DNA of 64,000 nucleotides from Aotearoamyces nothofagi (Eukaryota; Ascomycota; Leotiomycetes; Leotiales; Tympanidaceae): contig JADDTR010000003.1 of NCBI GenBank assembly GCA_015345905.1, positions 310,001 through 374,000 on the forward strand, in the 5' to 3' direction. Below the pieces are notes generated by a model. It worked only from the letters and a program-made list of their open reading frames with translations. It searched no databases and was not told the DNA's origin. Below are positions 1-64,000 of the stretch, in pieces (position 1 is the first letter of the stretch; each line of letters opens with the position of its first letter). The position numbers and the translations under genes are program-made.

Positions 1-2515
1 GAGATTGTGGCAAGCACTCCTGCAAGCTCAGCTATACAACCAACACGAGCTTTGCATGGCAAGGCTCGAATCCTTTCTCTAGTCACGTCGGATCTTGGAC
101 CTTCCTGTACAGAGGAGTAGGGACACTGAGCGATAGTCGATTGTGACTGGAAATCTTGTTCCGCCATCTGGAGCTCGATACCAATATTACCGTGTTGTTG
201 AGGTCCAATGGCTTATCCAGCTTGAACAGTACCGATTCGGATATCACTGATGATTCAGTAGAGTAGAAATCTGAGATCTGACAATTGAGGCGAGCCTTCG
301 ATAGTTCAGATTTCAATCCTTCCACTGAACTCCGCGCATCGTAGAAAAGGAGCTCTTCTGACAACTGATTCGTTCAAGCAGTACTCTTACTTTCTACCAG
401 GAAAAGTAGTACCTGTCAGACTTGGAGGTCTTTAGCCGACAGCGAATGTCTCAAGTACAAATGTAACTGTACAATGCCAAGGTATAGTTCAAGGCCAGTC
501 GCAGCAAGCTTCGGTCATGTGAAGCAGAAGTGAGCCTTTCTATTCGAACAATTGCTACGTCTAATTGTCGGCTCCGTACATAGAACTTCGGTGAACACCC
601 AGCAACTGGGCGCCGACGTCTCGGGGGATTGTAGTTGATCTCGTGGAAGTCAGGTGGGCGCATGGCTCTAGTTTCTGGTTGGGTTGCGGGCGAGCTCGGG
701 GAACCAATACCTCGAGTAGCGGGTCCTGTCGGTGATGCCCAATGTCACCGGTACTTGACGGGGAAGAACAACTGGAATGACTCGGGTGCACCAGCGAGAC
801 TGGCGATTCTCCAAAATCCAGAACGCCCTGAATCGAGTCGGAGGATCGTCCGCATCCTCGCTGCCAGCTGAAAGCTCGCGGCATCGAAGCTATCGAGACA
901 CTCGAGGCCCAGCAAGCCAGCAAGCCACGAAGCCACGAAGCCATGAAGCCATGAAGCCACCCATTTTTCATGTGCCCTGTCACTCTGTAGCCCGTGCGAC
1001 ATTCGAGCATGTGCGGAGAAATCGATATACTCTATGCGTGTGGCAACCGTCTGGCAACCGTCTGGCAACCGTCTGGCAACAGACTCAATTCGCGAGGCTG
1101 GCCGTAGATTGATTACCTTGCATGATCACAACGCCACCTCGAGCCTTTGCAACGACGGTGTTCGGTGCCCAGTGTTCACACATTCAACGGCTACGGAGCA
1201 AACTGACCCCGAACCCCACTTGCCCAGCGTGCCCGCTGCTCATTGCCCACTGTCAACCGTCCACCACCCACCGCCCACCGCCCAGCCAACCGTATACTCC
1301 AATGCAGAGTGAACCGAAATACAGTGCTAATGCAACGGCAGGCGGGAATGCGCATACATGTACTCCCTACAGAATACGGAGAATGCAAATCCTCGTCCTT
1401 GACCTTACTCGGTGCAATAATATGAGTTCTGGAAATCCTGATCGAGGAAAGTGATATGTCGTCTTCGTATTAGCAAGTCTCGCATGTCAAGAGTTCCTGC
1501 TCAGTTCTCGCCCACCGATCTCGCACATGGTTACAGCCGTCGCCCAGCCGTTGCCCAGCTGTTCTTCTCCACGAGACTCTACCTCGAGGTACCTAGTGTG
1601 GGACAATGAGTTAGGCCCTCGGGCCGCTCCTTTTCTCCCTCCCGCAAGGTCCCCTAAAGGAGCGGACTGTCGGTGTCAAACCTGGGTGGCAAGGAGACAA
1701 CGAGAGCTCCTGGCCGGTCTTATTGGCCTCCCAAGTCCAGACCAGGGAAATTGGAGTTCTGACAGTGGCAGTGGCGAGTTGAGTCCCTCGACAGATGAGT
1801 AGAACCACAGGGCGAGGGACGAGGGAGGGAGGAGGGTCTGCCATGACCGCGGGAATTTCGAATTTACTCGAGCACCGCTCATCGTGGAACGCTGGCCAGT
1901 CAGCGTTGTCCGCAGGGTTATTTGTAGAAATCCCGAGCGCGTAAAGACGGCGAGGCGTTGCATTTTGTTGCATTTTGAAAAATCCAGAGCCAATCGTAAA
2001 TGTTTCTGGGATATATCCCTGGCGCTTCCTCGCCCGACAATTGGCAGTTGCAGCCATTTGTGCTCAGTAGTGCATCGCGTGCACAATCCCAGTCGAGGTG
2101 GGCATGTTGGCCTCGCAAACTAGCCAACAGTGAAAGACGATCCCGCCTCAAAATAACTCTGTCTAATTCTGAACCCTTCGACCTCTGCTCCAGAGCACCG
2201 TATGGAGTATGCTCCCAATGAATGTGCATCTTTCATGCAAAGCCTCTGCACAGGTCACATCCCACCGCCGACAAGCATCATGGTTGCCGATTGGCGCTTT
2301 GGGCGTGAAGCTTCACTTGCGCATATGCCATATCCTCTATACTTATACTGAGGTAGGCGCCGAGCATGAAATGCCCTCTTTTTGAAACCTCTGATTTCTC
2401 TCCGCCTTCAATGTTTCATCTGTTTCCTATATTCTCATAGAATTTGACCGGCAACGGCAAAATATATACCCCAGGAACTATACTATCGTTATCAGGTCAA
2501 CAGCAATCCTGCAAC
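1..2515. other. Gene-poor left flank
   Basis: I see no convincing gene here. A 93-codon open frame on the minus strand (364 to 83) is hydrophilic and could be an exon cut by the window edge, but nothing in it is recognisable. Two short tandem repeats are present: an 8-9 bp AGCAAGCCA/AGCCACGA type at about 905-957 and four copies of an 11-bp CTGGCAACCGT unit at about 1039-1080. The last few hundred bases should contain the promoter of the SAM/PH gene. Confidence 0.5.
1039..1080. repeat. 11-bp tandem repeat, about four copies
   Basis: Unit CTGGCAACCGT repeated head to tail with almost no divergence. It lies in non-coding DNA upstream of the SAM/PH gene. Confidence 0.8.
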
Positions 2516-4856
2516 ATGGTAAGTCATCGTCCGTAGTCCTGCTCCTAAGCCTCAACTGACGGATAAAGCCTGCTACTCCTATCACACCAGTCGACCCTCG
2601 GGTAGAGATGTTCGAAAGGGGTTCTCGGGATGCTTTTTTCAATATGAAGGCGCTGGCGCCTCGACCTATATCGCACACCACCATATTGGATGATACAGAT
2701 TTTGAAGACGATGAGGAAAGTGATATTGAAGAAGATTACTCGCCAAGAATCAGCCTCAATTCCGTACGTGTATTCTACCAACGGGCAACTTTGTATGTTT
2801 GCTCACAATACTGAAGGCTGGCCGGAGGAGTGAAACGACGTTATCATCATTCGAAGAGCTCCCTACCCCGAAATCTAATAATTTCCAAGAATTCAACTTC
2901 GAATTAGGTGCAAAGTCTGTGGAAGGGCCGAAAGGGCCACATCTCTTCAGAAGCTCAACCGATTCTTCCCCAGAGGAAGACTTTTACCTTACTATGTCCC
3001 CAATGACGCCACGATTTATACAACCTTCGAGGCCTGAAACTGCATTCAGAGTCCCACCAATGCCACAGGCAACTCCAGAAACGATGCACCGTCCTATAAG
3101 TACTCTTACGGAAGCAGTCACACGGCTCGATGCTAGAGAAGTCGCCAAGTGGACCACGCGTCAAGTAGCAAAGTGGATGTTCAATGCAGGGTTCGAGCCC
3201 ACGATCGTAGATCGATTCGAAGACAATGATATATCAGGGGAGATATTGGTCACCTTGAAATTTGAAGACCTTCGGGAGCTTGACATACCGTCTTTTGGTC
3301 AACGACATAAGCTTTGGAATGAAATACACAATCTACGTGGAGATGCTGATGCAAATCCTTCGTCGCCAACAGAAATCGATTGCTCATCCGATGTAGAATG
3401 CGAGCCCAAGAAGCATAAGAGCCATCGCAAGAAGCATCGTAAACCTAACTTTGAAGACATCATCTCACCACTGGAGTCCGTTTCTATCGTCGGCATTGAG
3501 CAGCTCATGCCGAAGCCTCATAAGTGTGCGAAAGGTGAGAACTGCTCACGATGGAAGAAGCAACAACGTCTCATCGAGGCATTCAAGAGCGGCCACCCGG
3601 TCAGTCCAGAAGGTGGAATGATACTGGTGGCAGGAGACCCAGGGAACCCAGCTACAGCTGAGGCACTTCGTCCTTTCTCTGAGGCACAGCCATCCGTCGT
3701 CGCATCTTCTGATGTTCTCGGGCCCGGGACCTTACCTCCTGTCCGACATCTTGAGGAAGCCACACTTGCGAACCTGCAAACAAGAGATCCACAAGACAAC
3801 GTCAAACAGTTCCTCAACTTCCAGCATGTGGACATGGCATGGTCTAGTGAAGAACCAGCGACACCTCCATACGAGATGTTCCCAGCTCTGCAGCCTCCTA
3901 GCTCTCTACATCCCCACCAAGGCTTAAGAAGCTTGCCTAAGCTAGCTATTCCTACTCAACCCACATCTACGCGTCAACCACCATCTAGATCTGCAACTAC
4001 CCAACCATTCTCGCCACACCAGATGGAGCGAGCGGAGGCTCTCTCCCCAGATCTCCGCAATAGAACCCGCTCTCCACCCACCATATACCGCTTCGGAACT
4101 CCCGCTTCTGAGATGGATGTCCCCGTCACAGCCGTTAACCTTGGCCCTGTCTCCCGTGATACTTCCCAGTCCGTTCCTCCCAACATGAACTACCGACATG
4201 CTCCGAACAATACTCCAATAATACGTTCTCAATCTCGGGGCTCCCGACGACCAAGCTTCCCCGTTCTCCCACGCCTAGACGAAAATAGTGCAACCGCCTC
4301 CAACCACCACCGAGCCACATCCTCAACCAACTTCTCGTCAGTCTCGCACCCCGTGGAACGTACAGTTGACGATGTCAACCATGCAGGCTGGATGAAGAAG
4401 CGCAAGACGCGGATGCTACGGCACGAGTGGCATGAGCATCACTTCACTCTTAAAGGGACTCGCTTGGCGATGCACAAAGATGCTCGTGCACTCGAAGTCC
4501 TTGAGTCTATCGATGTTGACGACTATGCAATTGCATGCTCTTCACTAGCGTCATCGAAATTGAACGCCGCTTTCAAGGCCATGAACATTAAGCTAGGAAG
4601 CGGAAAGGAGAAGGGATTGGATGACGCTGCTTTTAGCTTCCAGCTGATTCCAGCGGCGATCGAGAAAGGCCAGAGGCTAAAGAGGAGGGAGAGTGGAATT
4701 GGCGGAACAAATGCTGCTACGACAGCCAAGACGCATCATTTCGCAGTGAAGAGTCGTGATGAAAGGATTGACTGGATGAGAGAGTTAATGCTTGCAAAGG
4801 CACTAAAGCAGAAGGGTGAGGGCTTTGAGATCAATGTTAATGGGAATATGATCTGA
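2516..4856 (+). CDS. SAM and PH domain protein (Boi/Pob1-like)
   Basis: Spliced gene of three exons, 2516-2518, 2569-2763 and 2817-4856, giving 745 residues. The first exon is just the ATG followed directly by GTAAG; the branch point AACTGAC and the acceptor AAAG precede exon 2. The second intron (2764-2816) has donor GTACGT and keeps phase 0. A SAM domain lies at about residues 170-240 (VAKWTTRQVAKWM ... FGQRHKLWNEI), and a PH domain near the C terminus opens at HAGWMKKRKTRML and ends before residue 745. The middle is proline- and serine-rich and disordered. In yeasts the related Boi1/Boi2 and Pob1 proteins link Cdc42 signalling, phosphoinositides and exocytosis at growth sites; those also carry an SH3 domain, which I do not see here. 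The polarity role is therefore inferred. Domain calls are firm; the one-codon first exon is well supported by splice signals. Confidence 0.88.
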
Positions 4857-5416
4857 CCTTTTCTTTGTGATTGGAATTTGATGGCGGCATTTTAGCGACT
4901 GTTTTGTGATTGATGGGTTTGGAAATATAGGAGCGGCATGATATAGGGAACGGGCCGCTGATAGTATCTTGGCTATCATTAGACAGTCATTTGATATATA
5001 GTCTTATGAGTTAACGATCGAAATCTAAGAGTAAAACAGTTACAGCCTTCGGGACCTGAACAGTGAGCCATGTTGTCAGATCTTGTCGAGTGACGGATGG
5101 GAGGCCCAGAAATGAAGGCAATGCAATGTGGGAGGGGGAGGGGTGCTATCTAGAGCAGATGGGTAGTAGAAAGTAACGATGATTGAAAGAGACTTCATTC
5201 TATCACCTCTCAAACTCGGCCGAGTTTTGCCAGTCATAAATGCCCATTACGATGTCGCAATGCTTCCATAGGACATCGGATTTTCTCAGAGGCTACAGTA
5301 ACAAGCGTTTTATGCTACTAAACTGCTATAATGCTGAACTTCATCGTACAGTTTTTGTACATGTGTCATGCCCGAACGCCAAATTTGCCTGTATATGCTA
5401 CAATATGCTCATCTTC
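4857..5416. other. Tail-to-tail spacer
   Basis: Convergent 3' regions of the SAM/PH gene and the mitoribosomal gene. It should hold both polyadenylation regions. The open frames that cross it are antisense shadows of the mitoribosomal gene. Confidence 0.6.
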
Positions 5417-6384
5417 TTATCGTACGAACTGTGTTGCTTTTATATCGGCAGCATTCGCAACAACATCCCAGTCGATCCTATCCCACCAAGCTTCCAAGAA
5501 CTGCTTCTTTTGGAGGATTCCCCAGTCCGGCATGTAGACGTGTTGCCAGGTGTTCACACACAGGATCGGGGTCAAGTCAATGCCTCCCGGAGCAATTTTG
5601 CCGGAAGCGCTGAGAATTCCATGAGCACCGACCGTGTTTGCCACAGGTAGCCTGTCCAACACTTGCTGTCTGTAGTGGTCTGCCGGATTCTTGATTTCTG
5701 TAGCCTCTGTATTGAGATCTCGAGGTTGTCTTCGCCAATGCGCACCCGGGTATGGCGAGCCTGCAAGATAGGTTGTCAACAGAGCGTATTTCCGCTCTCT
5801 AGTCTTAACCAGCCACACAAAGCCGGGCCCAAACATGGAGTTTCCAGTGGCTATAAACTCCCGTCGAAGAGTCTCGACAGAGGAGAAGGAGCCCTCAAGC
5901 TCCTTCTTCAAGCTGGCTGGCATCTTCGTCGTCTGCGTGGATAGGGATGAGAAGAAAAAGTGGTTGTTGTGGGCCATTGAGGCGTGGTTGAACAGAGATG
6001 CCATGCTTGGTTGGCGTGCATACTTGATGAGGAGGTTCTTAGGGGTACTGGAGTAGTCATCGGTCGAGCCTATTCACTGATCAGTCGACGTCCTCTGGGG
6101 AGCGAAGATTTACTTCATCAACCGGACCGTACTGGTCAGATATACTATGTCGTGGTTCACGGCATATCTAAATGGTTCTAGAAAGCTTGTAAGGAAGAAT
6201 ACGCACCTGCAGTGAGAGCATTAAGCTTCTCAAGCATTAAGCCCTGATATTCTGTCCATGCAATGCCGAAGCCTTCCGGTGTGAAGAGACCGGGGATTCC
6301 ATCTTTAAATTGCTCAAGAGGAGGAAGTCGATGTATTGACCGACGCAGCGAGATGGCTATTCGAGGAACGCGTGGACGCAGCAT
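5417..6384 (-). CDS. Mitochondrial small-subunit ribosomal protein, SOD-like (mS42/Rsm26 type)
   Basis: Two exons on the minus strand, 6384-6207 and 6069-5417, join in phase 1 to give 276 residues. The donor is GTGCGT and the acceptor GAATAG. The N terminus (MLRPRVPRIAISLRRSIH) is basic and looks like a mitochondrial presequence. The body has the Fe/Mn superoxide dismutase fold signature SLFNHASMAHNNHFF and, near the C terminus, NTWQHVYMPDWG and FLEAWWDRIDW. The metal-ligand pattern is only partly kept, as expected for the fungal mitoribosome proteins mS42/mS43 (yeast Rsm26 and Mrp1), which use the fold structurally. An active Mn-SOD is the alternative, but fungal Sod2 is more strictly conserved. 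A longer upstream ATG at 6435 exists; the presequence argues for 6384. The gene shares a short divergent promoter with the Moco sulfurase gene. Confidence 0.85.
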
Positions 6385-6772
6385 TGTGTCAATTGGTGTT
6401 GATACGTCCACTTGAGGATTTTTGTGAAGCACCAACAGCGTGATAATTCATGCCTCGATTGTAAGGTTTAATTCGGAATGGGATTACAATTGAGCGACTA
6501 GCTGACTTCCCCGGTCATTAACAAATGACGGCTAGCGTGGAGCAGATCGGCGGATTCCGTGGCGTGCGGCATTCGTCGATAAGATATCAAAGGTGGGAGA
6601 GGTATATGCCTCATACCTAGTATCTTAGGAAACATTTAATTGTGTCAATCTCTAGGACCCCTAAGTCATTTTCGAGCATGCCGAATCTTAATAGCTATGA
6701 TCAATTGCCGTCTTTCTTTCTAAGGAGATCCGGTGTCTGCCCTTCTTTACAATCACCATCATAGTTTGGTAT
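6385..6772. promoter_or_regulatory. Divergent promoter between mS42-type gene and Moco sulfurase
   Basis: A 388-bp AT-richer interval separates two start codons on opposite strands, so both promoters must lie here. I recognise no specific operator. Confidence 0.6.
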
Positions 6773-9318
6773 ATGGCAATAATGGCCACAGATTGCATCT
6801 CACCGTTAGACTACAACAACAATGTCGATGCGTTCCGTGAAAGAGAATATCCCATGCTCAAAGGTATGTAAATTACTATGTTGAGCAAGAAAGATGTTGA
6901 TAGTCATCACCAGATGCGATTTATCTTGACCATGCGGGGACCACTCTCTATTCGAAGTCTCTCATGGAGCGGTTCGCCTCAGACATGATATCGAACCTCT
7001 ATGGGAATCCGCATTCCGCCTCTCCATCATCTCAGTCAGCGACAATGCGTATTGAGGATATCCGTTTACAAGTCCTACAGTTCTTTAAGGCAGATCCGGA
7101 GGACTTCGACCTAGTTTTCGTGGCAAATGCTACCGCTGGCATTAAGCTTGTGATGGACGCGTTCCGCAGCTGTGAACACGGGTTCATTTATCAATATCAT
7201 GAAGACTCCCATACAAGTGTCGTGGGCGTTCGCGAGAATGCTATGAGGAGTACTTGTGTCACAGATCAAGATATCGAAGACTGGTTACTTGCGACGTCGG
7301 CTCCCTCTGCTGATAAAGTTTCTGATAATTGTCCCGAGCTTTTTTCGTATCCAGCACAGTCGAATATGAATGGACGAAGACTACCACTGTCTTGGCCGGG
7401 TCGAGCCCGAGCCAAACTTTCTTCCACCGGGAAATCATTCTACACCCTTTTAGATGCTGCAGCCTTAGTATCAACATCTCGACTCGACCTTAGCGACTCG
7501 AGCGCGGCAGCCGACTTCACCGTTCTTAGCTTCAATAAAATCTTTGGGTTTCCGGATTTGGGAGCACTTATTGTGCGAAAAGAATCAGGTAGGATTCTTC
7601 GCGAGAGGAAATACTTTGGCGGAGGGACAGTCAACACCGTTGTGTGCATAAAGGAACAATGGCATGCACCAAAAGAGGAGACTATACACGACAGCCTTGA
7701 AGATGGGACACTACCAATACACAACATAATGGCCCTCGAGACCGCTATGAAGGTCCATGAAGAACTATATAATTCGATGGAGGATATTTCAAAACACACT
7801 GCATTTCTAGCCAGAAAATTATACAATGAACTGAGATCATTACGACATGCGAATGGAGCCCCGGTGTGCGAGATCTATGCTGATGAAAGGGGGTTTAATA
7901 GTGACAGCTCAATACAAGGTCCAGTCATCAGCTTCAACCTGAAAAATATTCACGGTGCTTGGATCAGCAATACAGAGGTAGAAAAGTTGGCTGCTGTACG
8001 GCATATTCATATGCGGACGGGCGGCTTGTGTAATCCAGGAGGCGTTGCTAGTGCATTGAATCTCGAGGCTTGGGAGATGAAACGCAACTTTTCGGCCGGT
8101 TTTAGGTGCGGCAGCGATGACGCGATTATGGGCGGGAAGCCAACTGGTGTCATCCGTGTGAGTCTTGGAGCTATGAGCAGCCTTCAAGATGTCAGGAAGT
8201 TTCTTGGTTTTGTGCAAGAATTCTATCTGGAACGAAATATACCCTACTTGAAGTCGGCCCCTCTGGATATCCCTGAAGAGCCGTCCGATTTATTTGTAGA
8301 AAGCCTCACGGTCTATCCTATAAAGAGCTGTGGGGGGTTGGCTATTCCAGAAGGTGTGCAGTGGGAGGTCAAGCCAGAAGGTCTGGCATGGGACAGAGAA
8401 TGGTGTCTCGTACACCGAGGCACTGGACAGGGTTTGAGCCAGAAACGATATCCCCGCATGGCGTTGATTCGTCCTAGCATAGACTTCGTAGCTGGAATAC
8501 TGAGGGTCAAGTTTTATGATACAACGATGAGGGATCAAGCTGAAGAAATTTTCGTACCACTATCTGCCAACCCGACGTTCTATAAGCCTATAGATAGCTT
8601 CAGAGAGCTTTCTTCTCAAGTATGTGGTGATGTGATTACGGCACGTACATATTCGAGCGAAACGATCAACTCTATTTTCACACGTTTTCTTGGGGTTCCT
8701 TGCGCCTTGGCAAGATTTCCGGCTGGTGGTTATGGATCTTCTACCAGGCACTCCAAAGCTCATATGCAAAGTCATCAACGGCCCAAGGTAGTTGATAGAG
8801 CCGAAATGGAACAACTTCTCAGTGGATCCTTAGCTCCTTTGACTCCGCCAGCTTCCGACAGCGAAAACTCGATTCGTCCCATACTACTCTCAAATGAAAG
8901 CCCTATTCTAGCAATCAATCGATCCAGTATCGATACTTTGAATGCGGAGATTATAAAGACTGGAGGAAAGCTAGCCACTGCCTCTGTATTTCGTGCGAAC
9001 ATTGTGATTGGCTCGACTCAGCCCGTTAAAAAACAGCTACCATATAGCGAGGACCATTGGAAGAGCCTAAAAATTGGCTTGCAGAACTTCAAGATGCTAG
9101 GGTCCTGCCGTCGCTGTCATATGATTTGTATTGATCAAGACACTGCAGTAAAGGACGAGGAGCCCTTCGTGACGTTGGCAAAGACGAGAAGATTCGAAGG
9201 CAAGGTGTTCTTTGGATCACATATGTGTCACATATCGACTGGAATGTTGGCGCCTGAACAGCAGTATCCTACTATTAGAATAGGAGACCCAGTAACGGCA
9301 AGATTTGATGATGGCTGA
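6773..9318 (+). CDS. hxB: Molybdenum cofactor sulfurase
   Basis: Exons 6773-6863 and 6914-9318 join in phase 1 (AAA G/AT), giving 831 residues, close to the roughly 840 residues of Aspergillus HxB. The protein transfers sulfur from cysteine to the molybdenum cofactor of xanthine dehydrogenase and aldehyde oxidase type enzymes. The N-terminal half is a class-V aminotransferase/NifS domain: the start DAIYLDHAGTTLYS, the PLP lysine in SFNKIFGFP (about residue 239), and the persulfide cysteine in RTGGLCNPGG (about residue 403). The C-terminal half is a beta-barrel plus MOSC domain, from VESLTVYPIKSC (about 482) to LGSCRRCHMICID and FFGSHMCHIS. All key residues are present and the gene looks intact. 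The symbol follows the Aspergillus nidulans name; the human counterpart is MOCOS. Confidence 0.96.
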
Positions 9319-10395
9319 TAAAATCACGAGGTACCACAAATGAGCTATAAAAAAAAGATAAAAGAATATACTTGCTTCTATTATAATTGCCTAGCAATGA
9401 ACATCAACAAGAGCGAGGGTGGAATGGGCGATGCCTCAATGGGTCACGACGAATGGCTCTCGCCCTATCGAGCCTCTTATAAGTTCTTAACTTGATAATT
9501 GATCCAAGACAAACCCCCAAAGCTCAATCAGATAAAATGAGACGTTACTAGCTTATTTGAACTAGAAGCAGTACTTGGAATATGTGGTACGCCAATCTCT
9601 GTATGTACTTTGGTAAGACTAGTATTTTTGTCCTCGCAGAACATGGACGGCATACTTGCAGTTGCTATTAAAACAGGAGCCTCGAGAGTATTCAGTGAGG
9701 AGGTTATCTAACAAAGACATAACACTTAAATCTTGAATTGGTACCATAGGCCTTCCCAAAAAGCTCCACCTTTAAGTCTCTCTGTCTAGTAGGCCTGAGT
9801 ATTCGGGGTATTAGTTCCCGCTGTCTGAAAGCTTCGGTGGTTTAGATACCTTCTTGAAATTCCAAACCTTAAGTAGAAGGCGGTTGGTTGTGCGGGCACG
9901 TGACATACAATCTGGATTCTACAGTGTAGAGCCTTAGGAACGCTATATCAGGCATTCAAGCACTAAACTTATTGCATAGAAATACGAATACGCCGAGCCC
10001 CACCCGTGATCTCGACTCTACCCCGCAGTCCCTTAGCGACGTCTTTGTACAAACACGCACGTACCGTGGCATGTACAGTTAGGTAGCTACTGGTATATGT
10101 ACTAATCGATAGAATATAGCCTGTGCCTACCTACGCGTGTCACACCATGGTTTCTCTTACGATTTATTAGCTGCCGTGTTGCGTTTATTGTTAATCCTGA
10201 TAGCCCCGCATCTGTAGACTGTATCTGGGGGTTAGCCGGAAAACTCCTATAGCGTAGAGGCATGTTGAAACAACGTACAAGTTCTCGATTTTTCATCGAA
10301 CTATTCACACATAACTCTGTTATTGAGATCATGAGATCAACCTAATGAAGCCATTGGATATTGCTAAAATCACAGTAAATGGCTGCGGCAGTCAT
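9319..10395. other. Non-coding spacer
   Basis: About 1.1 kb with stops in all frames and no recognisable repeat. It separates the Moco sulfurase from a decayed alcohol dehydrogenase and may include older decayed sequence. Confidence 0.5.
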
Positions 10396-11430
10396 CTTGA
10401 AAACATTTGACATCCCCAAAAAGAGATCAAGGTTTGTTGTCTATGATAAACCTGGCACAATCTCCACTATGGTAGAGGAGCATGACTCTCCCGAGCCAGA
10501 ACCCAGAAACTTACAGTAATAGTTCAGTTGCAAGTACATGTGAGAGGCCGCCATACAGCCAAGTGCAAGACGACGGAAATGGGCTGACCAGGGGACTTTT
10601 CAGAACACATTCTGGTGTGTACCACTCTATTGTCAGGATTATGGAGAATGCCTTGCGTATGTTACCTCTCTCAACCTAGCCAGGGCAAGTAGGAGGCCAC
10701 AAAAGTGTAGAGCTTGTTGTAAAGCTGGGTCCTGGGGTAGAGCGAAGTAATATCAAAATTGGATATCATGTAGGCATCAAATGAGCGGTGTTTGCATGCG
10801 GTGCGTGTGTGCCATGAGAGTGCAGACGATGTATGCTTCAATCAAAAGACTACCGGATATTAATACCCTAGCACCTTCTAGCAATATTCCATCGGCCTAG
10901 TAAACTACGTCACACCTGTCCCGGATACTTTGGACTCGGCTGACGCGGCTCCTATGCTTTGTACAGGTGTGAGAATATATGCCGATTTACACAAATCCGA
11001 GGAAATAGTGGGCAATGGGTGGCAATTGCTGCAGCTGGACGTGGTCTTGGTGATTTGGCCTGCTAGATCAGGAGAAACTTGTGAAAGGACTGTGGCGCAG
11101 AAGCCTTCGTTGACACTACCAAGTTTGATGATAAGCTCATCTCTCCGGAGAAGAGGTGTAGAGAATGCTGTCGGCACTGCGTCAAACAGAGTGTATGCAC
11201 AAGCATTAAGCTTTCTTAGACTTGATGGGACTCTTGTCTATGCAGAGCTCCCAGAGGGCGACCTTGTGCCTCACGCCGACGCATTCCGGTCGAAGAGAAG
11301 CATCCCGAATTGTCGGCTCAGCTGTTGGCAATTAGGCGCAGGCCTTACCAGAACACGTTACAGAGCAGAAAGTATGGAGAAGCCGGCAGAAGCTTCCCAT
11401 GAGAAGGTAGCCGGATAGATGCAAGGAAGG
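10396..11430 (+). pseudogene. Decayed zinc-dependent alcohol dehydrogenase (ADH1-like)
   Basis: Fragments of a medium-chain zinc alcohol dehydrogenase run in family order on the plus strand. Near 10441 is YDKPGTISTMVEE; at about 10595-10680 is RTHSGVYHSIVRIMENALRML (a decayed form of the THSGVCHSD zinc-ligand segment). At about 10690-10750 is GQVGGHKS...VVKLGPGVE, and at 10920-10970 is DTLDSADAAPMLCTGV. At about 11165-11260 is TASNRVYAQALSFLRLDGTL followed by AELPEGD. The pieces lie in more than one frame with several stops between them. The zinc-binding cysteine of the first motif is tyrosine, and the glycine-rich NAD-binding loop is not visible. The longest open piece is 10930-11418. The family normally has about 350 residues, matching the roughly 1 kb span, so this is a full-length but dead copy rather than a fragment. 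It is not part of any neighbouring pathway that I can see. Confidence 0.85.
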
Positions 11431-11915
11431 GTCGTCCTCGATCTGGAATAATGTGCCCAGCCCATTAGCTGCCAATACAGGAGGAGAAAGGAAAGAATAT
11501 GCCTCGATGGGCCGTCGTAGACTTACAGTACAGTGGGTAGCCACAAGTGATTCATGACGCGTATCATGTGATACACGCAGTATGGCTATACGAGAACGGA
11601 TGTTCCAACGGCGCCTATTGCATTTCAAATGACTTCGACGGCATTGTGACGGTCTCGGGCGCAGACGTCCTGGTGTTTTGTCGTGTCATGGGCTGATGGT
11701 CGCCCCATGGCACAGGGAATTCGCCGATCCCGAATACGATTAGGCCCTTGTCGCGGGCGCAGTTTAGCCTCAGGTACGTGCCCAATCAGTCGAGAGCTTA
11801 CCGATCTCCCTTTCGAAAACATTTAGAGGCGCGGATATCCTCGACGTCCCACCTTCTCTCTTTCTTTCTTCTTATTCAACTGCTCAAACGAGTCAATTCA
11901 AGCAGATCTTGCAAT
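11431..11915. promoter_or_regulatory. CYP51 upstream region with a palindrome
   Basis: This is the 5' flank of CYP51. It contains a perfect 14-bp palindrome with a TG centre, GTATCATGTGATAC, at 11561-11574, about 340 bp before the ATG. The core TCATGTGA holds an E-box-like CATGTG, the kind of site used by SREBP-class bHLH regulators of sterol genes. A pyrimidine-rich run (TTCTCTCTTTCTTTC) at about 11850-11875 is a typical fungal promoter or 5' UTR tract. Confidence 0.45.
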
Positions 11916-13594
<1,679 letters not shown>

Positions 13595-13979
13595 AGCGTG
13601 TGAATGAAGGGGATACTAGATTATGATTGAAGGAGGTGGCATACGAGGATGTAATATTTCACACGGACAGGGGTGAGGCGTTGGGCTATCTCTATTATTT
13701 ATTGTATTGTACAATATTCGCGGCGTCTCTAGTACATAGCACTACTGGGTCTACAACCCTGCTCACTTCGATCTCTTGCTCGAGCTAATAGCGAGAAATG
13801 ATTCATTTGCTCATGCGATAAATAAAAATTTATAACAAAGACACGCTCACTATCGAAAGCCTTGTACGTGCGGTAGCTTATCGCACGTGCTCGTCGATAA
13901 GCAGCGATACCTGGCGCATCCTTCAAACATCGTAATTAACCAGCCTGTTTTTAACTGATCGAAGCACGCATGGCACTTG
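13595..13979. other. Spacer between CYP51 and acid phosphatase
   Basis: It carries the CYP51 3' region and the phosphatase promoter. An imperfect inverted CGTGCGGTAGCTTATCGCACGTGC segment near 13868-13891 contains a CACGTG-like core of the type bound by Pho4/bHLH factors, which would suit a phosphatase gene. Confidence 0.4.
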
Positions 13980-15906
13980 ATGGCATATATCCCTGAGAAA
14001 GGTATGGAGAGTACGCAGGGGAGTGAAACCATGTTGCCCAGCTACAAGAATACCGCGTCCTCGCCCAAGCCTGATTCGTCGACTTCGACCGCATCCCTTG
14101 AGTCTCCAAGTGGGCAATACTTGAGAAAGGCCATCATCGCAGTGGCAAGTAGTGCTTTGCTTTACTGTATATACACTATGCTGGTTAATGGAGCTGCTGT
14201 GCTAGCTCTGGCAAGCAAAATTCAAGCTCCTATCCAACCAGATAGAATCGGTTCCACGGTTCTTACGGCTGTGGAGGTACCCCAATACTTCCAGACGACA
14301 CCTGAGCTGTGGCCAGGTCCAACAGCCACGGGGCGAGCACCATTCCTTGCCCAGACAAACCCCGTGTCATTTGCGCCGTCTGCTACATTCGTCCCAAACA
14401 CTCCCTTGGAAACCGCGGAGCCCATTGTTGGGAACTCCCAGAACCAGAGCATCTTCCAGCTGATGGGCTACCTCTCTCCATACTTTCCGAATCCAGTTGG
14501 ATTTGGTGTCGCCGAATATCCTCTCCCCGAGGGGGCAAGCATAACACAAGTACAGGTAAGTACATGTGTAACACATTTTGTGCAAGACGTGCTAATTCTT
14601 CCACTCTCAGATGCTCTCTCGTCACGGCTCAAGATACCCAACCAATGGCAGCAATGTAGTATCCTTCGGTGAGCGAATAGCCAATTCTAGTAGCCTTGAG
14701 GCCACGGGTCCCCTGGCGTTTCTGAACAACTGGAAGTACGAACTTGGCTCCGAGATTCTTGTGCCAAGAGGGAGACAGGAACTCTTCGAATCCGGCATAT
14801 TACATTACTATCAATATGGACGGTTATATAATCCCAACAGCAAAATTATTGCTCGTACGACGACTCAAGACCGCATGTTGAAGAGCGCGGAATACTTTAT
14901 GGCTGGGTTCTTTGGTTTGGAATGGACAAATAACGCTACTCTTGAGGTGATCATCGAATCTAGCGGGTTTAACAACAGCCTCGCAGGCTACGATAACTGT
15001 GATAACTCCAATTTACCTGTTAATGCAGGAGGCACCAATGCGAGTGCGGCCTGGGTTGACATTTATTTACAAGATGCAACAACGCGGTTGCAGGGCATGG
15101 TCAAAGGCTATGAGTGGACAATCGCAGATACCTTTGCAGCCCAGAACCTTTGTCCATACGAGACTGTAATGCAAGGTCTTATCTTATTCCTATACCCTTG
15201 CTAACACCCCGTCGTGTAGGTATCCTACGGCTACAGCGCCTTTTGTAGCCTCTTCACCTACGAAGAATGGCTCGGATTCTCCTATTCCGTCGACCTGTCC
15301 TTTTCCGGCTCATCCGGCTTCCAATCGCCAACTGGCCGGGCCGTTGGCCTTGGATACGTACAAGAAACCGTCGCACGTCTCGAGAACCATACCCTGGGCT
15401 ACTCGGGCTCGCAAATCAACGTAACGCTTGATGATAATATCGATACCTTCCCGCTCAACCAAACTCTGTATTTTGATTTCTCACATGACACGAACATTAT
15501 GAGCATCCTAACTGCGTTCGGATTCAATCAGTTTGCGGAAGTGCTCAACGAGACCTCTTATCCAGGCCGTCATAACCTGACGGTCAGCCACGTCACGCCT
15601 TTCGCGGCACGTCTCGATATTGAAGTGATCAAAACCCCGTCGCCTCTATCTCCCAGCCGCGAATACATTGAGGGGGGCCCAACGACGTACGTCCATTTCA
15701 TACTGAACCAGCGGACCTTGCCACTGGGCTTCAGTCTCCCGGCTTGCGGCGCAGATAGGCTGGACGGCTGGTGTGAACTAGACACGTTTTTGAAGGTGCA
15801 GAAGGAGGAGATGGCGAAGGCAGACTATGAATTTGCTTGCTTTGGGGATTATCCGGCTGTGCCGTATGGTGGTATAATAGACGGAGCACCTCAGCGGCCA
15901 AGTTAG
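13980..15906 (+). CDS. Membrane-anchored histidine acid phosphatase (phytase-like)
   Basis: Exons 13980-14555, 14611-15165 and 15220-15906 give 605 residues. Branch-2 histidine phosphatases hydrolyse phosphomonoesters, including phytate in some fungi. The catalytic RHGSRYPT motif opens exon 2 (nucleophile His at about 197), and the proton-donor HD pair lies in FDFSHDTN (about 466-467). A single hydrophobic span at about residues 45-72 (AIIAVASSALLYCIY...) after a cytosolic serine-rich tail predicts a type II membrane protein with its catalytic domain outside. Many N-X-S/T sites and paired cysteines fit a secreted fold. For the second intron I chose the GTAATG donor at 15166 because YET/VSYGYSAFC restores the family sequence. 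Substrate specificity is not visible. Confidence 0.92.
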
Positions 15907-16235
15907 GCAAGAACTTTAGAGCTTAGCGTAGGAGTTTTTATTCACATTACAATAATCACATCACAAACACGTCTCATGACAGATTCACGGCAAACCCATG
16001 CATGCTCTTGTAGACTGGGACTCGGCAGATTCTATGGCTTTAAACTGATATCTGGGATAGCTATCGAGAGGATTAGGGAAGACAAGCAAATATCCAGCTC
16101 TCGTCGGCGAGGGAGCGTGTGCATGAGAGATGAGCGGGAAGGAAAAGGCTGAGGAGCAGTGTCTTGGGCCGGGGGATCGATTTCGAGAACAGGTAGGGGC
16201 GTGGAGAGGGGCCAGAGAGGGGCGAGGTGCGGGAG
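15907..16235. other. Tail-to-tail spacer
   Basis: Shared 3' region of the phosphatase (plus) and the SWIM-finger gene (minus). Nothing else is seen. Confidence 0.6.
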
Positions 16236-17654
16236 CTACTTCATCCGCCTGGCATCGCCCTCCAGGCGCGGGCCGGGCCTCTTGGCGCGGGTCGTCAGGC
16301 TGGCCAGGCGGGCGACGTAGGCGGGCGGGGCGCCGGCGGCGCGGGCCAGGCTCGTGATCTCGTCGAGGCGGTGGCCGAAGGGGCCCAGCGAGTCCTTGCC
16401 GAGGTCGCTCAGGGCGCTGAGGACGAAGCCGCTGTCGGGCGGCTGGTCGGGGACCGACGCCATCAGGCGCCTGAAGAGGAGGCTGGCGTCGGCGGCCGCG
16501 GGGGGGCGCTGGCGGCCGGGTCGCGAGGGGGCCGCCGCCGCCTGCTGCTGCTGCTGCTGCTGCCCGAGGGGGGCGTCGGCGCCGCGGGTCACGACGCCGC
16601 TGAGGATCGTGATCAGGGCGTCGACGGCCTGCTCCTTGGTCCTGGGGGCCAGGGGCGCCGGCGTCGCCTCCATGACGGCCGTGTGGATGGAGCTCACGAT
16701 GTCAGCGAGCCTGCCCGCGCACCAGGGGACGTCGTGGGCTCTGGCGCCGGGCTCGGCGGCGGGTCGCTCGGCGCGCCGGTCGAGCAGCCGCAGCGCGTCG
16801 AGGGCCTGCTGCTTCTTCTTCTGGAAGAAGTCGGTGGCGCAGTGGTCCGGCGAGACCAGCGAGCGGAAGTGGTGGTAGAGGTCGTCGCTCGCGATGAGGG
16901 AGTACGCGAACGTCTTCTCGAGGTCGTTGCTCACGATGGAGCTCTCGGCGGTGAGGCCCTGGGGGATGTTCTCGAAGATATCTGGCCGGTACTCGTCCCG
17001 CGTCACCGGCGACAGGGCGGCCATGATCTGCCTGACCTCCGTCGCCCTCTCCGCGAGCGCCTGCGCCGGGCTCTGGTCGCCGACCTCTCGCAGCTCGCAC
17101 CGCAGCTGCTCGAACAGCCGGGGGCCACTCTCCGAGATCTGCTTGTAGGGGCTGCCGGCCTCGGAAGCGTAGCCGCCGCTCAGGAGCGTCAGCGGAGCGC
17201 GCCTCTCGACCTCCCCGACGGTGCTCTTGGATATCTGGTCGAGGAGCCAGAAGATGTGCCGGCACGGCTCCAGGTCGCCGCAGTAGCACGTCGGCTTCTC
17301 AAACTGGCTCCCGGGAGCCCCGATCCGGACCGACGCGCTCACCGTCTGGAAGAGCTGGAAGGCGTAGTACTCGGTGGGCTGCTTGGGGTGGTAGCGGGAG
17401 CACTGGCCGAGGTTGAAAGGCTCCTCGAAGCCCGCCCTGGCACGGGCTTCTGTTCTGGGAGAGAGCCCGCGCAGGCTGTACTTCAGCCTGGTATTCCGGG
17501 ACCTGACGTAGTCATCGCCTTCCCCGCTCGAGCTGGCGTCGTCGTCACGTGTGGAAGCCGTAGAGATCTCGGTACGAGAGAGCCTGTTCTGGCTTCGAGT
17601 AGTCGGCATCCCTCTGAGAGAAAGTCTGCAGAAATCCGTCGTAGGAGGAGACAT
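16236..17654 (-). CDS. SWIM-type zinc-finger protein, function unknown
   Basis: A single uninterrupted frame of 472 residues. It contains a SWIM finger, CYCGDLEPCRH, with ligands Cys123, Cys125, Cys131 and His133, preceded by a moderately conserved region (YHPKQPTEYYAFQLF). SWIM fingers bind DNA or proteins in MuDR transposases, MEKK1 and the Shu recombination complex. I cannot assign this protein to one of these; no transposase core is seen. After residue 140 it is largely helical and acidic, with a glutamine run encoded by a CTG/CAG repeat at 16541-16561 followed by alanines and low-complexity proline. A second ATG at codon 16 (MPTTRSQNRL) could be the real start. Codon positions are GC-rich, which explains the long antisense open frame across it. 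Confidence 0.75.
   Translation of the reverse strand: MSPPTTDFCRLSLRGMPTTRSQNRLSRTEISTASTRDDDASSSGEGDDYVRSRNTRLKYSLRGLSPRTEARARAGFEEPFNLGQCSRYHPKQPTEYYAFQLFQTVSASVRIGAPGSQFEKPTCYCGDLEPCRHIFWLLDQISKSTVGEVERRAPLTLLSGGYASEAGSPYKQISESGPRLFEQLRCELREVGDQSPAQALAERATEVRQIMAALSPVTRDEYRPDIFENIPQGLTAESSIVSNDLEKTFAYSLIASDDLYHHFRSLVSPDHCATDFFQKKKQQALDALRLLDRRAERPAAEPGARAHDVPWCAGRLADIVSSIHTAVMEATPAPLAPRTKEQAVDALITILSGVVTRGADAPLGQQQQQQQAAAAPSRPGRQRPPAAADASLLFRRLMASVPDQPPDSGFVLSALSDLGKDSLGPFGHRLDEITSLARAAGAPPAYVARLASLTTRAKRPGPRLEGDARRMK
16541..16561 (-). repeat. CAG/CTG trinucleotide run coding for polyglutamine
   Basis: Seven CTG triplets on the plus strand read as glutamine codons in the SWIM-finger protein and are followed by an alanine run. 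Such a tract is prone to length change. Confidence 0.85.
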
Positions 17655-18477
17655 GAGTGGCTTTGGGGTAGTCCTGCGAAGCCATGACGGCCCATTGTGA
17701 TTCTTATAGTCCGCCTGAAGTCCTGCGATGTTGGAAGTGGACGGTTCGTGCCTGCTCAGTCAGTGGGCTGCTCAGTCGGTATTGGCAAGGCATTTTCTCT
17801 CGACGTGCTATGCAGAGGGTAGTGTATGTGATATCAAAGTTGTATAACAACTTCCAACAGCGCTTAAAAGCTTCCCAAGACGTCTGGCCGTGCGGAGAAG
17901 GGAGCGCGGTGCAGGGCCGGCTCTGTCAATAATGTAGTAGCACGATGTGCACAAGAACACCAGAAGGGCCCAGGAGCCCACACGGCGACGCCATCACAGC
18001 CGGCCGTGACGGTCGGAGTTGTGAAGCCACAATCTACTTGGCGTGCCGTGGGCCAGCCTTAGCGAGCAGGAAGCCCCAAGCGACTCTGCGGCGAGGGAGA
18101 TAGCGACGGCGTCATTGGATCGACGACGAAATCTGGGTGTATTGGGGAGGGCCGGGGATGGTTGCAGGGCACGCTGGGGGTGCAGGGAGGAGGGAGGAGG
18201 GGGAGGAGGGGAGCTGGGTGCGCTGGGAATATAGTGAAGATAGCGAATATAGCGAATATACAGTAAAGAAAAGACAAGACACAGTCGAGGATAGCAGAGC
18301 AGCGTGCCCCAGATGCCACGAGTGCCGCGGACGTCATTCAAGCACTGCGAGGTGAGACTAGTACACTATCACGGCTCTTCCTGCTCTCCAGGCCGGCGAG
18401 GAGTTCTATAGCACCGGCCGGCGGAACCTCGCCGCCGCGGCGTGGACGTTACAGGTCCCGTCCTGTGCTGTGCTGTG

Positions 18478-18541
18478 CTGTCCTGTCCTGACCTCGACTT
18501 TCCTGGCCGTGCTTGCTTGGAGTCGAGGACAGGACAGGACA
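18478..18541. repeat. Imperfect inverted repeat able to form a hairpin
   Basis: The left arm TGTCCTGTCCTGACCTCGAC is matched by a right arm ending in GTCGAGGACAGGACAGGACA, with a spacer of about 20-25 bases. The arms themselves are made of GTCCT repeats, so the structure may be a by-product of simple-repeat growth. Confidence 0.6.
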
Positions 18542-18604
18542 AGTCCGGGTGACAAGTAAGGCCCATCCACCGCACCTCTCTCGCCAGCCCCCAAAACCCA
18601 CCAC

Positions 18605-18638
18605 AGGCAAGGCAAGGCAAGGCAAGGCAAGGCAAGGC
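18605..18638. repeat. (GGCAA)n pentanucleotide microsatellite
   Basis: About six perfect units in non-coding DNA. Confidence 0.85.
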
Positions 18639-20443
18639 CAAACAAAAAAAGGGCGTGCGAGAGGTTCCTGTCTGTCTGTCTGTCTAGTCGTCCCAGCCGG
18701 CACTTTTGGCAGTGGCTGTTGGTTTTTCCCCCCTCCGCACCTGCGCAGCAGCAGCAGCCCCCGTAAGGCGTTCTCTCTCTGCCCGCCCGCCGGGGCCTCC
18801 GTCGCCCGCGACCGCCTGCGCCCGCAAGCATCCCAGGACGGCCAGTCAGGGGGGGGAGAGGGGGGGGCCGGCCAGGGACTCGGCACTCAAACATATATAT
18901 GCACACGGGCTGTCCCCCAACACGACCGCTCGTCCGGTACTTGGACGGGCTGCGTAGGGCTTTTGGGGGGGCTGCCTCTGCATGCGCTCGCTATCAAGTG
19001 ACTGAATCCCCCCGGGGAGGGGGGGGGGGGGGACAGACAGACTGTCTACAACAAGGCGGGCCTGCGCTGCGCTGCGCTGCGAGCTTTTTGCTGTGCCGCC
19101 AGCCAGCTGTGAGCGCTGTGCCACGCCGCGCCTGAGATTTCTGGATCGGGTTCTGATCCGGTGCAGGCAGTCCCGCGCAGAGAGTTCTGTTTCTCGTCGC
19201 AACTGGCGGGTGTGCGGCCCCGTCCTTGGATGGCTAGCTAGCAAGCAGGTGCGAGAGAGAGAGAGAGAGAGAGATATCGTGGCCCTGCTGCCCTCGTTAT
19301 CTCGCAGTGTGGCGGTACGCGGCGCGGCGAGATGGAGCGCCCCCCAGCTCTCGGCGCAGACTTCGTTCGTTCGTTGTTGGCGTGCAGTGCAGTGCAGTGC
19401 AGTGCAGGCGGGCGCAGCGGCACGGCTCTGCGGGGCATCAGCACACACGGGAGTACCGTACCGTACCTCTCGCCAGCCTCGACGCCGCCGCCGCGAGGGA
19501 CTTTTCGATCTTTTCCTTCCTCGTCCAGCTCCCCAGCAGCAGCGTTTCGTATCAGACAGCCGGCTGTTGGCTGGCTGGCCATCCGGGGCGGGCGGGCGAC
19601 GGCTCGGGACGGTTCCACAAACCTGGTGTCGCTGCGAATCCCCCCGCCCAATGCGTCAGCACCAACACGCGAAGAAGAAGGAGGGAGGGAGGGAGGGAGG
19701 GAGAGGGCGCGCGTGTGTGTGTGGCCGGATGGGCCGAGCTTTACAACAACGGCCCCGGGGGAGAGAGATTTTCTAGGAGAGAGAGAGAGATCTGGGCCTC
19801 TTGGGTGCATTGCATTGCATTGTTTTCCTTCCCTTTCCTCCCTCCCGAGGAGGTAGATACCGGGGGGCTCACGACACACTTTAGCCGGCATTTTCAAGGT
19901 AAAATCAATCCGTCCGACCGCCCATCAGCTGCTGTGAATGGGTCCCCTGGGTCCCTGGCTGAACATCCAATTTGTCGTTGCGTCGAGTACTCCCAGGGGT
20001 CGGGGCCGTCGCCGTCTACAATAAAGGGCCACGAGCAGTCACACAGTTTCACAGCAGGCCCTGAGCCAGCTTTCAAATTGCCCATCTTATTTCCTATAGC
20101 ATACTCATTCATCGTGAGGCTAACATGCTATCGTCTTCTAGCTGTGCTGTAGAAGCTCCTGGGCGAGGAGCCTAGTTCAACTTCTCCGCGGGTCTACAAC
20201 AGACGCTGGGGATCCTCTTCCCTCCACCCCTTGCCCCACCCCAAACTCTCTCTATCGATGGCCAACCATAGTTTGGAAATTCTTACACAGCCTTCCCCAT
20301 CTCTCTCAATATTAATCAGATGCAAAGCCTTTGCCTACTTACGGCCGAGCAACAATGCCACGCTAATAAACGCCAGTCAAATGCTATGCTGCCGTGACGC
20401 CACAAGAAACCCACAAAAGAAATACTATTCAAAAATGAGAGGT

Positions 20444-22369
20444 CTACCAGGAGACACCTCTCCAATCAAAGTGCCCATCGATGTTCTGCCACGCGTTCAT
20501 CTTGATGGATGCGTCCCAACCCATCATGACGGCCAATAGCTTACATCCCATCGAGCTAACGGTGCAGACGACGGCGTCGCTCGCAGCACCCAAGACTGCG
20601 AGGTCTATCAGATATGCTCGGCCCACCAACTCTCTCAGCCTCAAGGCCTCTGCCGTGGGTGCTAGCTTCGTGTCTGGTCCCACAGCTGATACCGGAGTAG
20701 TGCTAGGCTTTCCCAGACTCCAGAACATGGGCGCAAAGAAGCCCCCTTCCCATCCAATGTTCTCGTCCACGAACCGCTTGAACATGTTGCTATGGCCGGT
20801 AGGTTCGGCCGGGGTGGGCGTGCCAAAGGTTTTCTTAGAGGCGAGACGGATCTGTCCTTGTGCTCGCTCGGCGTGGGAAAATTCGTCGGATTCATAGACT
20901 TCGGGGTCATCAGATGCAACAATCATCAGGCTGTGTATCTTCGCCAGCCTGTTTTCCTTGCCGCTTGGTCCGCTCTCGTTGAAGACTCGGTCAACGAGGT
21001 CGCGAGCTCTATCGGTGTATCTGTATAAAGGAATATACGACTCGGCGTACTGAAACTCCCTTGGGTGACGGTCACCATGACGCACGTGAACGCCAATGAT
21101 GAGGCCAGTCTCTTCCGTGGGTGGTGGAAGGACAGTCTTGGCTGCAAGTTCCAGAACGCGCTTCTCAACATACGCTGCATCTGCATCAGCTAGTCGGAAG
21201 AGGGCCTCGTAGCCTGTCCGAGCAAGTTTGAAGATGGGCTTCTGGCGATAGACTTCCATCTTTCGTGCGTCCTCAAAGGCGTTATTGAAGGATCCGCCGA
21301 AAGTGGAGGCTACCGTGGCAGCGGACACAACAAGGTGACGTGCATGGTGCGGGCATGGGAGAATCTCGTGCCGAGGAGGTGGGCGACAGTCAGGCATCGG
21401 GGGTGGCTGGAAGTAGTTCAAGTACTTGCCATATGCCCTGGGAGGAGTTAGTCCCGTATCATCCATACTTATTTAGCAGTCTTACCATCTGGTATCATCA
21501 ATGAAGAAGGCCCGCTCCTCTTTCTCTGCCAGCCCATAAGCTGACCACAGCATCATCAACGTCTGGCCAAGTCCGGCATCTGCAGTCTCCAGAACGAATG
21601 TCATGCTCCTCTCGCATACTGCCTTCTCGACCGACGGATTTTCTTGCTCCCCTACCATTGGGGTGTCTCTACTCTTTTTCCCTCCCCAACTCTTGTCGGC
21701 AGCAGGTCCAGGTAGCATACCGTAGTTCTCTGCTTCCGCAACATCCATGAAGTTGGAGTCCACGTGGTAATAGTCAAAATTAGCTGCATAGGTGACATGC
21801 TTGTGGTGATGGAGATCGGAGACATGTCTAGATGCCTCTCCGGTCTGGCGACAAATCTCCGCGTAGACCTCCTGCTCCAAAGGGAAGGCATAACTTGGCG
21901 GGATGGATACCGTCCACTTCGCCCTTCCACGCTTATCAGTTGCCACGACCGGCGTTGGGAAGTCTGGTAGTTGATCCTCTCCCACCATCTCATATTCCTG
22001 AGCAGCGTGGGCTGCCCATCCTACTGCTGGGACGCCCTGGACCAGTCGTAGACACATGAGGCCGAAGTAGACCATCGAGAGGACTCCTACGAGCCAAACC
22101 AACAGCCGTGCCAGCCGTCGCGGAGTGTGCGAAGATACCACCTTGCCATGTCGAGGAACAAGAGCCGGGAGACCGGGAGACGGGGGTGGCGAGCCAATTA
22201 GGTGGTTGAAGCTGAAGCGTGAAGAGGTAGACGACAAGGGACCTCTCTCGATGGTGAAGGACGGTGCCCGGCGTAACGTGAGCTGCGGTGGCTGCCTCGA
22301 AGAAAGAATCATACTGGGCTTGGAATGGGAGGTAGAGAGCGTGAGATTGAGATTGAGAAGATTTCGCAT
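20444..22369 (-). CDS. Type II membrane glycosyltransferase, GT23/O-FucT-like
   Basis: Exons 22369-21486 and 21437-20444 join inside a Trp codon (TG/G, in FIDDTRW/AYGKYL), giving 625 residues. The intron of 48 bases has a GTAAGA donor and CCCAG acceptor. A single hydrophobic span at about residues 84-110 (LARLLVWLVGVLSMVYFG) after a basic, serine-rich cytosolic tail predicts a Golgi type II protein. The motif IIGVHVRHGDRH (about 408-419) is the donor-binding HxRxGD peptide shared by alpha-1,6-fucosyltransferases (GT23) and protein O-fucosyltransferases. Upstream, ADAGLGQTLMMLWSAYGLA and FIDDTRW match the N-terminal acceptor/nucleotide region of the same superfamily. Fungal members are mostly uncharacterised, so donor sugar and acceptor are unknown. 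The stop at 20444 leaves a natural C terminus DWRGVSW. Confidence 0.85.
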
Positions 22370-22672
22370 GAATGGAATTTGGCACAGCCAAGAAGACGGA
22401 TTAAAGCGTGGTTAAAGAGGAGAAGAAGAAGAGGAAGCGGTCATGCTCCGGGGGTCCTGGTGAGCTGAAGTGGCGAGAAGCGTGCCTGCACAAGTCGTCT
22501 AGCAGAGAATGGAAACTCTCATCAAGATGGAACCTTTTGTATATTGCACGATGCGAGAAGAGGCAGTCCTCGACGGAGGAAAGACGAAGCGGTCCGCTCG
22601 GACAGCGTCAAGATGCGTATACTGCAGGGAGCCAGGTCAGGTCATACATAGGAGAGGTCGCACGCACGAGTG

Positions 22673-22717
22673 GTCTTGGTCGAGTGGTCGAGTGGTCGAG
22701 TGGTCGAATGGTCGAAT
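22673..22717. repeat. 10-bp tandem repeat (GAGTGGTCGA)n
   Basis: About four to five units, the last two carrying GAATGGTCGA variants. Non-coding. Confidence 0.75.
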
Positions 22718-24041
22718 GCTCTCAGGAATCAGCAGTCCGGGCTCGACGACATGTGTGGGGAGGGAGCCGGGCGTGCACACAGAGATGGCGGCAATATGTA
22801 TAAAACCGGCGGCAGGATCGACGACGACGGGGGATGCGGGACTCGCACTCGCACTCGCAGTCGCAGTCGCGCGCAGCCAGCTTAGGGTTCGCATGTCGCA
22901 TGTCGAAAGGCAGACGTCATGCGGTTCGGCGACGCTGAGAGGCCGGCGACGAGATCCTTGGATCCTTGGAGAGACTACACGGCATGCAAACGCACAGTGC
23001 AGAAGCAGAGGGAGGGAGGGAGGGAAGGGGCCAGTCGGGATCGAGGGAGGGGGCCGGCGGAGAAAAGAGTGGCCCGGAGGCGATCGGTGGGAAAGGGCAG
23101 AAACACACTTGACACGAGACACGAGACGAGAGACGAGAGACACGAAACAAGAGACACGAAACAAGAGACACGACGCTATTGGGGGGGGAGGGAGGGAGGA
23201 TGCCAGATGGTTTACCGCTAGATCCTTCCTCTCTCCTTCCTGTCTGTCCTGTGCAGTCTGTCCTGTCTATCCCATCCCATCCCATCCCATCCGAGGCGTC
23301 TGGTAGTGTAGTAGTGTAGCTGGACGGCCGGGGCATTTCGGCCGGCTGTCTCAGGCAGAGACGACCGGCGCAGGTGAAGATCAAAAAGGAGAGAAAAAAG
23401 AAAAAAGAAGAAAAAAAGGCCGAGTAGCGGCAGATCGCAATGTGGGATGTGGGCGGCGTGGCAGGGGCGGGCAGGCAGGCAGGCAGGCAGGCAGGCGGCG
23501 CCAGTGGCAGAGAGAGCGAGGGAGGCGAGGGAGGCGTTTCGTTGTTCCCTTCCGCGTCACGGCGAGGCAGGGTTGGGTGATGGGGCAGGCAGGGCAGTAG
23601 GGCAGGAAAGGGGAGGGGAGGAGAGGAGAGGAGAGGAAGAGGAGAAAGAGAGGCAAAGGAAAGTGGGATCTCCGTGCAGGAAGTGACGACCGGCAATACA
23701 ATGCAATCAAATATACAGTGCATTACATACAGTACATTACAACAGCATTACAACAGCATTACAACAGCATTACAATACAGCAGAGCAGAGCAATACTGTA
23801 CAGTCAGTACAATCCCCCTACTCCACGACACCCTACTTACTGCACTGCACATGTACTGTACTGTACTGTACTGTACTGCCATGATGTCAAGGCAAGCAGG
23901 CAGGCAGGCAGGCAAGCACGCCAGCCTATCAGCCTGCCAGCCTATCAGCGGCTCGCTCGGAGCCCCCAGGGCCGCAGGTGGCGGGGCCCAGGGATCCACA
24001 GCCGGAGAGGGACTGACTGACTCCCGCACCAAAAGGACGAG

Positions 24042-24043
<2 letters not shown>

Positions 24044-24084
<41 letters not shown>
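24044..24084. repeat. (GA)n dinucleotide microsatellite
   Basis: About 20 uninterrupted GA units, the longest perfect dinucleotide tract in the window. Confidence 0.9.
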
Positions 24085-24086
<2 letters not shown>

Positions 24087-24739
24087 AGACGGCTGCCGGG
24101 CACATCGGTCGGCGGGGCTCGGGCGGAGCTGGTCCTTCGGCGGCGCAGAGGGCGGGGGGGACCCGAGACGGGGGAAGGGACTCGGGCGCTCTTTTTTCGT
24201 CGGGCACGACCGTCTGCTCCCCCTGCCCTGCCCTGGGTTGGGTTGGGGTGCGCAGCGGGTTGGAGATACTGTATGTATATACAGTGCGGTGCTGCGCTGC
24301 GCTGCGCTGCGCTGCGCACAGTAGAACTCACAGGAGGCAGTCGTGCTCGCCAGCCAGCGCCAAAAAACGCCGGAACCTTGCATCCCGGCCGGGGCGTGGT
24401 GCGGTGCGGTGCAGGGCTGCGACGAGCTGAAACGACGCTAGATCCAGGCCGCAGAAGAAGAAGAAGAAGAAAGGGAGGGAGGGAGGGAGGAGGGTCCCGC
24501 CAATGGGAGGAGTTGGGTGCATCGCAGACGGGGTCGGCCGTAGAGCCCAACCCAGGACCTGCGCTCCAGCATGGCTGGCCCCCTTCGCCTGGCTCTCCTC
24601 TGCCCAGCCGGCGTGCGTGTCCTTTTTTCTTCTGACGGAGAACTTATGCACTGCTCCTCCCAGCGTGTCCCATCCCTAAGCCTCCAGCGTGCAGTACCCA
24701 GTAAGGGAGCTGATACGGTGGTTCGAGTGCTTGATGGGA

Positions 24740-25290
24740 CTGTACCTTGACGTTAGGGGAGTTGAGGTAGTTCAGGTAGAGTAGTTATATCCCTTAGTTA
24801 GAGTAGTTGGAGTAATTAAGGTAGTTGATATTCTTTAGTTAGAGTAGTCAAGGTAGTTGATGTTACTTAGTTAGAGTAGTCAGAGGGTAATTAAGGTAGT
24901 TGATGTCTCTTAGTTAGAGTAGTCAGGGTAATTAAGGGAGTTGATGTAGTTCGGGTAGTTGATATTCCTTGGTTAGAGTAGTCAGGGTAATTAAGGTAGT
25001 TGATGTAGTTCGGGTAGTTGATGTTACTTAGTTAGAGTAGTCAGGGTAATTAAGGGAGTTGATGTCTCTTAGTTAGAGTAGTTAATGTAGTTCAGGTAGA
25101 GTAGTTGTCGTCCCAAGGTAATTAAGGTAGTTTGATGTTCTTTAGTTAGGGTGGTTCAGGTAACTAAGTTGATATTCCTTGGTCAGAGTAGTCAAGATAA
25201 TTAAGGTAGTTGTTGTCCCAGGGTAATTAAGGTAGTTGATATTCTTTGTCTCTTGGTTAGAGTAGTTGATATCCCTTAGTCAGAGTAGTC
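24740..25290. repeat. C-poor minisatellite with units of about 41 bp and half-units
   Basis: About ten diverged copies of a unit of roughly 41 bases built from three blocks: GTAGTTGATGTTACTTAG, TTAGAGTAGTCAG and GGTAATTAAG. Shorter half-units GTAGTTGATGTAGTTCGG are interspersed. The plus strand is nearly devoid of C while flanking DNA is GC-rich. Stops occur in all frames, so it is not coding. Copies differ by substitutions and by block loss, indicating an old, shuffled array rather than a fresh duplication. Confidence 0.88.
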
Positions 25291-26393
25291 AAGGCCGTCC
25301 AGGTACAGTACAGTACTCTCTACACACCCTACACCTCTCTTGGTCCTGACCGTCCTGTCCAATACCTGCCCGTCCGTCCTGCCCGATACCCGACCCAGAA
25401 GCAGTGCCGGGCACATCCCTCCAGACTCGCAGCCCGCGTCGACGACTACACACCCACCCTCGCCCACCCACTACTGGCTGCCTCAGGCCCGGCACCCCCC
25501 CCCGACTCACTCCCGACCGGCAGTTTCGCCAGAGCCCTAGATTGCAGCTACGGTTACCGTGCTCGACACGGTACGTACGCGGCAAAAGGCGCGGCGGCAC
25601 CCAACGAAGGGGGGGGGGGGAACAAGGGGAAACAAAGGAAACAAAGGAGGCGGTCGATGACGGCGGCCTTTTATCGCTCTGCCCATAATCATGCCGTGCA
25701 TACTGCTCCGCCTGCTGGATATCCTGCCAGCTATCCCATCCCATCTACTCCTACCGAGACTACCTACGTAGGTAGCTACCGAGAGTCGTACTCGTACTCT
25801 GCCGGCCAAGGTACCGCACAGCACAGCACAGTGCAGCACAGCGCAGTCCAGTGCGCGACCTCCCAAGGGACGGAAGCCTACACAGTAAGTACAATAAGTA
25901 CAATAAGTACCTCGCCTCGCCCTAGGCTACCCTCGGGCTGCCTTGCCTTGCCTTGCCTTGCCTACCAAGTCGTACAGCCCCCTCTCCCCCCCCTCCCCTA
26001 GAGTAGGAAGAGATGAAAGAAAACAACGAGCACCCGCTCACCGCACCGCACCGCACCTTGCCTCGCCTCGCTCGCGCACATTCGTGCGCACATCGTCATT
26101 TCACACAGAGAGAGAGGCAGATCCCTCTGGCGCGTACCGGGGGGGGGGCTGGCTGGCTGGCTGCCAGAGAGAGACGGCAGGGCAGGGCAGGGCAGGGCAG
26201 GCCCGACAGAGACGCGGTGGGAGCGAGCTAGAAAGAGGAGCGTGGTGATTGATGGGCGTGGGTGCTGATGTCCTTCGCTCCGCGTTGGTGAGGGGTATTA
26301 TAGCCACGACACGGCGCCCTGCTTGCTTGCCTGCCTGGCTGGATAACTTACATCTGCATCTGCATTAGACATGTCAAGTGCAGACATGACCTT

Positions 26394-26427
26394 GTATACG
26401 TCACATGACTGGTATACGTCACATGAC
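26394..26427. repeat. Duplicated 18-bp motif with ACGTCA and CACATG cores
   Basis: GTATACGTCACATGACTG occurs at 26394-26411 and again, without its last two bases, at 26412-26427. ACGTCA is a CRE/bZIP half-site and CACATG an E-box variant, but no start codon lies within a normal promoter distance. Confidence 0.6.
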
Positions 26428-26576
26428 AGCATGCATTTAGAAGATGCATTTACATTCCGTGTATCGTGTACATACATTATTACACACACATTGCACGCGT
26501 CGTGTACATCGCACACATCACCACACGTCACATAGCATGCCAACCCTCTAACCATTTCTTCATGCCGTAGCTATAG

Positions 26577-26614
26577 CCACTGCCACAGCCACAGCCACAG
26601 CCACAGCCACAGCC
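26577..26614. repeat. (CCACAG)n hexanucleotide microsatellite
   Basis: About six units in non-coding DNA. Confidence 0.85.
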
Positions 26615-26902
26615 ATACCTCGACGAGTATGATCACAGTACCTGGCATATCTGTCTCCGTCTCTTCACTCGCACCAGCCCCTACAGTAAGTACAGTACAG
26701 CAACGCCACCACACACGTAACGAATGAATGAATGGATGGCAGATATCGCCTCTGGAAAAGAGATACGTCGAGTCCACACGTCACCATCCAGCTACTCAAG
26801 ATGGTAATGCCTCTTGATTTCAGACTCGTAATTCATGCCACACAGTATTACTCATTATCAAGTAGCCGCCGCAGCAGCAGCAGCAGCAGCATCAATAAGC
26901 TT

Positions 26903-26980
26903 CATGCCACACTGCCCTATCATAAAATTACAAACGAGGGCCATGCCACACTACCCTATCATAAAATTACAAACGAGAGC
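26903..26980. repeat. 39-bp tandem duplication
   Basis: Two adjacent copies beginning CATGCCACACT differ by two transitions (G/A). It lies about 185 bp beyond the kinesin stop codon and may fall in the kinesin 3' UTR. Confidence 0.85.
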
Positions 26981-27164
26981 CATGCCCCATGCCGATAGCC
27001 CTGTCTGTCTGTACAACAGACAGAATGTCACGGGCAATCTTCCACAAGACCAAAAGGGGTATAAGGAACCATGACCAGTCCAACATCAGTCCTGCCCGAA
27101 CGCCTTTTGCCAATTATCAATTGTTGTGTAACCATCTCGCTCTCTTCCTATCCCGCCGTGCTAG

Positions 27165-30100
27165 TCATGCCTCAACAGCTGTCCGCTCTCGCAATACATC
27201 CGGAGATCCATTTAATGGCTCCGGATCCGCCGCTACAACGATAACGGATTCTCTCTTCTGTTCACTTGCTATTCTGATACTTCCTCGAGAGCCTTTCGTC
27301 ACTTGCCGATTCTCGACACGATCTTGTATCATTTCGTCCAACATCCGGCTCATCTCGTCCACACTCTTGGTACGTTTCTTACCCGTGGGAGACAAGAGAC
27401 TCAGCATTGGCCCACCTGCGAGGACTGGGCTAACAGAACCGTTATCCAAAAATACGGGCATGCGTGATGCTACCGGTGTATGATCCGCGGATCGATCGGC
27501 AGTATCACGCGACCGAGCCGCACTCCGAAGCGCTGCGAGCATATGATCCTTATCATCAAGGCGCGCTCGAAGTTCTGCGATCTCGGCATCTTTCTCTTTT
27601 AGCAAGGCGCTGACATCATGGTCTTCGCCTACCACAATGCCGGGCTTGTTGGAACCTGAGAAACCGACCGAAGTTCTAGAATGCGATGATCTCCGCGCTT
27701 GTAACAAACGTTTTTCCAGAGTAGATATATATCTGTTCTTGTCTGCAAGGTCGGTCTGTAGAGCTCGGTTTTGGGCTGCCAGAGAAGCATTACCGTCGCC
27801 AAACTCACCCGCGGAGTCCTCCTCCTCGAAAGAAGTCTGATCGCCGCCCGAGAGTCTTCTGCTCTTGTTTGCACCTGGCAGCTGGCCAAGTGTTGATACG
27901 GAAACCATCGATGCTGAACGCTCTGAAGATCTACGGCCTTCGCCTATAGACTGTGCCATCGAGGACCGAGCCGACATTGACGCAAGTTGACTGTTCGAGG
28001 TCATCGTCGACAGCCGGGGATGCATGCTGAGGGAAGAGTAAGACCCGCTAGCATTGACTCCCGTCGACTTTGAAGATATAATCAGCCGATTGAGATGCTC
28101 TATTCGCTCTTTGAGGGCCGTCCGAGCAAGCTGCATCTCAATCATCTGTTCTTCATGCCGCTGCTCGGCCTCTTTCTCCCGCTTCTCCTCATCTTCATCG
28201 TTCTTCGACTTTGCCTGCCCGTCAAGCTGGCCTCGCAACTCTTGGATCTCCATACGATATCTCTCGAGTAATACTCTAGCGCCACCATCGCCACCAGCGC
28301 CCAGTGCCTCCTCGGCCTTCTTAGCATGGCTGACGATGTTATTCTTTGCCCTCGAGGCAAATTTTAAGGTGTTTAGCGTCTCCCCGGTGTGACTGTTGGC
28401 TGCGGCTGCACTTCCCGCAGATCCAATCTGAATCGTACAAAGAATACTGACTAGAGAGTCTCCTGAAAGCGCGCCCTGGAGTAACCTTGTCAGTTTGCTA
28501 TCACGATAAGGTAGATGCTTTCCATCTTTGTCAGTCGGCTTCCCATCTTTATCCTTATCTCCAGATAGGCGCGCAATGACAGTGCCGAGGGTCAACAAGC
28601 TTTTGTTGATGTGGGAACCTTCAGTCCGACGCTCTTTCGTCTCAGCAGCTCTCTCAGATCCTGCCAGGTCGATAAGACTAAGCGTCGAGACTCGTACCCC
28701 GCCTGGCACCAATCCTGATCTTTTATTATCGGCCATAGCCCCGTTTCCAGGAACACGCTCCCGACTCTCCACAACAATCTGTACCACTGCATGACTGCGT
28801 GAGCTGCGCGAGTTGAACTGGGTACTTGAAGTTCGTCGAGCATGGTCGCCACGGGCAATCACACGCAGGAGTTGGGTTGGACTTTGCACTATCTCTTCCT
28901 TCAGAGGACTGGCATAAACGCCTCGCTTGCTGTCTTCCCTGAGTTTGATCTCCTCTTGCTGAGGAGCTGGTCCTGCTGCATTCGCGGCCGGTGCACTTAG
29001 AAGATCGTGAATCTTCTCATTGTATATCTCAAGATAGCTGACGCGAAGAAGAAATTCTCTCGAGGGGGTTTCCCGAATGTAGGAGAAGATATCGGTGATG
29101 GCCAAAGGAATCACACCTGGGGACGTGGCCGTTCCCTGCATCGAAAACGTCTTTCCCGTGCCTGTCATACCATACGCGAACACAGTTCCATGGTATCCTT
29201 CCATGACTCGACGGACCAGCCTCTTAGCACACGAATCATATACCCTGGCATTATTGTCATGTGTTGCAAAAACGTTATCTAAAGAACACCAGTTAGATGT
29301 ATCAAAGCAAATTGGAAGTCTCTTGTGCTTACCATAGTAGTAGTCTCCCCCTTCGCGGCCTTTATATGCCACTAAAGATCTTCTTCCATCCACCATCCAC
29401 TCGCCTTCTGATTTGCCATGAACGGGGTTTTCGCCAGCATCTGGCCGAACGCGGACGCTAACAATGACGTTTCCCTTCCCTTCCACAGGTTTTGATGATT
29501 GATCGTCATTGGTGGCTTCGAGAGAAGATTGTCGGCCTCTAGCAGCCTCGCCTCCATCATCATAGTTCGTTGTAGACGTTGAATAGGAGTCTTGTGCGGA
29601 CGAGCTACGGCTCTGTGGCGGAGATGGGAGGCTCAAAAGGCCGTCAGAGCCACGAGCGCCAGGCCCGCTAGATATCGACTTACTATCACCACTACCATTT
29701 AATAAACTAGGTGTTGAACTCCCAACATAACTCAGATGTCCCGGGCTAAGAGAGTTCTTCGTTCGTCGACGCAGAGTTTTTGCGCTGCCGGGAACTATGG
29801 GACTGTTTTCAGCCGATTCCGGCGTCAAATTTGAATTCGACCTCGCAGTCGTAGGTACAGCACCACCAGAGAGTGGACTTGGAGGGAGACTGCTTGTGCG
29901 TACTCCGCCTCGCGGAGGTTGGGGAAAGGCATTGATGCTTATTTGCTTTCGTATCGATCTTCCAGCTCCATTGACTCCAGGGGTGGCTCGTATCTTCGGA
30001 AGAGTAGTACTCGGTACTGGTGAAGCTGGCGATGTGCTCGTACTCGATGGTGCACGAAGCCCGCTTCTAGGAAGGGGAGTCTGCAGCCCACTTTTGAAAT

Positions 30101-30218
30101 CTGACAATGTAGGAATTGTCCCCGTGCTCTTGCGCGTCTTCGTTGTCGGTATTGGCGGTAAGGCTGAATTTGGCGGGCCAAGTGATGGCCTCGAGGGCCG
30201 TGGAATACTTGCAGCCAT
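27165..30218 (-). CDS. Kinesin-7 family motor (KipA/Kip2-like)
   Basis: Exons 30218-29333 and 29278-27165 give 999 residues. The 54-base intron (donor GTAAGC, acceptor TTTAG) is in frame and has no stop, so an unspliced frame of 1017 codons also exists. Splicing restores the kinesin sequence YYYDNVFATHD. A serine/proline-rich N-terminal extension of about 240 residues precedes the motor (about 245-640). Motor motifs: P-loop GMTGTGKT (about 332-339), switch I region NSRSSRSHA, and switch II LIDLAGSE. A coiled coil (EEQMIEMQLARTALKERIEHL and LEKRLLQARR) follows, then a basic tail. An N-terminal extended basic Ser/Pro region before the motor is typical of fungal KipA/Kip2, plus-end-directed motors that bring polarity and dynein factors to microtubule tips. 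The gene looks whole. Confidence 0.93.
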   Translation of the reverse strand: MAASIPRPSRPSLGPPNSALPPIPTTKTRKSTGTIPTLSDFKSGLQTPLPRSGLRAPSSTSTSPASPVPSTTLPKIRATPGVNGAGRSIRKQISINAFPQPPRGGVRTSSLPPSPLSGGAVPTTARSNSNLTPESAENSPIVPGSAKTLRRRTKNSLSPGHLSYVGSSTPSLLNGSGDSKSISSGPGARGSDGLLSLPSPPQSRSSSAQDSYSTSTTNYDDGGEAARGRQSSLEATNDDQSSKPVEGKGNVIVSVRVRPDAGENPVHGKSEGEWMVDGRRSLVAYKGREGGDYYYGKHKRLPICFDTSNWCSLDNVFATHDNNARVYDSCAKRLVRRVMEGYHGTVFAYGMTGTGKTFSMQGTATSPGVIPLAITDIFSYIRETPSREFLLRVSYLEIYNEKIHDLLSAPAANAAGPAPQQEEIKLREDSKRGVYASPLKEEIVQSPTQLLRVIARGDHARRTSSTQFNSRSSRSHAVVQIVVESRERVPGNGAMADNKRSGLVPGGVRVSTLSLIDLAGSERAAETKERRTEGSHINKSLLTLGTVIARLSGDKDKDGKPTDKDGKHLPYRDSKLTRLLQGALSGDSLVSILCTIQIGSAGSAAAANSHTGETLNTLKFASRAKNNIVSHAKKAEEALGAGGDGGARVLLERYRMEIQELRGQLDGQAKSKNDEDEEKREKEAEQRHEEQMIEMQLARTALKERIEHLNRLIISSKSTGVNASGSYSSLSMHPRLSTMTSNSQLASMSARSSMAQSIGEGRRSSERSASMVSVSTLGQLPGANKSRRLSGGDQTSFEEEDSAGEFGDGNASLAAQNRALQTDLADKNRYISTLEKRLLQARRSSHSRTSVGFSGSNKPGIVVGEDHDVSALLKEKDAEIAELRARLDDKDHMLAALRSAARSRDTADRSADHTPVASRMPVFLDNGSVSPVLAGGPMLSLLSPTGKKRTKSVDEMSRMLDEMIQDRVENRQVTKGSRGSIRIASEQKRESVIVVAADPEPLNGSPDVLRERTAVEA

Positions 30219-32582
30219 ACTAGAGATGGCGACCCAAGTCTGCGTATCAGTTTAAAGGGTCTATATATCTCCCGAACTGCCAACACAACCTAAAAGAGGT
30301 GCTTCGAGTCCATGAAACCCGCGACCCTTCAAGACTTCTAGGCGAAAGAGATCCTAGCCTCTCTGCTTACAATATTCGGATTTCGTAGTTTTGAGGGGTG
30401 AATGCCAATTTGGTAGTGAACGTCAAGGATGTCGGTCGAAATATGAAACGTTATATGGGATTTGCTATGCCTGAGCAACGTGCCGCGCAACCCAATTCTG
30501 TCAAATGTGTTTAGTGCTCTGGCTTTAAAATGATGTATCGTAAATTTTTGGGGAGTGAGATGCGTAGGCAAGAAGAGCTTGAGCTGATTTGCTAACTTCA
30601 TCCAACCATGTCCAAATCTAACACAGTTCACACGGCTGTATTCGACAGCTTAACGGGACAAAACAAATGATCAACTAACCTCCTTCTGATCCAGAACTCC
30701 CCTTTCCGGGCTTACTGACCTTTTCGATTGTATTATATAGCACCGGGGGTCGGAATAATCAAGAGAGTCCCAAGATATCCTTTCACAGCGTTGGGGGTCT
30801 TTAACGAAGAGTTGTACGCGCTCTGCAGCAGTCGTCGCACGAGTGTAGCAGTGATTTGTATAGGTTCCTTGCTGCGAACATCAAGAGTATGCAATGCGGG
30901 ATGTCCCACGAGTGCCAAATGGCGTCTCTGGACGTGTGGCACGCGATAGAGTATATGTATAGAAAGAGCAATCTGTAGTTCGGAGGGGCGGGGTATTATA
31001 GCAAGTTCTCGGGATTCGAATATCGAGAGAATTGGGGGTTGTAATGAGCGTGTGTCTTTCAATGCTCGTTGTAGAAGGCTTCGTGGCTTCTCAAGAGGCG
31101 GATGATGGAGAAGAGATGGGTGCTAGGGTAGCTGCACGTCAAGTCACAGACTACGCGAGCTACAGCGACAGAGCAGACGATGGCCGACGGGCCGAGTCAC
31201 AGCAGCGGCCGACAGGCCGTTTTTCCCCTGGAGAAAGAATGTCGAGGAGGGCGCTCTCATCGCCGTTCGTGCTTTGACGGGAGGAACGAGGAGGGTGGCC
31301 GGGCTGGTAAAGAGCAGCGGGAGGGCGCGACGCAGAGATGGGCGGCGCAGACGAGGACAGAAAAGAAGGAGGAAGTGAGTTCAGGCAGGCGGCGCAGAAA
31401 GAGGTCTCTGCGTGTCGTCAGGAACCTTGGGCAGGGTAGGGTAGGGCAGGGTAGGTAAGGTACAGTCAGGACAATCAAATACAGTAGTCTCGTCGTCCGC
31501 ATGCGAGTGCATCTTGCAGCGGCAGCGGCAGCACCAGCACGAGCTAGCAGACGACGGGGCAGATAGCAAAAAATGATCGGGCCCGTGCAGGCAACGGCAG
31601 CGAACCAGACGGTCACGTCAAGCCGGGAAAGCCAGGCCAGCCGGTAGTCTCAGCACTGCAGTGCGCTGTAGCACGCTGGAACCCGCTGTAGCCCGCTGTA
31701 GCCCGCTGGAACTCGCTGTACCTCATAGCCCGAGCAGCTACACACACCCTGCCAGGCCAGGCCGCACTGATATCCAGACGCTCACGGCCGCTCGGGGGGG
31801 CACGGCACCCTGTGCACCACCACAGAGCACCACCACAGCGCGCCCCAGCATCGACCAAGTGCGCTCGGTGCCGGGCCGGCAGAAAGGAGCAAGAATCGGC
31901 GGGTTAACCTTCTTCTGCCCCTATAGGGTGAGTGAGAGTGTGTGCATGTGTGCTAATTTCACAATCACGCAGCACGGCTACAGGGGATGGCGGGCGTGGC
32001 TCAGCGGCGACACGGCCGCTGCGTGCTGGTCTCTGCGCTGCTGTACTGCACTATGCTGTACTAGACTGGGCTGCATCTACCAGTCGACCGGCTCTGCATA
32101 CTACACTACAGCGCCTATTAGTGAAGTACCTCTGCTTGATATGCAGTAGAATTCGATTGCAGTGTCCTCTTTGTTTACTCTGATTTATTTGTATGAGCCA
32201 CAGCTAGCCGGCACTAGAACTAGTTTTGGTTAGTGGCCTTCCGTCATCATTTGTGGCCTGAGGCTACAAGTCGCTGCCTTTGACCGCGAATAGCCAGCAG
32301 CGCCACGTCGTCTTCTCTGCAACGAAAAGTGTGGATCTGAGACCAGCTTCATAATTATGCTTCACAACGCTTTCAGGAATCCGCGATGCCACTACTGTAT
32401 TTTCAATACAGTCGCGGCTGGACAGATTTCCGTAAGCGACGCTGCAACATCCGCCAGCCTCTGCCAGTGTCCGCAAGCATTATGGCCCCACGACACCTTT
32501 GCTAAAGCCCCTTTTCTAATATAGCCAGGTACGAGAATAGGTCGATTCGGTCCCCACGACAGGCTCATTGATTCCTCCTCCA
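30219..32582. other. Intergenic region with simple repeats
   Basis: About 2.4 kb. The left part is the kinesin promoter. From 31.0 kb on the sequence becomes GC-rich with short repeats: (GGGTA)n-like at 31434-31460 and a roughly 10-bp GCTGTAGCCC unit at about 31668-31720. No frame here has a recognisable product. Confidence 0.6.
31668..31720. repeat. Roughly 10-bp tandem repeat, GCTGTAGCCC type
   Basis: About five diverged units in non-coding DNA. Confidence 0.7.
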
Positions 32583-33854
32583 ATGGCGAGCAATCTCTCC
32601 AGTACCGGGTCCTTTGATGATAGGCAGTGGGATCCCTTTGAGGATGATATTCCTAGCCAGTAACAAATACATCAAGCAGACCAGCTTGGCTTCTGTCAGC
32701 TCTCTGACTGGGACGAGAGGAAGACCTACAATGAGGACCTGCCAACCTATCTACACTACTCGATGGAGTGGAAGCTTAGGATAAACAACAGGGAAGTTTC
32801 CAAGGAGACAGAGCAAGATCTAGTTCTAGCACCAGCATTGTAATAGCGTTTATTCCTAAAGTCTAAGCTTGAGGAAGTTGTACTCTGGAAAATTAGAACA
32901 AAGAAGCGAGACATGAAGTCTGAGGATGCTAAGATTGTAATGACAGTTATACAACAATGCTCCGAACCTCCTCTTACCAAAAGTTTCGATGAAACAAAAA
33001 TTGACTGGTCAGTTGTAGAGATGCAACTTATCACATGGGGATATCTGTTTCTTGCAGGCAAGAAACTCAGAGTGACCATTTCATTCAACTACAATTATAT
33101 AGAGACAGGTCAGCTATTGGCCACGTCGAGGAGTATTAACCAGAGGGGCTCCACGACTCAGCAGATGCTCACTGAGCTAAATACAGAGCTTGATATAGAC
33201 GAAGAATTGACTAGGCGACCAGCTATCTGGAAGGACGTATATGAGGCTATACAGTGTCCTGGTTCTCCATGTGATAAAGGACTACATTGCTGGTGTGACC
33301 CTGTTGGGAAGAAGCATTACCCTTTACAGCTACACCACTTAAAGAGCCTTATAAGGTTTGTAGAACAAGGTGGCATTTTAGAGTTACACTCTGACGTGCC
33401 GGACTACATCCGTCAGCAATTATATACAGAAGAGCAGCACTCCGTTAGTACGAAGCGGTAGAAGAATGCTAGCACGTCCGTTGCAAACCTCCCCCCAATC
33501 CATATTACAAATACGATGCCTACATCGTCTTGTCAGAGCTGCCAGCAAAAGCTCTCATCTGATTCTAAGATCCCTTCCCAGAAATCCTCTCTTATTATCC
33601 CTGGGTTTCGTGACAAAGCAGTAGAGGAGTATTGTGCCTGGCACCAATTGAAGTTTGAAGATTCAGAGCACAAATTAGAGTATCAGAAAGCTCAGGACGT
33701 AATGAAGGAGAATGCTATAACCTTGCAACTGCTCCATCGGGATCCAGATCCAGACTTCCTAATCAAGGGAGGCATCAAGAGGGGGGCTGCATTACATCTG
33801 GTGAATGATATTGAAGAATGGCTCCAGCAATGCAAGCGGATCAGAACTGAGTAA
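32583..33854 (+). pseudogene. Stop-interrupted copy of a multicopy fungal ORF of unknown function
   Basis: One continuous frame runs from ATG 32583 to the stop at 33852-33854 (424 codons). It is interrupted by stops at 32661-32663 (TAA), 32841-32846 (TAA TAG) and 33459-33461 (TAG). Several of these can come from CAA or CAG by C-to-T change and another from TGG by G-to-A, as RIP produces. The protein reads through MEWKLRINNREVSKETEQDL, FNYNYIETGQLLATS, the cysteine cluster CPGSPCDKGLHCWCD, VGKKHYPLQLHHLKSLIRFV, and a C-terminal domain PGFRDKAVEEYCAWH ... IEEWLQQCKRI. I recall very similar unnamed ORFs repeated many times in filamentous ascomycete genomes, usually beside transposons, often with a CPGPPCD...HCW motif. 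That memory is not a search result. No function is assigned. A transposase lies 75 bp further on in the opposite orientation. Confidence 0.75.
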
Positions 33855-33929
33855 TATCTATAACCGAGGCTGTAGAGAGGTGCACAAATCTAGTTTAATT
33901 TTCTCGGTGTTACAATCTACATCCCGAAT

Positions 33930-34907
33930 CTATAGCTCATCCATTCTCAAACCTGCATGTCGAAAGTGGCCCTGGGCACTTTGTTCCCGTTCTCCAACTA
34001 CGTCAATGCACCAATTCAAAAACTGTTCAAAGCCTTGGTTTGGATTGGCTTTGTAAACTTGCCAATTCCGTTTAATGAATGCTTTTAATTCCGCAAAGAA
34101 TTCTTCGATCGGATTAAGATCTGGAGAGTATGGTGGCAAATAGACCAGTTTTACCCCAGCATCAGTATACATCTGCACGATTCGATCTGTATGATGAAAG
34201 GATGCATTATCTATCACCAGCACTGACTTCGGCTCTGGCCACCTACTATATAACGGTAGCAATTGCTGGATAAAATCCTCAAAGAATTCGCTGTCTGTTG
34301 TACCTTAGAAGATACGACTTAAAATAATCCCAGCCACTGTATATACTGGCAGTATTTGGTATCGTTGCTCACGTTGAAATCGAGCGATTTGAACAGGTGT
34401 TGTTCCACTGGGGGACCAGCCATTCCGCCGGAAACCAATACGTTTGTCGCAGCCGGATTCATCTACAAAGACAAAATGCTCGGGGGAGAGACTTGAAATT
34501 TGGTACAGATAATGGTCATGCAGATCTGCATTCCGTCCATTTGCAATACGACGGATTTGCTTCTTAGTCCAGCCCCTCGAACGTAGTGCTCTTCCAATAC
34601 TAGAAGCTGTTACAAGGACATCGAACTCGTCTGCCAGAAAGAGTATCATTTCAGACTGATACAGTCCAGGCTTTTCTAGCAAATGTTCACAGAGGGCATC
34701 TAACATGGCAGGTGTGATGCTTCGCTTTCGCCCTCCGCCATTGTGAGGGGCTTGAGGGGCGCCATAGTATTGAATGTTTGAGCGGATCCTTCGCACGCCG
34801 CGAGTACTACAGTTAGCTGCCGTTGCGATTTCAGAATTAGTAAAAGATCCTCTTGAGAGCATGCCAGTGATTAAAGCAACTTGCGACTTCGCAAGACGTG
34901 GCGCCAT
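33930..34907 (-). mobile_element. IS630/Tc1-mariner type DDE transposase with one in-frame stop
   Basis: One frame of 326 codons, from ATG 34907 to the stop at 33930, broken once by TAA at 34305-34307 (RIF*GTTDSEFFEDF), most simply a mutated CAA. The N-terminal half is a homeodomain-like helix-turn-helix region (GSFTNSEIATAANCSTRGVRR, then the GRPR-like GGGRKRSITPAM). The DDE_3 catalytic core shows the first Asp in FVFVDESGCDKR, the second in VLVIDNASFHH, and the last acidic residue in PPYSPDLNPIEEFFAELK, spaced as in DD34E-type enzymes. I could not find convincing terminal inverted repeats on either side, so the element's outer ends are not defined. With the stop it should not be self-mobile. 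Confidence 0.9.
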
Positions 34908-35189
34908 TTCTGGGTGCTGCCTGTTGTTGAGCAGGAAGAGGTGTCGTACGCAGCGTACCTCAAATTACCAGAACCCAATGCCGCGACTGGCAACCTGAGG
35001 CCACACCGCGGCAGGAGGACCGGGGATGATTGAGGCTCCTACCGTACTACTGGTAGTGGCTCGGGACGGGAAAACTATATTCCTCAGGCGGGGTAATTTC
35101 CGCTTGCTGATTGCCGACGACAACATCAATAACAACAACAGAATGCTACCTCCCTTCTCGTGTAGCTTGTCCAACATCAACTCCCTATC

Positions 35190-36386
35190 ATGAGTACACA
35201 ATCACTGCAAATTACGCCTCCTGAAAGCTTTACGAGCTCACCGCCAACGCCTCCTGCGACCGAGGAGAAAACCGTACCATCCATCTCTCGCATTCTTGCA
35301 GAGGTGAGACAGCATAGAGCTGGGAATTGCCAACCTGGTGCCGAACACTGGCTTAGGTTTCCGTTAGAAGTTTATCAGTACGAAGAACTCCAGCGCCAGC
35401 TCCGAAAAGAAAACCTCTGGGAACACTACGAACACAAACTTCGGTAAGTATGGAGTGTTTTGCTGCTGCTTGGCTAATGCGAGGGCAGACACGACTACTT
35501 CCCACGAGCCAAAATATATGTCCTTCGGATGCCCGGTCCATTGCACGAAAGTCTCGGATCTTACATCACGCAAGAGCTCCTACGCCAGTTAGGCACAATT
35601 GGCCAAGGCAGCAGTCCTTCAGCGGTATTTGCAAGAAACATAGAAAATAGTGCGTCTGCGGAAATAAGCTTTGAGGATACTGAATACGGTTCACATCAGC
35701 CAGACGCCTCATTCCAACACTTTGAGGCACAATATCCAGGTGTTATCCTCGAACTGTCCTATTCACAAAAAAAGAAAGATCTTTCACGTTTAGCACACGA
35801 GTATATCCTTGGGTCAGATGCCGATATTCGTGTCGTAATTGGCATCGACGTGGAGTATAAAGGAAGTAAGAATGCATCTGTCTCAATCTGGCGTCCACAC
35901 ATTGAAGTCAATGATGCTGGAGAGAAGGAATTATCTGTTGTGCAGACAACTACAGACCAGGTATGTTCGCCATGAATCCCTGACAAGGTGTAGCCTGTCT
36001 AATATATCTAGCTCTTCCGCGACGATGTAGGAAATCTTGTTCTTGATCCTCAAGCGAGCCTGCAGCTGCGACTAGACGAATTCGGTACTGAAGCTTTCGC
36101 TGCGAAATTCTCTGGTCTTACCGAAGCCATACATATCTCCGCGGAAACACTATTTACGTTCCTCGAGCGTGCCGAAGTTAAAGCGAGGAGGGTGAAGCAA
36201 GGCGAAGGCCTATCCAGGAGCACCAAACCCTGGGTGAGAAAACGGCGCAGGGACAGTACCCCACCGGAGCAGCTCGAATCAGACCGGGAGGGCAGATTCG
36301 CAGAGGAGGAGCAAAGGGCAGCGAAGAAGGCTATCAGGGACGACGTTTCTTACAAGGCCAGCTCTTCAGACGTAGATTTGGAATAA
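35190..36386 (+). CDS. PD-(D/E)XK nuclease-fold protein, Uma2-like
   Basis: Exons 35190-35443, 35489-35960 and 36012-36386 code for 366 residues. Donors are GTAAGT and GTATGT; acceptors GGGCAG and ATCTAG. The central region resembles the Uma2/DUF820 branch of the PD-(D/E)XK nuclease superfamily: LRMPGPLHESLGSYITQELL, the acidic motif in QPDASFQHFE, and the strand VILELSYSQKKKDLSRLAHE with the next strand IRVVIGIDVEYKG. The C terminus is a charged basic tail with a run KPWVRKRRRDS that could be a nuclear signal. The catalytic lysine cannot be fixed with certainty. The gene is intact, with clean introns, although neighbours on both sides are stop-ridden. I recall unnamed homologues in other ascomycetes. 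The fold assignment is an inference. Confidence 0.65.
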
Positions 36387-36520
36387 TGTATGCTCTATCT
36401 CTTTATCGTGAACACGAATATGCGTGAGGAGATCTTGTAGGTAGTGTGAGGTAGACCTTATGAAATTTGAAGAATTGACTAGACCGGTCGGTCATCCATT
36501 TTATTTTTATCATATCTCAT

Positions 36521-37400
36521 TCATCGTCTGCTGCCAATAATGTCTCGCAACTGTTGGCTCACGGCTGCTTCCATATCAAGTCGCCCCTTCACAGCTTCAT
36601 TCATAGAGTCCAACAGAGCCGAGTCTTGGCGCTCCAGACTCCGCTTCAATGCAAATCTTACTGCACGTCGAAGTTGAGTCTCGGCTTCATCAATGTAGCC
36701 TAGAACTTCTTAGTGCTTATCTCTGAAGGCGACTTCCGGTGACAAAATGAATCGGCCATAGGCGACTTACTTTTGAGCTTCGTAACACAGTAGTCCGTGT
36801 AAACGCTCTGCATAATCTTGCTGAATCGTTCCACCTCAGGCAAGTCATCGTATGCTATTACCTTAGTCTTAAGGGGGGACGAGTTCTCCCTATTGTCGTC
36901 TAGGTATATTAGCTTGAGTTTCCTTCTAGAGAGAACAAGCGAAACCTGTGAGGATTTCCGCTCTAAATGCCTGTATAATGGCGATGTCTTCTTCTGGCGG
37001 AGGAAGCAAAGCCCCGAGATTGGCTGCTACAGGCAGTGCCCAATGCGGTCCGAAGAGCTGTGCAATATTGACAGCTACTCGTAATTTCTCTTCGCTTTTC
37101 TCTGGGCGTTCGATCTGATACAAAACCCTACGAAGGTCAACCACCGGCCGTGCCCAAGGCGGGTTTCGGGAAGGCTTCCAGCGTGCAAAATCTTTAAATT
37201 CGCGTCGCAAATCATATAATCCTTGATCGATCATCGCCTGAGCTGAAACGATTCGGCACTTGTCCTCAATCTTTAATGCACCTTGCGACAAGTATTCTCC
37301 AAAGTACCAGTCCTTTCTCTCCGGTAGGGCAAAACAAGAGATATTCAGGATCGGCGATATTTAGGGCCTGGAGTGCGTCTGCCATCTCCGGGATTGCCAT
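36521..37400 (-). pseudogene. Broken gene of unknown function, tail-to-tail with the nuclease-like gene
   Basis: Coding-looking sequence on the minus strand in three consecutive blocks. It starts at ATG 37400 (MADALQALNIADPEYLLF), shifts frame near 37327-37338 at a TTTTGCCC run, and continues as ERKDWYFGEYLSQGALKIED ... WARPVVDLRRVLYQIE ... AQLFGPHWALPVAANLGALL. It shifts frame again in the interval 36925-36985 and continues as ERKSSQVSLVLSRRKLKLIY ... LPEVERFSKIMQSVYTDYC. A clean intron (GTAAGT at 36770 to AG at 36709) leads to the last exon 36708-36521, with a helical end (IDEAETQLRRAVRFALKRS) and the stop at 36521. Each frame change equals one extra base, so either the gene is dead or the assembly has indels here. 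I do not recognise the family. Confidence 0.55.
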
Positions 37401-37813
37401 TATTTAGTCTTGAATGTTGCCGGATGGGTCTTCAAAGATCGTTAATTTAGAGCGTATACAGTACTGGGGTAACACGAAGGGCGAGCAGTTGTGGTGGGGA
37501 ACTGTCGGCACAGAGCCTCTCGGCCAAAAGCAGCGACTATTTTGTGATAAGGCTACAACGAGGACAAATACTATGACTAACTCTATCTAGACTAGTGCTA
37601 ATCAAGTGTGGCGCATGTAAACTTAATAAGAGTGTATAAAGGGGACACTAGAATCGAAGCCCACTGTATAGACTGTACAGTAGTACCTTCCCTGCCTTTA
37701 CAGCAGTATACTACAGTATAGTACAGTACAGTATAAAGTGGCCAAAGGGTCCCTCCTCCTCCCCTGGATTATTTCATTCCCGTTTTGGCCTCCAAGCAAG
37801 TACAACCCGAAGG
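37401..37813. other. Spacer before a Tc1-type element
   Basis: Non-coding, with a short GTACAGTA-type repeat cluster at about 37690-37730. Nothing else is seen. Confidence 0.5.
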
Positions 37814-37815
37814 TA

Positions 37816-37883
37816 CAGTAGATGGCCAGAAGTATTCGACCTAGTATATACAGCTGGTCTGAGTATACAGTCTGAGTATACAG
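37816..37883 (+). repeat. Left terminal inverted repeat of the Tc1-type element
   Basis: Begins CAGTAGATGGCCAGAAG next to a TA dinucleotide and mirrors 39073-39006. It carries the A/T form at every position where the arms differ. Confidence 0.92.
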
Positions 37884-39005
37884 TAGAAATATAGTTATAA
37901 TTAGAATTAATATTTGGTATACTATCCTTCAGTATCAATAATAGCTTTTACTCTATACTCTATTATATCAATTAATCTATTTGTAATATACTCTCCAATT
38001 CTAGACTATATAGTCTTTGTACACTCAATTAAAAACTCTAGTATTGCCTGATTTGAAGGTATTTTAACCAGTTCTAGAAACTGTATATAAGTCTCATTCT
38101 TAAGAATAGACTACAAGTTTTCAATCGGATTTAAATTAGGACTGTAATTTTCCTAAAACCAGTCTTGAATAATATATACTGTATAAATTGGTATATTGTC
38201 TTATATAAATATTATACCAAATCGAAGAAGTAGCTAGAGATGTTAATCTAGAACTGTACAATAGACTTAAACTATAATACTATCTCTTGCTGAATTAGAA
38301 TCTCTATCTATTTATACCAGTTCTAAATAGATACTATAGACAAATATAGTCCAGAATATCTGTTGGACTTGTTTTCTATATAGTTTAGACTCAACAAGAT
38401 ATAGTTGAAGTCTGTTCTTTCCTACTTATATAAAAATATATCTATATCTTTTTCCAGCTTCTAGTTCAATTGAACACTTGTTACTCTAGTACAACCATTG
38501 CCAATATAGATATTGAAATTGTTGGTACTATTGTATCCAAGCCAGTTATTGCTAGATATACTATTTAGTAAGATATAGTCACTGAAGATGAATCTACTTC
38601 TGGATATTTATCTCTTGGAGAAGATATTATATTGACTACAGAGATATATTAGAAGCTTTTTAGACTTGGAGTACTTTATAGATAATATTAGGAGTAAGAG
38701 TAGTCGCCTCTAGAATCTTGTCTTGTTGGTTTTCTATAAACACTTGTAGTGCTCCAGGCTGTAGCAGAGTAATATTGTCGAGTTGTCTAGCTTCGTTATA
38801 GCAAGTATTATCAATTGTTGATCTTGGGATATTAGGATGCTTCTTATAGATTCTATTATATAACCAGCCAATAGAACGAAGCTCACAGATGCAAGATCTC
38901 ATCTGAGGAGTTAACTCAAAGCTGCAGCGTCCCATTTTATTGATTCTAATGATATCTACAGTTACAGAAACACACATTTGCTATAGGGGATATTGTACGC
39001 TCAGA

Positions 39006-39073
39006 CCGTACACTCAGACCGTACGCTCAGACCAGCCGCACGTACCAGGTCGAATACTTCTGGCCACCCACTG
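39006..39073 (-). repeat. Right terminal inverted repeat of the Tc1-type element
   Basis: Read on the minus strand it begins CAGTGGGTGGCCAGAAG, next to TA. It is the less mutated arm. Confidence 0.92.
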
Positions 39074-39271
39074 TATCTCCTCTCCCCCCCTCCAAGCCCT
39101 CATTTCCTTATCACGGATGGCGCGCCCGCAACGCTACCCACTCCTGCCTCTGATTGGGCCACCCGCGAAGGACCGTTTCCTGAGCAAATTCCACTCTGGG
39201 GGATTCTTCCAGGGCTCACCGCCTCGGGAAGTCGCTCCCGAGCTCGATAAGGGGGGGGGGGCGACGCAAGC

Positions 39272-39325
39272 GGCAGCTCTGGAAGTCAGCTCTGGAAGTC
39301 AGCTCTGGAAATCAGCTCTGGAAAT
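39272..39325. repeat. 13-bp tandem repeat, four copies
   Basis: Unit AGCTCTGGAAGTC; copies three and four carry a G-to-A change (AGCTCTGGAAATC). Confidence 0.85.
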
Positions 39326-40319
39326 CAGCTCGTCAGCTGAAAAGGTCTTCCTCGAGCAAACCATACATATCCCGAGCCATGCCAGCAGATTATCAGCAAC
39401 TGACAGCAGCTTTCGTCTTTTTATTCCCTCTGGTCGCGTCCCTTCCACCCCCTGCATCTCCTGCCCTGCAAGCCCTGCACTGCACGTACTCGTACTCTTT
39501 TCTCTCTTCCCTCTTCCCTGTCCCCATTTCTTCCCGAACTCCGACGCCCGGGCTCCCTCTCCGGGGGCCCTGGCTGCACTGACGATGGCATGATCGGAGA
39601 GGTGGCTTGCTTCTGAAACGAAGCGACTCAACGGCTCCCCACAATTATACGCTCCGTCCTGCGAGGCAAGCCCTTTCTCGACTTCTGTCCTACCTCTCCC
39701 CATCGGCCGTCATTTCCCTGTTTCCTTTTTTCTTTTTCCTTTCCTCTTTTTGCTTTCCTCTTAGGCTGCGGCTTTCAGGTCAGGTGGCCCCCCCACATTC
39801 TCCATTCGCGACTGCTCGCTTTTCGCTCGTTGAATTCATCTGCTGCGAATCACGTTATTGCCTACCCAGGCGACGAGGTATTCACATATTCGCATTGGCA
39901 CAGTACTGTCCGTTACGTACATGTCTTCGTCCCAAAGCGCGAGCCTCATATCCTACGCTCTGTCACGATGTCACAGGGCCCGAGGAAAGGGGCTTGTTAT
40001 TTCAGTCACGTGAGTATGCTTCCAAGTTTCCGGATATATATATAGTATATATCTTAGTATATATCTCTCTGTATTGCCGAGGCACTGGCGACACCTCCGT
40101 GCAACGCCTACACGGCATCCACCACCTATGTAGATAGAGAAGCGCTCCCACCGAGGGGCGCTCTTCAAGAATCAGTCTTCCTTGCACTTTACCTACTGCT
40201 ATTATCAGAGCTGAAGCCTCGCCAGCGATATCCCAGCGCCGAGTGCCTCTGCGAACTACCTCCTCGCTATTTTCTAGCGGTAGGACTCTTACACGCTCCC
40301 ATTACTTGCATGCTCCCAG

Positions 40320-40492
40320 GTTCGCAATGCTCCAAGTGCTCATACACTCCAAGCCTTACGGCACTCCATGTCTTACGGTATTTCAAAGCTTGTAGTACTC
40401 CAAGCCTTACGGCACTCCCCGTCTTACAGCACTCCAAATCTTACAACACTCCAAACCTTACAACATTTCAAGGCTTGCGGCACTCCAGCATC
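40320..40492. repeat. Degenerate 16-bp minisatellite, about nine to ten copies
   Basis: Units of the type ACTCCAAGCCTTACGGC, some with TTTCAAAGCTT variants, run head to tail over about 170 bp of non-coding DNA. Confidence 0.8.
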
Positions 40493-40703
40493 AGCTATTC
40501 ATCAGCTATACCCTTGTTGCATTGCCTTTGGCCGGCGTGGCGCTGTATAACCGGGTGCACCGTTCAACTCTTTTCCATTTTATAAGGATGGCCTCCTGGC
40601 CATGTGTCCACCGTGCTTTGCCGTGCTAACAATCAATCTGCGTATACCTTTACTCCTGCACTCAGCTTCGTGGGCCTCTTGAGTCAGTTTCGACGGTGAC
40701 GAT

Positions 40704-42944
40704 ATGGACGACTCCAGTATCACTAATGTACTTCCTTGCGCCGACGATGCTACCAGTATACTATCTGGCAGTAAGCTCTCGGAACATCCAAGTGTGCGTG
40801 GAGACATTCAGAGCCCTCCTACTACTCAGACTACTCCCTCGGTGGTCTCTGCCAAAGGTACTATAACACCAGAAGTGTGCGATCACGTCGAGTTGCGTAT
40901 CACACCAGATCCGAAGTCGCTCGATATAACCTCGACGAAATATAAGTACTAGCGGGCACTGGCAAAATGCGGCGATCACTGGGTCTTGGAGATACTTAGC
41001 TGCGGTACAGCGGTGGCCTGTCTCATAGCCATCACTGCAATTCTGGCCGTGTATCAGGGAAAACCACTACCTGCTTCGCCCGACGGCATCTCGATCAACT
41101 CATGGATCTCCATTTTTACTGCCGTCATGAAGGCAGCTGTCATGCTACCCGTTGCTGAGGGTAAGTAGATCGATCGAGTTGGTTTTTTGACTCTTGAGTT
41201 GATGTTGCTGACCTGGGCCAAGGAATAAGCCAGATAAAGTGGCTCTAGTTCCGAGAGTCTAGGCCACTAATACACATGGAGGACTTCGACAGTGCAAGTC
41301 GCGGCCCGTGGGGAGCGGTTTGGCTTCTGTTTTCATTGTCCCGCGGACAGTAAGTACTGTATATCGGTCCCCATTAGATCTGGTTTGAGCCTAACCGTGG
41401 TCTAAGTCACCTTGCGAGCTTTGGCGCATTCATATCGATTCCTGCCATGGCCATCGATCCATTCTCACAGCAGATAATCTTGGTATACACCCCTGCGATC
41501 TGAACAATGCCATACCTAACCTGATTACTATAGTACTACAATTATTTTTCTATTTCCCCCATTGCAATGGCAACAATGCCACGAACCAACAATTACACGA
41601 CCGACGGCACCGCGACACGGGCTGGGAATGCCGAGCTTAACGAAGCTATGTCGACTGCTATCACCCTCAGCACCCTCGACGCAGCTGTCAACGTCACGGC
41701 TCTGATCCCCTTCACCTGCTCCAGCGGCAACTGCACATTCCCAACGGATGCGAGCGGCGCCGCGTTCCAGACGCTGGGAATGTGCTACGCATGCGAGGAG
41801 ATCAACGACCTGATCCATCCCAACTTGGCGTTCTCGGGGTACTGGCTGGAAAACTGGACGCCCAACCCAGCGTTGGAGGGGTGATCGGACGAGCCGGCGT
41901 ACGTGGGCTACGCATTCCCCAACTCTACGACTGACACGCCGTATTCGATGTTCTGGAGCCGCAAGACGCTGGCCCTCAACCCCGACTTCGACGACCTGAT
42001 CACCTTCGACGCCCTGATGCTTAACGTTGATCCCGAAGACTGTGACCTGACGAAGTCCGAGGACTGTCTCAAACACCCGTGGGCCGTCCGCAGCTCCATT
42101 TATCCCTGCATCAAGACGTACAGCGCCGATATCGTCAACTCGGTCCTGAGAGAGACGGTGCTTTCTACAACCCCGTTGAAGAAAACGAACAGCTCGGCCA
42201 CCGAGATCACCACATCCCCCAACCTGACCTACTCTCTCGCCACCGACAGTATCCTGCGCAACGGGACCTGGACCGAGTGCAGGGTTTCGGACAGCTACTC
42301 GGATGCGACTCCCGTAGCGATCGGAACAAACAACACCCTCGCGCAGGACAATCCCTCCCCCTGGCTCGCCACTGCGCTACTACGAGCCGGACTGTGTCTG
42401 GAGTCTCGGGTACCTAAGTGGCCTCGCGCTCAACCAGTACATGTCTTGGATGTACGACGGCTCCTACCTGGAGGCCTTCATAGAGAACCCCATGGACACA
42501 CAGGGCTCGCAAATGCTGAAGCAGATGTACCTCAATGGCACGGCGACGCTGCAAACTGTAGATCAGTATGTGAACGGGCTTACGGACTCCATTACGGCTA
42601 TTATGCGGCAGCGCGGCGAGGGGGGGGCGGCGCTGTGGACGGTGGGTAACGTTCTCGAGTCGCGGACTTGCATCGGGGTTAAGTGGGCTTGGATTTCGCT
42701 GCCGGCCGTGCTAATTCTGTTGAGTGTGGGGTTTCTGGCTGCCACGGCTTTTTGTAGTGTACGTGCGGGGATGTGGACTGGGGCTTGGAGGTCCTCGGCT
42801 GTAGCACCGTTCTTGGCTGGTATAAATAATGATGGTGCTGATGCTGTGGTCGGGGGTGCCGGTCGGAAGAGTAGACTAGAGAGTGCAGCGGAAAAGGTAC
42901 ATGTTAGGGTGATTGCTCAGGAGGAGAGATTAGAAGTCTCCTGA
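40704..42944 (+). pseudogene. DUF3176-family membrane protein, stop- and frameshift-broken
   Basis: The frame begins MDDSSITNVLPCADDATSIL at 40704. Characteristic family segments follow: AVYQGKPLPASPDGIS, the transmembrane pieces LSCGTAVACLIAITAILAV and SIFTAVMKAAVMLPVAEG, EDFDSASRGPWGAVWLL, LASFGAFISIPAMAIDPF, a long extracellular part with paired cysteines and many N-glycosylation sites (CSSGNCTFPT), and a final membrane span WISLPAVLILLSVGFLAAT. Three introns keep good sites (GTAAGT 41162, GTAAGT about 41350, GTATAC about 41481). In-frame stops replace tryptophans at about 40950 (KYKY*RALAKCG), at about 41249 (QIKWL*FRESR) and after PNPALEG at about 41882, and a one-base frame change lies near 42370-42385. 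TGG-to-TAG/TGA changes are the RIP type. The function of the family is unknown. Confidence 0.85.
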
Positions 42945-43718
42945 CTTCTTTTCCAGGGACGGGGGAAGACTTGGGGTTGATGGAGATGCTGATTGGTGTA
43001 AGCAAGAGCCGTGATAACTCGAGACGTCAAGTGAGCAAAGTCTGCCTTGAAACCAAGTTATCATAACCAAATGTAGAAGGGGCAGAGAGGGCTGCGAGCA
43101 AAGAGGATCGTCGCTTGGAGAGAAGAAGTCCGATCTCTCTTGTTTGTCATGTTACAGGACCACGGGGTAGGCAGGGGGGTCAGGGGGGGGGGGCCCTTCA
43201 GGCTAGTCACGTGGAACTGTCGTGTGACGGCATCCGCCACCCCACGTACTCAAGTAACCCCGGTGGAGCCGCTCCCGGCCCGCGAGCGAGAGCTCCTCCA
43301 GGATCAATCAATCACAGTCTTCGTCTGCGGCCTGGCTTTTCTTACTACGCTTCGGAGCCTCCCTCGGGTGGTTCCCCGGCGCCGGGGCAGCGCGTTTCCC
43401 GGCGGCAGGAGCCTTGCGCCGTCGTGGGATCCAAGGCCCGGTCACTGCGGGGGAGACCCCTCGCATGGCATCTCTTGCTTGGAACGGGGACGGGGACGGG
43501 AGGCCTCAGCTGGGGACTGGTTGTCTAGCGGAGATCACGGCTTGGCTCTGCTCTATGTGGCATGCCATTTGATGCAGTACTTGTAAAAGACACAATATGA
43601 TACACGGGCCCATTTGCCCAGCCCAGTAAATAATACCCTTCCCTCAATAAAACCATTCGACCCCGTCCTTGGAATCTTTAGATGTAATGTTAAAGCACAC
43701 TCTTCCTCCCTCCTTATT
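42945..43718. other. Spacer between the DUF3176 pseudogene and DGAT2
   Basis: Contains a poly-G stretch at about 43160-43193 and GC-rich DNA with open frames of no recognisable content. The right 150 bp are the DGAT2 3' region. Confidence 0.55.
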
Positions 43719-45502
43719 CTACTCGATGATTTGTAGTTCTTCCGTTCGGTCCTTGACAAAATCATCCTTCCACAGAACCCAAATCCTCTCCAGTTCGACG
43801 ATATATTGCTTATGAAGCTTTTCAATTTCGGCCTGCGATGGCTTCTTTGACTGTGCCACCGGAATAGGTCTGCCAACAACGACGTTTATCGGCCTACGGT
43901 ATGGCAAGAGTCCCACATCATAGTTGAAGACGCCGCGGGCGTGGAACAGAGGAATTGTCCACCCACATATTTTCTTCACGAAAAGTTGAAATTTGTGGAT
44001 CCGCGGGTGGGAGTTCAAAGTGACTTGATCATACAAGTCGTTCTCCCCAAATGCCAATACAGGTACGAGATCCGCGCCGGTTCGGAGAGCCATTTTGACA
44101 AACCCATAGCGCCGTCCCAGTACGAGACGCATGGTATAGGGTTGAGCATCCAGTGACTCTCGCGCACCACCCACAACAATAGTGATCGCTCTGCCCATCC
44201 CTTCCTTGTTAGGCCCGCCCTTAGAGAGAAGATTCTCACAAGACTCTCGCGACACTGAAGCCAGGCCCAATGCAAGAAGATAATCCCGGTAGAAAGGAAT
44301 ACGAAAGTTCGAGTCGAGAGTTAGCAGTGTATTTGTGATGCCTGGGAATAGCTGGGAGAACCCCAGCGCCTCTGTCCCAAATGCTGCAAAAGCGCCATGG
44401 GATATGATTCCGTGTGGATGATACCCTAGGATGTATTTGCGTGTAGGCGATAACTCCTGGGTCCGGTGCAGTCTTGCAGGAAAGTAAGATCCAAAAAGCG
44501 ACCAGACGGATGAACCACGCAGTAACTTAGATCGGTAGAATAGATTACCTGACGTTCCGGCTTTTGAAAACATGATATAAATCATGTACGGTATCAAGAG
44601 CGGCCAGAAGATCGGAATAGCACATAGGAAGAAGAAGCTTGACACAAGTATGGGGAGAGAGAGCGTGTGGAACAGAACCAATAGAGTCTGGAGTCTCCGC
44701 TGCAACGGCACATTCCAAGGTGCAAATCGAATGCCGCTACGCTCCCAGTTCTTGCCTGCTTGCCGACCACTAACAAGGGAGCTGTGTGCATCCTCCTTAT
44801 CCTCTGAGTAGGACTTGGCCTTTAATGTATCGTAATCAGTATCCTTAGGCTTCATACTAACCAACTTCTCTCCGTTACCTAGATCCTCAAATTTCTCAAT
44901 TACCACCGTATCCGCGACTTCAGGTTCTGCTTTCGTCTTCAAGTCTTTGTCCGGCGTCACAGCTGTAACTTGGACTTGTGGATCAGGCTTGTTGTCCTGC
45001 TTCTCTTGCGGGGATTTCTTGCTATTTGATTTCGGTAGTGCCTTTCCAGCCTTGTGTCGTGACGGACTTCCAGGAGCTTCGTCAAGTCCCTAGATGGAAA
45101 TTAGTACCTTGTGTACATATATCGAACAAGCATATGCATATTGCTTACAGTCGCGGAAGACTCTTGTTGCGACGCCTGTCCATCAACCACGGGTCGCTCT
45201 GCCTTCTCTACTTTCTTGCCCTCGCCATCCTGCTTCGCGCCATTGTGTTCTCCATGAGTATCCACGATCCTCAGGACTGGCGCATGACGAGCTGCCTGCT
45301 CTGGCTCTCCACCGCTATGCACACTCTGATGATGTATTGCGTCCTTTGCACCATTGCTGAGCCCATTCACGAGCTTCTGGGCCTGTGGCGCAGGCTTTTC
45401 CACAGCTGCATCTTTGTAAGACTTGGGTGGCAGATGAGACGTCTCCCTTTCATCGGCTCGCGAAGGTTCGGCACTGAGAAGCGCGCTGGTCGTAGATGCC
45501 AT
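43719..45502 (-). CDS. Diacylglycerol O-acyltransferase type 2 (DGAT2)
   Basis: Exons 45502-45149 and 45089-43719 join in phase 0 (SAT/GLDEAPG), giving 574 residues. The donor is GTAAGC and the acceptor ATCTAG. DGAT2 makes triacylglycerol from diacylglycerol and acyl-CoA at the ER and lipid droplets. An unusually long polar N-terminal region (about 235 residues, lysine-, serine- and glutamate-rich) precedes a hydrophobic hairpin at about 252-292. The catalytic motif YHPHGIISHGAF has HPHG at 342-345. Later family blocks are PGITNTLLTLDSNFRIPFYRDY, GMGRAITIVVGGARESL, RTGADLVPVLAFGENDLYDQV and VVGRPIPVAQ. The extra N-terminal domain compared with yeast Dga1 (418 residues) may be regulatory. The gene is intact. 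Confidence 0.95.
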
Positions 45503-46700
45503 TGTCGGCTATGGACACGTGCAATGTGAATGAAATGTTCCAAGCTCGCAATCGGCGTGGGTGTGTGATGGCGCTTTCTGGCTTCTGGGCGACCGTCAGG
45601 ACTCGGGCAGAGGTGGAAAGTTGCTTAGCCGCTGTCGAGATCCGTGTATGGTATGGCCATGACGTGTTGTGCACGGACCCCGCCAAGGCGACGCGGACCC
45701 TGGAAAGATCGATGGCTGCTTTCACATGCCATTTGCATTGTGCTCGTCGCACGTGTGAAAGGCGTTGCAGGCTACAAATATACCCCCCGGTCCCCAACGG
45801 AATATCACTGTCCACCTCGCTGCGTCGCATCTACTCCGCCCGTCGGCTTGGAGTGCGCACAGCGCGCACAGTTCATACAGTGCATGCCGCTCATCCAGCT
45901 CATCCAGCTCATCCGGCTCATCCAGGCAGGATTTGCATCTTCCAGCGGAGCCCTGAATGCTGGGCTTGTGCATGTGAAGGTGTGGATCCCCCATCTCTTA
46001 TCAGGGAACCCAAAACACCTCCGTCACTTACTGCGCCTGGTCTTTTGCCGTGTCGACAAGAGGCGGAAATGATATATCTGATCTTCAGTCGGTAATGACG
46101 CCGCTGTGGCTCAGTGTTGTATGTAACCTTTGCGCCTCGGTAAGGTAGGGAGGGTAGGTACCTACTAGGTGGTCGTTGTCCCTTTGCTGCGAAGCCACAG
46201 TATCCCAGCTTGCTACAGTCCAACACTGCCAGAGAAGAGCTGTTTGCTCAATATCGCACTTGATGTAATATATCTTAGATTTTGGTTGAAAGCTATCTGG
46301 TGCAAAAATTGGCCATGGTCGCGTTGGTTTCCAGTTTTGATATCGAACAGCTACCTCAGCATTGCCACATGGATTAATACAGATCTATCTAAATTGTCCA
46401 GGCTATTCTCCTGGGCCGTGCCTCCATTGTAAAACGCAGTATAAGATCCACGTCTCACTTTTAAGCATCCATATCCTTAAAAACGCCTTCCGCTACTCCT
46501 CCACGATAGGAATGCCTCCGTTCCAAAAGCTAAGAGGCAAAGATTGGTGTTAACAATAATACGCAACTCCCTTCGCCTCCTGGCGACTTGAAAGCTTAAG
46601 TCCGAGAGAAGGAGGAACGAGAAATATGATCCATCGGACAGGTAAAATTCATAGCCAGCCCTATTCGCCTCTTGATCTTATACAATATCCCGTTGTAATA
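45503..46700. other. DGAT2 promoter and downstream flank of the C2H2 regulator
   Basis: No gene seen. It contains a 9-bp repeat (CTCATCCAG)n at about 45891-45926 and ordinary AT-richer DNA from 46.2 kb. Confidence 0.55.
45891..45926. repeat. 9-bp tandem repeat (CTCATCCAG)n
   Basis: Four units, one with a CCGG variant, in the DGAT2 upstream region. Confidence 0.8.
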
Positions 46701-48851
46701 CTATTGTTGGATATGACCGAAACCTGTCATATTATGAGGCCGGTTCTGGTTACTTGCCCCTCTCAGCAGTTTTACCTCTTCGAAAAGTTGGTTGACCTTG
46801 ATGTCGTTGGTTCTTTCAACATTCTCTAGCAGAGCAACTCTCTCAGACATCTGTTTGACCTTCTCTTCCAAGCTATTAATGTAAGCCCATACACCACGAT
46901 CTGACGCAAAAAGGTTGTTGCTGCTATCGCCACTACTACTTCCTTGTTGGTGCGGTGCACCTCTACCAGGAGCGGGTACAGACATAGGAGGTTGATACAT
47001 TGGGGTGTTTGGAGTTCCGGAATGCGTCGGCTGCCCATGTTGCCCGGCCTGCGTACCATTGGTAGCAGCCTGCTGAGCGGAAACTTGGCTCGGAAGAGTA
47101 TATCGAGATTCAGGAGGGGCCAGGCCAGAGATAGCAGGTAACTTGGGACCAGGAGGAGGTCCGTGGGGTGAGGGAAGTGACATTCCGCCTGGTGATGACC
47201 TCTCGGACTGCCTACGACCAAAGTGCTGTTGTTGAAATTGCGTCGTAAGACTTGGTGATCTTTGACGATTTATAGCTGCAGAATCGTGTCCGAGTTGGTG
47301 CGCATTCATTCCTGCTGGACTTAGAGGCTTCGGGCTCTCAGTCATTGCGCTTTGAGAGAAGATCGAAGATCCTCCGCTCCCTCCGCTTGGCACAGTAGAT
47401 GTACTCGTATTGGGACTGTGCCCACCAGTGGTACTACTGTGCTGGAGGCCTTGGGATATGCCAGGACTTCCCAGGCTATGTTCGGCGTTCGGAGGATAGA
47501 GCCCTCCTGTATTCTGGCGTTGCCTTGGGCCGCTCGGGGGATATGTACTTGGTGTGCGTACATGTGGTGTATAGCCTTCTTGGACACCATGACTTGGTCC
47601 AATGTGCTGTGCCTTTATACTAGGAAGACTGAATCTTCGTCGGTCCTCCTCAGACATGTTGCCTTCCGTGTGTTCCGTACCTTCTGCGTACATAATGCCA
47701 TCCATTCCACTATCATCTTCTCCTAAATGAGATCCTTCGTAATCATCATCACCACCGAAGCTGCCCATACTGGCTCGTCTTCCGGCACAGCCTCCCTGCC
47801 CCTTTGTATGCCTAGCGAGAGCATCGCCCCTAGCAAATTTCCGATCACATTTAGGACATATATGGGGACGTTCACCTGTGTGAAGTTTTGTATGCCGCTT
47901 GAGATCATGTAGCCTACGAAATCGCATTTGACATGTTTGACAAATATATGGTTTCTCTTGACTGTGCGTTAAGAGATGACTCTTAAGGTTGTGGTGCCGT
48001 GTGAATTCAGTTTCGCAGTACGGACATTTATGCTTCTTGTGGGAAGGAGACCTTGGCACAATCTGCGGATTTATTCCAGACATAGGTAAACTCATTCCAC
48101 GCGGTGGTGCTGGGGAAGTATCAGGCTGACTAAGAACGTTGCCAGGAAATGTGAAGGCGCGGTTTGAAGATTTCTCATCCGAATACGTATGTGCTTCGCC
48201 AAGTAATGAAGCTCTTGTATCTCTTGTTTCGGGATCATTTTGCCCCAAGGCCGTAGTAGGGCTCGCGGCTACTGTGGTGCTGGCTGTAGCTGTCTGTGCT
48301 GTACTACCCAGGCTTGCTAGGCTTGTTACACTAGCAGGGCTAGTCTCCGACTTATCATCGAAATGCGTTGGGCTCGGAATAGAGATTGCATTTGCAACTG
48401 TAGACATGCCTTCACTTAATGCCGTTGTTGCAACAGGTGCATCTTGCGGTCTACTCATGCCAGCGCCGCCGCCCGCGATCAATGATGAAAGCGCTTTGTG
48501 TCCCGGATTCTCGCTCGTTTCACTCCCCAAGGCTTTTTGTTGCTCTTCTTTTCTCCTCCGCTCGTCCTCCATGGCAGCTGCACCGGTGAGCGGTGCCGGC
48601 GAAAATCTGGGCGAAGATGTTCTACCAAATCTGGGAGACTTGGGCAATGGCGAAACAGCAAGGCCAGTGTCTGTGAAAGATGCAAGAGCCGGAGGATTTG
48701 GTGACGAATCTGGCCGGCTTCTTTTCAAAGACTTGAAGGTCACGGCAGCAGTATTAGATGCCGCTGTCCCAGATATGACAGACGTGGGAGCTGAGATGTC
48801 CCCGCTAAATGCAGGACCGGCAGAGGATGTAGGGCGTTGTTCAGATGCCAT
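46701..48851 (-). CDS. C2H2 zinc-finger transcription factor
   Basis: A single exon of 716 residues. Three adjacent fingers lie at about 274-357: KCPYCETEFTRHHNLKSHLL, then YICQTCQMRFRRLHDLKRH, then HICPKCDRKFARGDALARH, the last ending in a C2HC form (HTKGQGGC). The linkers (HSQEKPY and HTGERPH) are classical, so the array should bind DNA as a unit. The N-terminal 270 residues and the region after the fingers are serine-, proline- and glycine-rich and probably disordered. A C-terminal coiled coil (INSLEEKVKQMSERVALLENV) suggests dimerisation. The finger array is very conserved in Pezizomycotina in my memory, but I cannot name the regulator with confidence, so no symbol is given. Confidence 0.88.
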   Translation of the reverse strand: MASEQRPTSSAGPAFSGDISAPTSVISGTAASNTAAVTFKSLKRSRPDSSPNPPALASFTDTGLAVSPLPKSPRFGRTSSPRFSPAPLTGAAAMEDERRRKEEQQKALGSETSENPGHKALSSLIAGGGAGMSRPQDAPVATTALSEGMSTVANAISIPSPTHFDDKSETSPASVTSLASLGSTAQTATASTTVAASPTTALGQNDPETRDTRASLLGEAHTYSDEKSSNRAFTFPGNVLSQPDTSPAPPRGMSLPMSGINPQIVPRSPSHKKHKCPYCETEFTRHHNLKSHLLTHSQEKPYICQTCQMRFRRLHDLKRHTKLHTGERPHICPKCDRKFARGDALARHTKGQGGCAGRRASMGSFGGDDDYEGSHLGEDDSGMDGIMYAEGTEHTEGNMSEEDRRRFSLPSIKAQHIGPSHGVQEGYTPHVRTPSTYPPSGPRQRQNTGGLYPPNAEHSLGSPGISQGLQHSSTTGGHSPNTSTSTVPSGGSGGSSIFSQSAMTESPKPLSPAGMNAHQLGHDSAAINRQRSPSLTTQFQQQHFGRRQSERSSPGGMSLPSPHGPPPGPKLPAISGLAPPESRYTLPSQVSAQQAATNGTQAGQHGQPTHSGTPNTPMYQPPMSVPAPGRGAPHQQGSSSGDSSNNLFASDRGVWAYINSLEEKVKQMSERVALLENVERTNDIKVNQLFEEVKLLRGASNQNRPHNMTGFGHIQQ

Positions 48852-51800
48852 GAGGTAGGATCCTCTGGGTTTCGAGAAGCAACTAAAGAATGCTCTTTCA
48901 TGGAATTTAGCTGCAATTATGAGACTTCCGACTGAATCGCGCTGGATGTTAGCAATTCATCGTCGAGCGCAGTTTGACATGAAGTAACTCGAGTGGCAAC
49001 GAGCAGGACGGTCGCCCACGCCTGTCGTTTACGTTGAAAAACCTGTACTGATCTGCTATTCCTACGTGCCTTTATATTCTCGTGTTCGTCTTATGTTGTA
49101 ATTTCTCGAACGGTACTCAGAATCGCGAGACGCAGGCTTTCGCAAACTATGAGGCCAATGATTAGCTCCGAATATCAACCTCAACGAAGTAACAGGGAAG
49201 AACATACTACGAAGCCTGTACAGTGACAGGTACAAGTGGTTGTGTTGGTCAATGTCGCAACAACAGATCATGGAGTTGCGAGAGATCAATGGGCGGTTTA
49301 GAGGGAAAGTTTACAGCTTGATTGTGTTGTCACGTCAAGCTGAAGGGCTACTTGGGGCGCAAAGCGAGAGCCGGTTGAGTGACGCTGCTCGGTGTTCTGC
49401 GCTGCGCCACACATCACTAAAAGTATTACGGCACGCTACTCTGTACGTACACTCGCCTGCAACGCTGTGAACGCCCACTACCCTGGCATTGATGTGGTTA
49501 CAGGCCAGCAAACAAAGGCCACTCGAGCAACGCATGTTACTAGGATTTATAATTCGATCTAAAGTATCCGGATGTTCGTCGTCCCTTTTGATGGGCGGTT
49601 TGTCTTGGAGCCACACACAGATCACAGGTGCTCCTGTGCTGCCTTGCAATAGGAGCTATATCTAGATGCTTGTTACTCGAGCAGAGAACAACAATGAGCA
49701 AGGCAAGAGTCAAGGGTAAGGTATTTTGATCAGGAGGAATGGGATTCGCGAGTCTGGTGCCTACAGCTCCCCTACGATTGCCTCTGCGGGAGCCCTTGAG
49801 TACATCCTACGAGCATGCGCAGGGTCAAACTGGAGCTGACAGGTCTTACAAAGATACATTCATCCTCTCTGTTCCCACCATTGCCGTCAGCACAAAGAGC
49901 CCAGGCATCAAATCCGCAAATCCGGAAATCCGATGCCAATCGCAAGTTTTGAGGTAAACTGGCAGTAGACAGTGGTAGCCCGGGCCATTGAGCTCCAACG
50001 CAGCATAGAAACCAAGCTGCGACTACTGGATATGGCGGATAATGTGTGCATCTCCTCCTAGCACATCCTTATTGAGCGTAAGCGGCCGTCCAGTGCTCGA
50101 TTTTGGGTTACGTTGTTGGCAGGGTCCCAGGAAAGGCATCGGCCCATTCTGCCATTCCCTGGCCGCGCAGGCTTGCTGGCTCGACTCGGCAGTCGGAAGT
50201 GTGGTGTGTCCGGGTGTGGAGAGAGCTGGGTGCTCCTTACTTACCGTACGTACGGGTGCTCTGCACTAGAGAATCACGCTGTAGGGAGAAGACAATAAGA
50301 CCGTGTCGACGCTGAATTGTTTTCGAATCGCCTCACACGCCTCACGCCTCATACGCCTCACACGCCTCACACGCCTCACACGCCTCAGCCTTGAAATAGC
50401 CGGAAGCTGGCAATGGGAAAGGATTGGCTGGTGCGGCCAGTTCAGCACAAGAATTCAGCTCGCCTGAGCCATCACCGGGGGCCATTAACTAGCATGAATA
50501 GAACAGAACGGCTGCCACGCATGCCACATATGAACGGACATTCCGCTCAGCCACGGCTGTCAGATACAATCACTACAGCCGGTCGAGGCTAAGCTCAAAA
50601 TTGAAGGCACACTTTGGCAACTTTCAATAAACCACTGTATTGCAACTGTCGTATCACAACAACAGCTTTGGTTTATCTTCCTTAAATTAGTATAGACAGA
50701 ACTGCTTCTAAATCTCTCGTGAAAGTTTCAGAAAATTATCCCGTCATTTCCTGTGGTACTTTCAGGCACAGTAAGCAAGCGAGGCATCATGGACACCTCT
50801 TTCAGCCTTAACAAGCATACTCGGTACAACTTACCCTCGACGGGAGCTTGCTGCGCTCCCTGCAGAGTCCTTCGTGTGAGGTGTCTCCCTATCCGCGCCC
50901 CCATTATTTCACTATCAGCCAAACAGGTTTCCCATCCAAGGTGGATCCCTTGATTCGGGATGACGCTCTAGCGACGACAAGATAACTTCCATGATAATCT
51001 TCTCTACATATCAGCACTCGTACTTTACTGGCGCGCCTGGGATGCACTTGTGATTAGAAAATTACGAGATCTCAGATATTCGATAGTTGCGCGGACGGAG
51101 TACTGGATACGCCGGAGGGTTAGTCCGTAGGTGATCATGGCGCCTCGCCATCTCGCTGTCTTTCCTTCGAGCTTGGAGCTTTCGAGCTGGGTGGAGAGGT
51201 GATTCGGCACTTCGGAGGCCGAGAAGATTGGTGCTAACCTCGGGAGTTGGCGGGGGCGGCATCACTACCAGGTACTGTACAGAGGTACCTCCACGATCCA
51301 TTGTGAGGTCGAAATGGGGTAGTGGTGTAATCATTATCGCTTTTACTGCTTTGTATCGCCCCGGAAAACTGCGAGGTGGCCTCGGTATCGGCCTCCTGTC
51401 AAGTGTCGACCCAATTATTCGTACACCAGTGCTAAAGATCTTACCCGGGAAAGCCCCTTGGAAACCTTCCAAACTTCCAGAGAGCGAAGGGTGCGGGTTT
51501 TTAGTAGCGTGACTGTCCCGTACCATTTCAGTGGGACATCCGTTGGGCGATCTTACTTTTTGTAGTTTAGTCGGTCCAAAATCGTACCTGAAGCTCAGAG
51601 GCCAGACGAACCTTGTGAGCCAATAACGCAAGCTCTTCGAGCCTTTGAGGTTTCTCGAATCAATCGAGTACTTTTCTATACTATTGTGAAGTATGAAATA
51701 TCATTTAGAATCATACGTACACTATACAAATATTTATGATCTACTTTGAAGCTACCCAATATCTATTCCATTCTGAAGATACTACGAAGGCTTCTGTAAA

Positions 51801-52087
51801 CCATAGTATATTAGGAATTGGAATACATCAATAAAAAAGATCGCTAAATATATTTAACTTATAGGGGTATGAAAATTAAATATAGAAGACTTGCACAAAT
51901 ACTTTCTCGGTATTAATATTCACGAGATCATAAAACAATATCAGCTACTATCTAATCTTCATATAACAAATGTCTCATCAAGTTCTAATTTCTAACCATC
52001 GTTTCATATTCATCTATTGCCAGTCACTGTAAACCCAAGCAGTATTTACTTCTATACCTACCTGATCATTGAAAGGGCGAATATGTA
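48852..52087. other. 3.2-kb intergenic region
   Basis: The left part is the promoter of the C2H2 gene. A 10-bp minisatellite lies at 50328-50388. A 189-codon open frame on the minus strand (51631 to 51062) and an opposite 94-codon frame over the same bases are unrecognised; neither shows a known motif and I do not call them. From about 51.66 to 52.02 kb the DNA turns AT-rich. No repeat family is recognised there. Confidence 0.5.
50328..50388. repeat. 10-bp minisatellite (CACACGCCTC)n
   Basis: Six units, one CACGCCTCATA variant, in non-coding DNA. Confidence 0.85.
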
Positions 52088-54357
52088 TCATTGCTCCATG
52101 ATGACTGCTAAGCCTTTCCAGAAATCACACCTATCCAATTCGTCATCTGTGACAATCTCCATATCCGTAGCATTGGTCTCTAGCACGATCCTTTTCTTCT
52201 CCTGTCCAAAAGCGTCCCAGCTAGGCGCACTGGAGGACTTGTAACGATTTGGGTTTAGATCTCTGACAAACGAGATAAAGTAGCCCATCAACACTGGCAC
52301 AATGGGCGCATTATACGTCTCGAAGCTTGATCCAATGCCGCCTGCGAACCCGACACCAAATACCGCCGGGGTCTCAAAGGTGTGCGGAACACCAAGTCCC
52401 GCCGCGATATTGTCGGCATCTTGGACATTGAAGCGATATGACCAGATTTCGTTTGGAGATGAATTATCTCTATAAGACTGAGCAATGCTAATACCAGGAC
52501 ATATGAACGTGCTTTCGCCGTACGCAGCGGCTACAGATGGAAAGTAGCTGGCGTGAGCGGGAAGAGGAGCCATGAGCGGGTACATGGCATTGATCTCATT
52601 AGTGTGATTTGTCGTCAGATGAGGATAATTGTCGACCAAAAATGTTGCGACTTCTTCAGAAGATGTAGCATCATCTACAAAGTATGTCCCTTGTACACTG
52701 CAGTCAGTACCAATTTGAGGGGTCCGGGTTCAAGGGACATATCATTTGTATCGGCTCCAACCATGATTGGAACTTTGACCACTTTTCCTTCCATCAAGGA
52801 TACGTAGGAGTGGTCTTGGAGAAAATTGCCATCTATACAAGGCGTGAAGTAGAATCTGGGTGGGTTCGTTCGGCCTGGGTACGAGGAAGGTATGTTGGCA
52901 GCTTGAAGAGCAACCGTGTCTTTCTCTCGTAAGCATGCCAGTTCATCTTTCAACCCAGAACATCCGACATTGCTTGCAAACAGATCAAACTGCCACTCTA
53001 GTTCGGAGATCTGTGGTTGCGTTGGAAAGAATACCGATTCACCGATAGCCCCATGGAACAACCCATCATCTCGGCCACCATAAGCAGTGAGATGTAAAGC
53101 CAAAGATCCTGCACCAGCACTAACACCATGCGCAACTACACGATTTGGGTCGCCGCCGAACTACTAAATATGTCAGCATCATTTCAGAGCCCTGCGCTGA
53201 AATGCATCAAGAGTGTTCACAATGAGAGGTGGTCAGCTGTCTAAAACGTAGATTGCCTGGGAAAACCTGTTTCATACGGTTATAAACAAGGATATGGGTA
53301 TTAACTTCCACATACGACCATAGATTCAAGAGAACTGGGCATCCCGTCCGCTCTGCCTTACATAAGCTTGAAATCGGCAGATTAGTAGTTGGGTGGGTGA
53401 CCACCAGCGAATACCTGCTGTTGTATGTTTTTTTTGCTCCTCCCCTTTCTTTTTGGTGGGGCGTTCTCCTCATCCTCTTAAATCTTGCCGTACAATTACA
53501 CTTGCATATCATTTTGCCAACTCGTTTCGAGTTGTGGCATTGGTCAAGAGATTGAATTGCGGATGAAGAGAACCAATAGCGAAAGTTGGCCAAAGGCGAA
53601 GTGCCGGGACATGGGTAATTAAAGAAAAGACCAAACTGACACGAAATATATGTTGTTGAACCCATTCAAGAGCTTTCCTTTGATCTAGAAGCCCTACATT
53701 GAGCTCGCCATTCTGTTTGATCTTGCTACTGGCTAGAAATCCATACGCACCAACCCGATAATTAAAGTTGACGAAGATTATATTTCTGTCAGATTTCTCA
53801 ACAACTTCTGAGCCATTATAGTTCTCATTTGTTTCAGTGAGATAGCCTGCGTTTCAATAAGATTAGAGTACAGTAGTTGAGAATTTTAGACTGCTTACCT
53901 CCCCCTGGTATGAAAACCCATACTGGCAGCTTCGAATCAGCTGTGGCGTTAGCAGGGGCCCAGACATTGAGATACAGACAGTCTTCTGATTCTGTCCTTG
54001 AGGGATACTCTGAAAGAAAGCCAAGGCATATTGGACCAAACTAGGATAGTGTTAGGGGGATTTGATATTGGGCATAGAACCATCACATACAGCGGTAGCG
54101 TCTATAATCCCCTTACGAGGTACTGGATCCTCAGGCTTCCTCCAACGCAAATCGCCAAGAGGCGGTGCTGCATACCTTATACCCAGGTATTGGTTAACAT
54201 CGTTTGACAAAGGGGTACCTTGGTATGTCGAGTATCCTAGATTGACTCGTGCAGAGTCGGAATGTAGAGTCCCCACGCGTCCGACATCGCGTGACGACGG
54301 CAACAGGAATAACGCAGCAGCAATGGCCGCTATAACCGAAAACACGAAGCTGTACAT
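52088..54357 (-). CDS. Secreted type-B carboxylesterase/lipase, probably damaged
   Basis: Five exons: 54357-54091, 54040-53899, 53846-53641, 53160-52743 and 52689-52088 (544 residues if the last intron is removed). A signal peptide, [19 protein letters not shown], starts the protein. Family blocks follow: [35 protein letters not shown] (oxyanion hole), [12 protein letters not shown], and [17 protein letters not shown] across the third intron. The nucleophile elbow is GVSAGAG (Ser about 219; usually GESAGG), and the C-terminal histidine is in [12 protein letters not shown]. Two things are odd. The third intron is 480 bp and contains a 5S rRNA gene on the opposite strand. The last intron keeps a branch point (TACTGAC) and an ACAAG acceptor, but its donor is ATATGT instead of GTATGT, and the catalytic acid usually found in a DEGT motif is not visible at that joint. 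The gene may therefore be a recent pseudogene. Confidence 0.8.
53310..53429 (+). rRNA. 5S ribosomal RNA gene inside a carboxylesterase intron
   Basis: A 120-base match to fungal 5S rRNA. It starts ACATACGACCATAG, has the GAACTGGGCATCCCGTCCGC block and the GGCAGATTAGTAGTTGGGTG and GGTGACCACCAGCGAAT internal control segments, and ends TGTTGTATGTTT so that the two ends pair. A T-run directly after (53428-53436) is a Pol III terminator. Two segments differ from the usual sequence, ATTCAAG near 53322 and CTTGAAAT near 53367, and they are complementary to each other, so helix pairing is kept. Dispersed single 5S genes are normal in Pezizomycotina. This copy lies antisense within the third intron (53161-53640) of the esterase gene. 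Confidence 0.93.
53428..53436 (+). terminator. Pol III oligo-T terminator of the 5S gene
   Basis: An uninterrupted T run immediately after the 5S 3' end. Confidence 0.8.
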
Positions 54358-55033
54358 ATTAGAAGAGTGTTTCAAGTCATGCGTGTTGGACCTACATTGC
54401 AATAAGAATATGTACAGCATGCCCTATGTCCTTTAATAACCGCTTCATTACCGTTGTACCCTTTGGGAGCTTCTCCAAATCATTAGTAATTAACCGTCAG
54501 TTGCACTGCCAATATCCGACGGGTATTATCTGTTGGGGTACCCTTTCAACATCCCTCGGCCCTGAATTATATTGTCTGCATATTCAGGGCCTAAAGATTG
54601 AGAGAATATATGTTGATATCCTCACGCCTTTGTTCTTATCTACCTTTGTTCGCGACGTCGCGGCAACATCCATGCTACAGTAAGTAGGGTTGGGAGTAGA
54701 CGCCTTCTCACCTTATTAGCCGTCCTCGTCTAGCGACCCCAGCTCTTTGACCGGTCTCAAACGGAGAACATGATCTGCAAATGGTAAAGATCATCAATAT
54801 AATTGTACAGCAATTACTGCATCTGATGACAATTAACACAAAGATGCTTCCAGTTAATAGGAAGAGGTCTAAGGCCTAGTACAGCATATAATTTATATAT
54901 TATGCAGGAAGCGAGCATCAAGCTCGCACCGGGCCACGGTCATTTGAGTGTACAAAGTAGCATCTCCTTAGGCATATCTGACCGAAGCAGTTTTCCTTTG
55001 CAACAATGAGTTGGGTGGAGTGAGCCAGAGAGC
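54358..55033. other. Carboxylesterase upstream flank and STK19-like 3' flank
   Basis: AT-rich interval between two minus-strand genes. It should include the esterase promoter. Nothing else is recognised. Confidence 0.5.
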
Positions 55034-56215
55034 CTAAATTGCCCGAACGCCTCGTCCGACGCTTCGAGTCTCAAAGACTTCTACCATACCTGCCCCGACA
55101 CATTCTTCTAGGACCCATTCGAAGCTGATTCCATAAAATTGTTTCCATCTTCTTGTCCTTCCCGGTAAGACACCTATAAAATCCCCTCTATTATGTTTTG
55201 CCTTACTAGCAGCGTCATCGCCAGCTATTCCGCCTTCCCATCGTTCCTTTAAAGAACTCTCCACTGCCTCACGAAACCTGGACTTGGAAATAATAGATAT
55301 AAGATGAGCACGAGCGCTCATCAACAATTTGAGAAATGGCCCAGTGGAAGGGAGAGCGAGAGTGTAGTCACCAGAACCAGAGAGGGACTGGAAACCACCT
55401 CCGCTGCCGCCAGCAGCATGTACGGCCCCTTCACCACCGACGGCAGCCAGCGAGCCAGATGCGGCTTTTGATATACTGTTTAGAGATGTCAACGTGCCCC
55501 GCGAACCATCCCCGGGGCGGGAAAATACATCGGTGGAAGACCAGCTTGGGCTGGAGGCGGTCAGAAACCCTGCATGTATCAGCGCTTTCGCATCTGTAGC
55601 AGCAATTCTACTTCCAGGTATTTTAATTGCCGTCCTCAACTCTCGTAGTAATCTTATGAAACTCTCCTTAACATTTTCGCTCAAAGCCTCGGTGTGTCTT
55701 ATCATCCCCTCCAGGTCATTCACCAGGATCAGTGCCTCTCCCATTCCACCTCGCCCAGGCACCACGATCTTCCTAATAGCCCCACCGCTGATAAGCTCAG
55801 CTATTTCTCTCTCGACTGTAGTTGGCGAATTTAACAGAGCTTGCACATGTGCCACTGTTACAATGGGGGGTAAGGCTCGTCTGAAATTCAACACTTCAGC
55901 TATGCGCGTCGAGCTCATACCTAAACTCTGCTGTAGAACAGGACTGAACATCTGCCCTTTAATATACTGTATCGCCTGAGCGACATCTCGCAGTGTGAGA
56001 TCAGTGGCAAGTGCTTTCACAAGTCCCAAATCGTCCAAGCGTTCGTCGAAAAAGTCTTCATCTCCATTAACTTCTATCTTCGCCCTCGATCTTTGTATTG
56101 GTTTTCGACGTGGTAGAGATGCGAATGGTGATACTGCTGAAGAGCTCCGTTTGAGTGTTGGTGGTTTTCGTTTCTTGATACGACTAGAATGTGCAGCACT
56201 GAAGCGCAAAGACAT
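55034..56215 (-). CDS. STK19-family winged-helix protein
   Basis: A single exon of 393 residues, starting MSLRFSAAHSSRIKKRKPP with a basic, nuclear-signal-like N terminus. The order of segments fits the Stk19 family: LPPIVTVAHVQALLNSPTTVEREIAELISGGAIRKIVVPGRG (winged-helix unit), the central LRELRTAIKIPGSRI with DAKALIHAGFLT, and a C-terminal unit FEWVLEECVGAGMVEVFET. Human STK19 was once described as a kinase but is a DNA-binding winged-helix protein acting in transcription-coupled nucleotide excision repair. No kinase motifs are seen here. A glycine/serine-rich insert at about 245-285 is probably a loop. The gene shares a 267-bp divergent promoter with the phosphoglycerate-mutase-like gene. 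Confidence 0.82.
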   Translation of the reverse strand: MSLRFSAAHSSRIKKRKPPTLKRSSSAVSPFASLPRRKPIQRSRAKIEVNGDEDFFDERLDDLGLVKALATDLTLRDVAQAIQYIKGQMFSPVLQQSLGMSSTRIAEVLNFRRALPPIVTVAHVQALLNSPTTVEREIAELISGGAIRKIVVPGRGGMGEALILVNDLEGMIRHTEALSENVKESFIRLLRELRTAIKIPGSRIAATDAKALIHAGFLTASSPSWSSTDVFSRPGDGSRGTLTSLNSISKAASGSLAAVGGEGAVHAAGGSGGGFQSLSGSGDYTLALPSTGPFLKLLMSARAHLISIISKSRFREAVESSLKERWEGGIAGDDAASKAKHNRGDFIGVLPGRTRRWKQFYGISFEWVLEECVGAGMVEVFETRSVGRGVRAI

Positions 56216-56482
56216 GCTCGCGAGGTCAAGGCGGCTGATGACGAGTAAGTATTACGCTAGAAATATACTGTAGCATCTGGTTCAGAGGTGAGAAACCATA
56301 TTAGGTGTATGAGCAAATAGTGTTTAGATTCTTTGGACTTATAGACCCTGATATGTCTGACTAAAGAGGCCCGGCCGCCGGAACAGGATTTCAGGGTTCG
56401 CACATACATTAATCCGCTGCCAAAGCATCGTCAATGAACGCTTATCGTATGGGCGCCGATTACCAGGAACGCACCCGAAACC
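56216..56482. promoter_or_regulatory. Divergent promoter of the STK19-like and phosphatase genes
   Basis: A 267-bp interval between start codons on opposite strands. No specific site is recognised. Confidence 0.6.
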
Positions 56483-57319
56483 ATGGCTCCTACAGTTATT
56501 CTAATAAGACACGCTCAGGCGGAACATAGTAAGTGAGACACTAATATGCCAGTTAATTAGATTAACTAATGTGAAACTAGACGTAGCTAATAAGTACCCC
56601 CATATTGCCTTTCGAACTTTTTCTAACGGACCTTACAAGATTACAGCCTTCACGATCCAGCCCTCACACAACTTGGCTTTCAACTGCAATGTCAGGAATT
56701 AAAGGACTACCTCCAAAATGAGCTTCCTCTCGCCCAGAAAATCGACCTTATAGTCATAAGTCCTATGCGACGTACACTTCAAACTGCTCAGCAGTCTCTA
56801 GGTTGGCTGATGGATAGAGGAGTACAAGTGCACCTCCGCTCTGAATGGCAAGAGAACTCGGACAAGCCATGCGATACTGGAACTCCAATATCGGCTATAC
56901 AGAAGGAGTGGCCACAGTTCGACTGGTCTACTGTTGACCCAGCATATCCATCGAAGACAGGACTATATGAATTCTCGAAAGAGGGGTTGACACGAAGAGG
57001 AATAGAAGCAAGGAGGTGGCTACGGAATAGGCCTGAAAAGGTCATCGCTGTTGTATCGCACTCTGGATTTCTACGTGTTGGGGTAAGCTACCGCAAATAT
57101 GAAAATGCGGATTTCAGGATATTTGAGTTTGCAGAAGGTTATGACGACGTTGGAGGTCGACTAATCGAACACGAGTTCACTGACAAGAAAGGCGGTGGAT
57201 TGGGAAAGAGCCCAAAAGGAACATTTGGATGGGAATCTCAGGACTTCCCAAGTGGTTCAGGAGCAGATGCCAAAGAAGCAGTGGTTGAAGAAAACCCTGA
57301 AGAGCTTGAGGAGAGCTGA
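56483..57319 (+). CDS. Phosphoglycerate-mutase family histidine phosphatase
   Basis: Three exons, 56483-56528, 56581-56593 and 56647-57319, give 243 residues. The middle exon is only 13 bases. Exon 1 carries the catalytic motif ILIRHAQAEH (nucleophile His in RHA). After splicing the sequence reads HNVANN/LHDPALTQLGFQ, which restores the family's HN...DPxLTxxG pattern. Later motifs are VISPMRRTLQTAQ and the second catalytic histidine in AVVSHSGFLRVG. Fungal proteins of this group are annotated as phosphoglycerate mutase-like or Pmu1-type phosphatases; the substrate is not predictable. The donor sites are GTAAGT and GTACCC, the latter weak, so the second intron's boundaries are chosen on frame and family sequence. 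Confidence 0.85.
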
Positions 57320-60300
57320 TTGTTGCAGACCATGTCTAACAAACCTTCCCTAACCCCTTGATCCCGTTCAAACGTGCTCTTAAACTAGTAATTTCCTTTT
57401 AGCTCAACGAACATTCAAAGTAACTATATATTCTAACAACTGTGGCAAGTTTTCTGACATTATAATATGGGATTATATCTCGGTATCTTTGAGCAGCTTA
57501 GCAACTGGTAGGCACAAGTAATGGGTTATATCACGGTCTTGGGCGATAACTAAGTCAGAACTGCTCGTTTCAATTTAACAGGGACTTTCTCTTCGTTTTA
57601 TAGATTATGGGCATAAACAGACGATGCATTTCACGATAAGCTTCTCCAGCTTTGCTGTTCCTAGGGTTTCTAGCCAACTATCTCTCATTAGATCTCATTG
57701 GCAAAATCGCGTCTTGTGTCGCGGCTGAAGGGCCAGCTTGGCATGATATGAGTATATAAATATAGAAATAGGCAGAGAACTCGATGTGTATGAATATCCG
57801 TGGTTTGGAGAGCAATAGAAGATAGAATAATACCCACAGGCTTTGCCTCGCCGTGCCTGGTTGGTGTACTTAGGTACCTAATAGGCGAACTATCCTCAAA
57901 CACTAGTGTGTTTACATTTGTTTCATGCAGTACCTAGACGCGTTATGGTTATCTGAGATACCGAACGATTGATGAAACCAAATACAATGTAGAGCGATAT
58001 ATTTCTATATACTAAAATCATTCATTTTCTCATGACACTTTCTATTGCGGTCTCTGATATTTTGATTGTTTCTGAAGCGTTTGAAATTATAATATTTTTA
58101 TAGGATAATAATAACTACTTAATGATATTATATATGTATATATTAAAAGAAAATAATCACTCATAATAAATCATTATCAGAATAGTTCGAATAGATATAT
58201 ATTAATAAACCCCAACTATCTAAGAATATCAAAATTACCTTGCATTCATAGCCGTACTCAACCTAAGGCATACTCATGTTGATCAAAAATACCTCTGTAG
58301 CAATTATGCACAAAGTAGTAGGCTGCGGTGTTTTGTAAATGCTTGCTTAGAAGCCTGAGAAGTAAACTACGAAGTTTGAGAATAAGGTGGTGTCTACACT
58401 AGTACCGAAATGCATCCACTCCGCTCCTGTACTGACCGGTACTGGCCCCCAGAATTCAGCACCTCCGCCAATTTAGTTTTAATATAAAATTGCTTCGCTT
58501 AGCAACGCATTACTGGTAAACATCATGTTGATTTGTAGCCAGCGCGTACTGAAAATGGACATTAAATCCCCATATCATATATTACACACCGTTCACTACA
58601 GAACATAGAGGGATGTTTCATCGTGATGCAAACGGGGCGTTGAAACATTGCACCGTAACTTACGGGAGAGCTGCCGCAGCTCCTCAGGATTGAACATTAG
58701 TACTCCTATGACTGGATGATAGAAGGCAAAGGATGTTGAGATGCTATGAGGACCCCGGAGATATATCACCCGTGAGCATTGGAGGCACGAGGGATTTACT
58801 CGCCGGGTTGCTAGATGTTAGTTAGTTAGTCAACTTGCATTTCAGAGGGATGTTAGACTTTAAGGTTAAACAAATTGGTACATGTTTAATATTCGACTCA
58901 CGAGCGAGATCCAATCAACTATGAACGATGAATGTGATAAGAGGCAATGTTTTGTACTAAGGGCATAGCAGCGTGAGAGATCTAATGAATAGAGTGTTAT
59001 GTACACAAAGGCTAACATCTGTTATTGATCTGGACCCAAACGAAAATCGAATCTCGCATATACTGCGGAATGTAATGAAATCTACGATTGTGTTGCATCT
59101 GAAGCGCTCTGTCAAATAACATTGCGGAATGTATGGCATTTAAGCTTGTTATCATGGACAACAAGGCCGCGGGGTAAAGGATGCTATTGTTATTGCATTA
59201 TGGAATAGCATACCTTGTTCACCGTGAAGAAATCGCACCTGGCTGCATTGCCTGAGGAAGCCGAAACAAAAAAAGAGGAGGGATGGATGGGCACGTGACA
59301 GGCCTATACTTGCGTCTGACTGTGCCAACTCTTGCATCACTCAAGGGGGCGGGAAGACGTGCTCGAACGAAACAGACGCTGGTCTCATCGACGAGTCCCC
59401 AGCCACCGCGCTGCTGCTCGTGATATCATGGAGCTGTACTAGGCCGCGCTCGGCCCGGGAGGACTGGGGTGCTGTGGTTCCTCGAGCTAGGATGCCCCCT
59501 GGTTCAGGCCTGCGAGTTACAATGCAATGCCACTATGCCGAATTTGGACATAGCGGGAAAGTAATGCCCAAGGTACTTAGCCGACTGTATGGAGCTGTGG
59601 CACGCACTGTACCTGTACTTTGTAAGGCCCATGCGCTGCTGTAGACATCAGCATATGACCTTGTCGGCCAGCTTACTTCAAACGTGCAGCGAGAGCTGTC
59701 ATTTCCACCGCTGGATAGTGGACAATGGCTTGCAAGGCTGCAATGTGTGTGTCTCCTGGCTGGAGCCTTGTCGTGCCAACTTCCCCAATGGGCCGGTCGC
59801 TAGACGCGCCCGAGTCGCGAAAGGTCGCATGCGGAATGCTGATGCCCATGCGTGCTGGGTTAGCGTGAAGCCGAAAACAGAATTTTGCAACGGAAGTCGT
59901 ATCGAGCACTGTCAGGCACGTGCCTAGCTAAACCTTGTTCCAACTAGCAGCTGGCGCCCTCCCACCTCCGATCACACACGGACGCGATTCAACCCCACCA
60001 GATCACCAACGTCGACAACGAAAACATCAACACGCGCAAAAATGGACGCCAGTGATTGCAGTGATGTATTGCATCCGTGGTCTGGGCAGTCTGGGCAGTC
60101 TGGACGGAGACTGAGGTCGTGGGGCGGTGATGGATGCTGATATAAGCGTCGCTCCAAAGGGACCTCGGACATCAACTCTCAGAGGAACCATGCAGCAACG
60201 TCGGGCAGAGAAGTTCCTCTCATAACCCCACCCTACTGCCAGCTTTCATCGAGACTTGAGCGACTTGATTCCATCTTGCCTCTGTCGCCGCACTTGCTCT

Positions 60301-60863
60301 TGTTCGCGATACTGTCTAAGCGAGGAATGGGCCTCTAGCTCAAAGCATTCAGGTCGTGACATTGCGTGGCTTCCCAGCTGGCATCTCTGTCTCTCTGCAT
60401 ATCAACAAATCGACGGCGTGCTTGCCAAGCGAGATGAGTTCTATACTTGGGTACTTTCCTACGCTGGTGAGGATCCAAATTCGGGCGTAGCGTCTCATAT
60501 TCCCGCAATCTGATGATGAATGCGGACGGGTAGCTTAGACCACGACTACACCCACTGCGGGTTGATTAGACAACCCGCGTCTTTTAGGTTATGCTCCACA
60601 AACTACTACCGGTATGTTCATTCTTGCCATTATACGAGAAATTACAGTCTCATTTGGACTGTTTGCAGATGGGATTCTCTAAGCTTGGCGTGACCATCGC
60701 TGCTTATGGAAGATATAAGAGTGGGTTCGGACCGCCCCATCTTTTGCTCTTCATCGCCTTCAATAATCAATCGTCGCCCATACTTTCGTTTTCAAGTTCT
60801 CAGAACATTTCTCTTGTCAAGATATTCTTGAAGTCACTCGTTTAACACAAATCTCCCGCCGAT
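57320..60863. other. 3.5-kb intergenic region
   Basis: No gene is recognised. An AT-rich block of about 250 bases (57.99-58.25 kb) carries many TATA runs. From 59.3 to 60.2 kb there are short open frames without recognisable content. The right end (60.6-60.86 kb) is the promoter of a secreted protein gene. Confidence 0.5.
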
Positions 60864-61564
60864 ATGCGTACCTCAACTTTCATCGTCGCCCTTGTGGCCT
60901 CCATCTCTTGCGTCTCAGCACAATCGGCTGTTGCTAGCGCAGACACGAACGTCGTTGTCGGCGATAACAATACTGGAAATGTCGACGTAGACAATACCGC
61001 TATCGCCATCGTGGGAGGAGCAGCAGTGGCTGGTGGTTCAGCTGCAGTCGCTGCTGTTTCCCCAACTGCCACTGCTGCTGCAGTTATTGGCAACGTGACG
61101 ATCCCAGCAGGCTGCTATGCAACAGGCACCGGAGGAACGAGTACCATCACCGCTGTCACCACCTCCACATATTGCCCAATATGCGACGAGGCAAAAGCAT
61201 CCGGCCTCGCCTATACCACTGTTTACGAGACAGTTCTCGCCGCTGTCTGCTCAACTGGTCTTGTAAGTAGCCTCAATGGCCCATCACATAGAGAGAATGC
61301 TAACAGTCCCCCTAGACAAGCTCTACATACACTATCACCGCTGTTGCCACTGGCACTACACCAGCCGTAGCCGCTTTAACTACCACCGCCGTCGTCTGCA
61401 CAGCCTGTGCTGCATCATCTCAAACCGTTGTTGTCACTGTCCCAGCTGGTACTGCTACTGCATCCTCCACCACTGCCGTCTACACCGGTGCTGCATCATC
61501 CTTCAAGGTTGGCGGAGCCGCTGGGGCTATCGGCTCCATTTTCGCTGCCATGCTTCTTCTATAG
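60864..61564 (+). CDS. Small secreted GPI-type protein
   Basis: Exons 60864-61262 and 61316-61564 (donor GTAAGT, acceptor CCTAG) give 215 residues. A signal peptide MRTSTFIVALVASISCVSA is followed by an alanine-, threonine- and valine-rich body with few large residues. Cysteines are sparse: GCYATGTGG, YCPICDEA, AAVCSTG and VVCTACAAS. A threonine/serine stretch suited to O-mannosylation leads to a hydrophobic C terminus (GAAGAIGSIFAAMLLL), typical of GPI attachment. This suggests a cell-wall or plasma-membrane-surface protein. I do not recognise a domain. Short length and threonine richness resemble fungal wall mannoproteins. Confidence 0.85.
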
Positions 61565-63577
61565 ATGGCTCGATCGGCACGTTTCATTCTCGGGTATACA
61601 TAAATAGCATAGGTGATGACATGACGTTCGGTTAATGAGTTGTTCGAGTCACCCTGTATTATTGGCGTTTTTATAATCTGGTTATGGTTCAATTCTAGTT
61701 GTATATACATAACTATCTGGTGTTATCGCCATTAATTGAAAAAATAACATATCATTCACATGACTTGGGACTTTCGATGTTATTACGACCGCCTCCTGTT
61801 TTAGCTTAATAATGAGCTCTTCCTACAAGGGGTGACTATGCTGAAAGGACCGAAGCGCCTGCATTTTTATTTTTGTTAAATCGGGCTTGCCTGCACTTCG
61901 TCACCCAGATCGCATCGGCCAATACTTCTGATATCTCCTCAACTTACTATTAAAGCCATTTTTTTAATGTACAAAAAAGCAAGATTGACTTCAATGCTAA
62001 TATTGTGATTATCTATCAGCGCTATTCTACAGTCACCCCAAGCTCAGTAGTCACGTGTCCACCACCGATTCTATCAGGTATTTCATCATGTAACAAAGCA
62101 TGTAACAAAGCATGTAGAAAGTCCAAGCTCCCCTCCTAAAATCACTTTAAAGTCACATGCGATTTAATAAAAACGCCCCCCTGGATCTGATAGACATGCG
62201 GGTTATACAGCAGAAGGTACTCTAGGTTTCCAATATATCCAATATATCGCTATCTCATGTTACTCAAATGACGGTACTCTTGGGCGCCTTTCATAGTGAA
62301 CCTGAGAGAATGTGTCTTGTTATCTATATCACAAAGAGGAATAACTAGACTGAGTCTGGAGAGTAGCTTATGCTTCGGAAAGACGATGTGGCTATGTTGT
62401 CTGACGCAGGGAGGTTGGTTACCTTTGCGTCTACTAAGGTGCTGAAGTGAGATTTTTGTATGGTGACGCCTAGTCGCTAGTACAGTAGAAGCTTAGATAA
62501 ATTCAGACATATTGTAGGTAAGGAAATTTCAAGGTCTTCCAGCTTATTTGAGGTTAGCTAAATTACAAGTTCTTAAAAGCTCCTGTGTAAGCATCATAAA
62601 TGAAAGCTCCTTCCGTAAGGGTCGCTTAGGTATCTGAATCAGGCAAATCAGGCAGAGTGGTGCCAGCGCACGTAGTTCTCAGCTCAGCACGTGCGGATAG
62701 GTACATCTCGCCAGTTGTGCCACTGGTGCAGTCCACCAGTCCAAAGGCGAAGCGAAGTTCCACGATCGATAAGACAAGCCGTTGAACCTATGCTTCCGTA
62801 CCTACCCTTCTAACAACGAGTTCTCGATATAGAACGTGCAAAGAACACTGTCGCATATCCTTGGTACGCTTACGCGCAACAGGACTTCTCTGCCTTGTCC
62901 AAGGCGTTCTGTGCGGCGAAGAAAGTAAGCGCATTTCCCCACATTCGACAATCGCGCCGTGAATAGCATCAGTTGCAAAATGGCAAGCGCTGAGCTGCTG
63001 ATGCCCATGGCCTCGTTCGTAGAGAACATTACTGACTGCCGATAGCTCAAGGACTTGTGCTGAGAGCGAAGCCTCCTTTGATCGTCGTGGGGCCCCCAAA
63101 AGACCTCCGAGACTGTTGCGACCGCGGACTTCGAACATACCATCCCTCACCTGCAACGCGCAGATAAATATACGAAATACCTCTTCTAAAACACGAAACA
63201 AATTCTCAGAAGAGTCTATATAACAAGGCATTGTTATTAACGGACGACTAGAACTAACTCACGGCTGTGGTCTCTCAACTTGATCTACAGTTCGGACTCG
63301 ACTAGAGACTGAAGCGCTTTGGGTCGGCAACTAGCAACTCACGAGTCGCAGACATTATTTGCGATATTATAAAATTCATATTTGGTAGGCACAGAAGTTT
63401 ATGAGCGAACAGGCTCGACCTGATTGCTGTTACAGTGTCACTCTGGTTGGCTTTCAGCCCTGTTTACACAGCCTCACACCTTGAGGCTTAGCCATAGTTC
63501 CTGAAAGAGGCTGAGGTTGGCCCTCGCCCATTGTGCAGCCTGGTCAACATCCAAGAACAGCAACAGAGCCCCGCAAT
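61565..63577. other. 2-kb intergenic region
   Basis: AT-rich on the left; a 12-bp repeat CATGTAACAAAG occurs at about 62088-62121. A 147-codon open frame on the minus strand (63231 to 62788) stands alone, without an overlapping frame on the other strand, and is unrecognised; I leave it uncalled as weak. The right side is the upstream region of the Crz1-like gene. Confidence 0.45.
62088..62121. repeat. 12-bp tandem repeat (CATGTAACAAAG), about 2.7 copies
   Basis: Two perfect copies followed by a partial CATGTAGAAAG copy in non-coding DNA. Confidence 0.75.
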
Positions 63578-64000
63578 ATGGATAACAATCGTGGACGCTC
63601 TCCGTCTGAAGGACATAACCAGATCCATTTAAATCACAGCCAATCGCCCCCTCCTCAGCAGTATTCAGAAAACGGCAATTCAATTGACCTAGGCTTGGGA
63701 ATCGAATCTGCCCTGGCAGGCAGCAACAGCCACCACCAACAGTACTCCAATGGCAACTATTCTTTGAACCAAGATCTCCCTCAATACAATAACAACAACG
63801 TGTTTCTAGCCTCACAGCAGAGCCAGCAATATCGCCAGCCAAATTTGAGCGACCCATCGTTTGCGCAAAATCAGGATTTCAACAACATACAGACCGATTA
63901 TAACCAGCAGTTCAAGCAGGAGGAATCTATGAGCCCCTTTGGACAACAGCATACGAGCTTCTCACAAGACCTTCTCAATGCCAACAGCTTTAACGAGGGC
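63578..64000 (+). CDS. N-terminal part of a Crz1/CrzA-like calcineurin-responsive regulator (runs off window)
   Basis: The open frame from ATG 63578 continues past the right edge for 141 codons without a stop. It begins MDNNRGRSPSEGHNQIHL and contains SIDLGLGIESALAG, long Q/N-rich stretches (NNNNVFLASQQSQQYRQP) and FGQQHTSFSQDLLN. A start of the MDxxRGRSPS type followed by a Q/N-rich region with an IDLGL segment is what I recall for ascomycete Crz1/CrzA, the C2H2 factor activated by calcineurin dephosphorylation during calcium stress. The zinc fingers that would prove it lie outside the window, so the identity is an inference from the N terminus. Confidence 0.6.
   Translation, partial: MDNNRGRSPSEGHNQIHLNHSQSPPPQQYSENGNSIDLGLGIESALAGSNSHHQQYSNGNYSLNQDLPQYNNNNVFLASQQSQQYRQPNLSDPSFAQNQDFNNIQTDYNQQFKQEESMSPFGQQHTSFSQDLLNANSFNEG

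Follow-up and report, generated by a model that had tools for sequence, protein, structure and literature searches.

Does a 5S rRNA gene that lies antisense within an intron of a protein-coding gene represent a working gene, and by what route did it come to be there? The question arises from a 64-kb stretch of DNA, termed here in its entirety the window, in which inspection of the letters without database searches (the sequence-only reading) placed a 5S gene on the opposite strand within an unusually long intron of a carboxylesterase gene. The interpretation that we consider probable, on the evidence of sequence, is that of a dispersed and likely functional 5S gene, one sequence type among several, that, in a filamentous ascomycete, occupies the third intron of an EstA-like esterase gene in antisense orientation. 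The evidence for the host intron and for the nested gene is given first, followed by the alternatives concerning the state of the 5S copy and the origin of the intron.

The esterase gene, its long intron and the nested 5S gene

The esterase gene is located on the minus strand, and the structure predicted for it was assembled by combining splice motifs with an alignment of the protein. Exon 1, which includes the start codon, and exon 2 were placed by the combined splice and protein model at 54091-54357 and 53899-54040, respectively. Exon 3 (53641-53846), which ends in HIFR, and exon 4 (52739-53160), which begins with FGGDP, were defined by the gene model together with the alignment to the structure 1ukc, and exon 5 (52088-52697), which includes the stop codon, was assigned by the gene model. 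The modeled spliced product comprises 548 amino acids with no internal stops and matched the Pfam family COesterase with a score of 320.5 bits. Its best match in the PDB was EstA (1ukc; 606 bits), which we take to be from Aspergillus niger, and the product resembles this EstA-type carboxylesterase over residues 32-547. This match, together with that of the CYP51 encoded elsewhere in the window (see below), suggests that the host is a filamentous ascomycete.

Intron 3 is 480 nt in length, lies in phase 0 and extends from 53161 to 53640 on the minus strand. These limits, which emerge from the splice motifs and the 1ukc alignment, coincide exactly with those proposed in the sequence-only reading. 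The donor GTCAGT is situated at 53640-53635, a branch-like CTGAC occupies 53176-53172, and position 53161 is the last of the acceptor TAG. The alignment to 1ukc is free of gaps at the HIFR/FGGDP junction, and in the unspliced form several stops would interrupt the esterase frame. Thus, with a donor, a branch-like site, an acceptor and a restored reading frame, the segment 53161-53640 is, as judged from its sequence signals, a spliceosomal intron. The remaining three introns in the gene model are 50, 52, and 41 nt long, and the earlier estimate that intron 3 is about ten times the length of the others is borne out. The shortest of these, intron 4 (52738-52698, minus strand), has a weak donor, GTCCCT, combined with an intron-like 3′ end (CTGAC, CAG). 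As the frame shifts unless these 41 nt are removed, the insert would represent an unusual intron, or else the esterase gene carries a lesion here. Inspection by eye also revealed that exon 3 and intron 3 each have an ACATAT-T-rich stretch at their end, probably by chance.

The identity of the nested gene was assessed by a covariance-model scan of the 64 kb with cmscan. The 5S rRNA family RF00001 matched at 53310-53429 on the plus strand with 77.7 bits against a cut-off of 38 (E-value 9.5e-15), covering model positions 1-120 of 120, and was the sole match in the window that exceeded the cut-off of its family. Weak matches to SNORD88 and sR42/43 were far below their respective cut-offs and were set aside. 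The sequence-only reading had described a 120-base 5S gene, antisense to the esterase and furnished with its internal control region and a T-run terminator, and each of these elements was recovered. The gene is full length at 120 nt and opposes the minus-strand esterase, its internal control region is contained in the full-length RF00001 match, and a run of eight T residues (T8; 53428-53435, plus strand) after the 5S 3′ end is a candidate Pol III terminator. A TATA-like box, TATAAA, occupies 53281-53286 on the plus strand and begins at position −29 of the gene; fungal 5S genes use a TATA-like box of this kind. The 5S unit from the TATA-like box through the terminator measures 155 nt. The TATAAA element, the internal region and T8 are therefore all present as Pol III gene signals, a statement that concerns the signals and not activity. 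A stretch within the 5S gene, TTAGTAGTTGGGTGG, resembles the acceptor and FGGD codons of the opposite strand (15 nt, 87%), but the likeness is near chance and was rejected, with a 20-nt version being matched by 11 of 300 shuffles.

Base pairing and the state of the 5S copy

A 31-base core of the window 5S was compared with a collection of prokaryote genomes, in which it matched two stretches, both in a single MAG (G001), and with a collection of viral contigs, in which it produced no matches. Ascomycete-type 5S was noted on NYXK01000238.1 and NYXK01000105.1 in the MAG titled Deltaproteobacteria bacterium isolate CPC1. G001 also contains a bacterial LSU-5S-tRNA locus and apparently is a mixed bin. 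In view of the 5S type and of broken esterase frames, the contigs in G001 that bear window-type 5S are probably fungal contamination.

A full 5S gene on contig C109 of this MAG (52011-52130; 69.2 bits) is 90% identical to the window 5S over 125 nt, and a box similar to that of the window gene, TTTAAATA, begins at position −30 of this gene. A second copy, interrupted by the end of contig C237, is 96% identical over 96 nt, and a relic on contig C96 (L017:1501-1531) comprises the first 31 nt only, with 84% identity. The RF00001 search of G001, in which 150 of 307 candidates were scored, gave two matches of which one was the bacterial locus; as the copy at the C237 end is not among these, 5S counts in the MAG are lower bounds. 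When viewed by eye and without gene prediction, the C109 gene is positioned between open reading frames, and at the end of C237 an open reading frame is followed by the 5S copy, settings that fit single dispersed 5S genes. It also was noticed by eye that the helix II 5′ strand of the C96 relic, TGAGG, is complementary to CCTCA, the 3′ strand in the C237 copy, which hints at a third helix II type.

The window and C109 genes differ at 13 sites, and the distribution of these changes with respect to the 5S secondary structure was analyzed. Among the 34 pairs in the model, six lack standard pairing in the window and C109 genes alike and were excluded from the count. Each of the 28 standard pairs in the window 5S also is standard in the C109 gene. 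Four pairs (18-61, 19-60, 21-58, and 69-108) were changed on both sides and retained standard pairing, and pair 20-59 underwent a one-sided change from A-U to G-U that likewise is standard. When 13 changes were placed at random, four or more double-changed pairs arose in one of 200,000 trials, and all 28 pairs were kept in 0.2% of trials. When the partners in a three-row alignment were displaced by one to three columns, zero or one double-changed pair resulted, compared to the four observed. A shuffle control was equaled by 21 of 500 shuffles, although with three rows only this is a weak control. The fold predicted from the single window sequence was unexceptional (z −1.39; 21 of 200 shuffles as good), and the value for the C109 gene was z −1.27. 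Overall, we interpret the paired changes as a sign of selection on the fold in this lineage of 5S genes, with the present activity of the window copy being a separate matter. As a comparison of two genes, the analysis leaves the lineage in which the paired changes occurred undefined, and the same pattern is expected of a copy that died recently.

The principal alternative is precisely such a copy, a young duplicate that is silent or recently dead, untranscribed, and carried passively in the intron. Pseudogenes are common among the 5S copies of fungi: in one source, which cites Rooney and Ward (2005), 5S genes in filamentous fungi are described as subject to birth-and-death evolution with 18-83% pseudogenes (PMC5555474). 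The truncated relic on C96 illustrates decay among the relatives, and the differences between the window and C109 genes also are compatible with this scenario. However, the window gene is full length, its 28 standard pairs are undamaged, and both the TATA-like box and T8 are intact, and we regard a silent copy as a serious but clearly less probable explanation. A working gene is suggested instead by TATAAA at −29, by T8, and by differences from the C109 gene that preserve pairing.

If the window 5S is a working gene, the following sequence of events may be proposed. A segment of DNA that included the 5S gene and some flanking sequence would have been copied into the esterase locus. TFIIIA, TFIIIC, and TFIIIB would assemble on the internal region of the 5S gene and on the TATA-like box, and Pol III would read the plus strand from 53310 and halt at T8. 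Pol II would traverse the 5S gene from the opposite side during transcription of the esterase, and splicing would remove the antisense 5S stretch from the esterase mRNA. The roles of the two polymerases and of the named factors are those established for 5S genes. From the anatomy of the locus, head-on encounters between Pol III and Pol II would be expected at the nested gene. Removal of the intron by splicing, rather than mutual regulation of the 5S and esterase genes, may be what makes the arrangement tolerable.

The geometry of opposed transcription in one unit by itself brings to mind such regulation, in which Pol III transcription or bound factors would hinder Pol II and the output of esterase would track ribosome-making activity. 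However, no evidence for this nesting from conservation or expression was found and the fold predicted for intron 3 is unremarkable (z −1.59, matched by 10 of 100 shuffles), which makes a regulatory function improbable. As the fold of intron 3 is ordinary, no special folding aid to its splicing is proposed.

Origin of the long intron

The sequence-only reading had offered two origins, namely that the 5S copy enlarged an existing intron or that the insertion itself became an intron. Esterase relatives in G001 bear on this choice. Ten matches were detected on seven contigs, six of which cover the intron 3 junction, whereas the seventh, C76, matches residues 101-155 only and stops short of it. 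An intron at the HIFR/FGGDP site is missing in all six relatives that span the junction. The junction-crossing segments are 29-51% identical to the window esterase and, as relatives this distant are of limited guidance, the pattern only mildly favors a young intron 3. No esterase relatives were present in the viral contig collection, the neighboring gene Stk19 had no match in G001, and an orthologue of the esterase gene was obtained from neither collection. Insertion of a 5S-bearing segment in an esterase exon that instantly behaved as an intron, such that the Pol III gene arrived and was neutralized by splicing in a single step, is conceivable but rather unlikely.

In either version, enlargement by the 5S copy is an incomplete account since the 5S unit contributes 155 nt to an intron with ~430 extra nt. 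When the unit is subtracted, 325-354 nt of intron 3 are left. The donor-side remainder (53437-53640, minus strand) carries an imperfect inverted repeat (53463-53475 and 53561-53573; 13 nt, 92%), and the acceptor-side remainder (53161-53309, minus strand) contains the TATA-like box of the 5S gene. A near-direct repeat of 11 nt (53290-53300 and 53607-53617; 91%) also is present in the intron. At E ≤ 1, the rest of the window contained no further copy of any part of intron 3, the intron 3 flanks had no convincing match in G001 (best E-values 1.29 and 3.29), and no clear target-site duplication was seen. The remainder being without a convincing match, the segment that brought the 5S gene was larger than the 5S unit, or else the intron was extended in successive steps. 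The best reading of these data is that a dispersed 5S isotype arrived together with flanking DNA. Residence of the 5S gene within a mobile unit, such as a 5S-derived SINE or similar element, whose insertion created or enlarged the intron might account for the unexplained remainder and for its two repeats, but the repeats are short and of a kind that arises by chance and neither a second copy in the window nor a convincing match for the flanks in G001 was detected, which renders this the most implausible of the explanations considered.

Dispersed 5S genes in other fungi and further genes in the window

Dispersed 5S rRNA genes of the Neurospora type were reportedly described by Selker et al. in 1981. 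The window gene resembles this type in standing alone, apart from the main rDNA repeat, and in belonging to a class with divergent copies that preserve pairing. It differs in its antisense location in an intron of a protein gene. According to the respective sources, fungal 5S genes may be dispersed and usually number 50 to 200 (PMC5555474), dispersed 5S genes total 116 in Yarrowia lipolytica and 30 in Blastobotrys adeninivorans (PMC4022394), Yarrowia has tRNA-5S fusions in addition to dispersed 5S genes (PMC2911113), and 5S genes are present in fission-yeast centromeres (PMC10085805). The window 5S is probably akin to those of Y. lipolytica and B. adeninivorans in that single genes are scattered over the genome, but unlike the Yarrowia fusions it has no fused tRNA; no tRNA genes were detected in the 64-kb window by ARAGORN or Rfam. 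No description of intronic or nested 5S genes was found in the literature searched, which included few subscription papers and is weak evidence of absence. Dispersed fungal 5S genes therefore are already known, and the window copy is a well-formed nested example.

If the copy is active, the locus would be a clean natural case of a Pol III gene that is tolerated within a Pol II unit. The helix II sequence of the window 5S is its own, and its RNA would be traceable among other 5S types. With orthologues in hand, the locus could also serve to test whether insertion of a dispersed RNA gene can give rise to an intron. If the 5S gene, as part of a large scattered set, simply came to lie in an intron by chance, the case is an ordinary one.

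Two observations concern other genes in the window. An open frame at 34305-34964 on the minus strand is by eye like a Tc1/mariner-like transposase, and in Pfam produced only a sub-threshold match to HTH_32 (23.6 bits versus 33.7). The best PDB chains for the CYP51 encoded in the window are 4uyl, 5frb, and 6cr2, presumably from Aspergillus fumigatus, and two of these are named CYP51B.
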